From the NCBI GenBank assembly GCA_024695665.1, contig JAILHT010000057.1:1-64000 (forward strand): a stretch of DNA of 64,000 bases. Reading direction: 5' to 3'. The notes beneath the pieces are model-generated. The model searched no databases and had not been told where the DNA came from. It saw only the letters and a program-made list of their open reading frames with translations. Source of the stretch: Lachnospiraceae bacterium (lineage in GTDB: Bacteria; Bacillota; Clostridia; Lachnospirales; Lachnospiraceae). Of the stretch, positions 1 to 64,000 are shown piece by piece (the stretch's first letter is position 1; every line of letters starts with the position of its first letter). A program made the position numbers and the translations under genes.

Positions 1-579
1 AAGATTTCTTTTAAAATGGAAATCGGTGATCTTGTTGACAGTGAAATAATGCAGTTGTACCCATTTTCGTTTGCTCGTGAGATGTATGAGAGTGTAGCGA
101 AAAATATGGAGGTGGACAATGACGCCCAGGCGCAGGCGCCAGCACCTGCTCCGGCACCGCAGCCACAGGCTCAACCACAGCCGCAGGCTCAACCGGCAGC
201 ACAGGCCGCACCACCACCGCAGACACAAACTGCACCACCACCGCAGGGTTATGGTATGCCGATGATGCAGCCGGTTATGGATCCTGTAAATGTGCAACCG
301 GCACAGTTTGCAGCTTTTTCGCCTACTGCGATACCGGCAAATATGCCTGAAAATATCGATCTTATTTTGGATGTTCCGCTTGATGTGACAGTTGAGCTTG
401 GAAGAACCAGCAAATCGATTCAGGAAATATTGGATTTTGCTCCGGGTACAATTTTGGAACTTAATAAGATAGCCGGAGAGCCAATAGACATCCTTGTCAA
501 TGGAAAATACGTTGCTAAGGGTGAGGTTGTTGTAATTGAGGAAAGCTTTGGTGTCAGAATCACCGATATAATACAATAA
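1..579 (+). CDS. fliY: Flagellar motor switch phosphatase FliY (5' end missing)
   Basis: The reading frame is open to the left edge, so the N-terminal CheC-like phosphatase part lies outside the window. What remains is the end of that domain (an IGDLVDS stretch typical of the FliM/FliY family), a long Ala/Pro/Gln-rich linker (about residues 38-80 of the visible part) and a C-terminal FliN/SpoA domain starting near the ENIDLILDVPLDV motif. FliY sits in the flagellar C-ring and, in Bacillus, also dephosphorylates CheY-P. The next gene is cheY, as in the B. subtilis fla/che operon. A plain FliN is less likely because the upstream frame continues and carries FliM/FliY-like sequence. The first in-frame ATG in the window (position 16) is internal, not a start. 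Confidence 0.9.
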   Translation, partial: KISFKMEIGDLVDSEIMQLYPFSFAREMYESVAKNMEVDNDAQAQAPAPAPAPQPQAQPQPQAQPAAQAAPPPQTQTAPPPQGYGMPMMQPVMDPVNVQPAQFAAFSPTAIPANMPENIDLILDVPLDVTVELGRTSKSIQEILDFAPGTILELNKIAGEPIDILVNGKYVAKGEVVVIEESFGVRITDIIQ

Positions 580-617
580 ATGATTACAAGCCAAAACAGA
601 CAAAAGGAGATTTAAAA

Positions 618-980
618 ATGGGAAAAAATGTTTTAATTTGTGATGACGCAGCGTTTATGAGAATGATGATTAAGGACATTCTTTCTAAAAACGGATACGA
701 GATAGCCGGAGAAGCTGAGAATGGGGCAAAGGCTGTTGAAAAGTACGCAGAGACAAAACCTGATCTCGTTCTTATGGATATCACCATGCCTGAGATGGAT
801 GGAATACAAGCATTGAAGAAGATTAAAGAAACAGATCCCGGAGCAAATATTATTATGTGTTCTGCAATGGGACAGCAGGCAATGGTTATCGAGGCAATTC
901 AGTCGGGAGCAAAGGATTTTATAGTTAAACCTTTCCAGGCTGATCGTGTATTAGAGGCAGTTAAGAAAGTAGTCGGATAA
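618..980 (+). CDS. cheY: Chemotaxis response regulator CheY
   Basis: This is a 120-residue stand-alone receiver domain. Acidic pair D9/D10, phospho-acceptor D54 (in LMDITMP), switch Ser82 and Lys104 (KPF motif) are all present. It would be phosphorylated by CheA and bind the motor switch. It lies directly after fliY with a strong AAGGAG-type ribosome site and two bases before fliO. The length and the lack of an output domain rule out a transcription factor. Its position between fliY and fliO is the standard Firmicutes fla/che order. Confidence 0.96.
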   Translation: MGKNVLICDDAAFMRMMIKDILSKNGYEIAGEAENGAKAVEKYAETKPDLVLMDITMPEMDGIQALKKIKETDPGANIIMCSAMGQQAMVIEAIQSGAKDFIVKPFQADRVLEAVKKVVG

Positions 981-982
981 AA

Positions 983-1387
983 ATGAAAGGACTTTGTATC
1001 GCAGTTTCTTCGGGGCAAAGTTTTCTTCAAGTGCTCGGACTGTTGCTTATATTTATAGCAGTGCTTGCGGCAACCTATTTTGTCACAAGATGGATTGCGG
1101 GCTTCGAAAAGAGCCGGTCGTTCAATTGTAATCTTCGCGTTGTTGAGACACTGAGAATTACCACGAACAAATATGTTCAGATAGTGAAGGCCGGCAACAA
1201 ATATCTTGTTCTTGGCATTGGTAAAGATGAAATAAATCTCCTTGGAGAGCTGGACAAGGATGAGGTGGATGAGAGTATGGGGCAGCCATCCGTCATGTTT
1301 GACAAGGAGTCCTTTGCGCAAATTTTAGATAAACTAAAAAGCAAAATGCCGGAAAAACAGGACGACGAAAAAAATGAAAAATTTTAA
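983..1387 (+). CDS. fliO: Flagellar biosynthesis protein FliO/FliZ
   Basis: This 134-residue protein has one strong N-terminal membrane helix (about residues 10-33) followed by a small basic and beta-rich cytoplasmic domain. That domain contains the family pattern of a VVETL-type strand and a KYLVLGIG strand. FliO helps assemble the FliPQR core of the flagellar export apparatus. The call rests on this layout plus position between cheY and fliP. It overlaps fliP by 14 bases, which suggests translational coupling. The family is poorly conserved, so sequence alone would be weaker evidence. Confidence 0.85.
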   Translation: MKGLCIAVSSGQSFLQVLGLLLIFIAVLAATYFVTRWIAGFEKSRSFNCNLRVVETLRITTNKYVQIVKAGNKYLVLGIGKDEINLLGELDKDEVDESMGQPSVMFDKESFAQILDKLKSKMPEKQDDEKNEKF

Positions 1388-2243
1388 GATTTACAGCAGA
1401 ATTTCCGGATGTATCGGTATTGTGCTTCTTTTAGTTGTGTGCATAATACTTGTTTCGCCGTTGAGTGCCTATGCTACATCAACCGACAGTTCACCGGCAT
1501 CTGCATTGGCGGAAGACAATGACATAGGTGAGCTTCAAATTACCACGGGCGGAGGTGTAGAAGAGGCGACCGGTGATGACGCTGATGGACTTTCTATCTA
1601 TTATAACAATAGTGAAGGCGGACTCTCGGGGGCTCTTAGAATACTCATAGTACTTACAGTAATATCCCTCGCACCGTCAATACTTATAATGCTCACCTCG
1701 TTTACGAGAATCATTATAGTATTGCATTTCATCAGGTCGGCAATCGGTACACAGACATCGCCACCAAACCAGGTTCTTATCGGAGTTGCATTATTTTTGA
1801 CTTTGTTTATTATGAATCCGGTGTTTACACAAATAAACGAGGAGGCGATTGAGCCATTTGAAGCAGGTGAAATTACGCAGGAGGAAGCCATAGAAATCGG
1901 CAGTGTTCCTCTGCGAGAGTTTATGTATGCGCAGACACAGACCAAGGATCTTACTTTATTTGTGGATATATCAGGTGAGACTTATGAGGATTATGATGAT
2001 GTTCCGTTCAGTATATTGATACCAAGTTTTATTATCAGTGAACTTCGAACAGCTTTCATAATCGGTTTTTTGATTTATATACCGTTTATAGTTATAGATA
2101 TGGTTGTATCTTCAATCCTTATGTCGATGGGTATGATGATGTTGCCACCGACGACAATTTCACTTCCGTTTAAAATACTATTATTTGTTTTGGCGGACGG
2201 TTGGAATCTTGTTATCGGAAGTTTGGTTAAGACTTTTTACTGA
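1374..2243 (+). CDS. fliP: Flagellar export gate protein FliP
   Basis: This 289-residue membrane protein begins with a cleavable signal-like helix (about residues 12-34). An acidic exported stretch of roughly 50 residues follows, then the conserved FliP core. Recognisable core segments are SLAPSILIMLTSFTRI, the SPPNQVLIGVALF region and the C-terminal MMLPPTTISLPFK segment. FliP forms the pentameric part of the FliP5Q4R1 export pore. It starts inside fliO and is followed after 27 bases by fliQ. The acidic N-terminal extension before the first core helix is longer than in enterobacterial FliP, but long leaders occur in Firmicutes. Confidence 0.96.
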   Translation: MKNFKIYSRISGCIGIVLLLVVCIILVSPLSAYATSTDSSPASALAEDNDIGELQITTGGGVEEATGDDADGLSIYYNNSEGGLSGALRILIVLTVISLAPSILIMLTSFTRIIIVLHFIRSAIGTQTSPPNQVLIGVALFLTLFIMNPVFTQINEEAIEPFEAGEITQEEAIEIGSVPLREFMYAQTQTKDLTLFVDISGETYEDYDDVPFSILIPSFIISELRTAFIIGFLIYIPFIVIDMVVSSILMSMGMMMLPPTTISLPFKILLFVLADGWNLVIGSLVKTFY

Positions 2244-2270
2244 TAAAAGTTTTCAAGGGGAATAATATTA

Positions 2271-2543
2271 ATGATTACTGAAGGTGAAGTGCTTGAAATA
2301 GCACAGCAGGCAATTTATACTATATTGGTTTGTTCTCTGCCGATACTTCTTGTTTCACTTATTGTCGGATTGTTGGTCAGCATATTTCAGACTGTTACAT
2401 CAATTCAGGAGCAGACATTGACTTTTGTGCCTAAGATAATAGCTGTCTTTATCGCAATTATGTTATTTGGCTCCTTTATAATTAATAATTTGAGTGATTT
2501 TATTTACTCATTGTGGAGCGATTTTTCTCTTTATATAGGATAG
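2271..2543 (+). CDS. fliQ: Flagellar export gate protein FliQ
   Basis: This 90-residue protein has two transmembrane helices (about residues 14-38 and 53-76). The family sequence VSLIVGLLVSIFQTVTSIQEQT lies at the end of the first helix and is followed by the FVPKI element. This length and topology are diagnostic for FliQ, which packs around FliP and FliR in the export pore. It lies between fliP and fliR with short gaps. Confidence 0.96.
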   Translation: MITEGEVLEIAQQAIYTILVCSLPILLVSLIVGLLVSIFQTVTSIQEQTLTFVPKIIAVFIAIMLFGSFIINNLSDFIYSLWSDFSLYIG

Positions 2544-2565
2544 TGCTTCAACGGGAACGGGGCAT

Positions 2566-3354
2566 ATGGTTGAGTATAGTTTTTCACTTGTTACATTTGA
2601 ATATTTTTTGCTTATACTTATACGTATATCATCATTTATATTTGCGGCTCCGTTTTTTGGAATGACAAACGTACCGGCGAGGGTAAAAATTAGTATGGCT
2701 TGCTTTATTTCCATTATTGTTTTTACTTTCAAACCGGAATCTTTAGTTGAATATGCAGGTATATTCAGTTATACACTGCTGGTTTTGAAAGAAGGAATTA
2801 CAGGATTGTTGATCGGATTTGCCGCTAACATATGTAATTCCATTATTTTATTTGCGGGAACTATGATTGATACCCATCTGGGCTTATCAATGGCTATGGA
2901 ATACGATCCGGTTTCAAGAGCGCAGGTTTCGATTTCATCAAATTTTTATCAATATGTTCTGTTGCTTTTGCTTGTGGTTTCAGATATGCATCATTACATA
3001 TTGAGGGCGCTTGTTGATTCGTTTGAGCTTATTCCCGTAGGTGGAAGCGTCTTTCAGTGGAATTATCTTATGACGGGAATGGTGAATTTTGTCGGAGATC
3101 TTTTTTCTATAGGATTCAGGATTACATTGCCGGTTTTCGCTTGCATTATGATACTGAATGCAGTGCTTGGTATAATGGCAAAACTTTCACCACAGATGAA
3201 TATGTTTGCTATAGGTATGCAGCTAAAGATAATAGTAGGTTTGTTTATTTTACTGTTTACAATTTTTTTGCTACCTATGGTTGCGGATTATATTTTTACC
3301 GAGATGAAGGTTATGATTGTCTATATGATAAAGGGAATGTATGCCGGTGAATGA
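2566..3354 (+). CDS. fliR: Flagellar export gate protein FliR
   Basis: This 262-residue protein has about six membrane helices. Family landmarks include the N-terminal ISSFIFAAPFFG segment, the EGITGLLIGF segment and the SPQMNMFAIGMQLK segment near residue 210. FliR completes the export pore with FliP and FliQ and contacts FlhB. Its 3' end overlaps flhB by 14 bases, consistent with coupled translation of interacting partners. Confidence 0.96.
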   Translation: MVEYSFSLVTFEYFLLILIRISSFIFAAPFFGMTNVPARVKISMACFISIIVFTFKPESLVEYAGIFSYTLLVLKEGITGLLIGFAANICNSIILFAGTMIDTHLGLSMAMEYDPVSRAQVSISSNFYQYVLLLLLVVSDMHHYILRALVDSFELIPVGGSVFQWNYLMTGMVNFVGDLFSIGFRITLPVFACIMILNAVLGIMAKLSPQMNMFAIGMQLKIIVGLFILLFTIFLLPMVADYIFTEMKVMIVYMIKGMYAGE

Positions 3355-4483
3355 TAAATACAATATGCTTGAATTTACAATAGCATATAATCTTCAGTTT
3401 TTTGCAGATGGTCCGGGCGGAGAGAAAACCGAACCGGCTACACAGAAAAAACTCGATGATGCAAGAGATGAAGGTAAGGTTTCAAAAAGCCGTGAACTTA
3501 CTATGGCATTGGATCTAATAGTTCTTTTTGTTTGCCTTAAGCTTTTCACCTCATATGTGTACAGCGGATTTGTAAATATATTCAATTATGTATATTATAA
3601 GATTCCCGATTATGTCATGTACGATGCAAAAAATCCGGAAGCCAATGATTTTATGAACCTTTTTCAGGCAATTATAATAGACAGCCTGAAGATATTGGCA
3701 CCTTTCCTTTTGCTTGGATTTATTGTCACTATGGTAGTGAACATTTTGCAAGTAGGGCTGAAGGTTACCACAAAACCGCTTGAGCCAAAATTGGATAAAT
3801 TCAATCCGATAAACGGCTTTAAGCGAATACTATCGAAGGATTCTCTTTTTGAATTGTTCAAATCAATCGTAAAGATTGTGCTTATCGCATATATTGCATA
3901 TACTTCCATAAGAGGAAACACGGATGATCTTTTTATCCTCTATGATATTCCTCTTACACAGGCAGTTATATTATGCGGAGATATAATTATAAATACCGGA
4001 CTTAGGATCAGCCTGTTTTATCTGATTGTTGCTTTTATTGATTTCTTATATCAAAAGCATAAGTTCAATGAAGAAATGAAGATGACAAAACAGGAAGTTA
4101 AAGACGAATATAAGAATACTGAGGGTAACCCGGAAATCAAGTCTCGTCAGAGACAGAGAATGAGGGAAGCCTCCCAGAGACGTATGATGCAGTCGGTTCC
4201 GCAGGCGGATGTTATCATAACAAACCCTACTCATTATGCAGTTGCTCTAAAGTATGACATAAAGGTTGCAAAAGCACCTGTTGTTGTTGCCAAAGGAGAG
4301 AATTTCTTAGCACAGAAGATAAAGGATGTTGCTAGGGAGAACAATGTTGAAATTGTTGAGAATAAACCTTTGGCACGTATGCTTTATGCTAATGTTGACA
4401 TAGGACAGGAGATACCGCCTGAATTATATCAGGCTGTGGCGGATATTCTTGCTGTAATTTACAGAGCAAGAAACACAGCATGA
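3341..4483 (+). CDS. flhB: Flagellar export switch protein FlhB
   Basis: This 380-residue protein has an N-terminal motif FFADGPGGEKTEPAT, four membrane helices and a cytoplasmic autocleavage domain. The self-cleavage motif NPTH is intact at residues 295-298, so substrate-specificity switching should work. FlhB sits on the export gate and controls the change from hook to filament secretion. The ATG at 3341 is preceded by AAGGGA and overlaps fliR. A later ATG at 3365 has no ribosome site and would remove only eight residues. Confidence 0.97.
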   Translation: MPVNDKYNMLEFTIAYNLQFFADGPGGEKTEPATQKKLDDARDEGKVSKSRELTMALDLIVLFVCLKLFTSYVYSGFVNIFNYVYYKIPDYVMYDAKNPEANDFMNLFQAIIIDSLKILAPFLLLGFIVTMVVNILQVGLKVTTKPLEPKLDKFNPINGFKRILSKDSLFELFKSIVKIVLIAYIAYTSIRGNTDDLFILYDIPLTQAVILCGDIIINTGLRISLFYLIVAFIDFLYQKHKFNEEMKMTKQEVKDEYKNTEGNPEIKSRQRQRMREASQRRMMQSVPQADVIITNPTHYAVALKYDIKVAKAPVVVAKGENFLAQKIKDVARENNVEIVENKPLARMLYANVDIGQEIPPELYQAVADILAVIYRARNTA

Positions 4484-4519
4484 TAGTTACGACAAATACT
4501 TATCGGAAGGAGGGATAAA

Positions 4520-6553
4520 ATGAAAAGATCAGATGTTGCTATAGCTGCATATTTGCTTGCGGCTGTTGTATTTTTCATTATTCCCATTCCGAGTTTTCTT
4601 TTGGATATCATGTTGGCTATCAATATTTCGATAGCACTTATCATTTTGTTTAATGCATTATTTGCAAAAGAAGTTCTGGAGATGTCATTCTTCCCGACCT
4701 TACTTTTGTTTACGACAATATTCAGGATTTCCTTAAATGTTTCTTCCACCAGACTCATCCTTTCAACAGGAAATCCGGGAAATGTGGTAGAAACATTTGG
4801 TTCCTTCGTCGGTGGAGACAATCTTGTTATCGGAGCAATCATATTTATTGTTTTGATCATTATCCAGTTTGTTGTTATAAACAAAGGTTCCGAGCGAGTT
4901 GCAGAGGTAACGGCAAGATTTACTCTTGATGCTATGCCGGGTAAGCAGATGGCTATTGATGCCGATCTGAATACCGGTGCTATAACCGAAAAAGAAGCGA
5001 GAGAGAGACGAAGCAAGATTCAGGAAGAAGCCAGTTTCTTCGGTTCTATGGATGGTGCCACCAAATATGTTAAAGGAGATGCCACAGCCGGACTGATAAT
5101 AACGGGTATAAACCTTGTCGGCGGTATCATAATGGGCATAATGTATGGAGGCATGGAAGCGAACGATGCACTTGTTCGATATGGAACCTTAACTATAGGT
5201 GACGGACTTTGCTCACAGATTCCGTCTCTTCTTATATCATTGTCAACAGGTATTCTTGTAACGAAAGCTTCGAAGGAGACTGATATTGGCAGCATTCTCA
5301 TCGGTCAGCTTTTCGGAATGCCTAAGGTTTTGTATCTGGTTGGTACAGCACTTGTTTTCTTAGGTGTTATAACACCTCTTAATGTCGTATTGTTTGCTGG
5401 CCTTGGCATTACTTTTATTATATGCGGAAGACAACTTGACAAGACTGTAGGAATTGAGAGTGTCGAGGAAGCCGTCAGCGAGGAAGAGACATCTGCTGAA
5501 GAGATAAGGAAACCGGAAAATGTTGTTTCACTCTTGCAGGTCGATCCTATTGAACTCGAATTTGGATATGGAATTATCCCTCTTGCTGATGTAAATCAAG
5601 GTGGAGACTTGCTGGATCGTGTTGTAATGATTCGAAGGCAGATTGCACTTGAACTTGGTACAGTTGTGCCGATTATTCGCCTGAGGGACAACATTCAGCT
5701 GAATCCAAACCAATATATTATAAAGATAAAAGGCATACAGGTAACTGAAGGTGAAATACTTTTCGATCACTATATGGCCATGAATCCCGGTTATGTAGAG
5801 GAGGAGATAACCGGTATTCCTACATTTGAGCCTTCTTTCCATCTTCCTGCAATATGGATTACCGAGGGGCAGAGAGAAAGAGCAGAGAGTTTGGGCTATA
5901 CTGTAGTAGATCCACCTTCGATAATCGCAACGCATTTGACAGAGGTAATAAGAAATCATATCGCCGAACTTTTGACAAGGCAGGATGTGCAAAATCTTGT
6001 AAACAATTTAAAAGAGAGCAACCCTGTTTTGGTTGACGAGCTTACGCCAAAACTTTTGGGACTCGGAGAGATTCAGAAGGTTCTTCAGAATCTTTTGGAA
6101 GAAGGTATTTCAATAAGAGATCTTCTTTCCATTTTCGAGACTTTGGCTGATCATGCGGCTACAACAAGAGATACTGATATTTTGACAGAATATGTCAGAC
6201 AAGGACTTAAGAGAGCCATTTCGAGTAAATATTTCACTCCTAATGGTGTGACCTCGGTAATAACACTTGATCCGAAGACAGAGCAGGATATTATGGCATC
6301 CGTTAAGCAGTCGGAGCAAGGTGCATATATAACGCTGGACCCGGAAAGGACAAAAGCGATTATAGCATCGGTTGAGTCAGAGACCGAGAAGATGGAGAAT
6401 ATAGGAAAGACACCTATAATAATCACCTCACCGATAGTGAGGCTGTATTTTAAAAAACTGACAAGCGACTATTTCAGAGACCTTATAGTAATATCATATA
6501 ATGAGGTTGAGTCGAATGTGGAATTACAATCAGTAGGGATGGTGACAGGTTAA
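4520..6553 (+). CDS. flhA: Flagellar export apparatus protein FlhA
   Basis: This 677-residue protein has eight predicted membrane helices in the first half. The conserved cytoplasmic FHIPEP signature (RFTLDAMPGKQMAIDADLN) lies near residues 135-155, and a large C-terminal cytoplasmic domain docks export chaperones. FlhA uses the proton motive force to energise export. An AAGGAGGG ribosome site precedes the ATG. The length is normal for the family and no breaks are seen. The next gene starts one base after the stop codon region, so the operon continues tightly into flhF. Confidence 0.97.
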   Translation: MKRSDVAIAAYLLAAVVFFIIPIPSFLLDIMLAINISIALIILFNALFAKEVLEMSFFPTLLLFTTIFRISLNVSSTRLILSTGNPGNVVETFGSFVGGDNLVIGAIIFIVLIIIQFVVINKGSERVAEVTARFTLDAMPGKQMAIDADLNTGAITEKEARERRSKIQEEASFFGSMDGATKYVKGDATAGLIITGINLVGGIIMGIMYGGMEANDALVRYGTLTIGDGLCSQIPSLLISLSTGILVTKASKETDIGSILIGQLFGMPKVLYLVGTALVFLGVITPLNVVLFAGLGITFIICGRQLDKTVGIESVEEAVSEEETSAEEIRKPENVVSLLQVDPIELEFGYGIIPLADVNQGGDLLDRVVMIRRQIALELGTVVPIIRLRDNIQLNPNQYIIKIKGIQVTEGEILFDHYMAMNPGYVEEEITGIPTFEPSFHLPAIWITEGQRERAESLGYTVVDPPSIIATHLTEVIRNHIAELLTRQDVQNLVNNLKESNPVLVDELTPKLLGLGEIQKVLQNLLEEGISIRDLLSIFETLADHAATTRDTDILTEYVRQGLKRAISSKYFTPNGVTSVITLDPKTEQDIMASVKQSEQGAYITLDPERTKAIIASVESETEKMENIGKTPIIITSPIVRLYFKKLTSDYFRDLIVISYNEVESNVELQSVGMVTG

Positions 6554-6554
6554 G

Positions 6555-7850
6555 ATGACTATAAAGAAGTTTCAGGGCAGAACAGAGAGTGAGGCCTCTG
6601 AAAAAGCCAAAAAAGAGCTTGGCGAAAATTGCGTCATAATGAATGTGAAGGAGATAAAACCCAAGGGATTTTTGTCTGCTTTTAAATCCAGCACCTTTGA
6701 GGTGACGGCTGCCGTGGAGGAGAAGGAGAAGAGTTTCGATCCGTCTACTGCATTTAAAAATATGCCTAAAGCTAAAAGTGTAAATGTAGTGGCCAATGAA
6801 AAAATAGAGATTCCGTCATTTAATACTTCTCCTGTTAAAGATAGAGTAATTACTCCGGCGGAACCGAAGGCAGATTCCGCGATAAGTATGTTTTCGAGAA
6901 CTAAGGAGAAAGAGGAAAAAGAATTAGAGCAAAAAATCTCTAATCTTCAGTCCAGAATCGATGATGAGATAATAAAAAAAGAGATTGAGGCAGAAGACAA
7001 AGCAGAGGAACAGAAGAGTTCTGAGAACAGACAGCCGACAAAGCTTAAGAGAAAGAATGAAAACTTTGAATTTATCAAGACATTATATGAAGTTTTGATA
7101 GAAAATGAGGTTGATGAAAAATATGTAAATCAGATCATGGATGAGATGGAGAAGGTGAATTGGGGAGGAAACAATGTGGATACGATCCTCTCGGCGGTAT
7201 ACCAGAAGATGATCCTAAAGTTTGGACAGCCAAAGGGGATTGATATATCAAAAAAACCATCCATAGTATTTTTTATAGGACCGACCGGTGTTGGAAAAAC
7301 TACTACAATAGCAAAAATTGCATCAAAGTATAAAATAGAAAAAGGGAAGAAAGTGGCATTTTTGGCGGCCGATACATATCGTATTGCTGCGGCTGAACAA
7401 CTACGAACATATGCAAATATACTTGATTCCCCGATGAAGATAGTATATTCTCCGGAAGAACTAAACGGTGCAATCGATGAAGTTAAGGGATATGATCTTG
7501 TACTTGTCGATACAGCCGGGCTTTCTCATAAGAATGAGACGCAGAGGGCTGATGTAAAAAATCTTATAGATTCGGTCGATGAAAAATACAATAAGGCCGT
7601 ATATTTGGTTATAAGTGCCACAACAAAGTATAAAGATCTTCTTGAAATAACTGATACATATAAAGAGATTAGTGATTACAATCTTGTTTTTACAAAGCTG
7701 GATGAGACATCCTGCTATGGTAACCTTTTGAATATTAAATTACATACGGGTGCTGCATTATCATATGTCACAACCGGACAAAATGTGCCTGACGATATCG
7801 AGGTATTTGACACCCAGAAAATCGTAAAGCAGCTATTGGGAGGGCGATAA
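6555..7850 (+). CDS. flhF: Flagellar SRP-like GTPase FlhF
   Basis: This 431-residue protein has an N-terminal basic region (B domain), a charged variable middle and a C-terminal NG GTPase domain. The P-loop GPTGVGKTTT is near residues 241-250. The DTAG switch motif and the TKLDE base-recognition motif follow in the correct order. FlhF sets flagellar position and number and forms a heterodimer with FlhG, the next gene. It differs from Ffh and FtsY in lacking an M domain or acidic A domain. Confidence 0.95.
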   Translation: MTIKKFQGRTESEASEKAKKELGENCVIMNVKEIKPKGFLSAFKSSTFEVTAAVEEKEKSFDPSTAFKNMPKAKSVNVVANEKIEIPSFNTSPVKDRVITPAEPKADSAISMFSRTKEKEEKELEQKISNLQSRIDDEIIKKEIEAEDKAEEQKSSENRQPTKLKRKNENFEFIKTLYEVLIENEVDEKYVNQIMDEMEKVNWGGNNVDTILSAVYQKMILKFGQPKGIDISKKPSIVFFIGPTGVGKTTTIAKIASKYKIEKGKKVAFLAADTYRIAAAEQLRTYANILDSPMKIVYSPEELNGAIDEVKGYDLVLVDTAGLSHKNETQRADVKNLIDSVDEKYNKAVYLVISATTKYKDLLEITDTYKEISDYNLVFTKLDETSCYGNLLNIKLHTGAALSYVTTGQNVPDDIEVFDTQKIVKQLLGGR

Positions 7851-7851
7851 A

Positions 7852-8733
7852 ATGGATCAGGCAGAACAGTTGCGCAACATGGTGCGCGAACAGAACCGAG
7901 TTGAAAAAAAGACGGCCAGGGTTATTACCATTACCAGTGGAAAAGGCGGTGTCGGGAAATCCAATGTAGCTGTAAATCTGGCTGTTCAATTTAGAAAGAT
8001 GGGCAAAAGGGTCATAATATTTGATGCGGATATAGGATTGGCTAATGTTGAGGTTATGCTTGGCGCTGTACCGCAATATAATCTCAGCGACCTTATATAC
8101 AGAGGCAAAAATATTAAGGATATTATCACGGAAGGACCTATGGAGATAGGTTTTATATCCGGGGGATCTGGCATATCCGGACTCAACAACCTCTCAAAAG
8201 ATCAGATAGTATTTTTGGTGCATTCACTTGCTGAATTGAATGAATTAGCCGATATTATAATAATAGATACAGGAGCCGGAATATCGGACAGTGTTCTTGA
8301 GTTTGTCATAGCAAGTCCGGAGATACTTTTGGTTACCACACCGGAACCGAGTTCTCTCACAGATTCCTATTCATTACTTAAGGCACTTCACAGGAACCCG
8401 ACATTTGCTGAAGGAAACAGAAATGTGGATCTTGTTGCAAATAAAGTCCTTTCCGATGAGGAGGGAGACAGCGTATATGAGAGAGTAAATTCAGTTGTCG
8501 AACGTTTCTTGAACGGAAGGGTGAATTTCCTTGGCATGATACCGGCGGACTCAAAGCTTGAGAAGGCAGTAAGAGCTCAAAAAGTGGTTTCTGTTCAATA
8601 TCCGGAAGCCGACGCCAGCAAAGCTTTTGAGGTTTTGGCAAATAATCTATTAAATCATGGTAATGAATTATATACTATGCATAAGGGTATCACCCAACTT
8701 TTTATAAAATTTATAACGAGAGAAGGACATTGA
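7852..8733 (+). CDS. flhG: Flagellar number regulator FlhG (MinD-like ATPase, YlxH)
   Basis: This 293-residue ParA/MinD-family ATPase has a deviant Walker A, SGKGGVGKS (about residues 28-36), a DADIGLANV motif and an IIDTGAG Walker B-like motif. It begins with MDQAEQLRNM, the DQAxxLR activator helix by which FlhG stimulates FlhF GTPase. This separates it from true MinD. It limits flagellar number together with FlhF. It starts two bases after flhF ends, which fits stoichiometric production. Confidence 0.94.
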   Translation: MDQAEQLRNMVREQNRVEKKTARVITITSGKGGVGKSNVAVNLAVQFRKMGKRVIIFDADIGLANVEVMLGAVPQYNLSDLIYRGKNIKDIITEGPMEIGFISGGSGISGLNNLSKDQIVFLVHSLAELNELADIIIIDTGAGISDSVLEFVIASPEILLVTTPEPSSLTDSYSLLKALHRNPTFAEGNRNVDLVANKVLSDEEGDSVYERVNSVVERFLNGRVNFLGMIPADSKLEKAVRAQKVVSVQYPEADASKAFEVLANNLLNHGNELYTMHKGITQLFIKFITREGH

Positions 8734-8734
8734 T

Positions 8735-9469
8735 ATGGAAAATATCATAAAACCGGGCGATAAACTTGAGATACGTATTGTCCAACAGGTTGAGATGAAT
8801 GCAGCAACCGGTGAACCAATTCATGTATATAAAAGTAGCGTTGAAGATGTGCTGGATGAGGACACCTTGGAAATTGATATGCCGATTGAAGGCGGAAGAG
8901 TGCTACTTTTACCGTTGGATGTCAGATACGAGTTTATATTTTTCAGCGGTAGTTCGCTGTACCGTGCAAAGGGTGTCATAGTCGAGAGATACAGACGTGA
9001 CAATATCTATATGCTAAAGATTGCATTTAAGACACCTCTTGCAAAATATCAAAGAAGAGAGTATTACAGGTATCCCTGCCTGATAGACATACAGTTTGCT
9101 CTGTTGGATGAGGAAGAATGGAATAAGGACAATATGGCGCAATTGTTCGCTGATATAGCAAAACATGATTCCGATAGAGTTAAGAACGGTAGAGTACTTG
9201 ATTTGAGCGGCGGAGGAATGAGGTTCTCAACACTCGAATCACTTCAGGGAAATGATTACTTACTGATTGTTATTCGATTATGCAATGATACTTTCGACAA
9301 AAAATATGCTATACCCGCAAGACTTATTGCTTCAGACCATGCGGAAGGATATAAGAGCCTCTTCCATAACAGAGTGCAATTTGTATTTAGGGACATAAAG
9401 ATGCGGGAAGAAATTATAAGATTTATTTTTGAAGAAGAACGCAGCATGAGAAGAAAGAACACGTTATAG
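8735..9469 (+). CDS. YcgR-type PilZ domain protein (c-di-GMP flagellar brake)
   Basis: This 244-residue protein has an N-terminal YcgR-like beta domain (about residues 1-100) and a C-terminal PilZ domain. Both c-di-GMP contact motifs are visible: RxxxR within QRREYYRYP near residue 107, and D/NxSxxG as DLSGGG near residue 152. Known relatives (YcgR, Bacillus DgrA/MotI) bind the flagellar motor or stator and slow swimming when c-di-GMP is high. Its place between flhG and cheB makes a motility role very likely. Which motor part it binds cannot be read from the sequence. Confidence 0.88.
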   Translation: MENIIKPGDKLEIRIVQQVEMNAATGEPIHVYKSSVEDVLDEDTLEIDMPIEGGRVLLLPLDVRYEFIFFSGSSLYRAKGVIVERYRRDNIYMLKIAFKTPLAKYQRREYYRYPCLIDIQFALLDEEEWNKDNMAQLFADIAKHDSDRVKNGRVLDLSGGGMRFSTLESLQGNDYLLIVIRLCNDTFDKKYAIPARLIASDHAEGYKSLFHNRVQFVFRDIKMREEIIRFIFEEERSMRRKNTL

Positions 9470-9521
9470 TACCTATGAACTAAAAATAAGTACTTTTGGC
9501 ACAAGATATAGGGTGGATAAT

Positions 9522-10601
9522 ATGAAAAAAAATATTTTAGTCGTTGATGACTCTGCACTCATGAGAAGGGTTATCTGTGATATAATCAATTCAGATGATT
9601 CTTTTCAAGCAATTGATACCTGCAAAGACGGACTTGAAGCATTAGAGACATTGAGAAAGAAAAAATACGATGGTGTTGTTCTCGATATCAATATGCCGAG
9701 GATGGATGGACTTGAGCTTTTGGATAAGCTTCAGGAAGAGAAAATTAAGGCTACCATAATTATGGTAAGTACACTTACCACGAAGGATGCCGAGGTTACC
9801 ATTCTTGCTATGGAGCGAGGTGCTATCGATTTTGTTACAAAGCCTACCAATGTTATTGATGCTAAAGGTGATGAATTCAAACAGACGCTATTATCGGTTT
9901 TGAATGCTGTTATCACAACAAGATCGTTTTCGGGATCGAGAACTTCATCCGGAAGAGCTGTTGCGCCGAAGCCGGTCGAGAGAAAACCTCGTACCATCTC
10001 AGCACCTGCAAAAAAAGGTGGAAAGAAGCTTGTTGCGCTTGCATGCTCAACAGGAGGACCGAAGTCACTTCAGTCCGTTATACCTAAGCTTCCGAAGAAC
10101 TTGAACGCGCCAATGGTTCTTGTTCAGCATATGCCAAAAGGATTTACAAAATCTCTTGCGGACAGACTTGATGAACTGAGCCAGATCAAGGTAACCGAAG
10201 CGGCGGACGGAGATGTTCTTGAGAACGGACATGTATATATTGCTCCGGGCGGCTTCCATATGGAAGTTAAAAAGAACGCCGGTGGAAGTCATAAGATAGC
10301 TTTGAACAATATGCCGGCTATCGGTGGACTGAGACCATGTGCAAACGTTACTTACGATTCACTTACCGCTTCTGATTACGACGAAATTATTTGTGTTGTA
10401 CTCACAGGAATGGGAGCTGACGGAACCAACGGTATATTGTCACTTGAAAAGAAGAAACCAGTATATGTTATTTCACAAAATGCCGAGACTTGTGTCGTAT
10501 ATGGAATGCCTAAAGCAATTTATGAATCGGGAGTTGTTGATGAGGTTGTTCCTTTGGAAGACGTAGCAGCGGCAATCACCAAATACGTGGGGGTCAAATA
10601 A
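9522..10601 (+). CDS. cheB: Chemotaxis methylesterase/deamidase CheB
   Basis: An N-terminal receiver domain carries D9/D10 and phospho-site D55 in VVLDINMP. A linker follows, then the C-terminal methylesterase domain with the catalytic Ser motif ACSTGGP, the His motif VQHMPKG and the GMGADG Asp motif. CheB removes methyl groups from chemoreceptors for adaptation. I chose ATG at 9522 because AGGGTGG sits five bases upstream. A GTG at 9513 is in frame but lies inside that ribosome site. The length from the chosen start is 359 residues. Confidence 0.95.
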   Translation: MKKNILVVDDSALMRRVICDIINSDDSFQAIDTCKDGLEALETLRKKKYDGVVLDINMPRMDGLELLDKLQEEKIKATIIMVSTLTTKDAEVTILAMERGAIDFVTKPTNVIDAKGDEFKQTLLSVLNAVITTRSFSGSRTSSGRAVAPKPVERKPRTISAPAKKGGKKLVALACSTGGPKSLQSVIPKLPKNLNAPMVLVQHMPKGFTKSLADRLDELSQIKVTEAADGDVLENGHVYIAPGGFHMEVKKNAGGSHKIALNNMPAIGGLRPCANVTYDSLTASDYDEIICVVLTGMGADGTNGILSLEKKKPVYVISQNAETCVVYGMPKAIYESGVVDEVVPLEDVAAAITKYVGVK

Positions 10602-10602
10602 T

Positions 10603-12738
10603 ATGGATGTAAGCCAATATTTGGAAATTTTCATTGACGAGACCAGTGAGCATCTTCAGAATCTGAGCGATTGCATAATGACACTGGAAAAAGAACCTGA
10701 AAACAAAGATACCATAAATGAGATATTCAGAGCTGCACACTCCTTAAAAGGAATGGCAGGAACAATGGGATATAAGAGAATGCAACATCTCACTCATGAT
10801 ATGGAGGATGTGTTCCAGGAGGTAAGAGGCGACAAGATAAAAGTCGACAGTAAGATGATCGATATCCTCTTTGAATGTCTTGATGCTCTCGATAAGTATC
10901 TGGAGGAGATTAAGTCTACCCAGAGCGAGGGAACCGAAGACAATGAGGCTATAATAAATGAACTTAACGATTTCTTAAAACAGGCAAACGGTGAGGGTGG
11001 AAGTGCACCTGCACCGGCAGCTCCTTCAGAGGAGGCTCCTAAGGCAGATGAGGCTGCACAGGGTGAATCTGCAGATTCTGATAAGAAGAAGTTTTTAAGT
11101 ATCGAACTTACCGATAAAGAGAGAGACATGTATGCTGATGCGGAAGCATCCGGAAAACATGTATATGGTGTTACCGTATATATCAATCAGGAGTGTTTAC
11201 TTAAAGCAGCACGTGCATTCCTCGTTTTCAAGGCTGTTGAGGACTTCGGTGAGATTATTATCTACAGACCGAGTTCACAGGATATAGAAGACGAGAAGTT
11301 TGAATTTGATTTTTCTTTCTATCTCACAAGTGAGAGCGAGGCGGATCCTATTATTGCTGCCGCTACAGCAGTTTCAGAGATTGAAGAAGTAATAATGGAG
11401 CCTGTAAAACTTGAATCACTTATGAATAATGAGGAAGAAGCACAGGTAGAACCTGCCCAGGCAGCACCTGAGGCAAGCGCACCTGCACCGGAAGCACCAA
11501 GCGCACCGGCACCTGCACCAAAGACAGCAGCTCCGAAGGCAGACGCTAAGAAAGGCAATAATGCTCCGGCTAAACCAGTTACAAACAGAACCGTAAGAGT
11601 TGATATAGAGAAGTTAGATGCTCTTATGAATCAGGTCAGCGAGCTTATCATAGCAAAGAACAGTCTTGTTTCGTTGAGTTCGACAGAAGGCACTGGATTT
11701 GAGAATCAGTCATTCCATGATCAGATAGAATACCTTGAGAGAATCACTACCGGACTTCATGAGTCGGTTATGAAGGTTCGAATGGTTCCTATTGAGAGTT
11801 CTGTTGCTAAGTTCCCGAGAATGATTCGTGATCTTTCAAGAAAACTTAATAAGAAAATGGAACTGTATATGAGTGGTGAGGATACAGAGCTCGATCGTAC
11901 TGTTGTCGATCAGATTGGTGATCCTTTACAGCATCTTCTCAGAAACTCTGCCGATCATGGAATTGAATCTGCCGAGCTTCGTGCAGAGAGAGGAAAACCT
12001 GAAGTAGGATCCATCTATTTGAACGCTTTCCAGGAAGGCAACAACGTTATCATCGAAGTTAGTGACGACGGTAACGGTATCGATACCGAGGCTGTTAAGA
12101 GCAAAGCTCTTGAGAGAGGAGTTATCACTGAGGAACAGGCTGAGCATATGTCTCAGAAAGAAATCGTAAATCTTCTTTTCCTTCCGAGTTTCTCAATGGC
12201 AAAAAAGATTACCGATATCTCCGGAAGAGGTGTTGGACTCGATGTTGTTAAGTCAAACATTGAGGCTCTCGGTGGAGATGTAGAGGTCTCAAGCACATTC
12301 GGTGAGGGCTCTAAATTTACCGTAAGACTTCCTCTTACACTTGCAATCATTCAGGCGTTGATGGTTGAAATACATGAAGAAAAATATGCTATTCCGCTTG
12401 CTTCAATACAGAATATCGAGAATATTCCTGTTTCCGATATCAAATATGTTCAGGCACAGGAAGTTATACATTTAAGAGGTTCTGTAATTCCGCTTATCAG
12501 AATGGAGCAGGTACTTGACCTTGAATCATCCGGAGAAGAGAATGAGAATCTTACCGTCGTAATCGTAAGCAAAGGCGATAAGTATGCAGGACTTGTTGTT
12601 GACAATCTTATCGGACAGCAGGAAATTGTTATTAAATCTCTTGGTAAATTTATCGATAACATCAAGATTATCAGTGGTGCAACTATCCTCGGAGATGGTG
12701 AGGTAGCCCTTATTCTTGACGTTAATACGCTGATGTAA
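10603..12738 (+). CDS. cheA: Chemotaxis histidine kinase CheA
   Basis: This 711-residue kinase carries the domains in order. The HPt (P1) domain has phospho-site His46 in AAHSLKG, and a CheY/CheB-binding P2 domain lies between two Ala/Pro-rich linkers. A dimerisation P3 helix pair begins near TVRVDIEKLD, and the ATPase P4 has an N box (HLLRNSADHG), a G1 box (SDDGNGID) and a G2 box (SGRGVGLDVV). A CheW-like P5 completes the protein. It takes receptor signals and phosphorylates CheY and CheB. The second linker is strongly Ala/Pro/Glu repetitive. All catalytic motifs are intact. Confidence 0.97.
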   Translation: MDVSQYLEIFIDETSEHLQNLSDCIMTLEKEPENKDTINEIFRAAHSLKGMAGTMGYKRMQHLTHDMEDVFQEVRGDKIKVDSKMIDILFECLDALDKYLEEIKSTQSEGTEDNEAIINELNDFLKQANGEGGSAPAPAAPSEEAPKADEAAQGESADSDKKKFLSIELTDKERDMYADAEASGKHVYGVTVYINQECLLKAARAFLVFKAVEDFGEIIIYRPSSQDIEDEKFEFDFSFYLTSESEADPIIAAATAVSEIEEVIMEPVKLESLMNNEEEAQVEPAQAAPEASAPAPEAPSAPAPAPKTAAPKADAKKGNNAPAKPVTNRTVRVDIEKLDALMNQVSELIIAKNSLVSLSSTEGTGFENQSFHDQIEYLERITTGLHESVMKVRMVPIESSVAKFPRMIRDLSRKLNKKMELYMSGEDTELDRTVVDQIGDPLQHLLRNSADHGIESAELRAERGKPEVGSIYLNAFQEGNNVIIEVSDDGNGIDTEAVKSKALERGVITEEQAEHMSQKEIVNLLFLPSFSMAKKITDISGRGVGLDVVKSNIEALGGDVEVSSTFGEGSKFTVRLPLTLAIIQALMVEIHEEKYAIPLASIQNIENIPVSDIKYVQAQEVIHLRGSVIPLIRMEQVLDLESSGEENENLTVVIVSKGDKYAGLVVDNLIGQQEIVIKSLGKFIDNIKIISGATILGDGEVALILDVNTLM

Positions 12739-12751
12739 GGAGGGGTTATTT

Positions 12752-13198
12752 ATGGATGCATTATCAGTAGCAGAGAAGGAAACGACTCAATATATTGTAG
12801 TAAAAATTCAAAGCGAACAGTATGGGCTTAATATCGGTTATGTTGACAACATAGTTCGTATGCAGAAGATAACCAGAGTTCCTAAGACAAAAGAGTATTT
12901 TAAAGGAATCATAAATCTTCGTGGTGAGATTGTTCCTGTTATGAGTATAAGACTCAGAATGGGAAGGGATGAGGATGTTTTTACAAACAATACACGTATT
13001 ATTATCCTTAAAATCGAAGATGAGGGACTTCTTGGAATAATTGTTGATGAGGTTAAAGAAGTAGTTAATCTTTCATCGGACGAAATTGAACCATCCGGCG
13101 GAAAAGATTCATTTATCAATGGTGTCGGCAAAAACGGCAACGAATTGATCTCATTACTTGAAGTTTCATCAATTGTTGAAAATACAGAAGGAAATTAA
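12752..13198 (+). CDS. cheW: Chemotaxis coupling protein CheW
   Basis: This 148-residue single CheW/SH3-like domain begins near QYIVVKIQSEQYGL and contains the receptor- and kinase-contact motif FKGIINLRGEIVPV at about residues 50-63. CheW links CheA to chemoreceptors. It follows cheA by 13 bases with an AAGGAGG ribosome site inside the gap. No receiver domain is attached, so this is CheW and not CheV. Confidence 0.96.
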   Translation: MDALSVAEKETTQYIVVKIQSEQYGLNIGYVDNIVRMQKITRVPKTKEYFKGIINLRGEIVPVMSIRLRMGRDEDVFTNNTRIIILKIEDEGLLGIIVDEVKEVVNLSSDEIEPSGGKDSFINGVGKNGNELISLLEVSSIVENTEGN

Positions 13199-13214
13199 AA
13201 ATTGAACATGATAT

Positions 13215-13238
13215 CTGCACAGTTTAAAAACTGTGCAG
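13215..13238 (+). promoter_or_regulatory. Hairpin between cheW and cheC
   Basis: A perfect inverted repeat CTGCACAGTTT/AAACTGTGCAG (11 pairs, 2-base centre) lies in the 63-base gap between cheW and cheC. It is not followed by a clean T run (TTTCATACTTTT follows), so it is at best a weak terminator. It could instead be a processing or mRNA-stability element that lowers cheC/cheD/fliA relative to cheA/cheW. Confidence 0.6.
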
Positions 13239-13261
13239 TTTCATACTTTTAGGAGGTCGTA

Positions 13262-13882
13262 ATGGGAAAGTTTACTCTTGAAGAAGTAAATGACATGTAC
13301 ATAGATGTGTTGAGGGAAATCGGAAATATCGGTTCCGGAAATGCAACGACAGCTATTGCTTCTTTACTGGGAGTCAAGTTGGATATGAAAGTGCCAAAGG
13401 TACAGCTTATGGATGCCGCTGATCTTGGTGGTTCAATTTGTCCTGAAGATGAGGTTATAGTCGGTATTTTGTTAGGAGTAAGTGAAGACATTGACGGAAG
13501 TATGATGTTTTTGCTCAAAATGGACTGTGCTCATCATCTTGTCAACAGAATGATGATGAGAGATCCGAATTACAGTGAACCTTTCGATGAGATGGATTTG
13601 TCTGCACTTCAGGAAGTTGGAAATATCATAGCCGGTTCTTACCTTAACGCGCTTGCGACTCTTACAAATATGAAGATCGTGCCAACGGTTCCTTATTTGA
13701 GCGTCGATATGGCTGCGTCTATTCTTAGTGTTCCGGCAATTCAGTTCGGTATTATGGGTGATAATGCGCTTATGATTGAGACTGAATTCGGTGATGATAG
13801 TATGATAAATGGCTATTTTATTCTTATGCCTGAGGCTGATTCTTACGACAAGATCCTCAGAGCGTTGGGATTGCCGGTATAA
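13262..13882 (+). CDS. cheC: CheY-P phosphatase CheC
   Basis: This 206-residue protein carries two copies of the CheC/FliY/CheX active-site pattern (E-x2-N-x3-G). They are REIGNIGSGNATTA near residue 18 and QEVGNIIAGSYLN near residue 117, so both active sites look intact. CheC dephosphorylates CheY-P and partners with CheD, the next gene. A strong AGGAGG site precedes the ATG. A FliM or FliY assignment is excluded by the lack of a SpoA domain. Confidence 0.95.
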   Translation: MGKFTLEEVNDMYIDVLREIGNIGSGNATTAIASLLGVKLDMKVPKVQLMDAADLGGSICPEDEVIVGILLGVSEDIDGSMMFLLKMDCAHHLVNRMMMRDPNYSEPFDEMDLSALQEVGNIIAGSYLNALATLTNMKIVPTVPYLSVDMAASILSVPAIQFGIMGDNALMIETEFGDDSMINGYFILMPEADSYDKILRALGLPV

Positions 13883-13990
13883 TACTGTATGTTTACGGCC
13901 ATCGGTTTAGAAAATGTGCAAATGAGATGGTTACTTAAGCACATTATATGCTTGAATTCCGTGGCGTTTAGATAATTAGGTGGGTAAAGT

Positions 13991-14476
13991 ATGGGAAATA
14001 TGATTAGAGTGGGCATGGCTGACCTCAATATATGTAAGGCGCCGGATGCGATAACCACACTCGGTCTTGGATCATGTATTGGACTGACTCTTTACGATCC
14101 GTCAACCAAGATAGGTGGTTTGGTGCATTATATGCTTCCAGACAGTACTCAGATAAAAAATAATACGAAGATTGCAAAGTTCGGTGATACGGGTATAAGA
14201 GAATTATACAAACAGGTTATCGCTGCAGGCGCAAATAAAAACCGTCTTGTGGCAAAAATTGCCGGCGGAGCAAAAATGTTCGAGGTAAGCGGTCTTTCAA
14301 ATGTTGGTAATATCGGTGAAAGAAATGCACTGGCAGCTAAACAGGTTTTGAAAGAATTGGGTGTAAGACTTATCGCGGAAGATACAGGCTTGAATTATGG
14401 ACGAACTGTAGAGCTTTATTGTGAGACAGGGGATTTCCTTATTAAATCCGTTGGAAAGCCTGTAAAAACAATTTAA
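13991..14476 (+). CDS. cheD: Chemoreceptor glutamine deamidase CheD
   Basis: This 161-residue protein has the papain-like deamidase residues: Cys29 in GLGSCIGL and His46 in GGLVHYMLP. CheD deamidates receptor glutamines and is bound by CheC, whose phosphatase activity it stimulates. The 108-base gap after cheC is longer than elsewhere in the operon. It contains only a short imperfect hairpin (TTAAGCA/TGCTTGA, about 13934-13954) and no convincing promoter. Confidence 0.95.
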   Translation: MGNMIRVGMADLNICKAPDAITTLGLGSCIGLTLYDPSTKIGGLVHYMLPDSTQIKNNTKIAKFGDTGIRELYKQVIAAGANKNRLVAKIAGGAKMFEVSGLSNVGNIGERNALAAKQVLKELGVRLIAEDTGLNYGRTVELYCETGDFLIKSVGKPVKTI

Positions 14477-14489
14477 AGAGGTAAGATTC

Positions 14490-14744
14490 ATGAACACAAA
14501 ACCATTGCCGGCAGCATTTGCACTTATTGCAGGCGCGCTGGTATGCATTATATCTTTTATTCAACAAGTTGACATGGTTGTATTTGCTCAGCGATTTATA
14601 ATTGCAACACTTGTGTTCTTGCTCTTGGGTGTTATTGCCAAAATTGTCCTTGACAGAAACTTCAAAGAAGAAGTTCCGGAGGATAATGAGTCCGAGGAAG
14701 ATGATGAAATCGAAGACGATGAAGATAATGATTCGGGTGAATAA
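14490..14744 (+). CDS. Small two-helix membrane protein with acidic tail, unknown function
   Basis: I do not recognise this 84-residue protein. It has two hydrophobic helices (about residues 7-24 and 32-53) separated by a short turn, then a cytoplasmic-type basic residue and a strongly acidic Glu/Asp/Asn tail of about 25 residues. An AGAGGTAAG ribosome site precedes the ATG. It sits 13 bases after cheD and 33 bases before fliA, so it is co-transcribed with chemotaxis and sigma genes. The coding style matches its neighbours. A motility-linked role is inferred only from position. Confidence 0.75.
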   Translation: MNTKPLPAAFALIAGALVCIISFIQQVDMVVFAQRFIIATLVFLLLGVIAKIVLDRNFKEEVPEDNESEEDDEIEDDEDNDSGE

Positions 14745-14777
14745 TAACTTCCAAAATATTTAATTTACGGGGTTAGG

Positions 14778-15545
14778 ATGAAGACTGCAGATAGAGAAAA
14801 ATTATGGGATAGTTACCGGAAGAAGCCAACACCGGAGCTCAGGGAACAAATCATAATTGAATACGCGCAGCTGGTCAAGATTGTTGCAGGAAGACTCGGA
14901 ATGTATCTCGGAAGCAATGTCGAATATGATGATTTGGTAAGTTACGGGATTTTTGGACTTATAGATGCAATAGACAAATTTGATCTTGATAAAGATGTAA
15001 AATTTGAGACTTATGCGAGCCTTAGAATAAGGGGAGCTATATTGGATCAGATTCGAAAGATGGATTGGATTCCAAGAACCGTCAGACAGAAACAAAAAAA
15101 GCTTGATGAGGCTATGAAGGCTATCGAGATGAGGACGGGAAAAGTTGCCACTGATGAGGAACTTGCCGCAGAGGTTGGCATCTCTGATGAAGAATTGACC
15201 AACTGGCAAAGTCAGCTAAAAGTGACAAATGTTGTTTCTCTCAATGAATATGTTGAACAGGGAAACGAACCGGTTATGGATGCGAGAAGAAACTCACATT
15301 TTATACAGCCGGAGGAGCAGGTGGCACAGGATGAATTGAAACAGGTTTTGGCGGAGACGCTGGAACAGCTTACGGAAAAAGAACGTCGTGTCATTGAACT
15401 CTATTATTACGAAGAATTGACATTGAAAGAAATCAGTAAAATTCTGGATGTATCTGAGTCCAGAGTTTCACAATTGCATACAAAGGCACTTGTCAAAATG
15501 AAAAAGAAGATGGGTGGCTATATGGATATATTAGTAAAAGATTGA
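14778..15545 (+). CDS. fliA: Flagellar sigma factor FliA/SigD (sigma-28)
   Basis: This 255-residue sigma-70 family factor has the FliA/WhiG layout. Region 2 is around YDDLVSYGIFGLIDAIDKFD, and the KFETYASLRIRGAILDQIR element is typical of sigma-28. Region 3 follows, and region 4 has an EKERRVIELYYYEELTLKEI helix-turn-helix near the end. It directs late flagellar and chemotaxis promoters. It closes the operon, with an intrinsic terminator a few bases downstream, as in the Bacillus arrangement before swrB and rpsB. Confidence 0.95.
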   Translation: MKTADREKLWDSYRKKPTPELREQIIIEYAQLVKIVAGRLGMYLGSNVEYDDLVSYGIFGLIDAIDKFDLDKDVKFETYASLRIRGAILDQIRKMDWIPRTVRQKQKKLDEAMKAIEMRTGKVATDEELAAEVGISDEELTNWQSQLKVTNVVSLNEYVEQGNEPVMDARRNSHFIQPEEQVAQDELKQVLAETLEQLTEKERRVIELYYYEELTLKEISKILDVSESRVSQLHTKALVKMKKKMGGYMDILVKD

Positions 15546-15547
15546 TG

Positions 15548-15576
15548 GCCAGAGAGGTTTTTCCTCTTTGGCTTTT
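15548..15576 (+). terminator. Intrinsic terminator after fliA
   Basis: A ten-pair stem GCCAGAGAGG/CCTCTTTGGC (one G-U pair) with a five-T loop is followed by TTTT. It ends three bases after the fliA stop codon and marks the end of the fla/che transcript. The short T run suggests partial read-through is possible. Confidence 0.75.
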
Positions 15577-15603
15577 GACATTTCTATATAAACTTTATAA
15601 AAT
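15575..15603 (+). promoter_or_regulatory. Vegetative-type promoter for the 15644 gene
   Basis: TTGACA at 15575-15580 and TAAAAT at 15598-15603 are separated by 17 bases, starting inside the T tract of the fliA terminator. A second TATAAT at 15616-15621 has no good -35. This would give the three genes after fliA their own transcription. No clear SigD-type GCCGATAT element was seen. Confidence 0.5.
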
Positions 15604-15643
15604 GAATTAGGTGATTATAATTTAGTTTTTCGGAGGGCGATTT

Positions 15644-15973
15644 ATGGCATTAAATCCTATTGAATTTAATGGTGTTATCCAGAGAAGCGGAGACATGAGT
15701 GTGTTCAAACAAAACGAGGATGCAAAGTCTACCGTCAATCAGCAGAACATTCAGTCTGCAATTATTCAGCATGAGGATGAAACTTCAAACAGAGTCAATG
15801 ATGTCGAGGAAAGCGATTTTTTCGGCTTTAGATATGATGCAAAAGACGGAGGCAGTAATGGCACGTATCAATATCATGGAAAAAAGAAAAAGAAGAATGA
15901 GGAAGAAAAAGATAATAAAGACGGACGCGTGATAAAGAAAACCGAAGGCGGAAATTTCGATATAACAATATAA
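15644..15973 (+). CDS. Small hydrophilic protein, unknown function
   Basis: I do not recognise a domain in this 109-residue protein. It starts MALNPIEFNGVIQRS, is rich in Gln/Asn/Asp, has no membrane segment, and has a Lys-rich cluster (KKKKKNEEEKDNK) near residues 80-92. It looks largely disordered. A GGAGGGCG ribosome site precedes the ATG. It follows the fliA terminator and its own promoter, and is followed by the SwrB-like gene, so a motility or envelope link is plausible but only by position. Confidence 0.7.
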   Translation: MALNPIEFNGVIQRSGDMSVFKQNEDAKSTVNQQNIQSAIIQHEDETSNRVNDVEESDFFGFRYDAKDGGSNGTYQYHGKKKKKNEEEKDNKDGRVIKKTEGGNFDITI

Positions 15974-16022
15974 TTAGCACAATTCGTTTTTACAATTATT
16001 ATCATATATAAAGGGGAAATTT

Positions 16023-16724
16023 ATGACAGGCTTAACAACAGCGCTGATTATATTGGGACTTATTCTTATAATCGGCAGTTTTTTTATCACGGAACATATT
16101 TCACCGTCTGATGTTGACAAGATTGCAAAGACAAATATGAACGAGATAAAAGATGTGATGGACAGAGAAATCCAAAATGCTATAGAGAGAGGCAAAGAGA
16201 ATCTTTCGGTCGAGATAGAGGAAGTAATTCTTGATAGTGAGCGTTCCATGGAAAAAGAATCCAATGAAAAAATAATGGCTATAAGTGATTATAGCGACAC
16301 TGTACTCGAGTCTATGGACAAAACTCACAATGAGATTATGTTTTTGTACAGTATGCTAAATGACAAACATAAGGAGCTTACCGATTTTGCAGGTGAACTT
16401 AAGGAGCTTCAATCAAAGCTAATACGAACGAGAGATTATATAGAGAATGAGAAGGCGGAAGAAGAATTTGTTGCTCTTATGGAAAAAGTTCCGGAAATGC
16501 CTGCAGCCAAGGAGATAATCATAGAATCTGTTCAAAATGGAAAAGAAGATACAGATGATGATACCGGAAAAATTGCCGACACAAAGGATGCGGTCAATCA
16601 CAATGAGGAAATCCTTTCATTGTATAATCAGGGCAAGGATGAGATTGAAATTGCCAAAGAACTTGGACTGGGCTTTGGAGAGGTAAAACTTGTACTTGAA
16701 TTATATAGGGAGAAAGAAGATTGA
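16023..16724 (+). CDS. SwrB-like membrane-anchored coiled-coil protein (DUF6115 type)
   Basis: The 233 residues comprise an N-terminal membrane helix (about residues 5-23), a long charged coiled-coil region (about 35-150) and an acidic linker. A compact C-terminal element of about 35 residues, ILSLYNQGKDEIEIAKELGL and the following helix, resembles a helix-turn-helix-like tail. From memory this tail is the DUF6115 pattern. Bacillus SwrB has the same anchor-coiled coil-tail layout and the same position between sigD and rpsB, and it promotes flagellar basal-body completion and swarming. Equivalence to SwrB is inferred from position and layout, not from residue-level similarity. Confidence 0.65.
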   Translation: MTGLTTALIILGLILIIGSFFITEHISPSDVDKIAKTNMNEIKDVMDREIQNAIERGKENLSVEIEEVILDSERSMEKESNEKIMAISDYSDTVLESMDKTHNEIMFLYSMLNDKHKELTDFAGELKELQSKLIRTRDYIENEKAEEEFVALMEKVPEMPAAKEIIIESVQNGKEDTDDDTGKIADTKDAVNHNEEILSLYNQGKDEIEIAKELGLGFGEVKLVLELYREKED

Positions 16725-17338
16725 AACTCAAATATTATCTCAGAGGCGCAGGTGTAGGTATGATAGTTACAGCTATCATAATGTCTATCGCCTTCGGACA
16801 GATCAACAAAAATAATGATAACGGTGATACGGAGATTTCTACAGAGACGGAAGATCACGGAGAGACCTTAAAAAGTTCTTCTGAGACGGAAACTTCGGAA
16901 ACAGAAACTTCAGAAACAGAAACTTCAGAAACAGAATCTACTGAGACGGAAACTGAGATTTCTACAGAAGAAAAGCAAGACACTGAGGCTGATACATCGA
17001 TAGAAGATGGATTGGATACAGAGACAGACGCTTCGAAAGAAGATGCATCGGATACTGGAACTGACACATCGGCAGAGGAATCTACCGTTACAGAATCAGA
17101 TGCAGAGGATGAAGAGAATGTAAGTGTGACGAAAAGTTATACGATATCTGTTGTTGGAGGAGAAACTTCAGATGTTGTGGCAAGACATCTTGAAGAACTT
17201 GGAATTATAGAAAGTGCAAGTGATTTTAATCAATATCTTGAAGCAAATGATGTTGATCATTTGCTCAGACCCGGCACATATGATATACAAGCTGGTCTGG
17301 ATTACGAAAGTATAGTGTCAATACTGACAAAAAGATAA
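16721..17338 (+). CDS. Membrane-anchored MltG/YceG-like LysM-like domain protein
   Basis: This 205-residue protein starts at TTG and overlaps the previous stop codon (TTGA). It has an N-terminal membrane helix (about residues 9-27), then a repetitive Ser/Glu/Thr/Asp linker of about 100 residues. A C-terminal segment of about 65 residues follows, with VVGGETSDVVARHLEELGII and LLRPGTYDIQ. That segment resembles the LysM-like substrate-binding subdomain of MltG endolytic transglycosylases. The catalytic MltG domain is absent, so it should bind peptidoglycan strands and not cut them. Such stand-alone versions occur in Clostridia. The function is unknown. Confidence 0.7.
   Translation: MKLKYYLRGAGVGMIVTAIIMSIAFGQINKNNDNGDTEISTETEDHGETLKSSSETETSETETSETETSETESTETETEISTEEKQDTEADTSIEDGLDTETDASKEDASDTGTDTSAEESTVTESDAEDEENVSVTKSYTISVVGGETSDVVARHLEELGIIESASDFNQYLEANDVDHLLRPGTYDIQAGLDYESIVSILTKR
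16889..16933 (+). repeat. Tandem 15-bp coding repeat
   Basis: Three consecutive 15-base units (GAAACTTCGGAAACA, then GAAACTTCAGAAACA twice) encode an ETSET repeat in the MltG-like protein. Degenerate copies continue on both sides. The in-frame unit length means slippage would change linker length without breaking the gene. Confidence 0.9.
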
Positions 17339-17357
17339 AACAAAAGATAAAATTGGC

Positions 17358-17386
17358 TTGATATAGCCTCGGAGGTGTGATATACT
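17358..17386 (+). promoter_or_regulatory. Strong promoter of the rpsB-tsf operon
   Basis: TTGATA and TATACT are separated by exactly 17 bases, with an extended -10 TG one base before the -10. Transcription would start near 17393, giving a leader of about 105 bases before rpsB. It is interleaved with an 8-base inverted repeat. Confidence 0.85.
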
Positions 17387-17400
17387 TTCCGAGGCTTATT
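17366..17400 (+). terminator. Inverted repeat interleaved with the rpsB promoter (possible terminator of the upstream unit)
   Basis: GCCTCGGA (17366-17373) and TCCGAGGC (17388-17395) form a perfect 8-pair stem with a 14-base loop, followed by TTATTTT. Transcripts from upstream could terminate here, while the loop and arms hold the rpsB -10 region. An operator role is the alternative. The T run is imperfect. Confidence 0.55.
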
Positions 17401-17425
17401 TTAACATTAATCACATATGTGGATG

Positions 17426-17454
17426 ACAGACCGGTGCCCTTATGGGTTGTCTGT
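17426..17454 (+). promoter_or_regulatory. Hairpin in the rpsB leader
   Basis: ACAGAC/GTCTGT forms the outer stem, and GCCC/GGGT with a TTAT loop forms the inner stem, separated by a small internal loop. It lies in the untranslated leader, about 40 bases before the start codon. It may be an autoregulatory site for S2, but no known leader family was recognised. Confidence 0.5.
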
Positions 17455-17497
17455 GAAAGGAAACATATGGAAGAAAAACCAAATGGAGGAAAGAAAA

Positions 17498-18223
17498 ATG
17501 AGTGTTATTTCAATGAAACAGTTACTTGAAGCAGGTGTTCATTTCGGACATCAGACCAGAAGATGGAACCCTAAGATGGCTCCGTACATCTATACAGAGA
17601 GAAACGGTATCCATATCATCGATCTTCAGAAGTCTGTAGGAATGGTTGACGATGCTTACAATGCAATCGCTGACATCGCTGCTAACGGCGGAAAGATTCT
17701 TTTCGTAGGAACAAAGAAGCAGGCACAGGATGCTATCAAGGCAGAGGCAGAGCGTTGTGGAATGTTCTATGTGAACGAGAGATGGCTCGGAGGAATGCTC
17801 ACAAACTGGAAAACTGTTGAGACACGTATTGAGAGATTGAAAGCTATCGAGACAATGTCAGAGGATGGAACATTTGATGTTCTTCCTAAGAAAGAAGTTA
17901 TCGCTATAAAGAAGGAGTGGGAGAAACTCGAGAAGAACCTTGGTGGAATCAAGGAGATGGGTGGAGTGCCTGATGCAATCTTTATCGTAGATCCAAAGAA
18001 GGAGAGAATCTGTGTACAGGAGGCTCAGTCACTTGGAATCACTCTTATCGGAATCTCAGATACAAACTGCGATCCAGAGGAACTTGACTATGTAATTCCT
18101 GGAAATGATGATGCTATCCGTGCAGTAAAACTTATTGTTTCTAAGATGGCAGATGCTGTTATCGAAGCAAATCAGGGAACTGTTGAAGCTGATGAAGCAG
18201 TAGAGGAAGCTGAAGAGGCTTAA
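17498..18223 (+). CDS. rpsB: 30S ribosomal protein S2
   Basis: This 241-residue protein starts [20 protein letters not shown], the S2 family start. Typical motifs are [19 protein letters not shown] and the [10 protein letters not shown] loop near residue 90. The ATG at 17498 is seven bases after GGAGGA. An in-frame ATG 81 bases earlier lacks a ribosome site and would add a non-family N-terminus. The protein ends in an acidic tail. It is paired with tsf as in most bacteria. Confidence 0.97.
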
Positions 18224-18264
18224 TATTGGTATCAAAAAATAATTCTTAAGTGGAGGATATTACG

Positions 18265-19200
18265 ATGGCTATTACAGCAGCTATGGTTAAAGAACTGCGT
18301 GAGATGACCGGCGCAGGTATGATGGATTGCAAAAAGGCATTAAATGAGACAAACGGAAACATGGATGAGGCTGTTGAGTTCCTTAGAAAGAACGGACAGG
18401 CTAAGGCTGAGAAGAAGGCTTCAAGAATTGCTGCAGAGGGAATCTGTGCAGTAGTTACCGATGGAGACAAGAAGGCAGCTGTTGTTGAAGTTAACTCTGA
18501 GACAGACTTTGTTGCCAAGAATGAGAAGTTCCAGGCATTTGTAAGCAAGATTGCAGATCAGGCACTTAATTCAAGTGCGGCTGATATGGATGCATTTATG
18601 GCTGAAGATTATAAGGCTGAGTCAGGAAAGACAGTTAAGGATGCTCTTGTAGAGCAGGTTGCTGTTATCGGAGAGAACCTTACAATCAGACGTTTCGAAA
18701 AAGTTACTGCTGACAACGGATGTGTAGTTTCTTACGTACATGGTGGCGGAAGAATCGCTGTTATCGTTAAAGCAACTACAGATGTTGTAAATGATGCTGT
18801 TAAGGAAGCCCTTACAAACATCGCTATGCAGATTGCTGCTCTTAATCCAAAGTATGTTGACCGTTCAGAAGTAAGCGATGATTATATCGCTCATGAGAAA
18901 GAGATTCTTCTTGCTCAGATTCAGAACGATCCTAAGGAGTCACAGAAGCCTGAGAAGGTTATCAACGGTATGATTGAAGGCCGTATCAACAAAGAGCTTA
19001 AAGATATCTGCCTTGTAGATCAGGTTTATGTAAAGGCTGAGGATGGAAAACAGTCTGTAGGAAAATATCTTGATCAGGTTTCAAAAGAAGTAGGTACAAA
19101 GGTTTCTGTAGATTGTTTTGTACGTTACGAGACAGGTGAAGGCCTTGAGAAGAGAGTAGACGATTTCGCAGCTGAGGTTGCAGCTCAGGCTAACGCATAA
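18265..19200 (+). CDS. tsf: Elongation factor Ts
   Basis: This 311-residue protein starts MAITAAMVKELREMTGAGMM, the EF-Ts UBA-like domain. It contains the TDF(V) motif (NSETDFVAKNE) that contacts EF-Tu, and two further core domains. EF-Ts exchanges GDP on EF-Tu. The ATG at 18265 is eight bases after GGAGG. An upstream in-frame GTG at 18250 is ignored because it precedes that site. The gene ends just before a strong terminator. Confidence 0.97.
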   Translation: MAITAAMVKELREMTGAGMMDCKKALNETNGNMDEAVEFLRKNGQAKAEKKASRIAAEGICAVVTDGDKKAAVVEVNSETDFVAKNEKFQAFVSKIADQALNSSAADMDAFMAEDYKAESGKTVKDALVEQVAVIGENLTIRRFEKVTADNGCVVSYVHGGGRIAVIVKATTDVVNDAVKEALTNIAMQIAALNPKYVDRSEVSDDYIAHEKEILLAQIQNDPKESQKPEKVINGMIEGRINKELKDICLVDQVYVKAEDGKQSVGKYLDQVSKEVGTKVSVDCFVRYETGEGLEKRVDDFAAEVAAQANA

Positions 19201-19219
19201 TTTATCTATGAATAATTAA

Positions 19220-19254
19220 CAGAGGATTATGAAATGTAATCCTCTGTTTTTTTT
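19220..19254 (+). terminator. Intrinsic terminator after tsf
   Basis: A ten-pair stem CAGAGGATTA/TAATCCTCTG with a seven-base loop is followed by eight T. It ends the rpsB-tsf transcript and separates it from the envelope genes that follow. Confidence 0.95.
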
Positions 19255-19281
19255 ATTCTCTATTGTTAGAACAGGCAAAAT

Positions 19282-19310
19282 TTGATATTCTATTAAAGAT
19301 TGGATATTGT
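19282..19310 (+). promoter_or_regulatory. Putative promoter for the lipoprotein-deacetylase-bactofilin group
   Basis: TTGATA at 19282-19287 and TATTGT at 19305-19310 have a 17-base spacer. They lie between the tsf terminator and the lipoprotein gene. The -10 is imperfect. Confidence 0.45.
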
Positions 19311-19343
19311 GCGTAATTTTGTCCGGTCAAATGGAGGAATTGA

Positions 19344-20510
19344 ATGAGAAAACGATTATTATTACTGGTTGGAATATTAACACTTGGTATGTCCGCCACG
19401 GCTTGCACGGGCGCTAAAGAGAATGCTTCGGGATCGGAAACGGAGACTACCGAATCAGATGATGAAGAGGAAGAACTCTCAGAAGTAGTAGATATAGATG
19501 CTGATGCGGTATTGGATTTTGAACCGTCTAAGTATGTAACATTGGGAGAATATACAAATCTTGAGGTTGATTATGTCACTCCGACCGTAACAGATGAAGA
19601 AGTCAGCGAGGAAGCGTCATATTTAGTTACAGACAATCTTACATACGAAGCAAAGGATGATGCTTGCGAATCGGGTGATCAGGTTACTATATCCTACACC
19701 GGTACGATAGATGGCGAGGAGTTCGATGGAGGATCGGATGAGGATTATAGTTTTGTACTTGGTGAAGGAGAATTCTTAGATGAATTTGAGGCCGGAATAA
19801 TTGGACTTAAAGCCGGAGAAAGCAATACTGTTACTTTTACTTTCCCGGAAGATTATTACGAGGAATTGGCCGGACAGGAAGTTACTTTTGAGATTACCGT
19901 CAGTGAGGTATGCAGCGTAATCACACCTGAGTACAATGATGAACTTGTAGCTTCTGCGACGGATTATTCTACTGTTGAAGAATATGAGGAATCAATAAGA
20001 GAGAGCCTTCTTGAGGATGCCAAAACCACATCGGACGATCAATGCGGTGAAGACGTACTTGCATTGGCTATTTCGAATGCAACTTTTAATTCATATCCGG
20101 AGGATCTTTTGTCCGCCTGCTATTCATCAACATATGCAACTTATGAATCATATGCCGAAATGTTTGGAATGGAGATGGATGAATTTATAGAGTCATTTGT
20201 CGGCGGAAGCGAAAGCGGTGTTATGGATGAGGCTACCGAGTGGGCAAAAGAGATAGTATTCTTAAAAGCTGTAGGTGAGGAATGCGGAATCGACTTTGAT
20301 GCGGCTTTTGATGAGCAAGTAGAAGAACAGGCTGAAGAATATGAATATGATTCAGTTGATGAGTTTTTGAACGACTACGGAAAATTCGATATTTATGTAA
20401 ATATAATGCGTGAAACAGTTATGGATAAGATTCTTGAATCAGCTGTCATTACAGAGGTATCAGAGGAAGAGTATTACGGCGAAGACGACGAAGATGTGGA
20501 AATCGAATAA
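19344..20510 (+). CDS. Trigger-factor-like FKBP lipoprotein (extracytoplasmic prolyl isomerase/foldase)
   Basis: This 388-residue protein has a lipoprotein signal peptide ending at Cys21 (SATAC). An acidic linker follows, then a KYVTLGEYTNLEV lead-in, an FKBP domain (about residues 110-195, with SYTGTIDGEEFDGG and EAGIIGLKAGE) and a helical trigger-factor C-terminal-like region. It should sit on the outer face of the membrane and help fold exported proteins, comparable in role to PrsA though of a different family. Cytoplasmic trigger factor is excluded by the lipobox and the lack of the ribosome-binding domain. It is very acidic overall. Confidence 0.85.
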   Translation: MRKRLLLLVGILTLGMSATACTGAKENASGSETETTESDDEEEELSEVVDIDADAVLDFEPSKYVTLGEYTNLEVDYVTPTVTDEEVSEEASYLVTDNLTYEAKDDACESGDQVTISYTGTIDGEEFDGGSDEDYSFVLGEGEFLDEFEAGIIGLKAGESNTVTFTFPEDYYEELAGQEVTFEITVSEVCSVITPEYNDELVASATDYSTVEEYEESIRESLLEDAKTTSDDQCGEDVLALAISNATFNSYPEDLLSACYSSTYATYESYAEMFGMEMDEFIESFVGGSESGVMDEATEWAKEIVFLKAVGEECGIDFDAAFDEQVEEQAEEYEYDSVDEFLNDYGKFDIYVNIMRETVMDKILESAVITEVSEEEYYGEDDEDVEIE

Positions 20511-20543
20511 ACTGTTCTAAAACATTTGGAAAAGATTGGTTTT

Positions 20544-21512
20544 ATGAGTACTAGAAATGAGACTTTAACTAAAAACAAGAAGCGGCGAGCCCGCGTTACA
20601 AGAATTAAAGTAGGCATCATCCTTACTTTATTTCTTTGGATGATAATCTCGGTTGTTTCAATTGTATATTTGTTTGTCAAAGTACATAATATGCAGCTTC
20701 AACTGGATTATCTTATGGAGCATTTTACCGTATCAGAGTCTGGTGAAGACATCGGCGAAATATCGGAAGAAGCGGATACAGAGGTTTCTTACAATACGGA
20801 TATAGACGAGTCAATAGAGGAAGATTATCCGATAGCTAATGCTGTTGGATTTTCAGACAATCTTGCATCTGAAGGGGATACGCTTAAAGCTTATCTCACC
20901 TTTGATGACGGACCAAGTAACAATACTGCTGAGATTCTTGATATTTTAAAGGAATACGATGTCAAGGCAACATTTTTTGTCATCGGTCAGGAGGATGAAC
21001 AGTCAAAGGCTTTATATCAGAGAATAGTTGATGAGGGACATACGCTTGCAATGCATTCGTATTCGCACAAATATTCCGAACTCTATAGTTCGGTTGAGGC
21101 ATTTGAGGAAGATTTCTCAAAGATACAAAATCTTTTGTATGATGTCACCGGAGAGGAGTGCCTGTATTACAGATTTCCGGGTGGTAGTTCAAATCAGGTA
21201 AACAATGATGATATGGCGGAATGCATATCATTTTTGAATTCACAGGGTATTACATACTTTGACTGGAATGTTTCAAATGGTGATGCAACATCTCAGGTTT
21301 ATACATCGGAAGAACTGGTTGAAAATGTTATGAAGGATGTTGTAAAATATAAGACGTCCATAGTTCTGATGCATGATACTTCCGAGAAAGAAAAGACAGT
21401 GCAATCATTAAGGACATTGATTGAAAGGTTGAAGGCCGAAAATATCGAAATTCTGCCAATCGATGAAAATACAACTGTTATACAGCATATAGCTGCTAAC
21501 AGTGTCGAATAA
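20544..21512 (+). CDS. Membrane-anchored polysaccharide deacetylase (PgdA/NodB family)
   Basis: The protein has a Lys/Arg-rich cytoplasmic start, one membrane helix (about residues 21-45), an acidic linker and an extracellular NodB domain. The NodB motifs are intact: TFDDGP (catalytic and metal Asp), MHSYSH (metal His pair), RFPGGSSN and LMHDT. Likely reactions are N-deacetylation of peptidoglycan GlcNAc or deacetylation of another wall glycan. I use ATG at 20544, nine bases after GGAAAAG. A TTG at 20526 is in frame but unsupported. The gene overlaps nothing and is 13 bases upstream of the bactofilin gene. Confidence 0.88.
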   Translation: MSTRNETLTKNKKRRARVTRIKVGIILTLFLWMIISVVSIVYLFVKVHNMQLQLDYLMEHFTVSESGEDIGEISEEADTEVSYNTDIDESIEEDYPIANAVGFSDNLASEGDTLKAYLTFDDGPSNNTAEILDILKEYDVKATFFVIGQEDEQSKALYQRIVDEGHTLAMHSYSHKYSELYSSVEAFEEDFSKIQNLLYDVTGEECLYYRFPGGSSNQVNNDDMAECISFLNSQGITYFDWNVSNGDATSQVYTSEELVENVMKDVVKYKTSIVLMHDTSEKEKTVQSLRTLIERLKAENIEILPIDENTTVIQHIAANSVE

Positions 21513-21525
21513 TACAGGAGGAAAT

Positions 21526-22512
21526 ATGGGTTTTTTAAAAGAGTTTAAAGAAGATTTTTCTCAGGCTGTAAATGAACTCATGCCGGGCGCAGACGAAGAG
21601 CTGGAAGATGATGACATGGTTGTAAATACACTTGACGAAGAATTGGACACAGAGGCTGAAATGTCCAAACTCGACGGACTTTTAGAGGATGTGACCGAGG
21701 AGGAGTTTGAGCAAGCCAAAAAAGAAGCGGATGAGCTTGTTTTGGAGGATAATGTTCAAAAGGCGAAAGAGGAAGCTCCTGCTGTCGAAGAAGAAATTGC
21801 AGAACCTGCACAGGAAGAAGTTGTACCTGATGAGGACGATCTGAGAGAAACTGTCAACGAGGAAGAAAATGTTGAAGCTATATCAGAGGAAGAAGAGGAT
21901 TCCGTAGAGGCGGAATTTGAAAAGGAATTAATTGCGGAGGAAACTATGATGAGTGAAGAAGTAAAAGTAGAAGATGAATTGACTGAGGATGTTGTCGAGG
22001 AGATGACATCTGCAGGTTTTGATGAGGAGCCGGTAAATGATGCAAATGAAATTGCGGATGAAGTTACCGTTATAACAGAAGGAACTGCTATCACCGGTGA
22101 TATAGCTGCAAAAGGTTCTATCGATATCCAGGGTAAGATTAATGGAAATGTTTCATGTAACGGAAAGCTTGTTGTTACCGGAACACTTGAGGGAGATAGC
22201 CATTCTTCGGAATTCTTTGCCGACGCTGCCCATGTTATCGGAGAAGTTAACAGTACCGGTACGGTTAAGATCGGAATCGGATCAGTTGTAATCGGAAATA
22301 TTACAGCTTCTTCTGCAGTTATAGCCGGAGCTATCAAAGGCGATATAGATGTTCACGGACCTATCGTTGTAGATACATCCGCTGTAGTTATGGGTAATAT
22401 CAAATCACGTTCAGTACAGATCAACAACGGTGCCGTTATTGAAGGTTTCTGTTCACAGAGTTATGCTGACATTGATGTCAAAGGACTTTTTGAAACAGAG
22501 AAAGGAAAATAA
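21526..22512 (+). CDS. Bactofilin-type polymer-forming cytoskeletal protein with long acidic N-terminus
   Basis: The C-terminal part (about residues 178-320) is a bactofilin beta-helix core, with regularly spaced hydrophobic/Gly turns such as GDIAAKGSIDIQGKINGNV and GNITASSAVIAGAIKGDI. The first 20 residues (MGFLKEFKEDFSQAVNELM) could form an amphipathic helix, and the following 150 residues are Glu/Asp-rich and likely disordered. Bactofilins self-assemble into filaments at the membrane and often position wall enzymes. The neighbour is a wall deacetylase. ATG at 21526 follows AGGAGG. Confidence 0.88.
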   Translation: MGFLKEFKEDFSQAVNELMPGADEELEDDDMVVNTLDEELDTEAEMSKLDGLLEDVTEEEFEQAKKEADELVLEDNVQKAKEEAPAVEEEIAEPAQEEVVPDEDDLRETVNEEENVEAISEEEEDSVEAEFEKELIAEETMMSEEVKVEDELTEDVVEEMTSAGFDEEPVNDANEIADEVTVITEGTAITGDIAAKGSIDIQGKINGNVSCNGKLVVTGTLEGDSHSSEFFADAAHVIGEVNSTGTVKIGIGSVVIGNITASSAVIAGAIKGDIDVHGPIVVDTSAVVMGNIKSRSVQINNGAVIEGFCSQSYADIDVKGLFETEKGK

Positions 22513-22517
22513 TAGAT

Positions 22518-23213
22518 ATGAAAAGAGTGCTGTTAAAACTTAGCGGAGAAGCTCTTGCAGGTGATAAGAAGACCGGTTTTGATGAAGCTACCGTAAAAAA
22601 AGTGGCTCTTCAGGTCAAGAAACTTGTGGACAGCGATGTTCAGGTAGGCATTGTTATAGGAGGAGGAAACTTCTGGAGAGGGAGATCCTCAGAGAATATT
22701 GACAGAACAAAAGCAGATCAGATTGGTATGCTTGCAACGGTTATGAACTGTATATATGTTTCTGAAATTTTTAGATCCTGCGGTATGATGACAAATATCC
22801 TCACTCCTTTTGAGTGTGGATCTATGACTAAGCTTTTCTCAAAGGACAGAGCGAATAAATATTTCGACAGAAATATGGTCGTATTTTTCGCCGGTGGAAC
22901 AGGACATCCGTATTTTTCAACAGATACAGCTACGGTTCTCAGAGCAATCGAGATTGAGGCAGATGCCATACTTTTGGCAAAAGCTGTAGATGGAGTTTAT
23001 GACAGCGATCCAAAGATCAATCCGAATGCTGTAAGATATGATGAAATCTCAATTGATGATGTTATCGCTCAGAATCTTGCAGTAGTCGATATGACTGCTT
23101 CAATCCTTTTAAGAGAGAACAAGATACCTATGTATGTTTTCGCTCTGAATGAGGAGGATAGCATAAATAAGGCCATAAGCGGCAAATTTAACGGAACAAT
23201 AGTTACCGTTTAA
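22518..23213 (+). CDS. pyrH: Uridylate kinase (UMP kinase)
   Basis: This 231-residue amino-acid-kinase-fold enzyme has KLSGEALAGD at the N-terminus, GIVIGGGNFWRG in the phosphate loop region and TGHPYFSTDTAT in the family signature. It phosphorylates UMP to UDP for nucleotide and wall-precursor synthesis. It starts five bases after the bactofilin stop codon region. It is normally next to tsf, so an envelope group has been inserted here. Followed by frr as usual. Confidence 0.97.
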   Translation: MKRVLLKLSGEALAGDKKTGFDEATVKKVALQVKKLVDSDVQVGIVIGGGNFWRGRSSENIDRTKADQIGMLATVMNCIYVSEIFRSCGMMTNILTPFECGSMTKLFSKDRANKYFDRNMVVFFAGGTGHPYFSTDTATVLRAIEIEADAILLAKAVDGVYDSDPKINPNAVRYDEISIDDVIAQNLAVVDMTASILLRENKIPMYVFALNEEDSINKAISGKFNGTIVTV

Positions 23214-23229
23214 ACGGGAGGATATAAAT

Positions 23230-23781
23230 ATGGACGAGAGATTGAAAGTCTATGATGACAAGATGCACAAAACATTACATGCACTTGATGAAGAACTTGC
23301 AGCTATTAGAGCCGGTAGAGCTAATCCGCATGTTCTTGATAAGATTAAGGTTGATTATTACGGAGCACCAACACCATTACAGTCAGTTGCGAATGTAAGC
23401 GTTCCTGAACCTAGAATGATTCAGATTCAGCCTTGGGAAGCTACTCTCGTCAAGGAGATATGCAAGGCTATCCAGACATCTGATGTCGGAATCAATCCTA
23501 CGACAGACGGTAAAGTTATTCGTTTGGTTTTCCCGGAGATGACAGAGGATCGAAGAAAAGAACTTGCAAAAGATGTAAAGAAGAAAGGCGAAGCATCTAA
23601 GGTTGCTATAAGAAATATCAGAAGAGACGCAATTGATGCATTCAAGAAACTTTCCAAATCAGATATCTCCGAAGATGAGATAAAAGATCTTGAGGATGAT
23701 ACACAGAAACTTACGGACAAATGTGTTGCGGAAGTTGATAAAGCAGTTGACGCTAAGATTAAGGAAATCCTTACTGTTTAG
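23230..23781 (+). CDS. frr: Ribosome recycling factor
   Basis: This 183-residue protein has the full RRF pattern: AIRAGRANPHVLDKI, YYGAPTPLQSVANV, IQPWEATLVKEI and the Arg-rich KDVKKKGEASKVAIRNIRRD region. It splits ribosomes after termination together with EF-G. The length is exactly that of the family. It is followed by a hairpin with a weak T run, so transcription may partly stop before uppS. Confidence 0.97.
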   Translation: MDERLKVYDDKMHKTLHALDEELAAIRAGRANPHVLDKIKVDYYGAPTPLQSVANVSVPEPRMIQIQPWEATLVKEICKAIQTSDVGINPTTDGKVIRLVFPEMTEDRRKELAKDVKKKGEASKVAIRNIRRDAIDAFKKLSKSDISEDEIKDLEDDTQKLTDKCVAEVDKAVDAKIKEILTV

Positions 23782-23789
23782 TAAACATC

Positions 23790-23820
23790 GGGGACATGCA
23801 TAATTGTATGTCCCCATTAT
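23790..23820 (+). terminator. Possible partial terminator after frr
   Basis: GGGGACAT and ATGTCCCC form a stem that extends by three further pairs (one G-U) with a four-base loop. ATTATTTCATTT follows in place of a clean T run. It is probably an attenuating hairpin between frr and uppS. Confidence 0.6.
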
Positions 23821-23848
23821 TTCATTTATGACAAAAAGGAGTAAAATT

Positions 23849-24553
23849 ATGGTTCCAAACCATGTTGCAATAATACTCGACGGCAACGGCAGATGGGCAA
23901 AGAGCAAAGGAATGCCAAGAAACTTTGGACATACCAATGGGGCAAAAAATGTTGAGACTATAAGCAGAGCTGCCAGCAAATTGGGGATAAAATATTTAAC
24001 CCTTTATGCCTTTTCCACAGAAAACTGGAGCAGACCGGAAGCAGAGGTTTCTGCTCTTATGCTGTTATTTGAGGGATATTTAAAAAAATGCATAAAGGAT
24101 GCAAAAGAAAACAATATGAGGATTAGGTTCATAGGTGATATGGACGGGTATCCAAAGGCTTTAAAAGATATAGCATTAAAAGCTGTGGAGGAATCTGCAA
24201 TTTATGATGGCTTCAATTTGACTATTGCAATCAACTATGGCAGTCGAGATGAAATAGTCCGTGCTATGAAGAAAATGTATTCGGATATCGATGCCGGAAA
24301 GATTTCAAGAGATGATATCAGTGACAGTACATTTTCAAAATATCTCGATACTGCGGATATTCCGGATCCTGATTTACTTATCAGAACGAGCGGAGAGCAG
24401 AGATTGTCCAATTATCTTTTGTGGCAGCTTGCTTACAGTGAGTTTTATTTTACGGATGTGCCTTGGCCGGAATTTGACGAGGAAGAATTAAAAAAAGCCG
24501 TAAGTGCTTATGAAAAAAGGGACAGAAGATACGGTGGCCTGAAGGAGGAGTAA
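23849..24553 (+). CDS. uppS: Isoprenyl (undecaprenyl) diphosphate synthase
   Basis: This 234-residue cis-prenyltransferase has the catalytic ILDGNGRWAKSKG motif, NFGHTNGAK, LTLYAFSTENW and the C-terminal RTSGEQRLSNYLLWQ motif. It makes undecaprenyl diphosphate, the lipid carrier for wall synthesis, from isoprenoid units supplied by dxr and ispG in the same operon. ATG at 23849 follows AAGGAG by seven bases. Earlier in-frame ATGs lie inside or next to the frr hairpin. Confidence 0.96.
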   Translation: MVPNHVAIILDGNGRWAKSKGMPRNFGHTNGAKNVETISRAASKLGIKYLTLYAFSTENWSRPEAEVSALMLLFEGYLKKCIKDAKENNMRIRFIGDMDGYPKALKDIALKAVEESAIYDGFNLTIAINYGSRDEIVRAMKKMYSDIDAGKISRDDISDSTFSKYLDTADIPDPDLLIRTSGEQRLSNYLLWQLAYSEFYFTDVPWPEFDEEELKKAVSAYEKRDRRYGGLKEE

Positions 24554-24557
24554 AGAC

Positions 24558-25367
24558 TTGTTTAAGACACGACTTTTAAGTGGTGTAATTTTGGTTTTAC
24601 TTGCATTTATATTGATTATTCCCGGTGGAGAAATATTGGTTGTGTCAATGGGGATTATTTCTTTAATCGGAATGTATGAGCTCTACAGAGTGGTGCAGAT
24701 TGAAAAGAAGGCACCTGCGATTATGGCCTATATACTGGCTATTATATATTATCTTAATCTTTATTTCAATATATTTGACAGTGAGATGATATTTGCAATA
24801 ATTTGCATTGTATTTTTGATGGCGGTTTATGTATTTACTTACCCAAAATATTCCACAGAACAGATGGCTGTGACATTCTTTGGGATTTTTTATGTTGCCG
24901 TTATGCTTTCATATGTCTATCTTACAAGATGCATGAATGACGGATTGTATCTTGTTTGGTTGATTTTCCTTTGTTCATGGGGAGCGGACACAAGTGCCTA
25001 TTGTGTAGGGGTGTTGATAGGAAAGCATAAGATGTCACCAAAACTAAGTCCAAAAAAATCAATTGAGGGCGCAGTTGGCGGTATCGTGGGAACTATGATT
25101 TTTACATATATTTTTTTTATGGCATTTGGCGGAAAGATGGATATGCTCGAGGGAAATGATACGATTAAATTCGTTATAATATCCGGAGTATGTGCATTTG
25201 TCTCCATGATAGGTGATCTTACCGCATCTGCGATAAAGAGAAACTATGATATAAAAGATTATGGAACGCTTATTCCGGGACATGGTGGTATTCTTGACAG
25301 GTTTGACAGTGTCATATTTATTGCCCCTATTGTCTACTATTTGATTTATTATTCGGTTGGCAGGTAA
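24558..25367 (+). CDS. cdsA: Phosphatidate cytidylyltransferase CdsA
   Basis: This 269-residue polytopic membrane protein has about eight helices. It ends with the CdsA signature S-x-x-GDLTASAIKRNYDIKDYG followed by GHGGILDRFDS. It makes CDP-diacylglycerol for phospholipid synthesis. It starts at TTG, seven bases after a strong AAGGAGGAG. It follows uppS directly, as in most Firmicutes. Confidence 0.95.
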   Translation: MFKTRLLSGVILVLLAFILIIPGGEILVVSMGIISLIGMYELYRVVQIEKKAPAIMAYILAIIYYLNLYFNIFDSEMIFAIICIVFLMAVYVFTYPKYSTEQMAVTFFGIFYVAVMLSYVYLTRCMNDGLYLVWLIFLCSWGADTSAYCVGVLIGKHKMSPKLSPKKSIEGAVGGIVGTMIFTYIFFMAFGGKMDMLEGNDTIKFVIISGVCAFVSMIGDLTASAIKRNYDIKDYGTLIPGHGGILDRFDSVIFIAPIVYYLIYYSVGR

Positions 25368-25369
25368 AA

Positions 25370-26512
25370 ATGAAAAAGATATCAGTTTTAGGATCTACCG
25401 GTTCTATCGGTACACAGACACTTGATGTTGTAAGAGAACATAAAGATATAGAGATAGTTGCACTTTCAGCTGGAAGAAGCATTGATCTGCTTGAAAAGCA
25501 GGTCAGAGAGTTCAAACCAAAACTCGCTTGCCTTTGGAGAGAGGAAGATGCAAAAGATCTTAAGTTACGTTTAAAAGATATGGATATTAAGATCGCCTAC
25601 GGAATGGAAGGACTTATTGAGGCCGCTGTAATAGAGGAGGCGGATATTTTGGTTACCGCAATTGTCGGTATGCTTGGAATCCGACCGACTATTGCTGCTA
25701 TAAATGCGGGGAAGGATATTGCTCTCGCAAATAAGGAGACTCTTGTAACCGCTGGCCATATTATTATGCCACTTGCAAAGGAAAAAGGAGTAAAGATACT
25801 TCCTGTCGACAGTGAGCATTCAGCCATATTCCAGTCCTTGCAGGGCAATGAGCAAAATAAAATAAGAAAAATTATTTTGACTGCCTCAGGCGGACCTTTC
25901 AGAGGAAAAACCATAGATGAACTTAAGAATATTAGACCGGAGGATGCTCTAAAACATCCTAACTGGGTTATGGGAAGAAAAATAACCATTGATTCTTCTA
26001 CTATGGTTAATAAGGGCCTTGAGGTAATAGAGGCAAAATGGCTTTTTAATGTTGAGAGAGAACAGATACAGGTTACGGTACATCCGCAATCTGTTATTCA
26101 TTCTGCAGTTGAGTATGAAGATGGTGCGGTTATTGCTCAGTTAGGTACACCGGATATGAGATTGCCTATTCAGTATGCTCTTTATTATCCGAACAGAAGA
26201 ACTTTAAGCGGAGAACCATTGGATCTTTTTAAACTCAGAGATCTGTCGTTTTTTGAGCCGGATATTGAGACTTTCAGGGGATTGAAATTGGCATATAATG
26301 CAATAGATCGCGGAGGGAATATTCCTACAGCGTTCAATGCGGCAAACGAGTATGCTGTGGCAGCTTTCCTTGATAAAAAGATAAAATATCTTGATATAAT
26401 CGATATGATCGAAGCATCTATGGAGCATTGCGCATTTAAAGATAATCCAAGCGTGGAGGAAATTCTCGAAACCGAGGATAATACCTACGATTTTTTGAGG
26501 AGCAGGTGGTAA
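25370..26512 (+). CDS. dxr: 1-deoxy-D-xylulose 5-phosphate reductoisomerase
   Basis: This 380-residue enzyme has an N-terminal NADPH fold (GSTGSIGTQTLDVV), the metal and substrate motif DSEHSAIFQ and the central signature MGRKITIDSSTMVNKGLEVIEA-like segment near residue 205. It performs the first committed step of the MEP isoprenoid route. It is placed with uppS, cdsA and ispG, so precursor and carrier-lipid synthesis are co-expressed. Confidence 0.97.
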   Translation: MKKISVLGSTGSIGTQTLDVVREHKDIEIVALSAGRSIDLLEKQVREFKPKLACLWREEDAKDLKLRLKDMDIKIAYGMEGLIEAAVIEEADILVTAIVGMLGIRPTIAAINAGKDIALANKETLVTAGHIIMPLAKEKGVKILPVDSEHSAIFQSLQGNEQNKIRKIILTASGGPFRGKTIDELKNIRPEDALKHPNWVMGRKITIDSSTMVNKGLEVIEAKWLFNVEREQIQVTVHPQSVIHSAVEYEDGAVIAQLGTPDMRLPIQYALYYPNRRTLSGEPLDLFKLRDLSFFEPDIETFRGLKLAYNAIDRGGNIPTAFNAANEYAVAAFLDKKIKYLDIIDMIEASMEHCAFKDNPSVEEILETEDNTYDFLRSRW

Positions 26513-26513
26513 A

Positions 26514-27554
26514 TTGAAATTTATAGTAGCTATAGTTATATTCAGCATAATCATATTATTTCATGAGTTGGGACACTTTCTTTTTGCGAAACGTGCCGGT
26601 GTTAGAGTAAATGAATTTTGTTTAGGTCTTGGTCCTACACTTGTGGGTTTTCAAAAAGGTGAGACTTTTTACAGCATAAAGCTTCTTCCGTTTGGTGGAG
26701 CATGTGTAATGGAAGGTGAGGATGAAGAGTCTGATGATGTCACAGGTTCTTTTCAGAACAAAACTGTTTGGCAGAGAATATCCATTGTGTTTGGAGGACC
26801 ATTGTTCAACTTTATAATGGCATTTGCCGGAGCGTTAATTATAATTTCTTGTGTGGGATATGATATTCCCAGGATATACAGCGTGACAGAAGGGTATCCG
26901 GCAGATGAAGCCGGAATTGAAGCAGGGGATATTATAACTTCAATAAACGGCAAGACAATTCATTTTTATAGGGAAGTGTCAAATTATATAACTTTTCATG
27001 GTGTCGGTGAGATGGATATAACATATGAAAGGGACGGAGAGGAATACGAGGTTACTCTTACTCCTGTTTACGATGAGGAGTCAGGCAGATATATGATGGG
27101 CTTTCAATCTGATCGTTCAAGAGTTAAGGGGAATTTTTTTGATACTATAAAGTATTCGGTGTTTGAGGTTAAGTATTGGATTGATACGACATTTTCGAGT
27201 TTGAAGATGCTTGTTTTAAGACAAGTTTCTTTAAATAATATGAGTGGTCCTGTAGGAATTGTAAAAACCATTGGAGACACATACACGGATAGTATCGAAG
27301 ACGGTTACTATTATGTTTTTTTGAATATGGTAAATATAACAATTCTTCTTTCTGCAAACCTTGGGACTATGAACCTTTTGCCTTTGCCGGCATTAGATGG
27401 TGGACGACTTGTATTTTTGATAATAGAAGCGATAAGAGGAAAAAGAGTTTCCCCGGAAAAAGAAGGATGGGTTCACGGAGTAGGAATATTACTTTTAATG
27501 ACCTTGATGGTGTTTGTAATGTTCAATGATATAAGAAATATTATTGTCGGATAA
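26514..27554 (+). CDS. rseP: Site-2 intramembrane metalloprotease RseP/RasP
   Basis: This 346-residue M50 family protease has the zinc motif HELGH (in LFHELGHFLFAKRAG), a single PDZ domain in the middle (about residues 120-190) and the C-terminal NLLPLPALDGGRL motif with the third zinc ligand. It cleaves membrane-embedded segments of anti-sigma factors and other proteins. The start is TTG, overlapping the end region of dxr by spacing of one base. It has one PDZ copy, as in Gram-positives, versus two in E. coli. Confidence 0.95.
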   Translation: MKFIVAIVIFSIIILFHELGHFLFAKRAGVRVNEFCLGLGPTLVGFQKGETFYSIKLLPFGGACVMEGEDEESDDVTGSFQNKTVWQRISIVFGGPLFNFIMAFAGALIIISCVGYDIPRIYSVTEGYPADEAGIEAGDIITSINGKTIHFYREVSNYITFHGVGEMDITYERDGEEYEVTLTPVYDEESGRYMMGFQSDRSRVKGNFFDTIKYSVFEVKYWIDTTFSSLKMLVLRQVSLNNMSGPVGIVKTIGDTYTDSIEDGYYYVFLNMVNITILLSANLGTMNLLPLPALDGGRLVFLIIEAIRGKRVSPEKEGWVHGVGILLLMTLMVFVMFNDIRNIIVG

Positions 27555-27568
27555 CGGAGGGAATATCG

Positions 27569-28612
27569 ATGAGTAAATCCGTAAAAATAGGAGACAGAAT
27601 CATAGGCGGAGGGCATCCGATCCTTATTCAGTCAATGACCAACACAAAGACTGAAGATATCAAGGCGACTGTAGAACAGATCAATCGACTTGAGGCGGTC
27701 GGATGTGACATTATCAGATGTGCAGTACCTACGATTGAGGCGGCAAAGGCCTTTAAGGAGATAAAAAAGCAGGTTAATATTCCCGTAGTTGCTGATATTC
27801 ATTTTGATTACAGACTTGCTATTATGGCGATGGAAAACGGAGCTGATAAAATCAGAATAAACCCCGGAAATATCGGTAGTGATGATAAAGTAAGAGCTGT
27901 AATCGATGTGGCAAAAGAGAGAAATATACCTATAAGAGTCGGTGTAAACAGCGGCTCGCTTGAAAAACCTATTCTGGAAAAATACGGCGGAGTTACAGCC
28001 GAAGGGATAGTCGAAAGCGCTTTGGACAAGGTAAGACTCATAGAAGATATGGGTTATGACAATCTTGTTATAAGCATAAAATCCTCAGATGTCATGATGT
28101 GCGTAAAGGCGCATGAGCTTATTGCCACAAAGACCGACCATCCTCTTCATGTTGGAATAACGGAAGCAGGTACCATTATTTCCGGAAACATTAAGTCTGC
28201 TATAGGATTGGGACTTATATTAAACAAGGGAATAGGTGACACAATCAGAGTATCGTTAACCGGCGATCCTCTTGAAGAGATTAAATCTGCAAAACTGATT
28301 CTTAGAACTCTCGGATTGAGAAAGGGTGGAATCGAGGTCGTTTCCTGTCCGACTTGTGGAAGAACAAGCATAGATCTCATTGGACTTGCAAATAAAGTTG
28401 AGAATATGGTTGCTGACATACCTCTTGACATAAAAGTTGCTGTCATGGGATGTGCGGTGAACGGACCGGGAGAGGCAAAGGAAGCCGATATCGGAATAGC
28501 AGGAGGAAAAGGCGAAGGCCTTCTTATAAAAAAAGGTGAGATAGTAAAGAAAGTTCCTGAGGATGAACTTCTTGACCTTTTGAGATATGAATTGTTGCAC
28601 TGGGGAGAATAG
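27569..28612 (+). CDS. ispG: 4-hydroxy-3-methylbut-2-enyl diphosphate synthase IspG
   Basis: This 347-residue iron-sulfur enzyme starts near IQSMTNTKTEDI and ends with the cluster-binding Cys residues in SCPTCGRTS and GCAVNGPGEA. It catalyses the penultimate MEP pathway step. The GGAGGG ribosome site supports ATG at 27569. In Bacillus the position between rasP and polC is held by proS. Here ispG takes it. Confidence 0.96.
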   Translation: MSKSVKIGDRIIGGGHPILIQSMTNTKTEDIKATVEQINRLEAVGCDIIRCAVPTIEAAKAFKEIKKQVNIPVVADIHFDYRLAIMAMENGADKIRINPGNIGSDDKVRAVIDVAKERNIPIRVGVNSGSLEKPILEKYGGVTAEGIVESALDKVRLIEDMGYDNLVISIKSSDVMMCVKAHELIATKTDHPLHVGITEAGTIISGNIKSAIGLGLILNKGIGDTIRVSLTGDPLEEIKSAKLILRTLGLRKGGIEVVSCPTCGRTSIDLIGLANKVENMVADIPLDIKVAVMGCAVNGPGEAKEADIGIAGGKGEGLLIKKGEIVKKVPEDELLDLLRYELLHWGE

Positions 28613-28614
28613 AT

Positions 28615-31600
28615 TTGTCGGACAGTTTTTTTGAAGTATTTCCTACATTACAGGTAAATAATGATCTACAAGATTTGTTAAATAATATGGAAGTCTCGAA
28701 GATAGCTATGAATCGCGATAAGAGCGTGATTCGTATATATCTTTCGGGACAGTTTCTAGTGCACAAAAATAAGATATTTGAACTTCAGGATTTTATTAAA
28801 AAACAACTCTTTTCAAACACAAATGTCACTATAAAAATCATAGAGAGATTCAGATTGTCGGGGCAGTATACACCAAAGAGCATCTATGATATGTACAATG
28901 ACAGTATTGAATTCGAACTTAGCAAGTACAGCTCACTTTTGTATCAGACATATTTGAACGCTGACATTGAATTTGAATCTGATGATTCAATGATCTTACA
29001 TATCAATGATGATCTTGTCTTCCGTAATCAGTCTGATGAACTTGTAAGAATTTTAGACAAGATATTCAATGTGAGATGCGGTGTTACAGGTAATGTCAGA
29101 TGCGTTTTTGACAAGCCAAAGGGAAATTCTCTTATAAATCTAAAAGATCAGATGATCCGTTCCCAGATTATGGATATCTCTAGCAAATCATTTGCAAATA
29201 ATGAAAGTGAAGTTCAGGCATCTGAGGAAAAAAAGGAGACTATAAAGTCTCAAGTAAAAAAAGAAGAACCGAAAAAGTTTTCAAAATTCAAAAAAGGTGG
29301 TTTCAGAAAACCTGTTGTTTCCGATTCTCCGGATGTTGTCTATGGAAGAAATTTCGAAGATGACGAGGTAACCGAGATTGTCAATATCGACGGCGAGATC
29401 GGTGAAGTCATTATAAAAGGGCAGATAATAACAGTTGACACCAGAGAGATTCGTGGAGAAAAGACAATTATCATATTCTCTTTGACTGATTTTACAGATA
29501 CCATTGTTCTTAAACTGTTTACGAACAATGAATACAAAGATGAGATTCTTGGGAATATTGCAAAAGGCAAATTTGTTAAAGTCAAAGGAGTTACTACAAT
29601 AGACAAATTTGACGGCGATCTGACTTTGGGATCTATTTCCGGAATAAAAAAGATAAATGATTTCAGAGCGGTAAGAAGTGATAACAGCCCGGTAAAGAGA
29701 GTTGAGTTGCATTGCCATACCAAAATGAGCGATATGGACGGTGTATCTGATGTCAAAGATATTATAAAACAGGCTATGGCATGGGGACATAAGGCTATAG
29801 CCATAACGGACCATGGCGATGTTCAGGCCTTCCCGGATGCAAACCATACGGTATCAGGGGATTTCAAGGTCATTTATGGAGTTGAAGCTTATCTTGTTGA
29901 TGATTTAAAACAGATTGTAACAAATTCCAAAGGTCAGAGTCTCGATGATACCTATGTCGTATTTGATATAGAGACAACGGGATTTTCTCCAAATGTCAAT
30001 AAGATAATAGAGATAGGTGCCGTAAAGGTTGTCGGCGGAAAGATAACAGACAAGTATTCCGTTTTTGTTAATCCCGAGACACCTATACCTTTTGAGATTA
30101 CTAATCTTACAAGCATAACTGATGATATGGTTATCGGAGAGAGGACAATAGATGTTGTATTACCGGAATTTTTGGAGTTTTGCGGTGATGCTGTAATGGT
30201 TGCCCACAATGCCGATTTTGATATGAGCTTCATCATAGCAAACGCTAAACAGCTTGGGCTTAAGAGCAGTTTTACATATGTGGATACAGTTGGAATGGCT
30301 AGAGTACTTCTTCCTGCATTGAACAGGTTCAAGCTTGATACGGTAGCCAAAGCAGTAGGAGTCTCTCTGGAGCATCATCACAGAGCGGTGGATGATGCAG
30401 GTTGTACTGCGGAGATATTTGAGAAATTTGTTGAGATGTGGAAGGGCAGAGATGTCTTTGACCTTGATAAAGTAAATGAAGCCGGGACAAATTCTGAAGA
30501 TTTGGTAAAAAAACTTCATACTTATCATGCAATAATTCTTGCCACAAATGATTTGGGACGTATCAACTTGTATAGATTGATATCATTATCCCACATCAAG
30601 TACTATCACAAGAATCCGAGGATTCCAAAGTCCGAGCTTATGAAATACAGAGAGGGACTTCTTGTCGGATCCGCTTGTGAGGCAGGTGAATTGTACAGAG
30701 CTATTTTAAATGGCAGAGACGAAGCGGAAATAGCAAGACTTGCTGATTTTTATGATTATTATGAGATTCAGCCTCTCGGCAACAACGCATTTATGATTGC
30801 CGATGAAAAGAGCCCTGTAAACGATTGGGAAGATTTAAAAGAGATAAACAGAAAGATTGTAAAACTCGGAGAATTGTACAACAAGCCGGTTGTAGGAACC
30901 TGTGATGTTCATTTTTTGAATCCGGAAGATGAGGTATACAGAAGGATAATAATGGCCGGCAAAGGATTCAAGGATGCCGACAATCAGGCGCCTTTGTTCT
31001 TGAGAACAACCGAGGAGATGATAAAGGAGTTTGAGTATCTCGGATCTAAAAAAGCCGAGGAAGTAGTCATCACCAACACGAATACGATTGCCGATATGTG
31101 CGAGAGAATCGAGCCGGTGCGACCTGACAAATGTCCTCCGGTCATCGAGAACTCGGAACAGCTGTTGAGGGATATTTGTAACCGAAAAGCTCATGAGATG
31201 TACGGAGATGTACTTCCGGACATCGTTAAGGAGAGACTTGACAGAGAGTTGAATTCTATCATATCAAACGGATATGCGGTTATGTATATAATCGCACAGA
31301 AGCTGGTATGGAAGTCTAATGAGGACGGTTATCTGGTAGGTAGCCGTGGATCGGTAGGTTCTTCATTTGCTGCAACAATGTCCGGAATAACAGAAGTCAA
31401 TCCTTTAGCACCACATTACCTTTGCCCGAAATGTCATTACAGTGATTTTGATTCGGAAGAAGTAAAAGCTTTCAGTGGTCGAAGCGGATGTGATATGCCG
31501 GATAAAATATGTCCGGTTTGCGGAGAGAAACTGTCAAAGGAAGGCTTTGATATTCCTTTTGAGACATTCCTTGGCTTTAAAGGGAACAAAGAGCCTGATA

Positions 31601-33030
31601 TTGATCTGAACTTCTCCGGTGAGTATCAGGCGAAGGCACATGCTTATACGGAGGTTATCTTCGGTTATGGACAGACCTTTAGGGCCGGAACAATAGGAGG
31701 TCTTGCAGACAAGACTGCATTCGGATATGTAAAAAATTATTTTGAGGAGAGGGGAGTCAGAAAAAGAAACTGTGAGATAGAGAGGATCCTGCAGGGATGT
31801 ATCGGTGTCAGAAGAACGACCGGACAGCATCCCGGAGGAATTGTCGTTTTGCCGGTGGGCGAGGAAATCAATACATTTACTCCGGTTCAGCATCCGGCAA
31901 ATGATATGACAACAGCGACTGTCACAACTCATTTTGACTATCACTCGATCGACCATAACCTTTTGAAGCTTGACATTCTTGGGCACGACGATCCTACCAT
32001 GATCAGGATGCTTCAGGATCTTACCGGCCTTGATCCTCAGTCGATACCTTTGGATGATAAAGCTGTTATGTCTCTTTTTATGAATACAGATGCCTTGAGT
32101 ATAACCCCTGATGATATCAGAGGTTGTAAACTTGGGGCACTGGGTATCCCTGAGTTCGGTACAGATTTCGCTATGCAGATGCTTATCGACGCTCAGCCGA
32201 AAGAGTTCTCGGATTTGGTCAGAATAGCAGGTCTTGCTCATGGTACAGATGTTTGGCTAGGAAATGCGCAGACTCTCATCGAGGAGGGAAAAGCCACGAT
32301 CGGTACAGCGATATGTACCAGAGATGATATTATGATATATCTTATCCAAATGGGACTCGACAGTGAGCTTTCATTTACGATAATGGAGTCAGTAAGAAAA
32401 GGTAAGGGCCTAAAACCTGAGTGGGAGGAGGAAATGATTGCCCACGGCGTGCCGGACTGGTACATCTGGTCATGTAAGAAAATCAAGTACATGTTCCCTA
32501 AGGCACATGCTGCCGCATACGTTATGATGGCCTGGAGAATAGCTTACTGTAAAGTATATTATCCGCTTGCTTATTATGCTGCCTTTTTCTCTATACGAGC
32601 AACAGGCTTCAGCTATGAGCTGATGTGTCAGGGGGAGGAGACTCTCAAAAGATATCTGGCCGAGTATGAAAAAAGAAAAGACTCTCTTTCGAAGAAGGAG
32701 CAGGATACCTTTAGGGATATGCGAATTTGTGAGGAGATGTATGCCAGAGGTTATGAGTTTGTGCCGATAGATTTGTTTAAGGTACAGGCAAATAAGTTCC
32801 AGATTGTCGACGGAAAGCTTATGCCGTCATTGAGTTCGATAGACGGAATGGGAGAGAAGGCCGCCGAGGGTGTTGTCGAAGCCGCAAAAGATGGGCCTTT
32901 CCTTTCAAAGGATGACTTCAGAGAGAGATCAAAGATATCAAAGACTGCTGTGGATCTTATGGCCGATCTTGGAATATTGGGAGATCTGCCTGAGTCAAAT
33001 CAGCTTTCGCTTTTTGATTTTGCATATTAA
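28615..33030 (+). CDS. polC: DNA polymerase III alpha subunit, PolC type
   Basis: This 1471-residue Gram-positive replicase has an N-terminal region and an OB fold (about residues 245-345), then a split PHP domain (ELHCHTKMSDMDG near residue 365, ITDHGD). An inserted DnaQ-like 3'-5' exonuclease follows (VVFDIETTGF, HNADFDMSF, HHRAVDDA). The catalytic polymerase has a four-Cys zinc element (CPKC and CPVC near residues 940-975) and PDIDLNFSGE. The start is TTG, seven bases after GGGGAG. The exonuclease acidic residues are intact, so proofreading is expected. Confidence 0.97.
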   Translation: MSDSFFEVFPTLQVNNDLQDLLNNMEVSKIAMNRDKSVIRIYLSGQFLVHKNKIFELQDFIKKQLFSNTNVTIKIIERFRLSGQYTPKSIYDMYNDSIEFELSKYSSLLYQTYLNADIEFESDDSMILHINDDLVFRNQSDELVRILDKIFNVRCGVTGNVRCVFDKPKGNSLINLKDQMIRSQIMDISSKSFANNESEVQASEEKKETIKSQVKKEEPKKFSKFKKGGFRKPVVSDSPDVVYGRNFEDDEVTEIVNIDGEIGEVIIKGQIITVDTREIRGEKTIIIFSLTDFTDTIVLKLFTNNEYKDEILGNIAKGKFVKVKGVTTIDKFDGDLTLGSISGIKKINDFRAVRSDNSPVKRVELHCHTKMSDMDGVSDVKDIIKQAMAWGHKAIAITDHGDVQAFPDANHTVSGDFKVIYGVEAYLVDDLKQIVTNSKGQSLDDTYVVFDIETTGFSPNVNKIIEIGAVKVVGGKITDKYSVFVNPETPIPFEITNLTSITDDMVIGERTIDVVLPEFLEFCGDAVMVAHNADFDMSFIIANAKQLGLKSSFTYVDTVGMARVLLPALNRFKLDTVAKAVGVSLEHHHRAVDDAGCTAEIFEKFVEMWKGRDVFDLDKVNEAGTNSEDLVKKLHTYHAIILATNDLGRINLYRLISLSHIKYYHKNPRIPKSELMKYREGLLVGSACEAGELYRAILNGRDEAEIARLADFYDYYEIQPLGNNAFMIADEKSPVNDWEDLKEINRKIVKLGELYNKPVVGTCDVHFLNPEDEVYRRIIMAGKGFKDADNQAPLFLRTTEEMIKEFEYLGSKKAEEVVITNTNTIADMCERIEPVRPDKCPPVIENSEQLLRDICNRKAHEMYGDVLPDIVKERLDRELNSIISNGYAVMYIIAQKLVWKSNEDGYLVGSRGSVGSSFAATMSGITEVNPLAPHYLCPKCHYSDFDSEEVKAFSGRSGCDMPDKICPVCGEKLSKEGFDIPFETFLGFKGNKEPDIDLNFSGEYQAKAHAYTEVIFGYGQTFRAGTIGGLADKTAFGYVKNYFEERGVRKRNCEIERILQGCIGVRRTTGQHPGGIVVLPVGEEINTFTPVQHPANDMTTATVTTHFDYHSIDHNLLKLDILGHDDPTMIRMLQDLTGLDPQSIPLDDKAVMSLFMNTDALSITPDDIRGCKLGALGIPEFGTDFAMQMLIDAQPKEFSDLVRIAGLAHGTDVWLGNAQTLIEEGKATIGTAICTRDDIMIYLIQMGLDSELSFTIMESVRKGKGLKPEWEEEMIAHGVPDWYIWSCKKIKYMFPKAHAAAYVMMAWRIAYCKVYYPLAYYAAFFSIRATGFSYELMCQGEETLKRYLAEYEKRKDSLSKKEQDTFRDMRICEEMYARGYEFVPIDLFKVQANKFQIVDGKLMPSLSSIDGMGEKAAEGVVEAAKDGPFLSKDDFRERSKISKTAVDLMADLGILGDLPESNQLSLFDFAY

Positions 33031-33070
33031 AAAAACACCGTTTTGGTATTTTTGCCAAAGCGGTGTTTTT
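33031..33070. terminator. Bidirectional terminator between polC and the convergent gene
   Basis: AAAAACACCG and CGGTGTTTTT form a ten-pair outer stem, extended by TTTGG/CCAAA pairs around a short loop. A-run and T-run flanks make it work on both strands. It serves polC on + and the DUF5050 gene on -. Confidence 0.95.
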
Positions 33071-33088
33071 GAATTATAAATCTAATTA

Positions 33089-34084
33089 TTAAAAGATGGA
33101 AACTGAGGCTGTTCCTTCTGTAGGAATCTTATAAGTTGTGCTGTCATCGTAATCTGAGAAATAAACATAGTATGTTGTCACATTCAGGTTTTTATAGTTT
33201 CCTTCGACAAGAATCTCCGGATTTGATCCATCTATTGACATTCTTCCCAAGGCAGGTCCGTTCGATGACATAGGGCTTATCGTAAAATAGATCCATGTAT
33301 TATATACAACATAAGACTCGATTGGCTCGTCATACAGTTTTGTTATCTGCCCGGATGTGAAATCCAGTTTGCAGAGAGAATAATTGTCTGTGCAGTTCAA
33401 AAAATATACTGCAGGATCGGTTATCTCAGGCATCCAGTAGTTTCCGTCCAGAAGAGTCCTTCTCTCATCTGTCTGTGTATTGTACTGATAAACGTTGTGA
33501 TCTTCTTCAAGTCCCGTGAAATATAAGTATTCGTTGTTTGCGGAACATGTATAATAAGGAACTGAATCAATCATCTCTTTGTCTTTTCCGTCTATTCCTA
33601 TACGGTACATATTTGTGGCGGAATCTCTGCTGTATCTTAGATAGTACAGATAGTTTCCTGAAAGTGATAAATAGATAGATGAAGCCGAATCCAAAATCTT
33701 GATTTTTGCCTTATCGGTTCTTGTTAGTCTGCAAAGGCTGTACTCGTTGACATGCAAGAAAGAAAACTGTGAGGTCTGATTTGAATTGTTTCTCACATAA
33801 TAAATATAATTTGCATCCGCATTTATGTAACGCGGAACGTCTTCATAGATCAGTTTCATATCAGTTCCATCTGAATTCATGGAATAAAGGTAACCGTTGT
33901 CATTTGGGTTACTGAAATATACAACACCGTCAATCTCGCAGAATTTTCCTTCATTGTAAAGATTTCCCGGAAGGTTGCCGTTTACATATCCTTCATTATA
34001 GATTGTTATATCGCTCAAGTATTTAAAAACTCCGATTGCAATAACAATAAGTACGATCAAAATAGGAATGATTTTTCTTCTCAT
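33089..34084 (-). CDS. DUF5050-type beta-propeller-like membrane-anchored protein
   Basis: This 331-residue protein starts MRRKIIPILIVLIVIAIGVF, a single N-terminal anchor or signal helix. Repeated segments of about 45 residues follow, built on a Y/F-Y-x(3)-D pattern (GVVYFSNPND, NYIYYVRNN, NYLYYLRYS, EYLYFTG, TWIYFTIS, YYVYFSDYD). This is the DUF5050 beta-propeller-like style common in Clostridia. It should lie outside the cell. Its binding partner is unknown. The start at 34084 follows GGGGGTG by five bases. It stands alone on the minus strand with its own promoter. Confidence 0.78.
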   Translation of the reverse strand: MRRKIIPILIVLIVIAIGVFKYLSDITIYNEGYVNGNLPGNLYNEGKFCEIDGVVYFSNPNDNGYLYSMNSDGTDMKLIYEDVPRYINADANYIYYVRNNSNQTSQFSFLHVNEYSLCRLTRTDKAKIKILDSASSIYLSLSGNYLYYLRYSRDSATNMYRIGIDGKDKEMIDSVPYYTCSANNEYLYFTGLEEDHNVYQYNTQTDERRTLLDGNYWMPEITDPAVYFLNCTDNYSLCKLDFTSGQITKLYDEPIESYVVYNTWIYFTISPMSSNGPALGRMSIDGSNPEILVEGNYKNLNVTTYYVYFSDYDDSTTYKIPTEGTASVSIF

Positions 34085-34112
34085 TTGGACACCCCCATAT
34101 ATTATTGATTTA

Positions 34113-34141
34113 ATTATACTAATCCACAATATATGGTGCAA
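34113..34141 (-). promoter_or_regulatory. Promoter of the DUF5050 gene
   Basis: On the minus strand, TTGCAC (34141-34136) and TATAAT (34118-34113) have a 17-base spacer. The start codon lies 28 bases downstream of the -10, with a good ribosome site in between. Confidence 0.8.
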
Positions 34142-34170
34142 GTTTAAGTTTTACGGAGCACTTATCCTGC

Positions 34171-34197
34171 TTGCCTTTGCTTACTTATTGTTATAAT
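34171..34197 (+). promoter_or_regulatory. Putative promoter of pheA-ppx-ppk
   Basis: TTGCCT at 34171-34176 and TATAAT at 34192-34197, with a TGT extended -10, are spaced by only 15 bases. The good -10 supports a promoter here. The -35 is weak. It is divergent from the DUF5050 promoter. Confidence 0.55.
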
Positions 34198-34228
34198 ATT
34201 ATAAAAAATAATCGAAAAGGTGAATCAG

Positions 34229-35383
34229 ATGGAAGACTTATTAAAAATACGGGAAGAGATAGACAAAGTTGATCATGATATCGCAAAACTTTATGAGCGA
34301 AGAATGGAACTCACAGAGGAGGTTGCGGAATACAAAATAGCAAATAACAAGCCTGTTTTAGACAGAGAGAGAGAACTTGTGAAGCTTGAGAGCCTTAAAG
34401 ATATGGTCTCTGATACTTACAATAAGAGAAATATTGTTGAGCTGTTTGAGCAGATTATGTCTATGAGCCGCAAGCGCCAGTACAGAAAGCTTTCTGAGAA
34501 AGGAATGGGAACCGAGACCGGTTTCACTGAGGTTGAAAGTATATTCGCGGATGATGCGACTATTGTCTTTCAAGGTACTGAGGGTGCGTATTCCGAGATG
34601 GCCATGAAGGCATACTTTGGTAAGGATATCAAGAATTTCTCCGTTTCCACATTTCGCGATGCCATGGAGGCCATAAGAAGCGGTGAGGCTGATTATGCAG
34701 TATTGCCTATAGAAAATTCATCTGCAGGTATCGTATCGGAAAATTACGATCTTCTCGTTGAATATAACAATTCCATTGTCGGAGAACAGATCATAAAGAT
34801 TGAACATGTTCTTTTAGGCCTTCCGGAATCGGAACTCACCGATATCACCGATGTGTATTCACACCCGCAGGCACTTATGCAATGTTCAAAATACTTGGAT
34901 TATCACAGAGCATGGGAAGTTCACACGAATCAGAATACAGCCATGGCCGCAAAGAAAATATGTGATGACGGAAAGATAAATAAAGCGGCAATTGCAAATA
35001 TTGGAACTGCGGAACTTTACAATCTGAAGGTTCTTGCAAAAGGCTTCCAGAATAATGTATTCAACTCCACAAAGTTTATTGTTGTAACAGGAAAAAAGAT
35101 ATATGAAAAGGGAGCAGATAAAATCAGTATCTGTTTTGAACTTCCTCACAGCAGCGGTTCACTCTACAGAGCATTGTCGCATTTTATTTACAATGGATTG
35201 AATATGACCAAGATAGAGTCAAGACCTGTTGAGACTTCAAATTGGGAGTACAGATTCTTCGTTGATTTTGAAGGAAATCTCATGGATCCGGCGGTAAAGA
35301 ATGCACTTAGAGGTTTGAAGGAAGAGACAACTGATTTGATGATTTTGGGAAATTACAAAGGATATACCGAAAAAACCATCTGA
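34229..35383 (+). CDS. pheA: Bifunctional chorismate mutase/prephenate dehydratase (P-protein)
   Basis: This 384-residue protein fuses an N-terminal AroQ chorismate mutase helix domain (residues 1-90, REEIDKVDHDIAKLYERRM) to prephenate dehydratase (about 105-285). The dehydratase starts at FQGTEGAYSEMA, has a SHPQALMQC motif and carries the catalytic-type STKF (usual TRF) segment. A C-terminal ACT domain has the ESRPVE phenylalanine-binding motif. It makes phenylpyruvate and should be feedback-inhibited by phenylalanine. ATG at 34229 follows AAGGTGA; a GTG at 34220 lies within that site. Confidence 0.93.
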   Translation: MEDLLKIREEIDKVDHDIAKLYERRMELTEEVAEYKIANNKPVLDRERELVKLESLKDMVSDTYNKRNIVELFEQIMSMSRKRQYRKLSEKGMGTETGFTEVESIFADDATIVFQGTEGAYSEMAMKAYFGKDIKNFSVSTFRDAMEAIRSGEADYAVLPIENSSAGIVSENYDLLVEYNNSIVGEQIIKIEHVLLGLPESELTDITDVYSHPQALMQCSKYLDYHRAWEVHTNQNTAMAAKKICDDGKINKAAIANIGTAELYNLKVLAKGFQNNVFNSTKFIVVTGKKIYEKGADKISICFELPHSSGSLYRALSHFIYNGLNMTKIESRPVETSNWEYRFFVDFEGNLMDPAVKNALRGLKEETTDLMILGNYKGYTEKTI

Positions 35384-35399
35384 GAAAGTAGGTGAGTTT

Positions 35400-36932
35400 A
35401 TGAAAGCAACTGTTTTCGGAGCAATTTATATCGGTTCTTATGAGGTCAGTTTGAAGATTTTTACCATAACAAGAAACGGTGGAATCAAACAGGTTGACCA
35501 TGTAAGAACAAGGCTTGAAATCGGACGGGATGTCTATGCTATCCATTATATAGAGTCCGATATGCTCGATATGCTTACAAATACTCTCAAAGATTTTAAA
35601 CAGATTCTTGAGGGGTATAAAGTCGATGCATACAGGGCCATAGCAGGAAGCATATTTTTGGATATAAAGAACAGAGAGTTTATACTCGATCAGATAAACA
35701 TCCGATGTGGAATAAAAGTTGAGGTTTTAAGTAACTCCGAGAGGCGTTTTATAAGCTTTCAGTCGGTTGTCACGAGAGACGAATTTGAACAGTTCAAAAA
35801 TGAAAATGTTGCTCTTGTCGATATCGGAGGTGACAGCCTTCAGGTCACGCTCTTCTCAGACGGAAAGTTGCTTACTACCGAGCATTTGACTATAGGAACT
35901 ATAAAACTACTTGAGCGATTGAGTGTTTTGGATATATCGGTTGAGAAACTTGAGAAGCAGATGGAGGAACTCATTGCAAAGGAGTTCTATACATTTAAAA
36001 GACATTATCTGAGCGATTGCAAGATTGACACCATCGTATTTATGGGGGAATATGCATCCGCATTTATAAAAAAGATTGACAAAAAGAAAGATGGAATGAC
36101 AATACCTTCCGACAGATTCTTGAAGGTGCTAAACAAGTTTTATCTTAAGAATGTTGACCAGATATTTGAGGAACTTGAACTCTATAACGACCACGATATG
36201 CTTGTCATCCCTTATATTGTCTTGTATAGAAGTATAACCGAGGTTTTTGATACTGAAAAAATCTGGGTTCCGGGAACAAATATCAGCGAAGGAATAGCAT
36301 ATGATTATGCTCTTGGACGAAAAATGATAAAGAGTCTGCATAATATGAATGCGGATATTATCTCTGCTGCAGAATATCTTGCCGGCAGATATAATGCATA
36401 TACAGAGCATACACTTAGACTCAGAGAGACTACCGAATTGTTATTTGATACTTTAAAGAAATACCATGGATTAAATAGCAGGGCAAAGCTTCTTCTTGAA
36501 GTTGCGGCTATCCTTCATGATGTCGGAAAATATATCAGCATTGCAAACGGGCCTGAGTGCGCATATGACATTATAATAAACTCCGAGATAATAGGTCTAT
36601 CTCATATTGAGCGCGAGATTGTAGCGGATGTTGTTCTTTTCAATACAAGACCTATGGCAGATTATGAGGATGTTGCTGACAGGCTTATGCGCGACGATTA
36701 CATTACCGTTGCAAAACTGGCATCTTTACTTCGTGTATCAAATGCTTTGGACAGAAGCCACAGACAAAAGATGAAAAAAGTTAAGGTTCAGATAAAAGAG
36801 AAGAATCTTATTTTGACTATAGAGACAGATGAGGACATGACTTTGGAGAAGACATTGTTCAATTCCAGAGTGGATCTTTTTGAGAACACATTTGGATTGA
36901 AACCTGTACTAAACGAAAAAAGAGTTTACTGA
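35400..36932 (+). CDS. ppx: Ppx/GppA family exopolyphosphatase with HD-type C-terminal domain
   Basis: The first 300 residues form the ASKHA Ppx/GppA fold, with phosphate loops recognisable as ALVDIGGDSLQVTLF and IGTIKLLERL. The last 190 residues contain an HD-like domain (AAILHDVGKYISI, SHIEREIVADVVL). It should degrade polyphosphate or pppGpp. The next gene is polyphosphate kinase, so polyphosphate turnover is the better guess. The N-terminal first loop (GAIYIGSYEVSLKIF) is less canonical than usual, lacking the typical Asp-Ile-Gly-Ser-Asn, so substrate specificity is uncertain. Confidence 0.85.
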   Translation: MKATVFGAIYIGSYEVSLKIFTITRNGGIKQVDHVRTRLEIGRDVYAIHYIESDMLDMLTNTLKDFKQILEGYKVDAYRAIAGSIFLDIKNREFILDQINIRCGIKVEVLSNSERRFISFQSVVTRDEFEQFKNENVALVDIGGDSLQVTLFSDGKLLTTEHLTIGTIKLLERLSVLDISVEKLEKQMEELIAKEFYTFKRHYLSDCKIDTIVFMGEYASAFIKKIDKKKDGMTIPSDRFLKVLNKFYLKNVDQIFEELELYNDHDMLVIPYIVLYRSITEVFDTEKIWVPGTNISEGIAYDYALGRKMIKSLHNMNADIISAAEYLAGRYNAYTEHTLRLRETTELLFDTLKKYHGLNSRAKLLLEVAAILHDVGKYISIANGPECAYDIIINSEIIGLSHIEREIVADVVLFNTRPMADYEDVADRLMRDDYITVAKLASLLRVSNALDRSHRQKMKKVKVQIKEKNLILTIETDEDMTLEKTLFNSRVDLFENTFGLKPVLNEKRVY

Positions 36933-36967
36933 TCTGCTTTATCTGTATAAAAAAGGAGGGGGCTTGA

Positions 36968-39079
36968 ATGGATTTTTACAACACCGAATATTATGAGAAC
37001 AGAGAACTCAGCTGGCTTAAATTCGACAGAAGAGTGTTGGATGAAGCCAGAGATAAAACAATTCCTCTACTGGAGAGACTGAAATTTGTCAGTATCACAT
37101 CCTCAAATTTGGACGAGTTTTTTATGGTTCGCGTCGCGTCCCTTAAGGATATGGTTCATGCGAATTATAAAAAGAGGGATATTGCGGGAATGACTGCTTC
37201 AGAGCAGCTTGAAAAGATTAATGAATGTACAAGAAAACTTGTCACACTGCAGTACTCTACATTAAATAAATCCCTTATGCCTCTTATGGCTGAAAATGGC
37301 ATAAAGATTATTACAAGATATGAAGATTTGACAAAAGATCAGGAAGTATATATTGAAAAATATTTTTATGACAATATTTATCCTGTTTTGACACCTATGG
37401 CAGTGGATTCGTCCAGACCGTTTCCATTGATAAGGAACAAATCATTAAATATTGCGGCTCTCATTCGAAAGAACGGCGACAAGGAAGAAGAGTTTGCTAC
37501 GGTACAGGTTCCTTCGGGACTTTCCAGACTTGTGGAGATACCGGATGACAACGAGAATGTATTTATACTCCTTGAACAGATAATAGAAAAGTATACGGAC
37601 AAATTGTTTTTGAATCATGAGGTGATATGTGCTTCGCCTTACAGAATTATGAGAAATGCTGATTTTACCATTGATGAGGACGAAGCATCCGATTTGCTTA
37701 ATGAGATTGAACATAAGCTTAAGATGCGCCAATGGGGCGAGGTAATAAGACTTGAAGTCGAAGATTCGGTTGATAAGAGAATATTGAAATATCTCGGCGA
37801 AAAACTTGAGATAACCGACAAAGAAATATACAAGATTCAAGGCCCTATAGATTTGACATTCCTTATGAAATTGTATGGAATAAACGGTCATGATAATCTC
37901 AAGTATGAAGGATATACACCAAGACCGGTACCTGAGTTTGCTGAGGGTGGTTCAGTATTTGATATAATCAAAAAAGGTGATATTCTCATGCATCATCCGT
38001 ACCAAAGCTTTGATGCTGTTGTAAATTTCATTAAGGAAGCATCATGTGATAAGGATGTTCTAGCAATTAAGATGACTCTTTACAGAGTAAGCGGAAACTC
38101 ACCTATAATAGCAGCATTAGCTGATGCGGCCGAGAATGGAAAACAAGTATTTGTTCTTGTTGAACTGAAGGCGCGTTTTGATGAAGAGAACAATATAGGA
38201 TGGGCAAGAATGCTTGAAAAAGCAGGATGCCATGTAATATATGGAGTTGTTGGCTTAAAGACGCACAGCAAGATTGCTATGGTCGTGAGACGTGAGGAGG
38301 ATGGAATAAAAAGATATGTTCACCTCGGAACGGGAAATTATAATGATTCAACAGCAAAACTGTATACCGACTGCGGAATGTTTACATGTTCTGATGTTGT
38401 CGGAGAAGACGCGTCTGCTGTGTTCAATATGATTTCGGGATATTCAGAACCTGAGTCGTGGAACAGACTTGTCGTTGCTCCGATATGGATGAGAGACAAA
38501 TTTTTAAAACTTATTGAGAGAGAAGAAAAAAATGCGACAAATGGTAAAAAAGCTCATATTGTTGCAAAAATGAATTCTCTCTGTGACAGGGATGTTATCG
38601 CAGCCCTTTACAAAGCTTCGGCTGCGGGCGTAAAGATAGAACTTATTGTAAGAGGTATCTGTTGTCTCAGAGTCGGAATAAAGGGAGTAAGTGAAAATAT
38701 ACATGTCAGATCAATCGTTGGAAATTTCCTTGAGCACAGTCGTATCTTTTATTTTTACAATGACGGTAATGAAGAAGTATATATGGGCAGTGCTGACTGG
38801 ATGCCGAGAAATCTTGACAAGCGTATAGAAATAGTTTTTCCTGTCACAGCAGAAAAACTAAAAAAGCAGGCTATGCACATATTGGAGCTTGAACTGGCAG
38901 ACAATGTAAAGGCTTCTGTTTTAAAGACGGACGGAACCTATGAGAAGAAAGACAAAAGAGGCAAGTCACCGGTTAATTCTCAATGGATATTCTGTGAGGA
39001 AGCCATTTCAGATTCGCCGGAAGACAATAAGATATATAAAGAGAGATTATTTAAACCTTTAACTGAATTTAATCGTTGA
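36968..39079 (+). CDS. ppk1: Polyphosphate kinase 1
   Basis: This 703-residue enzyme starts with the N-terminal helix bundle (NRELSWLKFDRRVLDEA). Two PLD-like domains follow with the catalytic HSK motif (GLKTHSKIA, near residue 430), HLGTGNYND and a second HSR-type motif (FLEHSRIFYF) with MGSADWMPRNLDKRIE. It polymerises ATP gamma-phosphate into polyphosphate. An AAAAGGAGGGG ribosome site precedes the ATG. It pairs with ppx upstream. The stop codon lies inside the -35 box of the infC promoter. Confidence 0.96.
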   Translation: MDFYNTEYYENRELSWLKFDRRVLDEARDKTIPLLERLKFVSITSSNLDEFFMVRVASLKDMVHANYKKRDIAGMTASEQLEKINECTRKLVTLQYSTLNKSLMPLMAENGIKIITRYEDLTKDQEVYIEKYFYDNIYPVLTPMAVDSSRPFPLIRNKSLNIAALIRKNGDKEEEFATVQVPSGLSRLVEIPDDNENVFILLEQIIEKYTDKLFLNHEVICASPYRIMRNADFTIDEDEASDLLNEIEHKLKMRQWGEVIRLEVEDSVDKRILKYLGEKLEITDKEIYKIQGPIDLTFLMKLYGINGHDNLKYEGYTPRPVPEFAEGGSVFDIIKKGDILMHHPYQSFDAVVNFIKEASCDKDVLAIKMTLYRVSGNSPIIAALADAAENGKQVFVLVELKARFDEENNIGWARMLEKAGCHVIYGVVGLKTHSKIAMVVRREEDGIKRYVHLGTGNYNDSTAKLYTDCGMFTCSDVVGEDASAVFNMISGYSEPESWNRLVVAPIWMRDKFLKLIEREEKNATNGKKAHIVAKMNSLCDRDVIAALYKASAAGVKIELIVRGICCLRVGIKGVSENIHVRSIVGNFLEHSRIFYFYNDGNEEVYMGSADWMPRNLDKRIEIVFPVTAEKLKKQAMHILELELADNVKASVLKTDGTYEKKDKRGKSPVNSQWIFCEEAISDSPEDNKIYKERLFKPLTEFNR

Positions 39080-39104
39080 CACAGATAAATATATGTGTTA
39101 AATT
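39076..39104 (+). promoter_or_regulatory. Promoter of infC-rpmI-rplT
   Basis: TTGACA (consensus) and TAAATT have a 17-base spacer and a TGT extended -10. The -35 overlaps the ppk stop codon. Transcription would start near 39111 and produce a leader of about 158 bases before the infC start. Confidence 0.85.
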
Positions 39105-39110
39105 ATCAGA

Positions 39111-39242
39111 GTTGTAAGAAAAGAAAGTAGAGTATCCACTCTCACCTTTAGCGTCTACGAACGACTACGGGTTAATATTATTTGATGCCTTAGCGGTAAA
39201 TCATGTAATTTTTAGTGGATAGTCTGACTATCCACTTTTTTT
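39111..39242 (+). ncRNA. L20-type leader (attenuator) of infC-rpmI-rplT
   Basis: The 5' leader contains GAGTATCCACTCTC early on, conserved-looking CCTTTAGCG and CCTTAGCGG elements, and a terminator at the end. TATCCACT at 39133-39140 is identical to the 3' arm of the terminator. It can therefore pair with AGTGGATA (39214-39221) and block terminator formation. Known Firmicutes L20 leaders use binding of excess L20 to decide between such folds. The assignment to that family rests on position and architecture. Confidence 0.75.
39214..39242 (+). terminator. Regulated terminator in the infC leader
   Basis: A ten-pair stem AGTGGATAGT/ACTATCCACT with a CTG loop is followed by seven T. It lies immediately upstream of the infC ribosome site, so its formation would shut off the whole operon. 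Confidence 0.9.
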
Positions 39243-39268
39243 ATCACTAAATGCGGAGGTGCAAAACA

Positions 39269-39775
39269 ATTAGCGATTTAATGATTAATGAACAGATCAG
39301 AGATAAAGAAGTACGTCTGATCGGAGAAAACGGAGAACAGCTTGGTATAATGTCTTCCAGAGAGGCACAGAAGTTGGCTGACGAGGCTGAACTTGATCTT
39401 GTTAAGATCGCTCCTACAGCGAAACCGCCTGTATGCAAGATAATTGACTACGGCAAATACAAGTATGAGCAGACAAGACGTGACAAGGAAGCTAAGAAAA
39501 AGCAGAAGACTGTTGAGCTTAAAGAGATTCGTCTGTCTCCAAATATTGATTCAAATGATTTAAACACAAAGATCAACAATGCAAAGAAGTTCCTTGAAAA
39601 AGGAAACAGAGTTAAGATTACTCTTCGTTTCAGAGGACGTGAGATGGCTCATATGCAGAGCAGCAAGCATATTCTTGACGATATTGCCGAGAATCTTTCA
39701 GAGGTTGCTATTGTTGAGAAAGCACCGAAGATTGAAGGAAGAAGTATCAGCATGGTACTCACCGAAAAGAAATAA
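39269..39775 (+). CDS. infC: Translation initiation factor IF-3 (AUU start)
   Basis: This 168-residue protein has the IF3 N-domain (MINEQIRDKEVRLIG, near the start), a Lys-rich linker and the C-domain (ELKEIRLSPNID, RFRGREMAH). I place the start at ATT (39269) because GGAGGTG ends seven bases upstream and the protein then begins I-S-D-L-M as in the family. The upstream in-frame ATG at 39251 lies before the ribosome site. An ATG at 39281 is possible but too far from it. AUU starts are the known basis of IF3 autocontrol. The length fits the family. Confidence 0.92.
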   Translation: MSDLMINEQIRDKEVRLIGENGEQLGIMSSREAQKLADEAELDLVKIAPTAKPPVCKIIDYGKYKYEQTRRDKEAKKKQKTVELKEIRLSPNIDSNDLNTKINNAKKFLEKGNRVKITLRFRGREMAHMQSSKHILDDIAENLSEVAIVEKAPKIEGRSISMVLTEKK

Positions 39776-39797
39776 GATTTTAAGGAGGATATAAATC

Positions 39798-39995
39798 ATG
39801 CCAAAGATGAAAACCAGCAGAGCAGCTGCTAAGCGTTTTAAAGCTACAGGAACAGGAAAGCTTAAGAGAAATAAAGCTTACAAGAGACACATTCTTACAA
39901 AGAAGACTACAAAGAACAAGAGAAACTTGAGAAAAGCTACAACAGTAGATGCAACAAACGTAAAGGTAATGAAGAAGATTTTACCTTATCTGTAA
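39798..39995 (+). CDS. rpmI: 50S ribosomal protein L35
   Basis: This 65-residue, very basic protein starts [20 protein letters not shown] and contains the [17 protein letters not shown] core. It lies between infC and rplT in the usual operon and follows AAGGAGG. Length and sequence are typical. Confidence 0.97.
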
Positions 39996-40020
39996 GAAGT
40001 GTGTAAGGAGGATATAAAAA

Positions 40021-40377
40021 ATGGCAAGAATTAAAGGTGGCTTAAACGCCAAGAAAAAACACAATAGAGTATTAAAACTTGCGAAAGGATACAGAGGAGC
40101 AAGATCTAAACAGTACAGAGTAGCAAAACAGTCTGTAATGAGAGCACTTGCAAGCTCATATGCAGGAAGAAAGCAGAAGAAGAGACAGTTCAGACAGCTT
40201 TGGATTGCACGTATCAACGCTGCAGCAAGAATGAACGGTATGTCTTACAGCCAGCTTATGCATGGCCTTAAGGTTGCCAATGTAGATATCAACAGAAAGA
40301 TGCTTGCTGATCTCGCTGTCAATGATGCAGAGGGATTCACATCACTTGTTGATGTTGCAAAGAAAGCAATAGCTTAA
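40021..40377 (+). CDS. rplT: 50S ribosomal protein L20
   Basis: This 118-residue basic protein contains the family motifs [19 protein letters not shown] and [21 protein letters not shown]20 binds 23S rRNA early in assembly. In Firmicutes it also binds the infC leader to repress its own operon, which fits the attenuator seen upstream. It is followed by a terminator. Confidence 0.97.
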
Positions 40378-40390
40378 TTTATGAATATTC

Positions 40391-40443
40391 TACCGACACC
40401 GGTTGTTTCCAGTCAAAGAAGACATCGGAGTCGGTATTTTTTT
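40391..40443 (+). terminator. Terminator after rplT
   Basis: TACCGAC and GTCGGTA close a stem that continues with CCG/CGG after a one-base mismatch. Seven T follow. It ends the infC operon before galE. Confidence 0.85.
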
Positions 40444-40559
40444 GCACTTTTTTTAGGGTTTCCTGGATAAATTTGCATATTATTATAGAAATAAGGTAGT
40501 ATAATCAAGATTAATAAAAATTAATGGTCAATTTGCCATAAAAAGAGAAGGAGTGCTTT

Positions 40560-41576
40560 ATGACTATACTTGTTACAGGCGGGGCCGGTTATATCGGCAG
40601 CCATACATGTGTTGAATTATTAAATGCCGGTTATGATGTTGTTGTTCTTGACAATCTGTCAAATGCCAGCGAAAAATCTTTAGACAGAATTTTTGAACTC
40701 ACCGGAAAGAAAGTTACCTTTTATAAGGGAGATATTCTTGACAGAGAAATTCTGGGAAGTATTTTTGAGAATCACAAGATTGATGCCTGCATACATTTCG
40801 CGGGTCTTAAAGCTGTAGGTGAATCCGTGCAGAAACCTTGGGAGTACTATTACAACAATATTTCGGGAACACTCACACTTGTTGATGTTATGAGACAGAA
40901 TGGATGTAAGAATATAATTTTCTCTTCATCAGCAACAGTATACGGTGAACCTGCTGAGATTCCTATCACTGAAAATTGCCCGAAGGGACAGTGCACAAAT
41001 CCGTATGGATGGACAAAGTCCATGCTTGAACAGATTCTTACAGATATCCAGAAGGCTGACAATGAGTGGAATGTCATTCTTCTTAGATATTTCAACCCGA
41101 TTGGAGCTCATCAGAGTGGCAAAATGGGAGAAAATCCGAATGGTATACCAAATAATCTTATGCCATATATAACACAGGTTGCCGTAGGTAAACTTGAGAA
41201 GTTGGGAGTGTTTGGTGACGATTATGACACACCGGACGGAACTGGTGTCAGAGATTATATTCATGTAGTCGATCTCGCGGTCGGACATGTTAAGGCATTG
41301 AAGAAGTTTGATGATAATGCAGGACTTTGTATTTACAATCTCGGAACAGGACAGGGATACAGTGTATTGGATGTTATAAAGAATTTCGAGGAAGCAAACG
41401 GAATAAAAATCCCATATGAGATAAAACCCAGAAGAGCCGGAGATATTGCTACAAATTATTGCGATCCATCAAAAGCAAAAGAGGAGCTTGGCTGGGAAGC
41501 AAAATATGGAATAAAAGATATGTGTGCAGATTCCTGGAGATGGCAAAAGAACAATCCGAACGGATACGAAAATTAG
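40560..41576 (+). CDS. galE: UDP-glucose 4-epimerase
   Basis: This 338-residue extended short-chain dehydrogenase has the NAD loop [14 protein letters not shown]. The catalytic Ser lies in the FSSSATVYG strand, and Tyr-x3-Lys is NPYGWTKSM (near residue 150). The C-terminal [10 protein letters not shown] and [13 protein letters not shown] segments are typical GalE. It interconverts UDP-glucose and UDP-galactose for sugar use or surface glycans. A TATAAT at 40500-40505 upstream may be its -10, without a clear -35. It stands as a single-gene unit. Confidence 0.95.
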
Positions 41577-41595
41577 TCTAATTATATATTTTTTT

Positions 41596-41654
41596 AAAAA
41601 AATTAAAAAAATTTCAAATTAGGGGTTGCATTATTAAAATGTCTATGCTAATAT
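41596..41654 (+). promoter_or_regulatory. Promoter with A-tract upstream element for tRNA-Glu
   Basis: TTGCAT (41626-41631) and TAATAT (41649-41654) have a 17-base spacer and a TGC extended -10. Runs of seven A in the 30 bases upstream of the -35 look like an UP element. The tRNA begins about five bases after the expected start site. Confidence 0.8.
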
Positions 41655-41665
41655 AACGCTTGTCC

Positions 41666-41737
41666 GGTTCCTTGGTCAAGCGGTTAAGACGCCGCCCTCT
41701 CACGGCGGAAACAGGGGTTCGATTCCCCTAGGAACTG
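41666..41737 (+). tRNA. tRNA-Glu (CTC anticodon)
   Basis: The full cloverleaf is visible. The acceptor is GGTTCCT/AGGAACT (one G-U), and the D arm has GTCAAGCGGTTAAGAC. The anticodon stem CCGCC/GGCGG has loop CTCTCAC, so the anticodon is CTC. The T arm is AGGGG/CCCCT with TTCGATT. CCA is not encoded. The long D loop and sequence match bacterial tRNA-Glu. It decodes GAG. Confidence 0.95.
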
Positions 41738-41767
41738 CTCAACTGTTAAATATAACAGCCCAACCCG

Positions 41768-41799
41768 AAAAACCCGAAATCGAAAGATTTCGGGTTTTT
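41768..41799 (+). terminator. Terminator after tRNA-Glu
   Basis: AACCCGAAATC and GATTTCGGGTT form an 11-pair stem closed by a GAAA tetraloop. Flanking AAA and TTT extend the stem, and a short T run follows. The tRNA is therefore a single-gene transcript. Confidence 0.92.
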
Positions 41800-41885
41800 A
41801 ATGTATATTTGCGTGAAACACTTGAATTTATTGCATTTAGGTGATAAATTTATTGTAGTTTAGATGGTTATAGTAAATGTTTAAT

Positions 41886-41911
41886 GAGAGTGGGCTTGTC
41901 GGTCCACTCTC
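41886..41911 (+). promoter_or_regulatory. Hairpin directly upstream of rimP
   Basis: GAGAGTGG and CCACTCTC form a perfect eight-pair stem, extended by G-T and C-G pairs around a six-base loop. AAACTTTTG follows, so it is not a strong terminator. It ends about 15 bases before the rimP ribosome site and could affect expression of the whole rimP-ribF operon. No convincing promoter was seen in 41800-41885. Confidence 0.6.
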
Positions 41912-41937
41912 AAACTTTTGTATGGAAGGAGATTCTT

Positions 41938-42402
41938 TTGAGTAAAAGAGACAATTATGAAATGAGAACAGAAGAACTGATACTTCCTATTTTGGAGGAG
42001 ATGTCCTTCGAATTGGTGGATGTCGAGTACGTTAAGGAAGGTTCTTCTTATTATCTGAGAGCATTTATTGACAAGCCCGGAGGAATTACGGTAAATGACT
42101 GCGAGGCTGTTGCGCGCAGAATGAATGAGCTTCTCGATGCCGAAGATTTTATCGATGAGTCTTACATCTTTGAAGTCAGTTCACCGGGTCTCGGCAGAGT
42201 TTTAAAAAAAGACAAGCATTTTAAACAATGTATCGGGGAGAAAGTTGAGATTCATACTTACAGACCGATAGAGCATACAAAAGACTTTGAAGGCATTCTT
42301 AAAGCCTTTGATGATAAAACAATTACTATTGATGAAGAAAACAATGAACGTGTTTTCGACAGAGCCGATGTGGCGTTGGTCAGATTAGCAATAGATTTCT
42401 AA
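41938..42402 (+). CDS. rimP: Ribosome maturation factor RimP
   Basis: This 154-residue protein has the RimP N-domain pattern (FELVDVEYVKEGSSYYLR, FIDKPGGITVNDC) and the central FEVSSPGLGRVLKK motif. It assists 30S assembly. I use the TTG at 41938 because AAGGAGA ends five bases upstream. The ATG 54 bases earlier would place the ribosome site inside the gene and overlap the upstream hairpin. It precedes nusA as in most bacteria. Confidence 0.94.
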   Translation: MSKRDNYEMRTEELILPILEEMSFELVDVEYVKEGSSYYLRAFIDKPGGITVNDCEAVARRMNELLDAEDFIDESYIFEVSSPGLGRVLKKDKHFKQCIGEKVEIHTYRPIEHTKDFEGILKAFDDKTITIDEENNERVFDRADVALVRLAIDF

Positions 42403-42423
42403 AACCAGGAGGAAACGAACAAA

Positions 42424-43653
42424 ATGAATAACGAACTTTTAGATGCTTTGAACATTCTCGAAAAAGAGAAGAATATTCCAAAGGAAACACTTATTGAGGC
42501 AATAGAAAATTCACTTCTTCAGGCATGTAAGAACCACTTTGGAAAATCCGACAATATCAGAGTGGAGATAGATAAGGAAACTTGTGAGTTTCATGTCTGG
42601 CAGATGAAAAATATTGTTGAGGTTTGCGAGGACCCTGTCACTGAGATCTCTCTTGCCGATGCAAAAATGCATGATTCAAAATATGAGGTTGGTGATGTGT
42701 TCAGCACCGAGGTTAAATCAAAGGAATTCGGACGTATCGCGACCCAGAATGCAAAGAATGTAATACTTCAGAAAATTAGAGAAGAGGAAAGAAAAGTTCT
42801 TTTCGATGAGTATTATGGAAAAGAGCATGATATTGTAACCGGTGTTGTACAGAGATATAACGGAAACAATATCAGCATCAACCTCGGAAAGGTTGATGCA
42901 ATCCTTACTGAGAATGAACAGATCAAGGGTGAGCATTTCAAACCGACAGAGAGAATAAAGGTTTATGTGATTGAAGTTAAATCTACAAACAAAGGACCTA
43001 GAATTCTTGTTTCACGTACACATCCGGAACTTGTTAAAAGACTTTTTGAGTCTGAGGTTACAGAGGTTCATGAGGGTATAGTCGAGATAAAGAATATAGC
43101 AAGAGAAGCGGGAAGCCGTACAAAGATTGCCGTGTATTCAAACGATCCTGATGTCGATCCTGTAGGAGCATGTGTGGGATTGAACGGTGCGCGTGTAAAT
43201 GCCATCGTTAATGAACTCAGAGGAGAAAAAATAGATATTATCAACTGGAATGAGAATGCGGCTATGTTGATTGAGAACGCTTTGAGCCCGGCAAAGGTTA
43301 TTTCCGTAATAGCAGATGCGGATGAGAAGACAGCCAAGGTAGTTGTTCCTGATTACCAGCTTTCACTCGCAATCGGTAAGGAAGGACAGAATGCCCGTCT
43401 TGCAGCAAGACTTACAGGTTTTAAGATCGATATCAAATCAGAGACTCAGGCCAGAGAAGCCGGAGATTTCATGGATTATGAGAACGATTACGAAGATGAG
43501 TACTATGAAGACGGTTATTATGATGAGGACGGCAATTTCGTTCCTTACTCAGATGAAGACTATGAAGAAGGCGAGTACTACGAAGAGGGTGAATATTCGG
43601 AGGATGGCGAGTATCCTGAGAACGAAGGAGAAAAGCAGGAAAACGAGGAGTAA
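42424..43653 (+). CDS. nusA: Transcription termination/antitermination factor NusA
   Basis: The first 345 residues hold the RNA-polymerase-binding N-domain, an S1 domain ([19 protein letters not shown]) and two KH domains ([33 protein letters not shown]). Beyond these is a tail of about 55 residues made almost only of Glu, Asp, Tyr and Gly. NusA modulates pausing and termination. The tail resembles acidic C-terminal extensions in other Firmicutes and could be autoinhibitory, as the unrelated acidic repeats of E. coli NusA are. Confidence 0.96.
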
Positions 43654-43680
43654 TCCAATCTATAGTCGAGGAGTAATCAT

Positions 43681-43956
43681 ATGGCAGTAAAAAAAGTGCC
43701 GACAAGACAGTGTGTCGGCTGCAGAGAAACAAAACCAAAATCATCCTTGATAAGAGTGATAAAAACTGCGGATGAAGAAATTGTCCTTGATCTGACCGGA
43801 AAGAAAAACGGTCGTGGAGCATATATTTGCAGAGATGAAAAATGCCTTAAGGCAGCCGTAAAAAACAAAGGACTTGAACGATCTTTGAAGACGGTTATCT
43901 CGGAGGAAATATATGAAGAACTAAAAAAGGAGATGACTTCATTTGACTCACAATAA
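43681..43956 (+). CDS. ylxR: YlxR/RnpM family RNA-binding protein
   Basis: This 91-residue protein has the YlxR signature: RQCVGCRETKPKSSLIRV near the start and KKNGRGAYIC in the middle, with Cys residues that could bind metal. Recent work on Bacillus and Clostridium links this family to RNase P modulation (RnpM). It lies between nusA and the L7Ae-like gene, as in the conserved operon. Confidence 0.92.
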   Translation: MAVKKVPTRQCVGCRETKPKSSLIRVIKTADEEIVLDLTGKKNGRGAYICRDEKCLKAAVKNKGLERSLKTVISEEIYEELKKEMTSFDSQ

Positions 43957-44275
43957 AGTTTTATCTTATCTTGGCATAGCAAAAAAAGGCGGGCATGTGA
44001 AAAGCGGTGCTTTTATGACTGAGGAAGCTGTAAAAAGTTACAACGCATTCTTGGTCATTATTGCGGATGATGCCTCTTCGAACACTAAGAAAAAATTTGA
44101 AGACATGTGCAAAAATTACGAAGTACCTTGTTATATCTACGGTTCAAGCGATGAATTGGGGCATTGCATAGGAACAGAATTTCGTATGTGTCTTGCAATA
44201 ACGGATGAAGGTCTTTCAAAAGCCTGCATTAAGGTTTTGGAAGAAAAAACACCAAAAACGGAGGAAAGCATTTAA
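43943..44275 (+). CDS. ylxQ: L7Ae/YlxQ-family ribosomal-type protein
   Basis: This 110-residue L7Ae/L30e/S12e-fold protein has [16 protein letters not shown] at the start and a [15 protein letters not shown] segment. Relatives bind kink-turn RNA. Its exact role is unknown. The start is TTG at 43943, overlapping ylxR by 14 bases, with AAGGAG about ten bases upstream. It is followed directly by infB. Confidence 0.88.
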
Positions 44276-47097
44276 TGGCAAAAATGAGAATACATGAGAT
44301 AGCAAAAGAGTTAGGGGTGGCCAGTAAAGATATTATTGAGCTCCTTAACGAAAAAGGTATAGATAAACACAGCCCAAACAATGCATTGGAGGATAACGAG
44401 GTTTCTGATATTCGAGCAAAGTTTGGCACAAAATCGGAAAAGCCAAAGAAGGAGGAAGTCCCTGCAGAAGTTAAATCTGCTGATAATATCAAGACTGATG
44501 CAAAGAAAAGCGAGGAGACGGCAAAGGGCGAGGGCTCTATGGAGAGACCTAAGAAAAAACCTACAATCACTGCAGTATTTAATGCTCAGTACAGCAAACA
44601 AGGTGGACCTAGAAGAAATCCATCTTCACAACAGCAGAGAAGACCGGGACCGGGAGCCGCACAGAGACCTCAGGGAAGACCTCAGAGACCAAATGGTCAG
44701 CAGACTCGTCCAAACGGTGTACCGGGAAGAGTCAATCCTGCTCCTCAGAAGCCTGATAGACCTGTAAAACCAAATGATGTTGTAAATAATCAGGCTGCTC
44801 CAAAAACCGTTGAGAAACCGGTTGAAGAGAAAAAAGTTGAGACTCCTGTAAACAAACCTTTCATTCAGACGGAGAGACCTGTATATAAAGCACAGGGCAA
44901 TATTTTTGCGGATATGAAGAAGAAGGAAGCAGAGGCTAAAGCATCCGGCAAGGGTTCCGACAATAACAGAAGAAACGACAGAAACAACGATAGAAATTTC
45001 GACAGAAATAACGACAGAAATAATGACCGAAACGGTGACAGAAACAGAAACCGCGGAGGAGAAGGACGAAACGGAGACAATAGAGGTGGAGACAGAAGAA
45101 ACTTCGGAGATAGAAGAAACAATTCTCAGGGACCTCGCATGAACCGTGAAAACGATGCTCCTATTTCCGATGGAATGAGAAAAGATTCCAGAGACAGAGG
45201 AGACAACAGAAGAAATAACAATAAGAAAAATCAGAATCATGATATTCTTGGTAAAAAACAGGAACGTTTTGTAAATCTTGAAAAAAATGGCGGAAAGAAA
45301 AAGAACCAGCCTCCAAAACAGCCTGAACAGAAGAAAGAGGATGTTATTAAGGAGATTACACTTCCTGAGCATATTACAATAAGAGATTTTGCAGACAAAC
45401 TTAAGGTCCAGCCGTCAGCTATTGTCAAAAAACTCTTCATGAAGGGAATCATGGCTACAGTAAACCATGAGATAGATTACGATCAGGCAGAGGAACTTGC
45501 TCTTGAGTACAATTGCATTGCGTCGCCTGAGGAGAAAGTTGATGTAATAGCAGAACTTCTCAAGGAGGAAGAGGAAGATACTACAAACTTCACTTCGCGT
45601 CCACCTGTAGTCTGCGTTATGGGACATGTAGATCATGGTAAGACATCCCTCCTCGATGCTATTCGCTCAACAAGAGTGACTGACAGAGAGGCCGGTGGTA
45701 TTACACAGCACATAGGTGCATCTGTTGTTGAGATAAACAATCAGAAGATCACCTTCCTCGATACACCTGGTCATGAGGCTTTCACCGCAATGCGAATGAG
45801 AGGTGCAAACTCTACGGATATAGCAATTCTTGTAGTTGCTGCCGACGACGGAGTTATGCCACAGACTGTTGAGGCTATAAACCATGCAAAAGCTGCCGGA
45901 ATTGAGATTATTGTTGCAATCAACAAGATTGACAAACCAAGTGCAAATATAGATAGAGTTAAACAGGAATTGGCAGAATACGAACTTATTCCTGAAGATT
46001 GGGGCGGAAGCACAATATTCTGTCCTGTATCGGCTCACACACGTGAGGGTATAGAAAATCTTCTTGAGATGATTCTTCTCACTGCTGAGGTACTTGAACT
46101 TAAGGCCAATGCAAAGAGAAGAGCAAGAGGTCTCGTTATAGAGGCTCAGCTTGATAAGGGAAGAGGTGCCGTTGCCACTGTACTTGTACAGAAGGGAACA
46201 CTTAAAGTTGGCGATCCTGTGGCATGCGGAAGCTGTTACGGAAAAGTAAGAGCTATGGTAGATGACAAGGGACAGCGTGTGAAAGAGGCAGGCCCTTCAA
46301 CACCTGTAGAGATTATTGGTCTTTCAGGTGTACCAAACGCAGGAGAAGTTCTTGTCTGTACAGAGAGCGAGAAGGATGCAAGAAGCTTTGCCGAGACATT
46401 TATTCAGGAGAGCAAGGAGAGACTTCTTGAGGAGACAAAGAGCCGTATGTCACTTGACGATCTCTTCAATCAGATTCAGGCCGGTAACCTTAAAGAACTT
46501 GATATCATCGTAAAGGCTGATGTTCAGGGATCTGTAGAGGCTGTTAAACAGAGTCTTGAGAAACTTTCAAATGACGAAGTTGTAGTAAAGACTATACATG
46601 GCGGTGTAGGTGCAATCAACGAATCCGATGTAACTCTTGCTTCAGCTTCAAACGCAATCATAATCGGTTTCAATGTAAGACCAGATGCAACTGCAAAAGC
46701 TACTGCGGAGAGAGAGAATGTAGATATAAGACTCTACAAAGTCATTTATAATGCTATAGAAGATGTAGAGGCAGCCATGAAGGGTATGCTTGATCCTGTA
46801 TTTGAGGAGAAAGTTATCGGACATGCTGAGGTAAGACAGGTATTTAAGGCTTCAGGTATTGGAAATATCGCTGGTTCATATGTCCTCGACGGTATTTTTG
46901 AGAGAGGTTGTAAAGTCAGAATCACCAGAGAAGGTGAACAGATATTTGACGGAAATCTCGCTTCACTCAAGAGATTTAAAGATGATGTCAAGGAAGTCAG
47001 AACCGGATTCGAGTGCGGACTTGTCTTTGAAGGTTTTGGCGATATAGCCGAGTTTGACCAGATTGAAGCATACAAGATGGTTGAAGTCCCTAGATAA
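44275..47097 (+). CDS. infB: Translation initiation factor IF-2 with Arg/Asn/Asp-rich N-terminus
   Basis: This 940-residue protein has an IF2 N-terminal helical motif at the start and a second one near residue 362 ([21 protein letters not shown]). The GTPase domain has [22 protein letters not shown] and NKIDKP, and domains II-IV follow. Between the two N-terminal motifs is a low-complexity region of about 300 residues, first Pro/Gln/Arg-rich and then a long run of RND, RNN and RGG units. IF2 delivers initiator tRNA. The start codon overlaps the ylxQ stop (ATGG/TAATG), so the two are coupled. Confidence 0.97.
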
Positions 47098-47108
47098 AGG
47101 AAAACATA

Positions 47109-47501
47109 ATGAGAAAGAACAGTGTAAAAAATATTAGAATTAACGAGGAGGTTATGAGGGAACTCTCAAAAATCATCCATGATGAGATAAAAGATCCGAG
47201 AATCAACCTCATGACCAGCGTTGTTGCTGTAAATGTAGCTCCGGACCTCAAAACCTGCAAGGCATATATATCGGTTTTGGGAGATGACGAGGCCAGAAAC
47301 AACACTCTTAAAGGACTTAAGAGCGCAGAGGGATTTATAAGAAGACAGCTTGCAAAAAATATCAATTTGCGAAATACCCCTGAGATTACCTTTGTTATGG
47401 ACCAATCGATTGAATACGGAGTAAATATGTCAAAGAAGATTGAGGAAGTGACTAAAGATCTTCCTCCAATCGAAGACAATGAGGATGAAGATTTTGATTA
47501 A
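47109..47501 (+). CDS. rbfA: Ribosome-binding factor A
   Basis: This 130-residue KH-fold protein has INEEVMRELSKIIHDEIKDPRI at the start and RRQLAKNINLRNTPEITFV in the second half. It helps late 30S maturation. The acidic C-terminal tail (EDNEDEDFD) overlaps the next gene. It sits directly after infB, as in the usual operon. Confidence 0.95.
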   Translation: MRKNSVKNIRINEEVMRELSKIIHDEIKDPRINLMTSVVAVNVAPDLKTCKAYISVLGDDEARNNTLKGLKSAEGFIRRQLAKNINLRNTPEITFVMDQSIEYGVNMSKKIEEVTKDLPPIEDNEDEDFD

Positions 47502-48444
47502 GAATTTGGATTCTATTCTTACCGGCGTTAAGACAGTTGCCATAGGTGGTCACATAAGACCGGATGGCGACTGCGTAGGCTCAACGCTTGCAACCTATAA
47601 CTATATAAAAGATAATTATCCGGAAATTGAGGTAAGCATTTATCTGCAACCGATTCAAGATTATTTTCTTTTTTTGAACAGATCTGATGAGATATCATGG
47701 GATTTGAATGAAGAGAAAAACTTTGATCTTTTTATAGTTCATGATTGCGGTGCGCCTGACAGATTGGGGGATGCTATAAAATATTTGAAATCCGCAAAGA
47801 AAACCGCTTGCATAGATCATCATGAGAGCAACAGTGGTTTTGCTGATTTTGATTACATTTTCCCAAAGGCAAGTTCAACATGTGAGCTTATCTATGAACT
47901 CATGGACAAGTCGAAAGTAAATAAATATATCGCGGAATGTCTTTATGTAGGAATGGTTCATGATACAGGTGTATTTCAATATTCCTGCACATCCAAAAAG
48001 ACAATGATGTATGCCGGCGACCTTATGGATATGGGTATAGATTACTCAAAAATAGTAAATGATACCTTTTTTGCAAAAACATTTAATGAGACAAGGGCTT
48101 TGGGCCATGCGCTTGAAAAGAGCAGTCTCTATCTTGACGGAAAGGTTATCAGTTCGGTGTTTTATATTTCCGAGATGGAAGACTACGGAATAAAAGCTTC
48201 GGAACTTGACAGCGTAGTCAGCAATCTTCTTCGAACAGAAGGATGCGAGGTTGCTGTATTCATGTATGAAGTCGCTGAGGGTGAACTTAAGGTATCAACC
48301 CGTTCAAAAGGTAAGGTCAACGTGGCAAAGCTGGCATTAAAATATGGCGGCGGAGGCCATGACAGAGCTGCCGGCTTCACAAATTACAAAAGCTATGAAG
48401 AAGGATTGGAAGATATCCTTAATGAATTGAGAGATAAAATATAA
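47494..48444 (+). CDS. nrnA: DHH/DHHA1 phosphoesterase NrnA (nanoRNase/pAp phosphatase)
   Basis: An N-terminal DHH domain has GGHIRPDGDCVGS, the HDCGAP motif and the DHHESN signature. A C-terminal DHHA1 domain has GGGGHDRAAGF. The family degrades 2-5 nt RNAs and pAp, and some members hydrolyse cyclic-dinucleotide products. Start choice is uncertain: TTG at 47494 has GAGGATGAAG upstream, while ATGs at 47479 and 47485 lack a good site. Whichever is used, it overlaps rbfA. The rbfA-nrnA-truB order is common in Clostridia. Confidence 0.92.
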   Translation: MIKNLDSILTGVKTVAIGGHIRPDGDCVGSTLATYNYIKDNYPEIEVSIYLQPIQDYFLFLNRSDEISWDLNEEKNFDLFIVHDCGAPDRLGDAIKYLKSAKKTACIDHHESNSGFADFDYIFPKASSTCELIYELMDKSKVNKYIAECLYVGMVHDTGVFQYSCTSKKTMMYAGDLMDMGIDYSKIVNDTFFAKTFNETRALGHALEKSSLYLDGKVISSVFYISEMEDYGIKASELDSVVSNLLRTEGCEVAVFMYEVAEGELKVSTRSKGKVNVAKLALKYGGGGHDRAAGFTNYKSYEEGLEDILNELRDKI

Positions 48445-48447
48445 TTT

Positions 48448-49341
48448 ATGGATGGAATCATAAATGTTTATAAGGAGAAAGGTTACACTTCCTTTGATGT
48501 TGTTGCCAAACTGAGAGGTATTCTTAAAATTCGCAAAATAGGTCATACAGGAACTCTTGACCCTGACGCGGAGGGAGTACTTCCGGTTTGCATCGGCAAA
48601 GCCACAAGGGTGTGTGACCTTTTGACGGATAAAGACAAATCTTATAGGGCTGTTATTCGACTGGGTGTTACAACCGATACGCTTGATATGACTGGAAAAG
48701 TACTGAAAACCGGAGAAGTAAATTGTTCGGTTGACGAGGTCCGTAATGTTCTGGATAAGTTTACGGGTAAAATATATCAGACACCTCCTATGTATTCTGC
48801 GATAAAAATAGGAGGGGAACGTCTATATGATCTTGCCAGAAAAGGAATTGAAGTCGAGAGAAAGCCTAGAGAGGTAATGATATATTCAATCGAAATACTG
48901 GATATCATTTTACCTCTTGTTACTATACAGGTTGACTGTTCAAAAGGCACATATATAAGAACTTTATGCAATGATGTTGGCGAGGCTCTCTCTTGTGGTG
49001 GCGCGATGGAGTCTCTGGTAAGAACACAGGCTTCCGGTTTTGAAATCAAAGATGCGTATACCCTGGAGGAAATTGAAAAAAAGAGGGACGATGGTACACT
49101 CGACAAAATAGTCTTACCTATAGATGAGGCACTTTTAGATTATCCTTCCTTTTTTTGTGTACCGGAGGCGGACAGATTTTTAAAAAACGGGAATCGTCTC
49201 ACTCTCACAGAGGTTATCAGCGAGACAGATTCGTGTTTTAGCGGACAGTCCAGAGCTTATTTCAGTGACGGAACATTTGCCGGCATATATGAATATGTCG
49301 AGGATGACAGGGAGTTTAAAGCTGTTAAGCTATTTATCTGA
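48448..49341 (+). CDS. truB: tRNA pseudouridine-55 synthase TruB
   Basis: This 297-residue protein has GIINVYKEKGYTSFDVV at the start and the catalytic HTGTLDPDAEGVLPVCIGKATR-like motif with the active-site Asp near residue 38. RAVIRLGVTTDTLD and the SKGTYIRTL segment follow. It modifies U55 in the tRNA T loop. The start codon is four bases from the nrnA stop, and no strong ribosome site is seen, suggesting coupling. Confidence 0.95.
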   Translation: MDGIINVYKEKGYTSFDVVAKLRGILKIRKIGHTGTLDPDAEGVLPVCIGKATRVCDLLTDKDKSYRAVIRLGVTTDTLDMTGKVLKTGEVNCSVDEVRNVLDKFTGKIYQTPPMYSAIKIGGERLYDLARKGIEVERKPREVMIYSIEILDIILPLVTIQVDCSKGTYIRTLCNDVGEALSCGGAMESLVRTQASGFEIKDAYTLEEIEKKRDDGTLDKIVLPIDEALLDYPSFFCVPEADRFLKNGNRLTLTEVISETDSCFSGQSRAYFSDGTFAGIYEYVEDDREFKAVKLFI

Positions 49342-49347
49342 TTTGAT

Positions 49348-50268
49348 ATGGAATATATAAGAAATAAAACGGAATTCAATATAAAAGAAAATACTGCAGT
49401 CTCTCTGGGAAAGTTTGACGGGATACACAGAGGACATGATCTATTAATGCAGAAGGTTATTGCAAAGAAAAAGGAGAACCTCGCATCGTTGGCATTTACA
49501 TTTGATATGCCAACCCGAAAACTTCAAGATCCCAAAGCTGACGATAAGGTTATCACGACAAATAGTGAAAAAGCACTTGTATTTGAGAGAATTGGTATTG
49601 ATTATCTGATTGAGTGTCCTCTCGTTGATGAAGTGATGAAGATGGAGCCTGAGGCGTTTATAAAGAAATTGTGTGATGAACTTCACATGAAATATGTTGT
49701 GGTAGGACCGGATTTCCATTTTGGATATAAGAGAGCCGGAGATTACAACACTCTCATAAAGTATCAGAAAAAATACGGATATGAAGTTGAAGTTGTACAT
49801 AAACTAAAAGATGATGGGTGGGATATCAGCAGTACCAGAATAAGGGATGCCTTAAAAAAAGGTCTTATAAGTGACGTGAACAGACTTCTCGGATACGATT
49901 ATTTTATGGAGGGGGTTGTCATTCACGGTAACCAAATCGGAAGAAAAATGAGTATTCCAACTGTAAATATCGCTATTCCGGAGAATAAGGAGTTACCTCC
50001 CTTTGGAGTGTATGCCACCATAACCGAAATCAGTGGAAAAAGCTATTGTGGAGCTACCAATATAGGCATAAAGCCTACGATACCCGGAGAAAACAAAGTG
50101 GGTGCCGAAACAAATCTATTTGATTTTAACGGAGATATTTATGATGAAAGAATAATCGTAAAATTCTATAAATATATTCGACCGGAGAAGAAATTCGAAT
50201 CGATTGAGGAACTCAAATCACAGATAGAAAAAGATGTTGAGGCAATAAAAGATGTGTTTAAAATGTGA
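49348..50268 (+). CDS. ribF: Bifunctional riboflavin kinase/FAD synthetase
   Basis: The N-terminal FMN adenylyltransferase domain has LGKFDGIHRGHDLLM and a late SSTRIRDALKKG motif. The C-terminal riboflavin kinase domain has HGNQIGRKMSIPTVNI and GVYATI. It converts riboflavin to FMN and FAD. It ends the rimP-ribF operon, and the WalR-like repeat begins at its stop codon. Confidence 0.95.
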   Translation: MEYIRNKTEFNIKENTAVSLGKFDGIHRGHDLLMQKVIAKKKENLASLAFTFDMPTRKLQDPKADDKVITTNSEKALVFERIGIDYLIECPLVDEVMKMEPEAFIKKLCDELHMKYVVVGPDFHFGYKRAGDYNTLIKYQKKYGYEVEVVHKLKDDGWDISSTRIRDALKKGLISDVNRLLGYDYFMEGVVIHGNQIGRKMSIPTVNIAIPENKELPPFGVYATITEISGKSYCGATNIGIKPTIPGENKVGAETNLFDFNGDIYDERIIVKFYKYIRPEKKFESIEELKSQIEKDVEAIKDVFKM

Positions 50269-50270
50269 AA

Positions 50271-50287
50271 TGTTACGAAAATGTTAC
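50271..50287 (+). promoter_or_regulatory. WalR-type direct repeat (TGTTAC-N5-TGTTAC)
   Basis: Two perfect copies of AAATGTTACGA lie head to tail (50268-50278, 50279-50289). Their hexamers fit exactly the Bacillus WalR (YycF) consensus TGTWAH-N5-TGTWAH. The repeat ends eight bases upstream of the -35 of a NlpC/P60 wall hydrolase, a class of gene under WalRK control in Bacillus and Staphylococcus. The regulator itself is not in the window. Confidence 0.75.
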
Positions 50288-50294
50288 GATAATA

Positions 50295-50323
50295 TTGACA
50301 CAAAAATGCTGTATTGCTATACT
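50295..50323 (+). promoter_or_regulatory. Promoter of the NlpC/P60 hydrolase gene
   Basis: Consensus TTGACA and TATACT have a 17-base spacer and a TGC extended -10. The start would be near 50330, putting the centre of the WalR-like repeat near -51. Confidence 0.9.
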
Positions 50324-50370
50324 ATGGGATGTTGAGTTTTAAGTTTATGTTTATTACGAGGACACAGATA

Positions 50371-51471
50371 ATGAAGAATTCTTATATATGTTTAAAATTA
50401 TTCGGCTTTGTTGCCGCAGCATTTATATCGGTTTTTACCATAGGAAATATGAATGTTTCCGCTGGAGAAGTAACAGCCGGTGTTTCGGGCGTGCTCAGTG
50501 ATGCATTGACCGAGGATAAGAGTGCAACAGCCGGAATTTCATCATATCTTGCCGACTGTATGGAGACATCAAATGCGCAGGCAACATTAATGTATGCGGA
50601 GGATGCAACAACGGCCGCAGGTTACGGCGCAGTTGCCGGTTTTACGAACATTGGAATAGCAATCGTTGATGGCAATTTAAATGTCAGAGAAAGTGCATCA
50701 GAGGATGCTGAACTCGTCGGAAAAATGCCGGGAGATTCAGCATGTGAAATAGTTAGTACCGAAGGTGAATGGACACTTATCGAGTCCGGTGATGTTACCG
50801 GATATGTAAAGAGCGAGTATCTTATTTCAGGTTCAGAAGCCAGAGAATATGCCAAGGGACTTGTTACAACAGTTGCTTCATGTACAACAACAACACTTCG
50901 AGTAAGACAGGAAGCATCTACCGAAAGCGAGATCATAGCTTTGATGGCAGAGGGTGAGGAGCTTGAAGTTGTCGAAGATATGGGAGATTGGATCAAGGTA
51001 AATGTCGATGATGAGGAAGGATACATCAGTGCCGAATATGTTGATATTGAGGATAAGCTTCCTACAGCTATGACAATGTCTGAAGTTCAGTACGGACAGG
51101 GTGTATCTGATGTGAGAGTTGCTCTTGTACAGTACGCATGTCAGTTTGTCGGAAATCCTTATGTTTGGGGTGGAACAAGCCTTACAAACGGAGCCGACTG
51201 CTCCGGATTTGTATTATCTATTTTTGCAAATTACGGAATTTCATTGCCGCATTCATCTGCAGCGCAGGCCGGATACGGTACAAGAATAGATGCTTCAGAG
51301 GCGCAACCGGGTGATTTGTTCTTCTACGGAAGCGGAAGCTCAATCAGCCATGTTGCAATATATATCGGTAACGGTCAGATTGTTCACGCCAGCAACGCGA
51401 GAACGGGAATCAAGATTTCAAGTGCTTACTACAGATCACCAATCTGTGTTACCAGACTTTTAGGTAATTAA
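50371..51471 (+). CDS. Secreted cell-wall hydrolase: two SH3b domains plus NlpC/P60
   Basis: This 366-residue protein has a signal peptide (about residues 1-32), a low-complexity spacer and two bacterial SH3 domains (LNVRESASEDAEL near 105, LRVRQEASTESEI near 180). The C-terminal NlpC/P60 endopeptidase has Cys277 (GADCSGFV), His327 (SHVAIYIG) and His339 (QIVHAS). It should cut peptidoglycan stem peptides between D-iGlu and the diamino acid. ATG at 50371 follows GAGGAC. Upstream in-frame ATGs give no signal peptide start and lack a ribosome site. Expression is probably WalR-dependent. Confidence 0.93.
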   Translation: MKNSYICLKLFGFVAAAFISVFTIGNMNVSAGEVTAGVSGVLSDALTEDKSATAGISSYLADCMETSNAQATLMYAEDATTAAGYGAVAGFTNIGIAIVDGNLNVRESASEDAELVGKMPGDSACEIVSTEGEWTLIESGDVTGYVKSEYLISGSEAREYAKGLVTTVASCTTTTLRVRQEASTESEIIALMAEGEELEVVEDMGDWIKVNVDDEEGYISAEYVDIEDKLPTAMTMSEVQYGQGVSDVRVALVQYACQFVGNPYVWGGTSLTNGADCSGFVLSIFANYGISLPHSSAAQAGYGTRIDASEAQPGDLFFYGSGSSISHVAIYIGNGQIVHASNARTGIKISSAYYRSPICVTRLLGN

Positions 51472-51478
51472 AAAAAGA

Positions 51479-51507
51479 TTTACATTTAACATTTATTATG
51501 TTAATCT
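51479..51507 (+). promoter_or_regulatory. Promoter of rpsO
   Basis: TTTACA and TAATCT have a 17-base spacer and a TGT extended -10. The predicted start near 51514 leaves a leader of about 100 bases. Confidence 0.7.
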
Positions 51508-51513
51508 TTATCA

Positions 51514-51614
51514 GTATGAAATTAGCCCATATTCGGTGAATGGAAAACTCCGACCTTTTGCTGAGTATCAGTGCATTTATTGCCGGGCCATATTATATTA
51601 AGGAGGAAAACCAA
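51514..51614 (+). promoter_or_regulatory. rpsO leader RNA, possibly S15-regulated
   Basis: The 100-base leader holds small helices (TCGG/CCGA around 51534-51559, CTGA/TCAG around 51562-51572) and a GGGCC stretch near the ribosome site. S15 autoregulates through leader RNA in many bacteria, by several unrelated structures. No known class was recognised here. Confidence 0.4.
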
Positions 51615-51881
51615 ATGATTTCTAAAGAGAAGAAGACAGCCATCATCAATGAGTATGCAAGAACAGCAGGAGATACAGGATCTCCGGAAGTTCAGGTAGC
51701 ACTTATCACAGAGAGAATCAAAGAGCTCACAGAGCATCTTAAAGAGAATCCAAAGGATCATCATTCAAGACGTGGTCTTTTAAAGATGGTTGGACAGAGA
51801 AGAGGAATGCTTGCATACCTCAAGAAGACTGACATCGAGAGATATCGTGCGCTTATCGATAAGCTCGGACTCAGAAAGTAA
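51615..51881 (+). CDS. rpsO: 30S ribosomal protein S15
   Basis: This 88-residue protein starts [20 protein letters not shown] and contains the family core [30 protein letters not shown] and [15 protein letters not shown] at 51615 is eight bases after AGGAGG. An in-frame ATG 75 bases upstream lies in the leader without a ribosome site. It is followed by a strong terminator and then pnp, the usual neighbour. Confidence 0.97.
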
Positions 51882-51893
51882 TTCAGTCAACCT

Positions 51894-51927
51894 AATAGAG
51901 CGGAGAATAATCTCCGCTCTATTTTTT
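51894..51927 (+). terminator. Terminator after rpsO
   Basis: A stem of 11-13 pairs (TAGAGCGGAGA/TCTCCGCTCTA) with an ATAA loop is followed by six T. It is a strong intrinsic terminator between rpsO and pnp. Confidence 0.95.
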
Positions 51928-51936
51928 ACAAAACAC

Positions 51937-52014
51937 GAACAAGGTTTGTTGCCGAGACCACTGATGTGTCTATAAGATTGTTATATACAGATCAGTAGTT
52001 TCGGAACCTTGTTC
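51937..52014 (+). promoter_or_regulatory. Long imperfect hairpin immediately upstream of pnp
   Basis: GAACAAGGTT/AACCTTGTTC (ten perfect pairs) encloses, after a five-base bulge, a second helix CCGAGACCACTGAT/ATCAGTAGTTTCGG. That helix has one mismatch and one G-U pair, with a loop of about 25 bases. Together these give about 23 pairs ending 10 bases before the ribosome site. In E. coli a long pnp leader hairpin cut by RNase III is the basis of PNPase autocontrol. A similar logic is possible here. Confidence 0.7.
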
Positions 52015-52036
52015 ATTCATGAAAAAGGAGAAAAAA

Positions 52037-54130
52037 ATGTACAAAAGTTTTTCAATGGAGCTTGCAGGTCGTACACTTACGGTTGATGTTGACCGTGTAG
52101 GTAAGCAGGCTAACGGATGTGCTTTTATGCACTATGGTGAAACAACAGTATTGTCTACAGCGACAGCTTCAGACAAACCTAGAGACGGAATCGATTTCTT
52201 CCCATTAAGTGTAGAGTTTGAGGAGAAGATGTATTCAGTTGGTAAAATCCCGGGTGGATTCAATAAGCGTGAAGGAAAGGCTTCGGAGAATGCTGTTCTC
52301 ACAGCTCGTGTTATAGATCGTCCTATGAGACCGCTTTTCCCAAAGGACTATAGAAATGACGTTACTTTGAACAACCTTGTAATGAGTGTTGATACAGAGT
52401 GTCGTCCTGAACTTGTAGCAATGCTTGGTTCTGCAATTTCAACATGTATTTCAGATATTCCTTTCGATGGACCATGTGCAATGACACAGGTTGGAATGGT
52501 TGACGGAGAATTTATCTTCAACCCTTCACAGAAAGTATGGGATGAAGGAGATTTACAGCTCACAGTTGCTTCAACAGCACAGAAGGTTATCATGATTGAA
52601 GCCGGAGCAAACGAGATTCCTGAGGATAAGATGATTGAGGCCATCTATAAAGCTCATGATATCAACCAGACTATTATTGAGTTCATCAACAAGATGGTTG
52701 CCGAAGTTGGAAAGCCAAAGCATGATTACACAAAGTTTATCATCCCTGATGAGATGTTCGAAAAGATAAAAGAGATAGTTCCACCGACAGAGATGGAGGA
52801 AGCTGTCTTCACCGATAAGAAGCAGGAACGTGAGGAAAATATCAAGGCTATAACCGAAAGACTTGAAGAGGCTTTTGCTGAGAATGAAGAATGGCTTGCG
52901 CTTCTTTCAGAGGCGGTATATCAGTATCAGAAGAAGACCGTCAGAAAGATGATCTTAAAGGATCACAAACGTCCGGACGGAAGAAGAATAGATCAGATAA
53001 GACCTCTCGCAGCTGAGGTTGATATTGTTCCTCGTGTTCACGGATCGGCTATGTTCACAAGAGGACAGACACAGATCTGTGACGTTGTAACACTTGCTCC
53101 GTTATCTGAAGTTCAGAGAATTGACGGACTTGATGAGAATATTACAACAAAGAGATATATGCATCATTATAACTTCCCTTCATATTCTGTAGGTGAGACA
53201 AAGCCTTCAAGAGGACCGGGAAGAAGAGAGATTGGACATGGAGCATTGGCTGAGAAAGCACTTGTTCCTGTACTTCCTTCCGAGGAGGAGTTCCCATATG
53301 CTATTCGTGCCGTATCCGAGACTTTTGAGTCAAACGGATCAACATCAATGGCTTCAACATGTGCATCTTGTATGTCACTTATGGCTGCCGGTGTACCGAT
53401 TAAGAAGATGGTTGCCGGAATCTCATGTGGTCTCGTAACGGGAGACACAGATGATGATTATATCGTTCTTACTGATATCCAGGGTCTTGAGGACTTCTTC
53501 GGAGATATGGATTTCAAGGTTACAGGTACAAAAGACGGAATTACAGCTATCCAGATGGATATCAAGATTCACGGACTTACCCGTCCGATAGTTGAGGAAG
53601 CTATCAGAAGAACAAGAGAAGCAAGATTCTTCATTATGGATGAGTGTATGTCAAAGGCAATTGCCGAGCCTAGAAAAGAAGTGAGCAAATATGCTCCTAA
53701 GATCATTCAGATTCAGATTGATCCTTCTAAGATTGGTGATGTTGTAGGACAGAGAGGAAAGACCATCAATGAGATTATCGATCGTACAGGAGTAAAGATT
53801 GATATCACAGATGACGGATCTGTTTCTGTTTGTGGTACAGAAAAAGAGAAAATGGATGAAGCTATGCATATGATCGAAATGATAGTAAGTGATTTCGAGG
53901 AAGGTAAGCTTTACGAAGGAGTTGTTATAAGCATCAAAGAATTCGGCGCATTTGTTGAGTTCGCTCCGGGAAAAGAGGGAATGGTTCACATTTCAAAGAT
54001 TGCCAAAGAACGTATCAACAGAGTTGAGGATGTTCTTACATTAGGCGACAAAGTTAAAGTTGTATGTCTTGGAAAAGACAAGATGGGAAGAATCAGCTTC
54101 TCCATCAAGGATGTTCCGGCAAACGCGTAA
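52037..54130 (+). CDS. pnp: Polyribonucleotide nucleotidyltransferase (PNPase)
   Basis: This 697-residue enzyme has two RNase PH cores (first with GETTVLSTATAS, second with HGSAMFTRGQTQ and the active-site DPEE-equivalent region). A helical linker and a C-terminal KH domain (IGDVVGQRGKTINEI) and S1 domain (GVVISIKEFGAFVEF) complete it. It degrades RNA 3' to 5' with phosphate. ATG at 52037 is six bases after AAGGAG. The ATG at 52019 precedes that site. Expression may be controlled by the leader hairpin. Confidence 0.96.
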   Translation: MYKSFSMELAGRTLTVDVDRVGKQANGCAFMHYGETTVLSTATASDKPRDGIDFFPLSVEFEEKMYSVGKIPGGFNKREGKASENAVLTARVIDRPMRPLFPKDYRNDVTLNNLVMSVDTECRPELVAMLGSAISTCISDIPFDGPCAMTQVGMVDGEFIFNPSQKVWDEGDLQLTVASTAQKVIMIEAGANEIPEDKMIEAIYKAHDINQTIIEFINKMVAEVGKPKHDYTKFIIPDEMFEKIKEIVPPTEMEEAVFTDKKQEREENIKAITERLEEAFAENEEWLALLSEAVYQYQKKTVRKMILKDHKRPDGRRIDQIRPLAAEVDIVPRVHGSAMFTRGQTQICDVVTLAPLSEVQRIDGLDENITTKRYMHHYNFPSYSVGETKPSRGPGRREIGHGALAEKALVPVLPSEEEFPYAIRAVSETFESNGSTSMASTCASCMSLMAAGVPIKKMVAGISCGLVTGDTDDDYIVLTDIQGLEDFFGDMDFKVTGTKDGITAIQMDIKIHGLTRPIVEEAIRRTREARFFIMDECMSKAIAEPRKEVSKYAPKIIQIQIDPSKIGDVVGQRGKTINEIIDRTGVKIDITDDGSVSVCGTEKEKMDEAMHMIEMIVSDFEEGKLYEGVVISIKEFGAFVEFAPGKEGMVHISKIAKERINRVEDVLTLGDKVKVVCLGKDKMGRISFSIKDVPANA

Positions 54131-54146
54131 TATCTGATTGATTATG

Positions 54147-54177
54147 AGGCTGTAGTGGTTTCCCACTACAGCCTTTT
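54147..54177 (+). terminator. Terminator after pnp
   Basis: A perfect 12-pair stem AGGCTGTAGTGG/CCACTACAGCCT with a TTTC loop is followed by only TTTT. It lies just upstream of scpA, so read-through or partial termination may feed the scpAB operon. Confidence 0.8.
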
Positions 54178-54193
54178 AGGTTCGAGGGAAAAT

Positions 54194-54937
54194 ATGGATC
54201 TTAGTGTTAAATTGGAGGTGTTTGAAGGCCCGCTTGATTTGCTTTTACACCTTTTGGAAAAAAACAAAGTTAATATATATGATATTCCAATCGTAGAGAT
54301 TACAAATCAGTACCTTGATTATATTAGGGAGATGCAGAGCAGAGATTTAAATGTAATGAGCGAATTTCTTGTTATGGCTGCCACTCTTATCGATATAAAA
54401 TCGAGAATGCTTCTTCCGAAGACGGAGACTGTTGAAGAGGAGGAAGACCCGAGAGACGAGCTTGTCAGACAACTTCTTGAATACAAGATGTACAAAATGA
54501 TGTCTTATGAGTTAAAGGACAGGCAGGTTCAGGCCGAAAAACTATATTTCAAGGAACCTTCCATACCGGATGAGATTGCATATTACGAGGAACCGATAGA
54601 TATGGAAGAATTGTTGGGGGATCTTACAATGGAAAAACTCAATAATATCTTTAATATGGTTCTCCTAAGACAGGAAAATAAAATTGACAGAACGAGAGCC
54701 AGTTTCGGAGATATCCCTCAGGAAGAGATTTCTCTGGATGATAAACTCATCTTCCTGGAGGATTATGCCAAATCGCATAAAAAATTCGGTTTCAGAAGCC
54801 TTCTGGAAAAACAGGGAAGTAAGATTGAGATAATTGTTTGTTTTCTTGCGATACTTGAACTTATGAAGGCAGGTAAAATAACCATTATTCAAAACAATCT
54901 GTTCGATGAGATTATGGTTGAGTCGAAGATAGCATAG
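54194..54937 (+). CDS. scpA: Segregation and condensation protein A (kleisin)
   Basis: This 247-residue protein starts MDLSVKLEVFEGPLDLLLHL, the ScpA signature, with SRMLLPK near residue 75 and a C-terminal winged-helix segment. ScpA bridges SMC heads and binds ScpB, its neighbour. ATG at 54194 follows GAGGGAA. The in-frame ATG at 54155 falls inside the pnp terminator and was not used. Confidence 0.95.
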   Translation: MDLSVKLEVFEGPLDLLLHLLEKNKVNIYDIPIVEITNQYLDYIREMQSRDLNVMSEFLVMAATLIDIKSRMLLPKTETVEEEEDPRDELVRQLLEYKMYKMMSYELKDRQVQAEKLYFKEPSIPDEIAYYEEPIDMEELLGDLTMEKLNNIFNMVLLRQENKIDRTRASFGDIPQEEISLDDKLIFLEDYAKSHKKFGFRSLLEKQGSKIEIIVCFLAILELMKAGKITIIQNNLFDEIMVESKIA

Positions 54938-54953
54938 AATAACGGAGAGAAAA

Positions 54954-55562
54954 ATGGAAAGAGACAGAATGAGGGCCACCGTCGAGGCTATTTTGTTCAC
55001 GATGGGAGAATCGGTAGAACCGGAAAGAATAGCAAAGGCCATGGAGTGGTCAAAAGATGAGACAATAGAGATAATAAATGAGCTTGCTAAAGAATATGAA
55101 GATAACGGTCGTGGAATACAGATAATTGAATTGGATGGCATGTATCAGATGTGCACAAATAAGGATATGTATGACGATTTAATCAAAATAGCAAGTCAGC
55201 CAAAAAAACATGTCTTAACCGATGTGCTATTGGAAACACTGTCAATCATTGCTTATAAACAGCCTGTTACCAAGACGGAAATCGAAAAGATCAGAGGCGT
55301 TTCCTGTGACCATGCTGTAAGCAAGCTTGTCGAGTACAATCTCGTCACGGAACTGGGGCGTCTTGATGCACCCGGAAGACCTATGCTTTTTGGAACTACA
55401 GAGGAGTTTTTGAGGAGCTTTGGTGTACACACTTTGGATGAGTTACCTGAGGTTTCTCCTATGCAGGTTGAAGAATTCAAAATTGAAGCAGAAAAAGAGG
55501 CAGCCGAGGAACTGGGAATCGAATCTGAGGAGGATTCAGATTCAACTACAAACGAAAATTAA
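54954..55562 (+). CDS. scpB: Segregation and condensation protein B
   Basis: This 202-residue double winged-helix protein has ATVEAILFTMGESVEPERIA, ALSIIAYKQPVTKTEIEKIRG-like and GRLDAPGRPMLFGTTEEFL motifs. The C-terminus is a Glu-rich tail. It stabilises the SMC-ScpA complex. It follows scpA by 16 bases with a GGAGAG site. Confidence 0.95.
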   Translation: MERDRMRATVEAILFTMGESVEPERIAKAMEWSKDETIEIINELAKEYEDNGRGIQIIELDGMYQMCTNKDMYDDLIKIASQPKKHVLTDVLLETLSIIAYKQPVTKTEIEKIRGVSCDHAVSKLVEYNLVTELGRLDAPGRPMLFGTTEEFLRSFGVHTLDELPEVSPMQVEEFKIEAEKEAAEELGIESEEDSDSTTNEN

Positions 55563-55582
55563 GAAATTTGAGGTTTTGGAAA

Positions 55583-56026
55583 ATGAAAATTGGAATTGCA
55601 AACGATCATGCAGCTGTTGAAATGAAGAGAGAGATTTCTGATTATCTCACAAGCAAAGGATATGAAGTAGTCAATTTTGGTACAGACACCAATGAGAGCT
55701 GTGATTATCCTATATATGGAGAAAAAGTGTCAAAAGCTGTTGTAAACAAGGAAGTAGATCTCGGTATTGCCATCTGTGGAACAGGTGTAGGAATATCACT
55801 TGCATGTAACAAGGTGAAGGGTATTCGTTGTTGCGTATGCTCAGAGCCTTATTCTGCTCAGATGTCCAAGAGACATAACAATACCAACGTTCTCGCTTTC
55901 GGTGCCAGAGTTGTCGGTATCGAGATGGCCAAGATGATAGTTGACGCTTGGCTCGACACCGAATTTGAAGGTGGAAGACATCAGAGAAGAGTAGACCTCA
56001 TAATGGATATTGAAAAGGAGGCCTAA
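55583..56026 (+). CDS. rpiB: Ribose-5-phosphate isomerase B
   Basis: This 147-residue RpiB/LacAB-family enzyme has ANDHAA at residues 6-11, the catalytic Cys65 in AICGTGVGIS, and SEPYSAQMSKRHNNTNVLAFGAR. It interconverts ribulose and ribose 5-phosphates. The Cys favours RpiB over LacA. ATG at 55583 is used, and a TTG at 55568 in frame has no ribosome site. It is co-oriented and close to scpB and uppP but functionally unrelated to both. Confidence 0.93.
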   Translation: MKIGIANDHAAVEMKREISDYLTSKGYEVVNFGTDTNESCDYPIYGEKVSKAVVNKEVDLGIAICGTGVGISLACNKVKGIRCCVCSEPYSAQMSKRHNNTNVLAFGARVVGIEMAKMIVDAWLDTEFEGGRHQRRVDLIMDIEKEA

Positions 56027-56029
56027 ATA

Positions 56030-56851
56030 ATGATAGAGATAATAAAAGCAATATTTTTTGGTATCGTTGAAGGTATAACAGAATGGTTGCCTATAAGCAG
56101 TACCGGTCATCTTATTTTGTTAAATGAATTTATTACACTTGACGTTTCCGAAGAATTTTGGAGTATGTTTGAGGTTGTTATACAGCTTGGAGCAATACTT
56201 GCAGTAGTCATACTTTTCTGGAATGAAATATGGCCTTTTTCCGGCAAGGAAAAATATTTTATCAGAAAAGATAAATTCAATATGTGGTTTAAGATTGTTG
56301 TCGCATGTATTCCTGCTGCAGTTGTTGAACTTGCATGGGGAGATGAAATAGAAGAACTTTTCTATAATCCGATTGTCATTGCGGGTGCTCTTATTATATT
56401 TGGTATAGGTTTTATACTTATTGAGACCAGAAATAAAAACAAGGTACCAAAGATTAATACTATCGATGAGATTACCTATAAAGCAGCTTTCATTATCGGT
56501 ATGTTTCAGCTTATAGCTGCTATCTTTCCGGGAACAAGCCGTTCAGGTGCAACAATCTTAGGGGGAATCCTTATTGGTGTAAGCAGAGCCTGCGCCGCTG
56601 AGTTTACTTTCTTTTTGGCTATTCCTGTTATGTTTGGAGCAAGCCTCATAAAAGTTTTAAAATTCGGTTTTGCATTTACAGCAATGGAAGGAATAATCCT
56701 TCTCGTGGGTTGCGTTGTTGCATTTGTTGTTTCGATTGTTGTTATCAAATTCCTGATGAGCTACATCAAGAAACATGATTTCAAGATTTTCGGATATTAT
56801 AGAATAGTTTTGGGATGTTTGGTTTTGCTTTATTTTGGATTGATCGGATAA
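56030..56851 (+). CDS. uppP: Undecaprenyl-diphosphatase UppP (BacA)
   Basis: This 273-residue protein has about eight membrane helices. The two catalytic regions are GIVEGITEWLPISSTGHL near residue 10 and FPGTSRSGATI near residue 165. It recycles undecaprenyl diphosphate to the monophosphate carrier and gives some bacitracin tolerance. It complements uppS in the same window. AAAGGAGG precedes the start, overlapping the rpiB end. Confidence 0.96.
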   Translation: MIEIIKAIFFGIVEGITEWLPISSTGHLILLNEFITLDVSEEFWSMFEVVIQLGAILAVVILFWNEIWPFSGKEKYFIRKDKFNMWFKIVVACIPAAVVELAWGDEIEELFYNPIVIAGALIIFGIGFILIETRNKNKVPKINTIDEITYKAAFIIGMFQLIAAIFPGTSRSGATILGGILIGVSRACAAEFTFFLAIPVMFGASLIKVLKFGFAFTAMEGIILLVGCVVAFVVSIVVIKFLMSYIKKHDFKIFGYYRIVLGCLVLLYFGLIG

Positions 56852-56863
56852 GGGATAAAAAAT

Positions 56864-57367
56864 ATGTTTGATGAACTTACAAAAGAAGATATCGCCAAGA
56901 TGGAGGCGGAGATAGAGCATAGAAAGCTTGTAGTGAGAAAAGAAGCTCTTGAAGATGTAAAAGAAGCCAGAGCTCAGGGTGATCTCAGTGAGAACTTCGA
57001 ATATAAAGCTGCAAAACAATTCAAAAATCAAAATGAGAGTCGAATCAGATATCTTGAAAAAATGATTAAGACAGCAAAAATCATTGATTCCAAGGTTGAA
57101 GATGGTGTTGTAGGAATGAATTGTGCCGTTGACGTCTATTTTGTGGATGATGACATCACAGATACTTATACTATAGTAACCACCGTCAGAGGAAATTCCT
57201 TGAAGAATCTAATATCGAAAGAATCACCGCTGGGAAGTTCGATTTTTGGCAGAAAAGTCGGTGATAAGGTAAATGTAAAAGTTAATGACAGCATAAATTA
57301 TGATGTTATAATAAAAGCAATACGATATGATGATTCCGCAAAAGATCTTGATCTAAGGAAATTCTGA
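56864..57367 (+). CDS. greA: Transcript cleavage factor GreA family
   Basis: This 167-residue protein has an N-terminal coiled coil (residues 1-80) with the tip acidic motif around DLSENFEY, the GreA catalytic DxxxNxE-like loop. The C-terminal FKBP-like domain has SPLGSSIFGRKVGDKV. It rescues backtracked RNA polymerase. It follows uppP by 12 bases. The sequence between the two domains is more divergent than in typical GreA, so a Gre paralogue is possible. Confidence 0.88.
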   Translation: MFDELTKEDIAKMEAEIEHRKLVVRKEALEDVKEARAQGDLSENFEYKAAKQFKNQNESRIRYLEKMIKTAKIIDSKVEDGVVGMNCAVDVYFVDDDITDTYTIVTTVRGNSLKNLISKESPLGSSIFGRKVGDKVNVKVNDSINYDVIIKAIRYDDSAKDLDLRKF

Positions 57368-57379
57368 TAAAAAGTAAAC

Positions 57380-57419
57380 AGCCTCTTTACCGATTGTAAT
57401 CGCTTTCGGTACAGAGGCT
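57380..57419 (+). terminator. Putative terminator after greA
   Basis: AGCCTCT/AGAGGCT and the inner TACCGA/TCGGTA form a 13-pair stem with one mismatch. TCTTATGTTTT follows, so the T run is imperfect. Confidence 0.65.
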
Positions 57420-57466
57420 TCTTATGTTTTATGTGCAGAGGGCAGGCACAACATTATGGTTGAATT

Positions 57467-58267
57467 ATGAATAAGAATAAAAATATAAGAAAACGTTTTG
57501 ATTTTGCCATTTTGATATTGGCAATATTGGTATTTATTGTCGCCGGTATAAATATAATCCTCTCTTTACTCAAGTATAAAGCCGGCAGGGATGCATACAA
57601 CGGATTATCAGATAAATATGTTAGTGTGAATGATGATTCCTCGGAAAGCGAGACAGTGGAATCTTCGACAGACAATACGGATGAATCATGGTATACTGAT
57701 ATAAGTATCGATTTTCATGCTTTGGAAGAAGTGAATGATGAGATCATAGGATGGATTAGATTCGATGATGGCTCTATTGATTATCCATTACTTAAGACGG
57801 ATGATAATGAAAAGTATTTGACGTATGGTGCCGATTTAAACACGAATGTTTCGGGGGCAATATTTGTTGATTGTGCCTGCGCAAATCCTTTTGAAGACTA
57901 TTACACGATTATATATGGGCATAATATGCGAGACGGCTCGATGTTCGGGAAACTAAAAAAACTGGCAAGCGATGTGGATTATTTGGATGAGAATAGGTAT
58001 TTTACTGTTTACACTGCATCGCATGCATACAGATATCGCATATTTGCGCTTTATACTGTATCTGCAGACAATGAGATGATTTATCGCGTTGGATTCACTG
58101 ATAATGATGAATATGCGAAGCTTATAGACTATATGATATCATCTTCAAGTTATTTTTTTGATGAATTACCGGATAAGAATTCAAAAATAATAACCTTATC
58201 TACTTGCTCCGGTGAAACAAATAGATTTATAGTTAATGCATATGAATCTGATAGGTATGATTACTAA
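57467..58267 (+). CDS. srtB: Class B sortase
   Basis: This 266-residue protein has an N-terminal membrane helix (about residues 14-34) and a catalytic domain with EEVNDEIIGWIRFDD (typical class B), YPLLKTDDN, His152 in IYGHNM, Cys247 in LSTCSGE and Arg253. It should attach surface proteins to the wall or polymerise them. No sorting-signal protein is in the window, so the substrate must lie elsewhere. The ribosome site is weak. It is followed by an unrecognised gene. Confidence 0.92.
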   Translation: MNKNKNIRKRFDFAILILAILVFIVAGINIILSLLKYKAGRDAYNGLSDKYVSVNDDSSESETVESSTDNTDESWYTDISIDFHALEEVNDEIIGWIRFDDGSIDYPLLKTDDNEKYLTYGADLNTNVSGAIFVDCACANPFEDYYTIIYGHNMRDGSMFGKLKKLASDVDYLDENRYFTVYTASHAYRYRIFALYTVSADNEMIYRVGFTDNDEYAKLIDYMISSSSYFFDELPDKNSKIITLSTCSGETNRFIVNAYESDRYDY

Positions 58268-58293
58268 AGAAATAAAGTGAGAGGGACTTAACA

Positions 58294-58770
58294 ATGAAAC
58301 AGGAAGAACTTTTGAAAAAAATCAAGAATCTTATGGAAAATACTTCAAAAGGTAAAATTAAATGGGACGTACTTGTGCAATCGACAGAGTACAATGACAA
58401 AAAATATGTTGAGACTGACGAGGATGGCATTGAGTGGACGATTGATGAGTGTTATGTAAATTATTTTACCGAGAATGTCGATCCTGTATTTAATATGATT
58501 ACCTATGAAATGATCAGATCAAACGGGAGTGAAACACATACTACAACATTTGTTTTTTTCCCACCGCTAGGCATCAGATTTTTCAATTTGAGAACGCTTT
58601 TTCCTTACAGCATAAAAGCCGATACCATGGTTACGCAGAGTGTGCATATGCTATGGAATCAGCTTCTGGAACTTGCCAAGAACAAAAATCCAAATATCTC
58701 AATTGATGCAAATCCTGCTGAAATCAGCGTGGAAGAGGATATGGATATAATTCTCGGAAACTCAAAATAG
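58294..58770 (+). CDS. Unrecognised 158-residue cytoplasmic protein
   Basis: I do not recognise this family. There is no signal or membrane helix. The N-terminus is a Lys-rich helix (MKQEELLKKIKNLMENT), the middle is beta-rich with aromatic residues (TTTFVFFPPLGIRFF) and the C-terminus is an acidic helix. A GAGAGGG site precedes the ATG. It lies 26 bases after the sortase gene and ends next to a convergent transporter gene. The codon style matches its neighbours. The function is unknown. Confidence 0.7.
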   Translation: MKQEELLKKIKNLMENTSKGKIKWDVLVQSTEYNDKKYVETDEDGIEWTIDECYVNYFTENVDPVFNMITYEMIRSNGSETHTTTFVFFPPLGIRFFNLRTLFPYSIKADTMVTQSVHMLWNQLLELAKNKNPNISIDANPAEISVEEDMDIILGNSK

Positions 58771-58809
58771 TTTTAAATTTTAAATATATTATATGTTGTA
58801 TTTTAGCTT

Positions 58810-60072
58810 CTATTTGGCATCCTTGTTTATGAATGTTGTGTGGAACTTTGAATAAACGATTTTTTGCTCTTTGTACAAGCTGAAATAACCGGAAAACAGG
58901 TAACTGAAAGCCACTGCCAAAAGGTAATAAGGCATGCCGTCAAATCCAAACATCTCAAAGCTTATCAAGAGTGATGTTATCGGACAGTTTGTAACTCCGC
59001 AGAATACGCTTACCATTCCGACACTTGCTGAGAGAGCAGGATCAAAACCTGTAATATTGCCAAACAGGCATCCGAAGGATGCTCCAATGAAAAATGAAGG
59101 AACTATCTCACCGCCTTTAAAACCGGCACCGAGTGTTATAGCCGTAAAAACAATTTTAAGAATAAAAGCAACGGTATGAGTGTTTCCGTCCATCGCTTTT
59201 GAGATGACGGAAACTCCTGTTCCGTTATAGTCCGTTGAATTTACCAATAAAGTCAAGATCACAATTGCGAGTCCTCCCACAAAGGCACGCAAGTATCTGT
59301 TTTTTAAATAAGTCTTATAAAAAATATTTGTTTCATTGAGTGCAAGTACAAACAATATACTAACCAATGCACTCAAAGATGCAAGTATGCATACTATCAA
59401 AGCATTTTCCAATGAAAGAGCAGGAAATGCTTCTATTGGAAACAATTCTTCATTACAGCCGAATTTTACAGCCAGATAATGTCCTATAAATGATGCGATG
59501 ACACAAGGCATCAGAGCTGAGTAATGCATTATTCCGACGCTGACTACTTCCATTGAAAAAATGGCGGCTGCCATAGGTGTACCGAAAAGTGTGGAGAAAG
59601 CGGCACTCATTCCACTCATAATGAGTATAATGGAAGCTTTTTCATCTAACTTGAAAACTCTTGCAATTGTATTGCCGAGACTTCCTCCAATCTGAAGAGC
59701 AGCACCTTCTCTACCAGCAGATCCTCCGAAAAGATGTGTTATCAGAGTAGATATGAAAATTAATGGAGCCATTCTTAGAGGCACATGATTTTTGCTGTGT
59801 ATCGCTGCAAGAACGCGGTTTGTACCGGTATCGTCCTCATAGTCAAAGAGCTTGTAGAGAGCTACGATAAGAAGACCTCCGAAAGGCAATCCGTACAGTA
59901 GAGCCGGATAGGTTTTTCTCAGTGTTGTAACTATTTCCATTCCTTTAAAGAAGGCAACTGAGACCAGGCCTATAATAATACCTATTATCACGGAAAAGAA
60001 AATGTATTCAGCTGATATGATGGATCTTTCCGTATTGTGTTCAACTATATCTTTTATTTTTTTTGTAGGCAT
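58810..60072 (-). CDS. ClC-family anion transporter, resembling the fluoride-type (CLC-F) subgroup
   Basis: This 420-residue protein has about ten or more membrane helices. The gating motif is GGSAGREGAALQIGGSLG, with the external-gate Glu in GREG, and the later motif is GFKGGEIVPSFFIGA. Chloride-type ClCs have GREGP and GxFxP. The absence of that Pro and the FKGGE element recall fluoride/proton antiporters, and the usual GSGIP element is not seen. No fluoride riboswitch is visible upstream. Fluoride export is inference, and ClC membership is secure. Start ATG at 60072 follows AAGGAG by five bases. Confidence 0.87.
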   Translation of the reverse strand: MPTKKIKDIVEHNTERSIISAEYIFFSVIIGIIIGLVSVAFFKGMEIVTTLRKTYPALLYGLPFGGLLIVALYKLFDYEDDTGTNRVLAAIHSKNHVPLRMAPLIFISTLITHLFGGSAGREGAALQIGGSLGNTIARVFKLDEKASIILIMSGMSAAFSTLFGTPMAAAIFSMEVVSVGIMHYSALMPCVIASFIGHYLAVKFGCNEELFPIEAFPALSLENALIVCILASLSALVSILFVLALNETNIFYKTYLKNRYLRAFVGGLAIVILTLLVNSTDYNGTGVSVISKAMDGNTHTVAFILKIVFTAITLGAGFKGGEIVPSFFIGASFGCLFGNITGFDPALSASVGMVSVFCGVTNCPITSLLISFEMFGFDGMPYYLLAVAFSYLFSGYFSLYKEQKIVYSKFHTTFINKDAK

Positions 60073-60102
60073 AATAACTCCTTTAGATTTGTCTAATTAA
60101 AA

Positions 60103-60130
60103 ATACTAGCATTAATTGTAATATTTACAA
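60103..60130 (-). promoter_or_regulatory. Promoter of the ClC gene
   Basis: On the minus strand, TTGTAA (60130-60125) and TAGTAT (60108-60103) have a 16-base spacer and a TGC extended -10. The region 60073-60225 is divergent. On the + strand a TATAAT at 60155-60160 with a weak TTTTAA at 60132 may drive the lipid kinase gene. Confidence 0.7.
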
Positions 60131-60225
60131 GTTTTAATTTCCTCATTTTAATATTATAATAGTCAAATGACGGCATTCATTGTTAAACTTTTTTTACTTA
60201 AAACTGCCGCCTGAAAGGAAAATAT

Positions 60226-61146
60226 ATGCATTATTTTTTGGTTAATCTAAGCTCGGCTTCAGGTATGAGTAAGCATATCTGGAATGATATCGAAAAATAC
60301 CTAAAAGAAAAAGGATGCGATTATAAGCTCTATGTCACAGAGTATGAAAATCATGCCACAGAGATAGTAAGGCAGATAGAAAATGAATGTAAAGAGGAAA
60401 AGATAAAGCTGGTTGTAATCGGTGGAGATGGTACGTTCAATGAGGTAATAAATGCTGTAAGTGATTTCAAACGCTTTAGTTTTGGGCTTATTCCGGCGGG
60501 GTCCGGCAACGATCTGGCAAGAGGACTTGGCATATCAAAAAATCATATGGAAAATATAAAGAATATTTTTGAGAATGATAAAACAAGATATTGCGATGCG
60601 GGGCGAATTGTTTTTCCGGATGAAAAATGCAAAATGTTTGCAATAAGCTGTGGAATGGGACTTGATGCTGAGGTTTGTTATTTTGCAATCACATCAAAGA
60701 TAAAAACAATACTTAATAAGTTTAAAATCGGTTCGTTCACTTATATTGTACTGACTGTTTTGAGACTGTTTTCGATGAGGACGGTCGATGCTAAAATTCG
60801 ATTTGATGATAAAGTGTACGAGTTTAAAGATATGATCTTCACAGCAGGTATGAATCATAAATGTGAAGGCGGTGGAGTTCCTATGGCGCCGGGAGCTGAT
60901 TATAATGACGGCAAACTGGATTTTACCACTGCAAACAACATAAGCAGACCAAGAGCACTTTTTTCACTTGGGTTTTTATCAGCAGGTAAGGCTGAACATA
61001 TAAAAGGAATTTGTACAAACACTTTTAAGAAAGCCGATATTATTCTCGCAAAGCCTATGATTTTTCACACCGACGGCGAGTATGTGGGAACTTATGATAA
61101 AGCTTCCGTAACATGTTGTAAGGATTTGCTTGAGTTTATAAATTAA
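60226..61146 (+). CDS. Diacylglycerol/lipid kinase family protein
   Basis: This 306-residue DAGK-catalytic-fold protein has the nucleotide motif VVIGGDGTFNEVINAV near residue 65, LIPAGSGNDLARGLGI and the late HTDGEYVG segment. Family members phosphorylate diacylglycerol, undecaprenol or related lipids (DgkB, YegS, BmrU). The substrate cannot be decided from sequence. A GAAAGGAAAA site precedes the ATG. It is followed by a metallo-hydrolase after ten bases. Confidence 0.88.
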   Translation: MHYFLVNLSSASGMSKHIWNDIEKYLKEKGCDYKLYVTEYENHATEIVRQIENECKEEKIKLVVIGGDGTFNEVINAVSDFKRFSFGLIPAGSGNDLARGLGISKNHMENIKNIFENDKTRYCDAGRIVFPDEKCKMFAISCGMGLDAEVCYFAITSKIKTILNKFKIGSFTYIVLTVLRLFSMRTVDAKIRFDDKVYEFKDMIFTAGMNHKCEGGGVPMAPGADYNDGKLDFTTANNISRPRALFSLGFLSAGKAEHIKGICTNTFKKADIILAKPMIFHTDGEYVGTYDKASVTCCKDLLEFIN

Positions 61147-61156
61147 AGGATAAATT

Positions 61157-61894
61157 ATGAAAATTGAATTTATACATCACAGCAGTGTGATTGTGGAATT
61201 GGAAAAACATGTACTTGTTTTTGATTATATCAAAGGGGACAATGAGAAGTTCAAATTTGAAGGTGAACTGCCTGCATTGTCTAATGACAAAGATATATAT
61301 TTCTTTGTCTCACACAGCCACGAGGATCATTATGATTCTTCTATACTTGATATTCAAAAGAACAATCCTCATGTCTATATAGTTGCTGACAAATCTGTAG
61401 GTATAGGAGAGTCCGGATTCTTTATGAAGGATAAAGTTTTCTCAAAGCCTGCACTTAAAGTCGATTTTGGCAAAAAATACAAGTACAACGATATCGAGAT
61501 AAAGACTTTAAAATCAACCGAGTCCGGTGTTGCTTTCTGCGTATATTGTGAAGACAAAAAAATATATTTTGCGGGAGATCTTGCCCTTTGGTATTGGGAA
61601 GGAGTCGGAGATCTGATAAACGGCAGAGAGATGTCTGCGTATAAAAGAGAGATAAATAAGCTTACCTCAGAGAGCTGGGATGTGGCTTTTGTTCCGCTGG
61701 ATCCGCGCATGAAGTCTCATGCCGGGGACGGTATGAAATATTTTATGGAAAATGTTGATTGCAATTTTATAGTGCCTATAGGCACCTGGAATGATTTTTC
61801 CACTATAAAGACTTTTAAGTCAATGTGTTCAAATTCCGCATTTGCTATGCGCTTATGTGATATCAATCATATTAATGAGATATTGAAAAACTAA
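61157..61894 (+). CDS. Metallo-beta-lactamase-fold hydrolase (UlaG-like)
   Basis: This 245-residue protein carries the metal motif HSHEDH (His53, His55, Asp57, His58), a later FAGDLALWYW strand that supplies the bridging Asp, and PLDPRMKSHAGDG. The fold covers many hydrolases, and the subgroup without insertions is like UlaG/YycJ-type metal-dependent hydrolases. The substrate is unknown. It is co-transcribed with the lipid kinase gene. The alaS promoter lies within its last codons. Confidence 0.8.
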   Translation: MKIEFIHHSSVIVELEKHVLVFDYIKGDNEKFKFEGELPALSNDKDIYFFVSHSHEDHYDSSILDIQKNNPHVYIVADKSVGIGESGFFMKDKVFSKPALKVDFGKKYKYNDIEIKTLKSTESGVAFCVYCEDKKIYFAGDLALWYWEGVGDLINGREMSAYKREINKLTSESWDVAFVPLDPRMKSHAGDGMKYFMENVDCNFIVPIGTWNDFSTIKTFKSMCSNSAFAMRLCDINHINEILKN

Positions 61895-61911
61895 TGAAAT
61901 AAGACTATAAT
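61883..61911 (+). promoter_or_regulatory. Promoter of alaS
   Basis: TTGAAA (61883-61888) and TATAAT (61906-61911) have a 17-base spacer, and the -35 lies inside the end of the hydrolase gene. The leader is only about 36 bases, too short for a T-box. Confidence 0.75.
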
Positions 61912-61953
61912 CGGTGAAGTGTGCATTAGATTTTGCGTTCAGGAGGAAAATAA

Positions 61954-64000
61954 ATGAAGCCATATAAAGTTAATGAGCTCAGAAGAAAATATCTTGAGTT
62001 TTTTGAGAGCAAGGGACACCTCGCTATGAAGAGTTTTTCTCTGGTGCCTCATAACGATAAAAGTTTATTGCTTATAAATGCGGGAATGGCTCCTTTAAAG
62101 CCATATTTTACAGGTCAGGAGATACCGCCGAGAAGAAGAGTTACAACCTGTCAGAAATGTGTCAGAACAGGGGATATTGAAAATGTTGGTAAGACTGCAA
62201 GACATCTTACTTTCTTTGAAATGCTTGGTAATTTCTCGTTTGGTGATTATTTCAAGCATGAGGCTATAGCATGGTCATGGGAATTTTTGACCAAAGTTTT
62301 GGAAATGGATCCGGACAGACTTTATCCTTCAATTTATGGTGAGGATGAGGAAGCGTTTGAGATATGGACTAAAGAAATAGGTGTTGCACCGGAAAGAATT
62401 ACAAGATTCTACAGGGATCCGGAGACCGGTGAGTGTGACAATTTCTGGGAGCATGGTGCAGGACCTTGCGGTCCTTGCTCTGAGATTTATTTTGACAGAG
62501 GAGAAAAATACGGATGCGGAAAGCCTGATTGTAAGGTAGGCTGCGAGTGCGACAGATATATGGAAATCTGGAACAACGTATTTACTCAGTTCAACGGTGA
62601 CGGCAAAGGCGGTTACGAGGAACTTGAAAATAAAAACATTGATACCGGAATGGGACTTGAGAGACTTGCTGTTGTAATGCAGGATGTTGATTCGGTATTT
62701 GATATCGATACAATGAAAGCAATAAGAGACAGAGTATGTGAACTTTCAGGAAAAAAATATGAAGTCGATGCTTTGGATGATGTATCCATCAGACTTATAA
62801 CCGATCATATCAGATCTTCGACATTTATGGTTTCTGATGGAATCATGCCTAGCAACGAAGGCAGAGGATATGTTCTTCGCCGTCTCATAAGACGTGCAGC
62901 AAGACACGGCAGAATGCTAGGAATAGACGGGACATTCCTTGCAAAGCTTTCAGAGACGGTTATAAATGAGAGTAAAGACGGGTATCCTGAACTTGAAGAA
63001 AAGAAAGAATTTATTTTCCGTGTTCTAACTGAGGAGGAAGACAAATTCAATAAAACAATAGATCAGGGACTTTCAATTCTCTCTGAGATGACAGAGCAGA
63101 TGAAAGCCGAGGGACTTAAAGTTCTCTCAGGAGAAAACGCATTCAAATTGTATGATACATACGGATTCCCGGCAGATCTCACAGCAGAAATCCTTTTGGA
63201 GTCCGGTTTTACATATGATGAAGAAGGTTTCTCAGCATGTATGGAAGAGCAGAGAAACAAGGCGAGAGCAGGAAGAAAGACTACAAACTATATGGGTGCC
63301 GATGCGACCGTATATGAAGATCTTGATCTTTCTCTTACAACGGATTTTGTAGGATACGATAATCTTACTTATACTTCAACCGTCAGCGCTTTGGCCGGTG
63401 TCGGAGAAGATGAGAATCTTGAACTCACCGAGGCACTTACTGAAGGAACAAAGGGTAGTGTTATAGTACCTGTAACTCCTTTCTATGCAACTATGGGTGG
63501 ACAGCAGGGAGATAAAGGTATCATTAAATCCGCAAGCGGAACATTTGTCGTAGAGGACACTGTTAAGGTTGTCGGAAACAGATATGCTCATGTGGGTTAT
63601 ATGTCAGACGGAATGTTAAGAAACGGTGAGCAGGTTGAACTTATTGTCGACAGAACTAACCGTATAAATACATGTAGAAATCATTCTGCAACACATCTGC
63701 TTCAGAAGGCATTGAGAGATGTTCTCGGAACACATGTTGAGCAGGCCGGTTCTTTCCAGGACGGAAACAGAACCAGATTTGATTTTTCTCATTTTGCCGC
63801 AATGACCGAGGAAGAACTTGATAAAGTTGAAACCATTGTAAATGAAAAAATCCAGGAAGCAATAGATGTTGCAACTGATATCATGACAGTGGACGAGGCA
63901 AAGAAAACCGGAGCAATGGCTCTTTTTGGCGAGAAGTACGGCGAGAAAGTACGAGTTGTATCTATGGGAGAATTCTCAAAAGAATTCTGCGGAGGTACAC
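61954..64000 (+). CDS. alaS: Alanyl-tRNA synthetase (3' end missing)
   Basis: ATG at 61954 follows AGGAGG by seven bases. The 682 visible codons are open to the right edge. The aminoacylation domain begins MKPYKVNELRRKYLEFFESK and holds RRRVTTCQKCVRTGD, FFEMLGNFSFGDYF and GMGLERLA. The editing domain has the zinc-type HSATH motif (near residue 575) and reaches the CGGT of the CGGTH motif in the last bases. It charges tRNA-Ala. The C-terminal oligomerisation domain lies outside the window. A Cys-rich insert (CGKPDCKVGCECD) near residue 190 is seen in many Clostridia. Confidence 0.96.
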   Translation, partial: MKPYKVNELRRKYLEFFESKGHLAMKSFSLVPHNDKSLLLINAGMAPLKPYFTGQEIPPRRRVTTCQKCVRTGDIENVGKTARHLTFFEMLGNFSFGDYFKHEAIAWSWEFLTKVLEMDPDRLYPSIYGEDEEAFEIWTKEIGVAPERITRFYRDPETGECDNFWEHGAGPCGPCSEIYFDRGEKYGCGKPDCKVGCECDRYMEIWNNVFTQFNGDGKGGYEELENKNIDTGMGLERLAVVMQDVDSVFDIDTMKAIRDRVCELSGKKYEVDALDDVSIRLITDHIRSSTFMVSDGIMPSNEGRGYVLRRLIRRAARHGRMLGIDGTFLAKLSETVINESKDGYPELEEKKEFIFRVLTEEEDKFNKTIDQGLSILSEMTEQMKAEGLKVLSGENAFKLYDTYGFPADLTAEILLESGFTYDEEGFSACMEEQRNKARAGRKTTNYMGADATVYEDLDLSLTTDFVGYDNLTYTSTVSALAGVGEDENLELTEALTEGTKGSVIVPVTPFYATMGGQQGDKGIIKSASGTFVVEDTVKVVGNRYAHVGYMSDGMLRNGEQVELIVDRTNRINTCRNHSATHLLQKALRDVLGTHVEQAGSFQDGNRTRFDFSHFAAMTEEELDKVETIVNEKIQEAIDVATDIMTVDEAKKTGAMALFGEKYGEKVRVVSMGEFSKEFCGGT

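Follow-up and report, generated by a model that had tools for sequence, protein, structure and literature searches.

A conserved WalR-type box at an SH3-NlpC/P60 wall hydrolase promoter in a Lachnospiraceae bacterium, and two promoter architectures among its relatives

This analysis identified a box, TGTTAC-N5-TGTTAC, at positions 50271-50287 of the 64-kb window (the whole stretch of DNA analysed), just upstream of the promoter of an SH3-NlpC/P60 wall hydrolase gene. Based on its sequence and its conservation in relatives, it is very probably a genuine WalR-type operator. Boxes of this kind are associated with wall-hydrolase promoters in two geometries, and the genome carries a regulator-kinase-lipoprotein operon that could encode the system acting on them. 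In the preferred reading, to which a probability of roughly two in three is given, the box is the operator of a WalR/MtrA-type regulator of the OmpR family, most likely that encoded on contig C64 with its adjacent kinase, activating this nlpC gene and repressing hydrolase genes on contigs C79 and C127; the regulator, the signs and the signal are what we infer.

The hydrolase gene (50371..51471, plus strand) encodes a protein of 366 aa with the domain order SH3-SH3-NlpC/P60 (Pfam NLPC_P60 3.6e-28, SH3_3 5.8e-25). Its start is probably the ATG, and there is an in-frame TTG at 50314. Directly upstream is ribF (49348..50268, plus strand; Pfam Flavokinase and FAD_syn), which was used as the marker of the orthologous position. 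A RibF scan of named genomes gave mostly distant matches, the best being Lachnospiraceae bacterium RM5, with 41% identity. The downstream neighbour (51616..51881, plus strand) is presumably rpsO, a name assigned from the order infB-rbfA-truB-ribF-rpsO-pnp, and rpsO homologs lie downstream of nlpC in several relatives. Around the rpsO-pnp gap (51894-52209, minus strand), sub-threshold Rfam matches to FasX and rliD were obtained, and the same gap shows an inverted repeat, GAACAAGGTT ... AACCTTGTTC; this feature is more likely to be a pnp leader hairpin than a true match to FasX or rliD. At the nlpC promoter itself, the Rfam search gave no riboswitch or other leader RNA match.

Two copies of the 11-base sequence AAATGTTACGA stand in tandem on the plus strand at 50268..50289 (50268-50278 and 50279-50289), as the initial annotation had described, and place the TGTTAC half-sites (50271-50276 and 50282-50287) five bases apart in an exact fit to the Bacillus consensus TGTWAH-N5-TGTWAH. 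OmpR-family regulators typically bind direct repeats with a period of 11 bp. The reported overlap with the ribF stop region amounts to a single base: the stop codon is 50266-50268, its last base falls in the repeat, and the box begins after it. The near-perfect extended promoter that had been assigned to the gene is borne out, with a -35 element TTGACA at 50295..50300, a 17-base spacer and an extended -10 element TGcTATACT at 50315..50323 (TATACT 50318-50323), matching 11 of the 12 consensus bases; the gap from the end of the box (50287) to TTGACA is seven bases, not the eight first given. As with all promoters here, this one is computed, not mapped, and transcription is expected to start near 50330. 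When the region is aligned with those of sister species G001 and a second relative, G168, the box, the -35 and the extended -10 are conserved and most of the spacer has diverged; conservation in close relatives, one of the points on which the initial annotation had staked its proposal, is found for the box. A tentative, degenerate third half-site, TATTGA (50293..50298), continues the 11-bp phase of the box and overlaps the -35; the sister species has TGTTGA at the corresponding position.

In its loose form the consensus alone is weak evidence, because TGTWAH-N5-TGTWAH is matched once in the window against 0.37 matches expected. Genome-wide, this loose pattern shows no enrichment, with 29 matches and 29 for the control pattern read backwards. 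The strict form, TGTTAC-N5-TGTTAC, has three matches in the genome, every one immediately preceding the gene of an SH3-containing wall hydrolase: the box in the window, one upstream of another SH3-NlpC/P60 gene, a paralog (C127:2211-2227), and one upstream of an SH3-Hydrolase_2 gene (C79:16576-16592). The C127 and C79 boxes are in reverse orientation, just downstream of the -10. In the sister species, the same three promoters keep both box and geometry. Over 61 genomes there are 81 strict matches against 35 for the control, many of the 81 just upstream of wall-hydrolase genes (NlpC/P60, Hydrolase_2, LysM-G5-M23, G5-3D, SLT and CAP).

Of 79 mismatches in the boxes, G>A at positions 2/13 accounts for 51 and C>A at positions 6/17 for 24 (75 of 79 together), so TRTTAC-N5-TRTTAC is taken as the working motif. 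Random matches would scatter mismatches across all positions. A score matrix trained on the relatives' boxes, with the genus of this genome left out, gives 24.8 bits at 50271-50287, where the runner-up in the 64 kb has 10.1 bits; the matrix is partly circular, since the boxes were chosen by similarity to TGTTAC, and the mismatch pattern and the locking of position are not. The pairing of the second and third half-sites (50282-50298) has the third best score in the window, 9.7 bits. A matrix match on C18 is within coding sequence and was taken as chance.

Not all NlpC/P60 genes belong to the regulon, as a CwlO/PcsB-like coiled-coil NlpC/P60 gene in the same genome (L333:1088-2359, G000:C142) is without the box. 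A LysM-G5-M23 gene was also sought in this genome, and a weak M23 match was all that was obtained. Elsewhere, in some relatives (L117, L134, L147, L164), a strict box is present upstream of Bac_transf sugar transferases, an FtsK-like translocase and a MurA-like gene, the last identified by eye. One genome, G018 (L129, L155-L163), has 13 strict boxes against none for the control, with an array of overlapping repeats in L129, and by these counts it may have an unusually large candidate regulon.

The arrangement of the box was compared in 100 NlpC/P60 homologs of the same family and order, some of them from incomplete genomes, taking the best-scoring promoter of each (own script) and allowing up to two mismatches within 60 bp of it. 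The box is present at 92 of the 100 promoters, against eight for the reversed-pattern control. In 66 it lies downstream of the -10, reading GTAACA-N5-GTAACA in the sense of the gene, most often 15 bp from the -10, a second and lower peak lying at 6 bp. At another 22 promoters, including that of the gene in the window, TGTTAC-N5-TGTTAC ends 6-9 bp upstream of the -35, or, in two cases, at 18 bp, which is 7 plus one 11-bp repeat. Other geometries account for four promoters only. The weaker -10 sequence TATACT is found at 12 of the 22 upstream-type and 7 of the 66 downstream-type promoters (uncorrected for relatedness), an excess consistent with a need for an activator in the upstream type. A strict rule joining orientation to position was considered and set aside, as it is broken by LysM-G5-M23 peptidase genes (L151, L161, L173 and L183, in G023, G018, G009 and G015), in which a strict forward box is 5-6 bp downstream of the -10.

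In Staphylococcus aureus, whether a WalR site activates or represses depends on its position and on neither its sequence nor its orientation: sites upstream of the -35 activate, and those between or downstream of the -35 and -10 repress (PMC10746227). The signs predicted in this family rest on analogy with that rule, by which activation is expected for the ribF-linked nlpC and repression for the genes on C79 and C127. A regulator dimer would occupy the two head-to-tail half-sites, which at a spacing of 11 bp lie on the same face of the helix, and from just upstream of the -35 would help RNA polymerase, so that nlpC would rise when the wall-homeostasis signal is on; the third half-site, overlapping the -35, would fit polymerase contact there. 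Through the boxes just downstream of the -10, the same regulator would repress the NlpC/P60 paralog on C127 and the SH3-Hydrolase_2 enzyme on C79. One signal would then swap hydrolases, the ribF-linked gene going up and the other two going down. Because the other two strict boxes are reversed and downstream of the -10, a repressing geometry, the system is not simply one in which WalR activates hydrolases.

It is also conceivable, if unlikely, that the WalR/MtrA-like regulator binds the upstream site and represses or merely fine-tunes from it, in which case both architectures would be repressive and there would be no switch of sign. The promoter, with 11 of 12 consensus bases and an extended -10, is already near consensus and may need no activator, and an oligomer reaching the third half-site over the -35 could block polymerase. 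Upstream WalR sites activate in S. aureus, however (PMC10746227), and the excess of the weaker -10 at upstream-type promoters, uncorrected for relatedness, also argues against repression from this position.

For the activating and repressing regulator of the preferred reading, the best candidate is on C64 (G000:C64:19206-19883, minus strand). It is the best match of the genome to the WalR model, at 273 bits; this is below the 340-bit cut-off of the equivalog model NF040534 (NCBIfam), which only 2 of the 14 control-set genomes pass. The adjoining kinase is likewise the best match to the WalK model, at 236.5 bits over its C-terminal half, against a cut-off of 725 bits for NF033092. It has HisKA and HATPase_c domains and two hydrophobic segments, and a PAS domain was not found in the Pfam search. 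The DNA-binding domain of the regulator has 50.5% identity to that of Bacillus subtilis WalR and is the best of 12 regulators tested (99.0 bits, the next having 78.6); the recognition helices are RTVDVHVRRLREKIE here and RTVDVTVRRLREKIE in B. subtilis, and one residue differs over RTVDV(H/T)VRRLREKIE. VicR, YycF and WalR are among the solved domains nearest to this one, and for the full-length protein the closest solved chain is RegX3, followed by MtrA. The operon order is comEA-like, regulator, kinase, GerMN lipoprotein, comEC-like. The kinase is directly upstream of the GerMN gene in all 30 loci examined, and a GerMN homolog is present in 59 of the 61 genomes. As the equivalog thresholds were tested and missed, the system is described as WalR/MtrA-like and is not filed as WalRK. 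The proposal that WalRK is wired to this hydrolase is thus upheld for a conserved WalR-type operator and for a WalR-like regulator and kinase in the genome, and is not upheld for the name; the operon looks equally like MtrAB-LpqB.

Further OmpR-type regulators are present in the genome, and there is a small chance that the operator is real and bound by one of these, for example the C160 pair (regulator G000:C160:52327-53004 and adjacent kinase, near mutS2 and an HtrA-like gene). It ranks second with both the WalR model (249.8 bits) and the WalK model (223.2 bits), and it has the HtrA-like protease gene nearby; in Bacilli, an htrA-like gene stands beside walRK. The recognition helices of the OmpR family are alike, so similarity is no proof of specificity. 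Against this, the DNA-binding domain of the C160 regulator scores 20 bits lower against WalR than the C64 domain does, and the solved structures that it matches best are SaeR domains. A chance tandem duplication beside the promoter, for which the background frequency of the loose consensus in window and genome might speak, is very improbable and already contradicted by the comparative data: the position-locked box at homologous promoters, the lead of the matrix score in the window and the conserved footprint.

Where ribF is directly upstream of the homolog, the architecture is of the upstream type at 16 promoters and of the downstream type at 21. The upstream state requires two changes on the RibF tree, against about 12 in shuffles, and three on the NlpC tree, against about 20, many branches of both trees having low support. 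A single upstream clade is not rejected on the RibF tree (p-AU 0.475). Downstream is the commoner state and is also that of the sequences sampled at order level, therefore the upstream state is probably derived. From the trees, it probably arose once, perhaps with one reversal (L268) and a few stray cases, which vary by tree (L260; L254 and L303). One NlpC promoter (L322, G184:C1) has two boxes, a perfect one in reverse orientation, 13 bp downstream of the -10, and a forward one with a single mismatch, 29 bp upstream of the -35, and is possibly an intermediate between the two architectures. The history may then be one of ancestral WalR/MtrA-like repression of SH3-NlpC/P60 hydrolases from a box downstream of the -10; in the clade to which this genome belongs, the ribF-linked gene would have come to carry its box upstream of the -35, in opposite orientation, giving activation of the same ortholog with the other hydrolases still repressed. 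Such a fixed inversion of sign, through which one signal swaps hydrolases, is a proposition to which even odds are given.

WalRK is a much studied and mostly essential regulator of the wall whose direct clostridial sites are ill defined. An open-access literature search found no description of the TRTTAC motif or of the two architectures. The present results offer a sharp motif and a ready set of targets over roughly 90 genera, together with the prediction that in this family the system acts on most NlpC/P60 genes as a repressor and not as an activator. They also provide a naturally occurring example in which the placement of one operator appears to have reversed the regulatory sign of an orthologous promoter.

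The WalRK system of Bacilli (YycFG/VicRK) recognises TGTWAH-N5-TGTWAH, and its targets include lytE, cwlO, yocH and iseA. The box in the window has the same direct repeat, 11-bp period and exact fit to this consensus, and the targets here are likewise wall hydrolases, including NlpC/P60 enzymes. The D,L-endopeptidase activity of B. subtilis has a set point, which WalR~P maintains through activation of lytE and cwlO and repression of iseA (PMC7299342). Activator and repressor positions in one regulon are another common feature (PMC10746227, PMC7299342), the signs here being predicted. Unlike in Bacilli, the half-site here is the stricter TRTTAC, the NlpC/P60 boxes in this family are for the most part at the repressing position, the regulator and kinase fall under the equivalog cut-offs, and a GerMN lipoprotein gene follows the kinase. 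The cytoplasmic PAS domain of B. subtilis WalK was not found in the C64 kinase.

Clostridioides difficile provides a clostridial WalRK, encoded by walA-walR-walK-truA2; the operon includes a lipoprotein gene, and its WalK lacks PAS (PMC9210968). The C64 operon is similar in its lipoprotein gene and in a kinase in which no PAS was found. In C. difficile, however, the lipoprotein gene lies upstream of walR and its product is a predicted beta-propeller (PMC9210968). The Wal sites of that species were predicted with the Bacillus and S. aureus consensus patterns, and its Wal-OFF set has no annotated peptidoglycan gene (PMC9210968), in contrast to the wall-hydrolase boxes found here.

The other system that the C64 operon resembles is actinobacterial MtrAB-LpqB, which also has wall-enzyme targets, those of MtrA including ripA and rpfB. 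The order of regulator, kinase and GerMN lipoprotein is shared with the MtrAB-LpqB layout. The DNA-binding domain of the C64 regulator scores nearer to WalR/VicR than to MtrA, and unlike MtrAB-LpqB its operon has comEA and comEC neighbours and belongs to a different phylum. The likeness extends to the operator: the Corynebacterium glutamicum MtrA half-site is n-A/G-T-a-A-C-a (PMC6265350), and the half-site here is the reverse complement of that consensus, so that the box reads as an [AG]TAACA direct repeat (GTAACA) on the other strand.
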